Shown piece by piece: positions 1-5,383 of a stretch of 5,383 nt of DNA. Below the pieces are notes generated by a model. The model ran no database searches. It had not been told where the DNA came from and worked only from the letters and a program-made list of their open reading frames with translations. Each line of letters opens with the position of its first letter. The first letter of the stretch is position 1. Source of the DNA: Candidatus Desantisiibacteriota bacterium (GTDB taxonomy: Bacteria > JACRDZ01); the NCBI GenBank assembly GCA_016209155.1, contig JACQWU010000045.1:1-5383 (forward strand), read 5' to 3'. Made by a program: the position numbers and the translations under genes.

Positions 1-508
1 GAATAGAAATAAATCTATATTTAGAATTGCTTAATGATACTAGCATCCTGTCAAAAAAACCGCTTCCATATCCATAACGGATACCATTTACATCCCCTGA
101 CGTTCCGGGTAAAATTAAAACATCCATATCCTTTTTTAAGTATTCAGTAAAATATTCATTGACAGGCTCCATAATCCCGTGTTTTTTTACAAATTTATGA
201 GGCGGCAAAGGATATTCCGGTAAATTGTAAATTTTAATCTTTTTCTCTTTCCAATCGGTTTTTGGTATATAAACTTCTTTTTTATTATTTAAAAGCCACA
301 AAATAATTGCACCGGTATTAACTTCATTTTTTTCTTCAGATGATAAATAACAGAATATCCTGGATGCTTGTTTTATTTCTTTTAATGAGATTACATTTTC
401 ATATATTTTTTTACTTTTATTAAAAACTTCATCTTTATCAAGCTTAAGACGCCTATCCATACACAGCTTACGATAATATTGTTTATTCTCAAAATCTATA
501 TTTTCCAC
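1..508 (-). CDS. 5-formyltetrahydrofolate cyclo-ligase (MTHFS), 3' end outside window
   Basis: This enzyme uses ATP to convert 5-formyltetrahydrofolate to 5,10-methenyltetrahydrofolate in the cytoplasm, returning a storage or inhibitory folate to the one-carbon pool. I translated 169 codons from a GTG at 508-506. The N-terminal basic helix (residues 9-22, KQYYRKL...DRR) matches the family's K..LR...R segment. IPKTDW (81-86) and the EP pair (114-115) follow. The family signature is at 133-154: LPG, D139, G142, R144 and GYGSGFFDR (usually GYGGGYYDR). About 20-30 C-terminal residues should lie beyond the left edge, judging from the usual 185-200 residue length. The GTG is the first possible common start: an in-frame TGA lies two codons upstream (514-512), and AAGGGA (520-515) is a well-placed ribosome site. 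The gene is divergent from the cytochrome gene. The family call is firm; the C-terminus is unseen. Confidence 0.9.
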   Translation of the reverse strand, partial: MENIDFENKQYYRKLCMDRRLKLDKDEVFNKSKKIYENVISLKEIKQASRIFCYLSSEEKNEVNTGAIILWLLNNKKEVYIPKTDWKEKKIKIYNLPEYPLPPHKFVKKHGIMEPVNEYFTEYLKKDMDVLILPGTSGDVNGIRYGYGSGFFDRMLVSLSNSKYRFISI

Positions 509-514
509 AATTCA

Positions 515-520
515 TCCCTT
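515..520 (-). promoter_or_regulatory. Ribosome binding site fixing the GTG start of the cyclo-ligase
   Basis: Reading the minus strand, AAGGGA lies 6 nt before GTG (508-506). An ATG at 515-513 sits nearby but is in another frame and meets a stop after eight codons. The GTG is therefore the supported start. Confidence 0.7.
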
Positions 521-526
521 TGATAT

Positions 527-554
527 ATTTTAATTTTAATCAATACTTTGACAA
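527..554 (-). promoter_or_regulatory. Candidate sigma-70 promoter for the cyclo-ligase gene
   Basis: On the minus strand, TTGTCA (554-549) is followed after 16 nt by TAAAAT (532-527), each one mismatch from consensus. Transcription would begin near 520, leaving only about a 12-nt leader containing the AAGGGA ribosome site. The -35 element overlaps almost completely with the -35 of the plus-strand promoter. In DNA this AT-rich such matches can arise by chance, so this is weaker than its divergent partner. Confidence 0.4.
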
Positions 555-576
555 AAAAAGTTTTTTTGCCTATAAT
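548..576 (+). promoter_or_regulatory. Perfect-consensus sigma-70 promoter for the cytochrome-rsmI operon
   Basis: TTGACA (548-553) and TATAAT (571-576) are separated by exactly 17 nt, the ideal housekeeping promoter. Transcription should start near 583, leaving about a 36-nt leader before the ATG at 619. The spacer carries an A7-G-T7 palindrome. No other convincing promoter precedes rsmI, so this one probably serves both genes. Confidence 0.85.
552..568. repeat. A7-G-T7 palindrome inside the promoter spacer
   Basis: CAAAAAAA and TTTTTTTG are perfect 8-bp inverted arms around a single G at 560. The palindrome fills most of the spacer between the -35 and -10 boxes. Such tracts bend or stiffen DNA, and it could also be an operator. 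Its effect is unknown; the symmetry itself is plain in the sequence. Confidence 0.6.
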
Positions 577-604
577 TTATAAGACTTATATTTTACTTTA
601 TTCT

Positions 605-612
605 AAAGGTGA
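605..612 (+). promoter_or_regulatory. Ribosome binding site of the cytochrome gene
   Basis: AAAGGTGA ends 6 nt before ATG 619. This supports 619 over the later in-frame ATG at 649, which would remove part of the signal peptide. Confidence 0.7.
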
Positions 613-618
613 ATATTT

Positions 619-1190
619 ATGCTGTGTTTAAAAAAAATTGTTAATTCAATGTACTGGATAATAATAACATTCTCAATCTATTATATATTATCATTCCTAA
701 GCATACAAGCAATTGAAGAAAAAAATAAATTTTTGGTTGAAGATAAATGCAAAGGCTGTCATCCTGTAAGATTGGATACCCCGAAGAATGGGAAAGTACA
801 GTTATAAAAATGCAATCTAAAATGAAATTTCTTACACCTGATGAAGCTAAAAAAATTATAGAATATTTATCAATAACAAGAGCTAAAAATGATGATATTG
901 TTGATGAAATTGAAATAATGGATAATGCAATGAAAAAGGGAGAAAAGCTGTTTAATGATATTAGCCTTGGAAATAACGGGAAAAGCTGCGGAAGCTGTCA
1001 TAATGACAAACAAAATTCACTTAGAAAAAAAGCTTTTATTTATCCAAAATATTTTAATAAAGCAAAAAAACTTGTAAACCTGGAACAGAGAATAAACTAT
1101 TGTATTATGAACTTCATGGAAGGTGAAGCATTAAAATTGGGTTCTGATGAAATAATTATTCTCACCATGTATCTCTACTCACTATTATGA
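619..1190 (+). pseudogene. Two-haem c-type cytochrome (SoxA/TsdA-like C-terminal half), frameshifted
   Basis: The two halves of one protein lie in different frames: 619-807 and an overlapping frame open from 747 to 1190. Joining them at the CCCC run (779-782) gives about 190 residues. Residues 1-31 form a signal peptide or anchor (basic start, hydrophobic 12-30, possible cleavage after Ala31). The first haem site is CKGCH (44-48), followed by a TPEEWE...M helix and a ...EYL helix typical of small cytochrome c domains. The second half opens KKGEKLFND, has haem site CGSCH (DNA 987-1001), then a LEQRINYC segment and a closing SDEI...YLYSLL helix, as in SoxA/TsdA-type domains. The protein would be periplasmic and carry electrons; its partner is unknown. 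It overlaps rsmI by ATGA. It could be a real pseudogene, a sequencing indel or, less likely, a recoded gene. Confidence 0.75.
779..782 (+). other. Probable one-base deletion (CCCC for CCCCC) causing the cytochrome frameshift
   Basis: The first frame reads ...HPVRLDTP and then drifts to a stop at 805-807. The other frame reads on as EEWESTV from 783. Restoring one C gives GAT ACC CCC GAA GAA TGG, i.e. DTPEEWE, a natural continuation. The other frame has a TAA at 744-746, so the shift must lie after that. The only homopolymer near the logical join is this C run. Confidence 0.65.
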
Positions 1191-2029
1191 AACCACAAAA
1201 GGGAACTCTTTATTTAGTAAGTACACCCATTGGGAATCTTGAAGACATCTCATACCGTGCTTTACGCATATTAAAAGAAGTTGATATTATTGCCGCTGAA
1301 GATACCCGTCATACAAGAATACTTCTTTCACATTACGGGATAAAAACTCCGACAACAAGTTTCTATTCTTACAATCAAAAAACTAAAATCCATTATTTAT
1401 TAAACCTGCTTGATTCAGGTAAAAATATTGCGCTTGTAACTGATTCAGGAACGCCCGGGATATCAGATCCGGGACATGAAATAATCCATCAGTCCATATT
1501 GCAGAATATACCAATTACTTCTATCCCGGGGCCAACTGCGCTAATTACTGCGGTTATTAGTTCCGGATTCCATACTAATAGATTTATATTTGAAGGTTTT
1601 TTATCTTCAAGACAAAATGCCCGCAGGCAGGAGCTTGTAAAGATAAAAGATGATACAAGGACATTAATTTTTTATGAATCACCTCATCGTTTAAGATCCA
1701 TGCTTTTGGACATGCAGGACATACTTGGCGACAGACAAATAGTTTTAGCACGTGAATTAACAAAAAAATTTGAAGAAATACTCCGCGGAAAAATTTCGGA
1801 ACTTTTAGCTACTCTGCCGGAACATATTAAAGGAGAATTTACAATAGTTATGGAAGGCCAGTTAAAACATCAATCAATATCTCTTTCATCCGATCAGATC
1901 CGCATGGAAATTGAAAAAATAGTAAAAAGTGAAAAAATGGATAAGAAAAACGCGATTAAAAAACTCTCTTCTCTTACCGGAATTCCGAGAAAAGAAATAT
2001 ATAATGCATGTATTTCGGATAAGACTTAA
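1187..2029 (+). CDS. rsmI: 16S rRNA (cytidine1402-2'-O)-methyltransferase RsmI
   Basis: RsmI uses S-adenosylmethionine to methylate the 2'-hydroxyl of C1402 in the decoding centre of 16S rRNA, tuning start-codon choice and fidelity. At 280 residues it has the usual full length. Tetrapyrrole-methylase-fold motifs appear in order: STPIGNLED (12-20), AEDTRHTR (37-44), VTDSGTPGISDPG (84-96), IPGPTA (113-118), FEGF (135-138), YESPHRL (163-169), ARELTKKFEE (188-197) and GEFTIVMEG (216-224). The C-terminal helical domain ends KKNAIKKLSSLTGIPRKEIY (253-272). The ATG overlaps the cytochrome stop (ATGA, 1187-1190) and I see no Shine-Dalgarno sequence before it. Translation therefore probably depends on ribosomes finishing the upstream gene. 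Its stop overlaps that of the convergent regulator gene. Confidence 0.96.
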   Translation: MKPQKGTLYLVSTPIGNLEDISYRALRILKEVDIIAAEDTRHTRILLSHYGIKTPTTSFYSYNQKTKIHYLLNLLDSGKNIALVTDSGTPGISDPGHEIIHQSILQNIPITSIPGPTALITAVISSGFHTNRFIFEGFLSSRQNARRQELVKIKDDTRTLIFYESPHRLRSMLLDMQDILGDRQIVLARELTKKFEEILRGKISELLATLPEHIKGEFTIVMEGQLKHQSISLSSDQIRMEIEKIVKSEKMDKKNAIKKLSSLTGIPRKEIYNACISDKT

Positions 2030-3006
2030 CTTTTCTCTTCTCTCATTTTTATAAATTCCTCGAGCAGATCTTTATCCCACCAGCCTCTTTCTGATTCCTC
2101 ACGCATTATTCTAATAGCTCTTTCTATGGTCATACTCGGACGATAGGGTCTGTCTGTGGTAAGAGCATCAAATACATCTGCAATAGCCATAATACGGGTA
2201 TAAACAGAAATCTGATCGCCTTTTAGTCCATCCGGATAACCGCTTCCATCTAATTTTTCATGATGATTACGGATAATCGGTATAATCTGGCCCATAGTCT
2301 TTTTTAGGGGTAAACACATTTCATATCCAAGTACCGGATGAGTTTTAATTATTTTATATTCTTCCTCTGTCAAACGTCCGGGCTTACTTAAGATTGCATC
2401 AGGAATTCCTATTTTCCCTACATCATGCAGGGCTCCTCCTTTTTTTATAATATCAAGCTCTTCCTGCTGAAGATAAATTTTTTTACCTAAATTATATGCA
2501 TATGCAGATACACGGTCTGTATGCCCCTGCGTGTAAAAATCCTTTTTTTCAATAAATCGCGCGATACTGAATATAACGTTCTCAACACTTTCGAGATGAT
2601 CATTCGACCTTTTTACTTTAATCCATCGTATCACAGTTGCCAGAAGCTCTAATTTATTTATTGGTTTTAGCATGTATTCTTCAGCACCCGCGTCAATCCC
2701 CATTATTTTATCCTCCAACTGGTCAAGAGCAGTTATTAAAATAACCGGAATTAACCGCGTTTTATCATTTCCCTTTATCTGACGGCAGACTTCCAATCCG
2801 TCTATTTTTGGCAGGCGAACATCCAATAAAATCAAATCAGGAAGATGATTAGAAATTTTTTCAAGAGCTTCCTCTCCATCACGTGCCATATAAAGCTCAT
2901 ATCCTCTGTTAAATAAATATGCTTCTAATAAGTTCAAATTCATCTCTTCATCATCAACAATTAAAATTTTTGGTTTATCGACATGCATTTCATGAGTAAA
3001 ATCCAT
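2026..3006 (-). CDS. Response regulator with HD-GYP c-di-GMP phosphodiesterase output
   Basis: A cytoplasmic two-component regulator of the RpfG type, 326 residues. The receiver domain spans about 12-130 and keeps every key residue: acidic pocket D18-D19, phosphoacceptor D62 in LLDVRLP, T92 and K114 (KP). A short helical linker leads to an HD-GYP domain (about 140-320). That domain shows GHTDR (161-165), the metal pair H194-D195 in HDVGKIGIPD, H223, the signature HHEKLDGSGYP (248-258), and D277 in MAIADVFDALT. All expected metal and signature residues are present, so it is probably active, degrading c-di-GMP when phosphorylated. The ATG at 3006 has AGGAGT 7 nt upstream; a second in-frame Met at residue 7 is less likely. 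It lies 53 bp after the histidine kinase on the same strand, its likely phosphodonor. It has no DNA-binding domain. Confidence 0.95.
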   Translation of the reverse strand: MDFTHEMHVDKPKILIVDDEEMNLNLLEAYLFNRGYELYMARDGEEALEKISNHLPDLILLDVRLPKIDGLEVCRQIKGNDKTRLIPVILITALDQLEDKIMGIDAGAEEYMLKPINKLELLATVIRWIKVKRSNDHLESVENVIFSIARFIEKKDFYTQGHTDRVSAYAYNLGKKIYLQQEELDIIKKGGALHDVGKIGIPDAILSKPGRLTEEEYKIIKTHPVLGYEMCLPLKKTMGQIIPIIRNHHEKLDGSGYPDGLKGDQISVYTRIMAIADVFDALTTDRPYRPSMTIERAIRIMREESERGWWDKDLLEEFIKMREEKS

Positions 3007-3013
3007 ATTTATT

Positions 3014-3019
3014 ACTCCT
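3014..3019 (-). promoter_or_regulatory. Ribosome binding site of the HD-GYP regulator
   Basis: AGGAGT on the minus strand lies 7 nt before ATG 3006-3004. It is the strongest ribosome site in the window, so the regulator can be translated independently of the kinase on a shared message. Confidence 0.75.
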
Positions 3020-3031
3020 ATGATAATTTAA

Positions 3032-3049
3032 GATTTGAGATTTCAAATC
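3032..3049. repeat. 7-bp inverted repeat between kinase and regulator genes
   Basis: GATTTGA (3032-3038) and TCAAATC (3043-3049) are perfect arms around GATT. The stem is AT-rich and lacks a following T run, so it is not a convincing terminator. It could be a weak intercistronic hairpin or an operator. Confidence 0.4.
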
Positions 3050-3059
3050 ATATCATCTC

Positions 3060-4832
3060 CTATGTAAAGATTCTGATACATTCCGCTAAAATGCTTTCCG
3101 GTTTATTTTTTCCTAATGTTATTACTTTTATTTCCAATTCCGGTTTAATTGAAGACGAAATTTTTTTCAGACAGTTATCCTTATTTTCTTCAATTCTCTT
3201 TTTAATGATCTTTACTCCCTCATCGCCGGTATCCAGAATAACCAAAAAAATTCCTTTACTTTTATAAAAGAATTTACAATCCTTTTTTTCTCTGAATAAT
3301 AAATTTAAATAATTTTCCATGCAATTTAGTGATTGTTCTTTTTCTGTTTCTCCAAATTTATCGAGATTATTTATTTTGCAAAAGAAAAAAGATACTGTTT
3401 CAATTTTCAAAACATGAATTGTCTGCAAAATTAAAAAATAAATATCAGAATATTCCGGCGGTACGACAGGTATAAAAAATAAAAAAATACTGCCTTTCCC
3501 CGGGATACTTTCAACCTTTATTTCTCCTCCATGCGCAACTGCAAACCTTTTAGCTATAGCAAGCCCGAGTCCCGAGCCGGGTTTAGTTGCATCAAGCTGA
3601 ACAAATTCTTCAAAAATATTGAAAAAATTTTCCTCTGCTATACCAATACCGTTATCCTGTATTTCTATAGAAATATATTTTAATATTAAATTATCGTATT
3701 TCTTTTCATACTCACGAGCTCTTATTTCAATTTTGCCTTCGATCGGAGTAAATTTTATGGCATTTGACAATAGGTTATCAATTATTTGTCTTATCTTAAT
3801 AGGATCGGCGTAAATATTTTTTGATTTTAGATCCAAATATTTATTTAAATTAATTTTTTTACCTATAATTAATGGAGTGAAATCATTTATTATCTGAAGT
3901 ATGGTATTTTCAATTGAAAATTTCTTAATATTCAGGGTATCCCTTTTATTTTCAATTTTTGTAATATCCAAAATACTTATAATCATTTTCAATAAACGCT
4001 TTCCGCTTATTTCCATATTTGTCAAATATTCTTTCTGTTTTTCATTTAGCGGACCAATAGTTTCATCCATTAAAATTTCAGAAAACCCTAAAATAGCATT
4101 AAGAGGTGTTTTTAATTCATGAGTAATACTTGCTATAAATTTGTTTTTCACTTTACCTGCTTCTTCCAGTTGTTTAGTCTTAACAATCAATTCTTCTTTG
4201 GTTTTATTTGCTTCTTTAAGTAAAATATTTATTTCGCCGGTATACTCCTGATTTAATATCTTTATAATATTAAAACTTGCCCACGCAATTACACCGGCGC
4301 ATACCATACGTAAAATTTCGGCAGGAATAATAAATATATCGGGAAACATATCTTTATTTATTAAATTTGCAGGAAAAAAATCACCTTTATCAACCATAAG
4401 CCCTGCTGCTATTCCATAAACTCCAAAACCGATAGTCCATTCTGTTAAATAATTTGCCATTTTAAAATTATCAATTTTAACTTTATTAAGCTTATAATAT
4501 TCAGGTATGCATACTGTAAGTAAAATACATGAAGGGAAACAAAGCAGGTACCGGCTAAAAGTTACCGCTATATCATAATCATAATTAAAAAAATATATGA
4601 CTATAAACAAAATTGAAACTGTTGTAAAAAATCTGTGTATATTAAATTTGATTTTACTATCTGTAATCAATTCATAAAATTTCAAAGCAAAAATGGAAAG
4701 AAAAATAAAGGATATAATAACTAATAAAGAATTAATATTTTTTAAAAATAAGCGTTCCTCGCGAAAATAAATAAATATGGTTATCCACTCGTGCGCTCCA
4801 TGTGTTAATCCAAATGCTCCTAAAAACCACAA
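3060..4832 (-). CDS. Membrane sensor histidine kinase with degenerate GGDEF-like C-terminus; 5' end probably lost
   Basis: It would phosphorylate the HD-GYP regulator downstream. Numbered from the TTG at 4832 (590 residues): membrane segments near 2-22, 35-55, 67-83, 89-111, 132-147 and 163-192; a charged coiled-coil-like linker (195-228); HisKA with H238 in ITHELKTPL (E..T phosphatase motif present); N box N353/N357; G1 box DNGIG (393-397); G2 box GSGLGL (419-424). Residues 460-590 lie outside the usual kinase core and resemble a GGDEF fold with KSKGIF in place of the catalytic loop. The start is doubtful: no ribosome site precedes the TTG. The frame stays open 14 further codons to a TAA (4877-4875), encoding FLLANILWFLGAFG, which reads as the lead-in to the HGAHEW membrane motif. 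In relatives as I know them, another membrane helix precedes this motif. The missing part coincides with the antitoxin junction. Confidence 0.88.
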   Translation of the reverse strand: MWFLGAFGLTHGAHEWITIFIYFREERLFLKNINSLLVIISFIFLSIFALKFYELITDSKIKFNIHRFFTTVSILFIVIYFFNYDYDIAVTFSRYLLCFPSCILLTVCIPEYYKLNKVKIDNFKMANYLTEWTIGFGVYGIAAGLMVDKGDFFPANLINKDMFPDIFIIPAEILRMVCAGVIAWASFNIIKILNQEYTGEINILLKEANKTKEELIVKTKQLEEAGKVKNKFIASITHELKTPLNAILGFSEILMDETIGPLNEKQKEYLTNMEISGKRLLKMIISILDITKIENKRDTLNIKKFSIENTILQIINDFTPLIIGKKINLNKYLDLKSKNIYADPIKIRQIIDNLLSNAIKFTPIEGKIEIRAREYEKKYDNLILKYISIEIQDNGIGIAEENFFNIFEEFVQLDATKPGSGLGLAIAKRFAVAHGGEIKVESIPGKGSIFLFFIPVVPPEYSDIYFLILQTIHVLKIETVSFFFCKINNLDKFGETEKEQSLNCMENYLNLLFREKKDCKFFYKSKGIFLVILDTGDEGVKIIKKRIEENKDNCLKKISSSIKPELEIKVITLGKNKPESILAECIRIFT

Positions 4833-4858
4833 AATATTAGCCAGAAGGAATTGGCTCT

Positions 4859-4864
4859 TATAAT
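4859..4864 (+). promoter_or_regulatory. Possible -10 element before the antitoxin remnant
   Basis: TATAAT sits 5 nt before the TTG at 4870. The best -35 candidate, TTAGCC at 4837-4842, is poor. A second TATAAT lies on the opposite strand at 4879-4874, facing the kinase, also without a good -35. Both are cheap matches in AT-rich DNA, but they are the only promoter-like elements at this junction. Confidence 0.25.
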
Positions 4865-4869
4865 AAATT

Positions 4870-5079
4870 TTGCATTATAGAAAAATATCCGCTGCCGCGG
4901 AAATTGAGCATCGCCCGATCTCTAATTTTATCAGTACCCATGTTTTGCGGGACATAGAAGAATCTTACTATGTTGATCCCGTTGAAATGGCTCAGATTAA
5001 ATCGGACAAAAGACTGCTATGGAAGCTCCATGCCGGACATTTAGACGTTAAGAAAAGAAAAGGTAAGTTAATTGGATAA
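4870..5079 (+). CDS. Type II antitoxin lacking its N-terminal DNA-binding strand (truncated remnant)
   Basis: The 69-codon frame begins at a TTG with no ribosome site; a stop (TAA 4864-4866) lies two codons upstream. What remains looks like the main part of a ribbon-helix-helix antitoxin. YRKISAAAEIEHRPISNFI (3-21) matches the two helices, where RP/S then S-F-I is the usual turn and second helix. A longer helix (22-35) follows, then a charged tail (36-69, YYVD...EMAQIKSDK...AGHLDVKKRKG) of the toxin-wrapping kind. The N-terminal strand of about 15-20 residues that contacts operator DNA is missing. The next in-frame ATG (4987) would remove both helices. It overlaps the toxin start by 8 bp, the normal antitoxin-toxin arrangement. 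It may still neutralise the toxin but should not repress the operon; it may equally be a dead fragment. Confidence 0.6.
   Translation: MHYRKISAAAEIEHRPISNFISTHVLRDIEESYYVDPVEMAQIKSDKRLLWKLHAGHLDVKKRKGKLIG
5058..5063 (+). promoter_or_regulatory. Ribosome binding site of the toxin gene
   Basis: AAAAGG lies inside the antitoxin's KKRKGK codons, 8 nt before the TTG at 5072. This supports TTG as the toxin start and coupled translation. Confidence 0.55.
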
Positions 5080-5350
5080 TTTTAAGATTTTTGAAACAAG
5101 TCAATTTGTAAATGGCCTTAAGCAAGATTTTAGCGGTCAGCAAGAGCGGATGAAAAGAAAGCTCGAATCCTACGTTTACCCTCAGTTAAAGCAAAATCCA
5201 TATTTTGGCAAGCATATAAAAAAACTCGTTAATTATACTCCTGAAACCTGGCGTTATAGAATAGGAGATTATAGGTTTTTTTACGCGGTTGATACATCTA
5301 AAAAGATAGTTTTTATGTTGACTGTTGACCATCGCGGCAGCGCTTATTGA
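5072..5350 (+). CDS. RelE/ParE-superfamily toxin of a type II toxin-antitoxin pair
   Basis: A 92-residue protein of the usual toxin length with TTG as start. Members of this superfamily either cut mRNA on the ribosome (RelE-like) or block gyrase (ParE-like). The mRNA-cutting type seems likelier here because of its basic, aromatic C-terminal half. Features: an N-terminal helix pair (11-40) ending YVYPQLKQNPYFGK; the core strand WRYRIGDYRFFY (60-71) with R61, R63 and R68; and a closing strand IVFMLTVDHRGSAY (79-92) with H87, R88 and Y92 as candidate catalytic residues. The ending is usually DHRKDAY in relatives I know; GS replaces KD here. The frame is intact although its partner antitoxin is truncated. 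The two genes overlap by 8 bp. This region looks richer in G and C than the kinase gene beside it, consistent with transfer. Confidence 0.85.
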   Translation: MDNFKIFETSQFVNGLKQDFSGQQERMKRKLESYVYPQLKQNPYFGKHIKKLVNYTPETWRYRIGDYRFFYAVDTSKKIVFMLTVDHRGSAY

Positions 5351-5353
5351 ACT

Positions 5354-5375
5354 GAATTTTGCTATTGCAAAATTC
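5354..5375. repeat. Perfect 9-bp inverted repeat just past the toxin stop
   Basis: GAATTTTGC (5354-5362) and GCAAAATTC (5367-5375) are perfect arms around TATT, starting 3 nt after the toxin TGA. No T run follows on either strand, so it is a poor intrinsic terminator. Its AATTTTGC core recurs at 4866-4873, at the left edge of the toxin-antitoxin piece. It may be the boundary of a mobile or captured segment. Confidence 0.6.
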
Positions 5376-5383
5376 GGGTTTAC

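Follow-up and report, generated by a model that had tools for sequence, protein, structure and literature searches.

What does a histidine kinase gain from a C-terminal tail that continues beyond its ATPase domain, when the gene next to it encodes an HD-GYP response regulator? This question is raised by the window, the whole stretch of DNA that was analysed, which is one entire contig of 5,383 bases from a draft genome with a completeness of 79%. The sensor histidine kinase reading frame (3060..4832, minus strand; 590 codons), recognised by alignment with the 627-residue relative P0002, encodes a HisKA phospho-acceptor domain with the motif THELKTPL (3948..4148, minus strand, residues 229-295; PF00512, E 1.3e-18) and a HATPase_c domain (3465..3806, minus strand, residues 343-456; PF02518, E 8e-26). 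The tail occupies 3060..3455 on the same strand (residues 460-590) and starts straight after HATPase_c, where the preliminary description had placed it. The regulator gene (2026..3006, minus strand) follows the stop codon of the kinase at a distance of 53 bases. Pfam assigned REC and HD-GYP domains to its product (PF00072, E 8.3e-28; PF13487, E 3.1e-39), and direct reading of the sequence showed the catalytic motifs HDxGK and HHExxDGSGYP to be intact, in agreement with the pairing described earlier. With a HisKA-HATPase kinase adjoining a REC-HD-GYP regulator, the locus has the make-up of a two-component system with an HD-GYP output.

The kinase tail is very likely a GGDEF fold

On its own, the tail (residues 460-590) had no match in Pfam or NCBIfam. 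No direct PF00990 match above the cut-off was obtained for it, and a profile of canonical GGDEF domains missed it, scoring 5.8 bits, which is within the range of shuffled sequences. The link between the window tail and GGDEF domains therefore passes through its relatives and its fold. A search with the window tail alone gave one weak match (L002, E 0.0016), which was rejected; it overlaps the frame of an unrelated protein.

Among the relatives, the corresponding tail at locus L004 in genome G001 matched PF00990 with an E-value of 2.4e-11 and a score of 44.1 bits (cut-off 23.8), and carries EKDEI at the motif position. A tail profile was built from 18 other kinase tails, with the window tail excluded and the ATPase edge trimmed. 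This profile recognised the window tail with 42 bits (E 2.8e-12; best of 1000 shuffles 0.009), and its hhalign comparison with 23 canonical GGDEF domains gave a probability of 99.6% over 136 columns, in which YKSKGIFLVIL of the window falls under the RYGGEEFAIIL columns.

The fold was modelled with AlphaFold2 from a 19-row alignment, model residue 1 being kinase residue 453, and the tail model reached a pLDDT of 82.8 and a pTM of 0.74. In model numbering, helix 7-23, strand 28-35 (SFFFCKIN) and helix 43-60 are followed by strands 67-71 and 76-81, which flank YKSKGIF, and then by helix 85-103 (KIIKKRIEE...), strand 114-121 (EIKVITL) and helix 126-137. Motif by motif, this is the order of elements that had been read from the sequence in the preliminary description, and hhalign agrees on the position of YKSKGIF. 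GGDEF domains led the Foldseek matches with a probability of 1.00, at modest E-values (best 0.0012), and every one of the best 50 VIA-align matches listed was a GGDEF domain, with Z 10.5-12.2 over alignments of 118-132 residues. The structure prediction thus returned neither a different fold nor disorder. Together, the sequence profiles and the predicted fold back the earlier proposal of a degenerate GGDEF fold that has no GGDEF motif, and we are confident that the window tail is a dead member of this fold. It shares fold and remote homology with the GGDEF domains (PF00990) of the diguanylate cyclases PleD and WspR.

The dead tail recurs among kinases

An HMM of the kinase core plus tail was run over 386 genomes. 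Full-length matches, that is, rows reaching the profile end, were obtained in 16 of the 386, nearly all of different families; a stricter HMM run returned 15 genomes, every one already present in the first run. In the small phylum around genome G240, kinase-plus-tail genes were found in all five genomes. The set of 32 distinct tailed kinases used below comes from these 15-16 surveyed genomes and three more of one phylum. Within the fetched loci, a GGDEF-like domain was located downstream of the kinase core in 34 of 216 distinct kinase frames, directly after the ATPase domain in 32 and behind receiver domains in 2, although these counts do not represent population frequencies, because resemblance to dead tails was the criterion by which loci were collected. 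The dead GGDEF tail is a recurring kinase module that family databases mostly miss. We found no account in the open literature of a dead GGDEF tail fused directly to a kinase ATPase domain, an absence that proves little. Separately, the kinases at L104 and L204 carry REC-REC-GGDEF behind the kinase core, with an intact motif in L204; the latter came from a scan of genome contigs in which general histidine kinases were among the matches listed, and serves as background only.

In a tree of kinase cores, 29 of the 32 tail-bearing cores grouped together with moderate support (85), and the cores of the window, L004 and L174 were placed among tail-less kinases. The tails were split from canonical GGDEF domains on one branch (support 99), the window tail ranking with the most divergent members (end branch 2.75). 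That the tail was gained only once was not supported by these data, as the cores of the window, L004 and L174 lie outside the main group. The trees suggest domain swapping, but long branches could explain the pattern too. The simplest reading would be that the dead GGDEF module is old and was attached to further kinase cores as well, with the long branches as a source of uncertainty.

The active site is lost and the inhibitory-site face is better kept

None of the hallmarks of an active diguanylate cyclase, namely GG(D/E)EF, the metal-binding Asp and the phosphate-binding Lys/Arg, was detected in the window tail, which in contrast to PleD and WspR also has no C-terminal end. The place of the active-site hairpin is taken by YKSKGIF (3246..3266, minus strand), as determined with hhalign and MAFFT against canonical GGDEF domains, and CKINN stands at the metal strand. 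The same trend extended to the whole set: the canonical metal Asp, the guanine-binding Asn/Asp, GG(D/E)EF and the terminal Lys/Arg were each kept in 0-10 of the 32 tails, GG(D/E)EF being present in none, and the C-terminal end was shortened. Judged by these residues, the window tail is predicted to be unable to make c-di-GMP, as had been expected from the absence of the catalytic loop.

For the inhibitory site, the columns of the 32 tails were compared with those of 97 intact GGDEF domains. At this position the window tail has REKKD (3279..3293, minus strand), which departs from strict RxxD by an extra residue between the Arg and the Asp, whereas the L004 relative has a strict RADD. The Asp was present in all 32 tails, and the Arg occupied the exact position in 14 and stood one residue earlier in 11 more; strict RxxD was hence found in 14 tails and lacking in 18, including the window tail. 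The position of the secondary-site Arg, aligned by position with R390 of PleD, was occupied by Arg in 25 and by Lys in 6 tails (31/32), these residue counts not being independent since the tail rows are related by descent. Over the 32 tails, the inhibitory-site face is better kept than the active site. The 97 intact domains served as a control: Arg was present in 89 and Asp in 93, and 6 of the 8 domains without the Arg nevertheless kept the Asp. This weakens the use of the invariant Asp as evidence for an inhibitory site, as it may be needed for the fold rather than for a ligand.

The HD-GYP partner belongs to this locus

At 13 of the 23 tail loci examined, a REC-bearing gene was found immediately downstream, often overlapping. 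A receiver-only regulator was the usual neighbour of tailed kinases, and most neighbourhoods contained no c-di-GMP enzyme. An HD-GYP partner was encountered at only two of the 23 loci, the window and L130, both from the same phylum. The HD-GYP partnership is therefore a property of this locus and not of the tail, and the special pairing of tail and HD-GYP regulator that the preliminary description had envisaged was not borne out. The second locus, in genome G001 (L004/L130), encodes a 627-residue kinase with a membrane N-terminus as in the window and an adjoining REC-HD-GYP regulator. Its regulator is 40% and its kinase 37% identical to those of the window, which fits one ancestral locus from which both were probably derived.

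A likely regulatory role for the tail

To our knowledge, direct control by c-di-GMP is established for only a few kinases. As in the RpfC/RpfG system, the kinase of the window is a membrane protein and its regulator is of the REC-HD-GYP type. RpfC is a hybrid kinase that also contains REC and Hpt domains and is not known to carry a GGDEF tail. SgmT of Myxococcus xanthus, like the window kinase, is a histidine kinase that ends in a GGDEF domain with a dead active site (PMC3509222). However, SgmT has the layout GAF-kinase-REC-GGDEF, whereas the window tail follows HATPase_c directly with no receiver between them. SgmT also retains an RHPD inhibitory site and a GGGVF remnant, whereas in the window the motif is wholly gone and RxxD is absent, and SgmT is an orphan while the window kinase adjoins a regulator gene. 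The window tail is SgmT-like in idea but built differently. According to the sections drawn on here of a report on CckA and RavS, c-di-GMP acts directly on both kinases, RavS binding it via its own CA domain, and RavR, the cognate regulator of RavS, has an EAL domain and was reported to degrade c-di-GMP (PMC6707612). Unlike the window kinase, neither RavS nor CckA is described with a GGDEF tail in those sections (PMC6707612).

In the genome that hosts the window there are 14 matches to GGDEF, several of which keep an intact motif, and c-di-GMP is therefore probably made in this organism. A non-enzymatic, regulatory role is in our view highly likely for the tail. More specifically, though with less assurance, we lean towards a regulatory GGDEF module that alters kinase output when a ligand or partner is bound at its inhibitory-site face. 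Such a tail would lie beside the kinase catalytic domain, and binding at this face would change kinase or phosphatase output. By analogy with the systems above, c-di-GMP is the foremost candidate ligand and would be the likeliest one in members of the tail family that have RxxD; for the window tail itself this assignment is tentative. The REC-HD-GYP regulator would receive its phosphate from the window kinase and would degrade c-di-GMP, so that a tail able to bind c-di-GMP would complete a feedback loop. In that event, two-component and second-messenger signalling would meet in one protein, with feedback built into this locus. The broadest proposal is that of an uncatalogued, widespread family of dead GGDEF domains fused directly to histidine kinase ATPase domains, which would confer second-messenger control and, here, allow a kinase to sense the very messenger broken down by its own HD-GYP regulator; as a whole, we regard it as doubtful. 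The 32 tailed kinases offer a test set for control of kinases by a dead cyclase domain, with the inhibitory site intact or not.

Conceivably, the tail could instead be purely structural or serve in docking, helping dimerisation or presenting the cognate receiver without binding a nucleotide. The loss of strict RxxD from the majority of the tails would be in line with this, as would the REC-bearing genes directly downstream, which mostly have no c-di-GMP domain. On the other hand, the inhibitory-site face, with its nearly constant secondary-site Arg/Lys, is kept better than the rest of the domain, and receivers are normally recognised through the DHp domain, the usual recognition surface of histidine kinases. 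We consider a structural or docking function possible rather than probable for the tails; for the window tail itself, it is almost as likely as regulatory ligand binding, because this tail has no strict RxxD.

A further possibility is docking between the tail and the partner regulator's HD-GYP domain. A review describes contacts of the RpfG HD-GYP domain with GGDEF proteins in Xanthomonas, for which the DxD motif of the GGDEF partner is required (PMC3749722). In both the window and L004, the tailed kinase indeed adjoins a REC-HD-GYP regulator, but the rarity of HD-GYP genes at tail loci and the replacement of the first-strand DID by CKINN in the window, if the same DxD is meant, make such docking unlikely.

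The missing kinase start and neighbouring features

The kinase frame is open back to position 4874, but the contig contains neither its first membrane segment nor a credible start codon. Aligned to L004, the frame begins inside the N-terminal membrane domain, past its first segment. Upstream of it are a stop, a small partner frame without a Pfam match (4870-5079) and a ParE-like toxin frame (5072-5350; PF05016, E 1.5e-7), the partner lying upstream of the toxin. Imperfect inverted repeats surround this toxin-antitoxin segment (4866-4877/5363-5374 and 4884-4899/5333-5348), which occurs once in the genome, and the contig ends just past it (4866-5383). It looks like a small inserted segment that cuts the kinase start in this assembly. 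That the tail is functionless, decaying baggage of a broken gene, as the missing start and the strong divergence of the window tail might suggest, is improbable given that no stop interrupts the frame within the tail, the fold is confidently predicted, both the regulator and the kinase boxes are undamaged, and many families have retained dead tails.

The N-terminal membrane domain of the window kinase (4233-4832), with the pattern FG..HG..EW, has no Pfam match. The same domain was observed on a PAS-like protein in genome G003 (L041:1483-2790), whose gene is flanked by a GGDEF gene on one side and by one encoding an HD motif (HDIGK) on the other. It may be an uncatalogued sensor domain with a connection to c-di-GMP genes. 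Another G003 gene (L034:1501-2928) encodes a kinase with this membrane N-terminus that is 42% identical to the L004 kinase over 485 residues and has no tail; sensor and tail are therefore not obligately linked.

Elsewhere in the window, a c-type cytochrome (619-1190; SoxA/TsdA-like, PF21342, E 4.5e-18) appears to be split over two frames near 780-800, with the haem motif CKGCH in the first frame and CGSCH in the second; either the gene is frameshifted or the contig is misassembled at this point.

Follow-up and report, generated by a model that had tools for sequence, protein, structure and literature searches.

Toxins of the ParE/RelE superfamily (PF05016) are found with ribbon-helix-helix antitoxins of the DUF6290 or TacA1-like kind in MAGs of Omnitrophota, Elusimicrobia and Atribacteria. 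Toxin-antitoxin pairs are often transferred laterally. The window analysed here, a 5383-bp stretch of DNA that is the entire contig C14, carries such a pair with the same gene order, the same overlap and a full-length toxin; however, its antitoxin lacks the first 13 residues, the start codon and the ribosome site. Diverging from this pair is a sensor histidine kinase, which is followed by a response regulator with an HD-GYP-like output (positions 2026–4859 together). The nearest described arrangement is at locus L003 on contig C60 of genome G001, where a sensor kinase and a regulator with an HD-GYP-like domain occur in the same order, with 37% identity. The kinase of G001 ends in a GGDEF domain and has a different gene upstream, whereas the kinase of the window is without its first membrane helix.

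The meeting point of the two truncated genes may also be compared with the false deletions that consensus or assembly errors introduce into draft genomes. It resembles them in that out-of-frame losses occur in conserved genes of the same assembly, including the one rpoB that was found. It differs in lying between divergent genes, so that two starts are lost rather than one frame shifted, and in containing 16 nt of unexplained filler. The contig probably carries a false deletion at this junction, with the kinase and the toxin-antitoxin pair being intact divergent neighbours in the organism. The features of the locus are listed in Table 1.

Table 1 Features at and around the junction.
Feature	Position	Strand	Basis
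Sensor histidine kinase, 5′-truncated	3060–4859	−	PF00512 and PF02518; comparison with full-length relatives
16-nt junction ATAATAAATTTTGCAT without homology to either gene	4860–4875	.	Kinase homology ends at 4857–4859; antitoxin homology starts at 4876
Ribbon-helix-helix type antitoxin, 5′-truncated by 13 codons, start and ribosome site	4876–5079	+	Alignment with relatives
ParE/RelE-superfamily toxin, complete, TTG start, overlaps antitoxin end	5072–5350	+	PF05016; full-length alignment
Perfect palindrome GAATTTTGCTATTGCAAAATTC	5354–5375	.	After the toxin, 8 nt short of the contig end

Truncation of the kinase and the antitoxin

The kinase comprises a multi-helix membrane sensor domain, a HisKA domain and a HATPase_c domain. 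Its homology to relatives is recognisable on the minus strand up to the Lys-Ser encoded by 4854–4859. The frame itself stays open to a TAA at 4877–4875 and reads CKIYYKSQFLLANILWFLGAFGLTHGAHEW; an example of the corresponding sequence in full-length relatives from the same phylum is MDLIFYYFQNNLDVVFLIYGLAFIVMGNVILVQPREKSAFEIANVLWLLALFGITHG. In comparison with such relatives 33–38 N-terminal residues are missing. They correspond to the first membrane helix with the motif YGxxFxxMG..ILxQPR, in which QPR is invariant among the relatives. Of the parts expected in a full-length sensor histidine kinase, HisKA and HATPase_c are present, but the membrane sensor domain is incomplete, as the first helix and the QPR motif are absent. 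The sole start-like codon near the 5′ end is a TTG at 4832, which has no ribosome site, and there is no ATG. In 290 genomes searched with a 64-position profile of the N-terminal sensor region, this contig aligns only from position 34, whereas the six full-length proteins closest to it align from position 1 or 2; among remoter matches, two start at position 12 and one at position 8. The missing kinase N-terminus was also sought with a profile in the remainder of the assembly, with no significant match (best E 0.2).

Homology of the antitoxin begins on the plus strand at the Tyr encoded from 4876. Its frame reads ILHYRKISAAAEIEHRPISNFI, preceded by a TAA stop at 4864–4866, and the first start-like codon is a TTG at 4870, again without a ribosome site. 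In 23 relatives aligned in register, 12–13 extra residues, mostly MSKVITLRLSEEE, stand ahead of the matching Tyr, and an AGGAGG-like ribosome site is present in most of them. The 13 residues that are absent here, MSKVITLRLSEEE, form the DNA-binding strand, and the remainder of the protein is kept. The blastn alignments that reach the 5′ end of the gene start at 4874–4885. The truncated antitoxin has no Pfam match; its full-length relatives match the DUF6290 or TacA1-like ribbon-helix-helix families. Directly upstream of the toxin, the complete ribbon-helix-helix DNA-binding part of a ParE/RelE pair is therefore lacking. The toxin is a full-length member of its superfamily, matching PF05016 with an E value of 1.5e-7 and 32.4 bits against a cut-off of 23 bits.

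These results bear out an earlier note on this DNA, made from the sequence by eye, in which the kinase was said to lose its 5′ end in a frame open to the TAA, the antitoxin to begin past its DNA-binding strand, and both to be without ATG and ribosome site. The comparison with complete homologues that it called for supplies the numbers of missing residues, 33–38 in the kinase and 13 in the antitoxin. Full-length homologues starting at these same points would have contradicted it; the kinase relatives and the 23 antitoxin relatives extend further. The note also had the two coding regions running directly into each other. Both starts are indeed lost at one point, but the genes are not in direct contact, as the 16 nt between them match neither.

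Junction bases and the palindrome

That the 16 nt match neither gene argues against a join via a shared k-mer. A nine-base part of the junction, AATTTTGCA (4866–4874), recurs inverted in the palindrome behind the toxin. As much agreement with the palindrome tail is seen in about 0.9% of random 19-mers drawn from the window, and the recurrence, having been spotted after the fact, carries little weight. No exact match to the junction was found in viral contigs, and a possible resemblance to a dif-type recombination site is confined to one arm. Between the toxin stop and the contig end only 33 nt are left, and nothing can be read past 5383 because the window is the whole contig. The contig-end sequence has no second exact copy in the genome and is not shared with another of its contigs. 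The inverted repeats were also considered as transposon ends and rejected, as the palindrome has no second exact copy in the genome.

Other broken genes of the assembly

The source assembly is a draft of 352 contigs that is 78.8% complete. Its mean open frame length is 288 residues, compared with 366 and 334 in two related assemblies. A single rpoB was detected in it (L092, G000:C276, 2768–2781), and this gene is split into two frames between GKVTPKGE and RAIFGEKA, with an out-of-frame loss of ~ 32 nt, or about 10 residues. Two further breaks lie on a single contig (L110, G000:C3), at about 13830 and about 17440. They affect mgtA, encoding a magnesium transporter, which has lost 47 residues (~ 142 nt, out of frame), and radC, from which ~ 50 residues are absent (~ 100 nt by frame positions, out of frame). 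The rpoB and mgtA breaks contain no obvious filler. On the contig analysed here, a cytochrome c-like gene (619–1190) is split over two frames and is ~ 16 nt short: the distance from CxxCH to a conserved Trp is 26 nt, compared with 42 nt (14 codons) in relatives from genomes G001 and G003.

When 393 kb of this assembly were compared with stretches of the two related assemblies, deletion-type breaks were counted in 3 of 59 compared genes here and in 0 of 181 there (Fisher p = 0.014), a count that depends on which split pairs were judged by eye to be deletions. It leaves out a fourth pair from this assembly (L166) and three control pairs, which have little missing sequence or are not interpretable. 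A cell with only a broken rpoB cannot live. The rpoB loss is thus not credible as a real deletion, and a second, unassembled copy of the gene in a 79% complete genome is unlikely.

Origin of the junction

Because the two genes diverge, a single loss over their facing starts removes both 5′ ends. The earlier note had called the junction an illegitimate join, arising by insertion of a partial toxin-antitoxin fragment, by deletion or by chimeric assembly. The join is indeed abnormal, and deletion is the simplest of these mechanisms, since one loss spanning the divergent starts explains both truncations. The coding loss amounts to at least ~ 145 bp, made up of about 105–115 nt of the kinase and 39 nt of the antitoxin. 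In the proposed original neighbourhood the kinase would run leftwards and the antitoxin-toxin pair rightwards, each with an intact start. With an estimated intergenic share added, the sequence absent from the contig would come to ~ 150–400 bp and would cover both 5′ ends and both promoters. An origin in the library or the assembly is favoured because the same assembly contains the out-of-frame deletions in rpoB, mgtA, radC and, on the present contig, the cytochrome c gene, and these may share one cause with the junction. Some observations count against a false deletion. The junction contains 16 nt of filler, in contrast to the rpoB and mgtA breaks, the inferred loss is larger than any of the other four, and the toxin is closer to proteins from Omnitrophota than to those of the host phylum, which a chimera would explain as well.

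A real deletion of recent date, carried by the organism or by one strain of its population, is less probable but deserves some weight. The divergent intergenic region would have been lost together with both 5′ ends, and the 16 bases would be end-joining filler. The presence of filler in place of a k-mer-long shared overlap is unlike a de Bruijn misassembly, and the inverted recurrence of nine of its bases near the contig end is what templated filler would produce. However, the comparable losses of the same assembly include that in rpoB, and the remaining kinase, antitoxin and toxin frames show no decay. As these parts are intact, the event must be either very recent or artificial. If real, the deletion would amount to ordinary gene decay, with a silent kinase-regulator operon and a promoterless toxin-antitoxin remnant as its products. 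We regard it as unlikely that end joining with templated filler has left a complete toxin beside an antitoxin whose toxin-binding half survives but whose DNA-binding strand and promoter are gone.

It is rather improbable that the junction is a chimera, in which a kinase end and a toxin-antitoxin end from two loci or organisms were fused during library preparation or assembly. The closest relatives of the toxin-antitoxin pair are in Omnitrophota and other phyla, with up to 79% identity, as against 47% in the host phylum, and the seemingly foreign part lies at the very end of the contig. The Omnitrophota affinity of the toxin, judged from sequence identity, would fit either lateral transfer or a chimera. 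It says little on the latter because such pairs so often move between genomes. Moreover, the join shows no overlap with homology to both of its sides, and the two parts are not clearly separated by base composition.

Insertion into the kinase gene of a small mobile element carrying the pair between short inverted repeats, akin to the insertion proposed earlier, is highly improbable. Short inverted matches do flank the pair (4866–4877 with 5363–5374), but the insert would have to begin within the antitoxin gene, and the sequence shows no duplicated target site. The ends have no second exact copy in the genome, and the palindrome is not seen after the toxin in those relatives whose downstream DNA was examined. 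Neither the toxin nor the pair was found in phage, plasmid and viral contig collections, the search of the assembly did not find the kinase N-terminus elsewhere, and only 33 nt are left behind the toxin.

As several conserved genes of this draft carry short out-of-frame losses, its truncated and split genes should not be taken as biology without recourse to the raw reads.

Relatives of the toxin-antitoxin pair

Among the relatives of the pair (loci L045–L077), 9 of 33 lie within 600 bp of a contig end, where 3.5 were expected (KS p = 0.09); a bias of this family towards contig ends is only suggestive. Two complete pairs of broadly the same kind, L029 (G000:C223) and L027 (G001:C29), are nearly identical although they come from two different families of the phylum, a degree of sequence similarity that suggests recent transfer.
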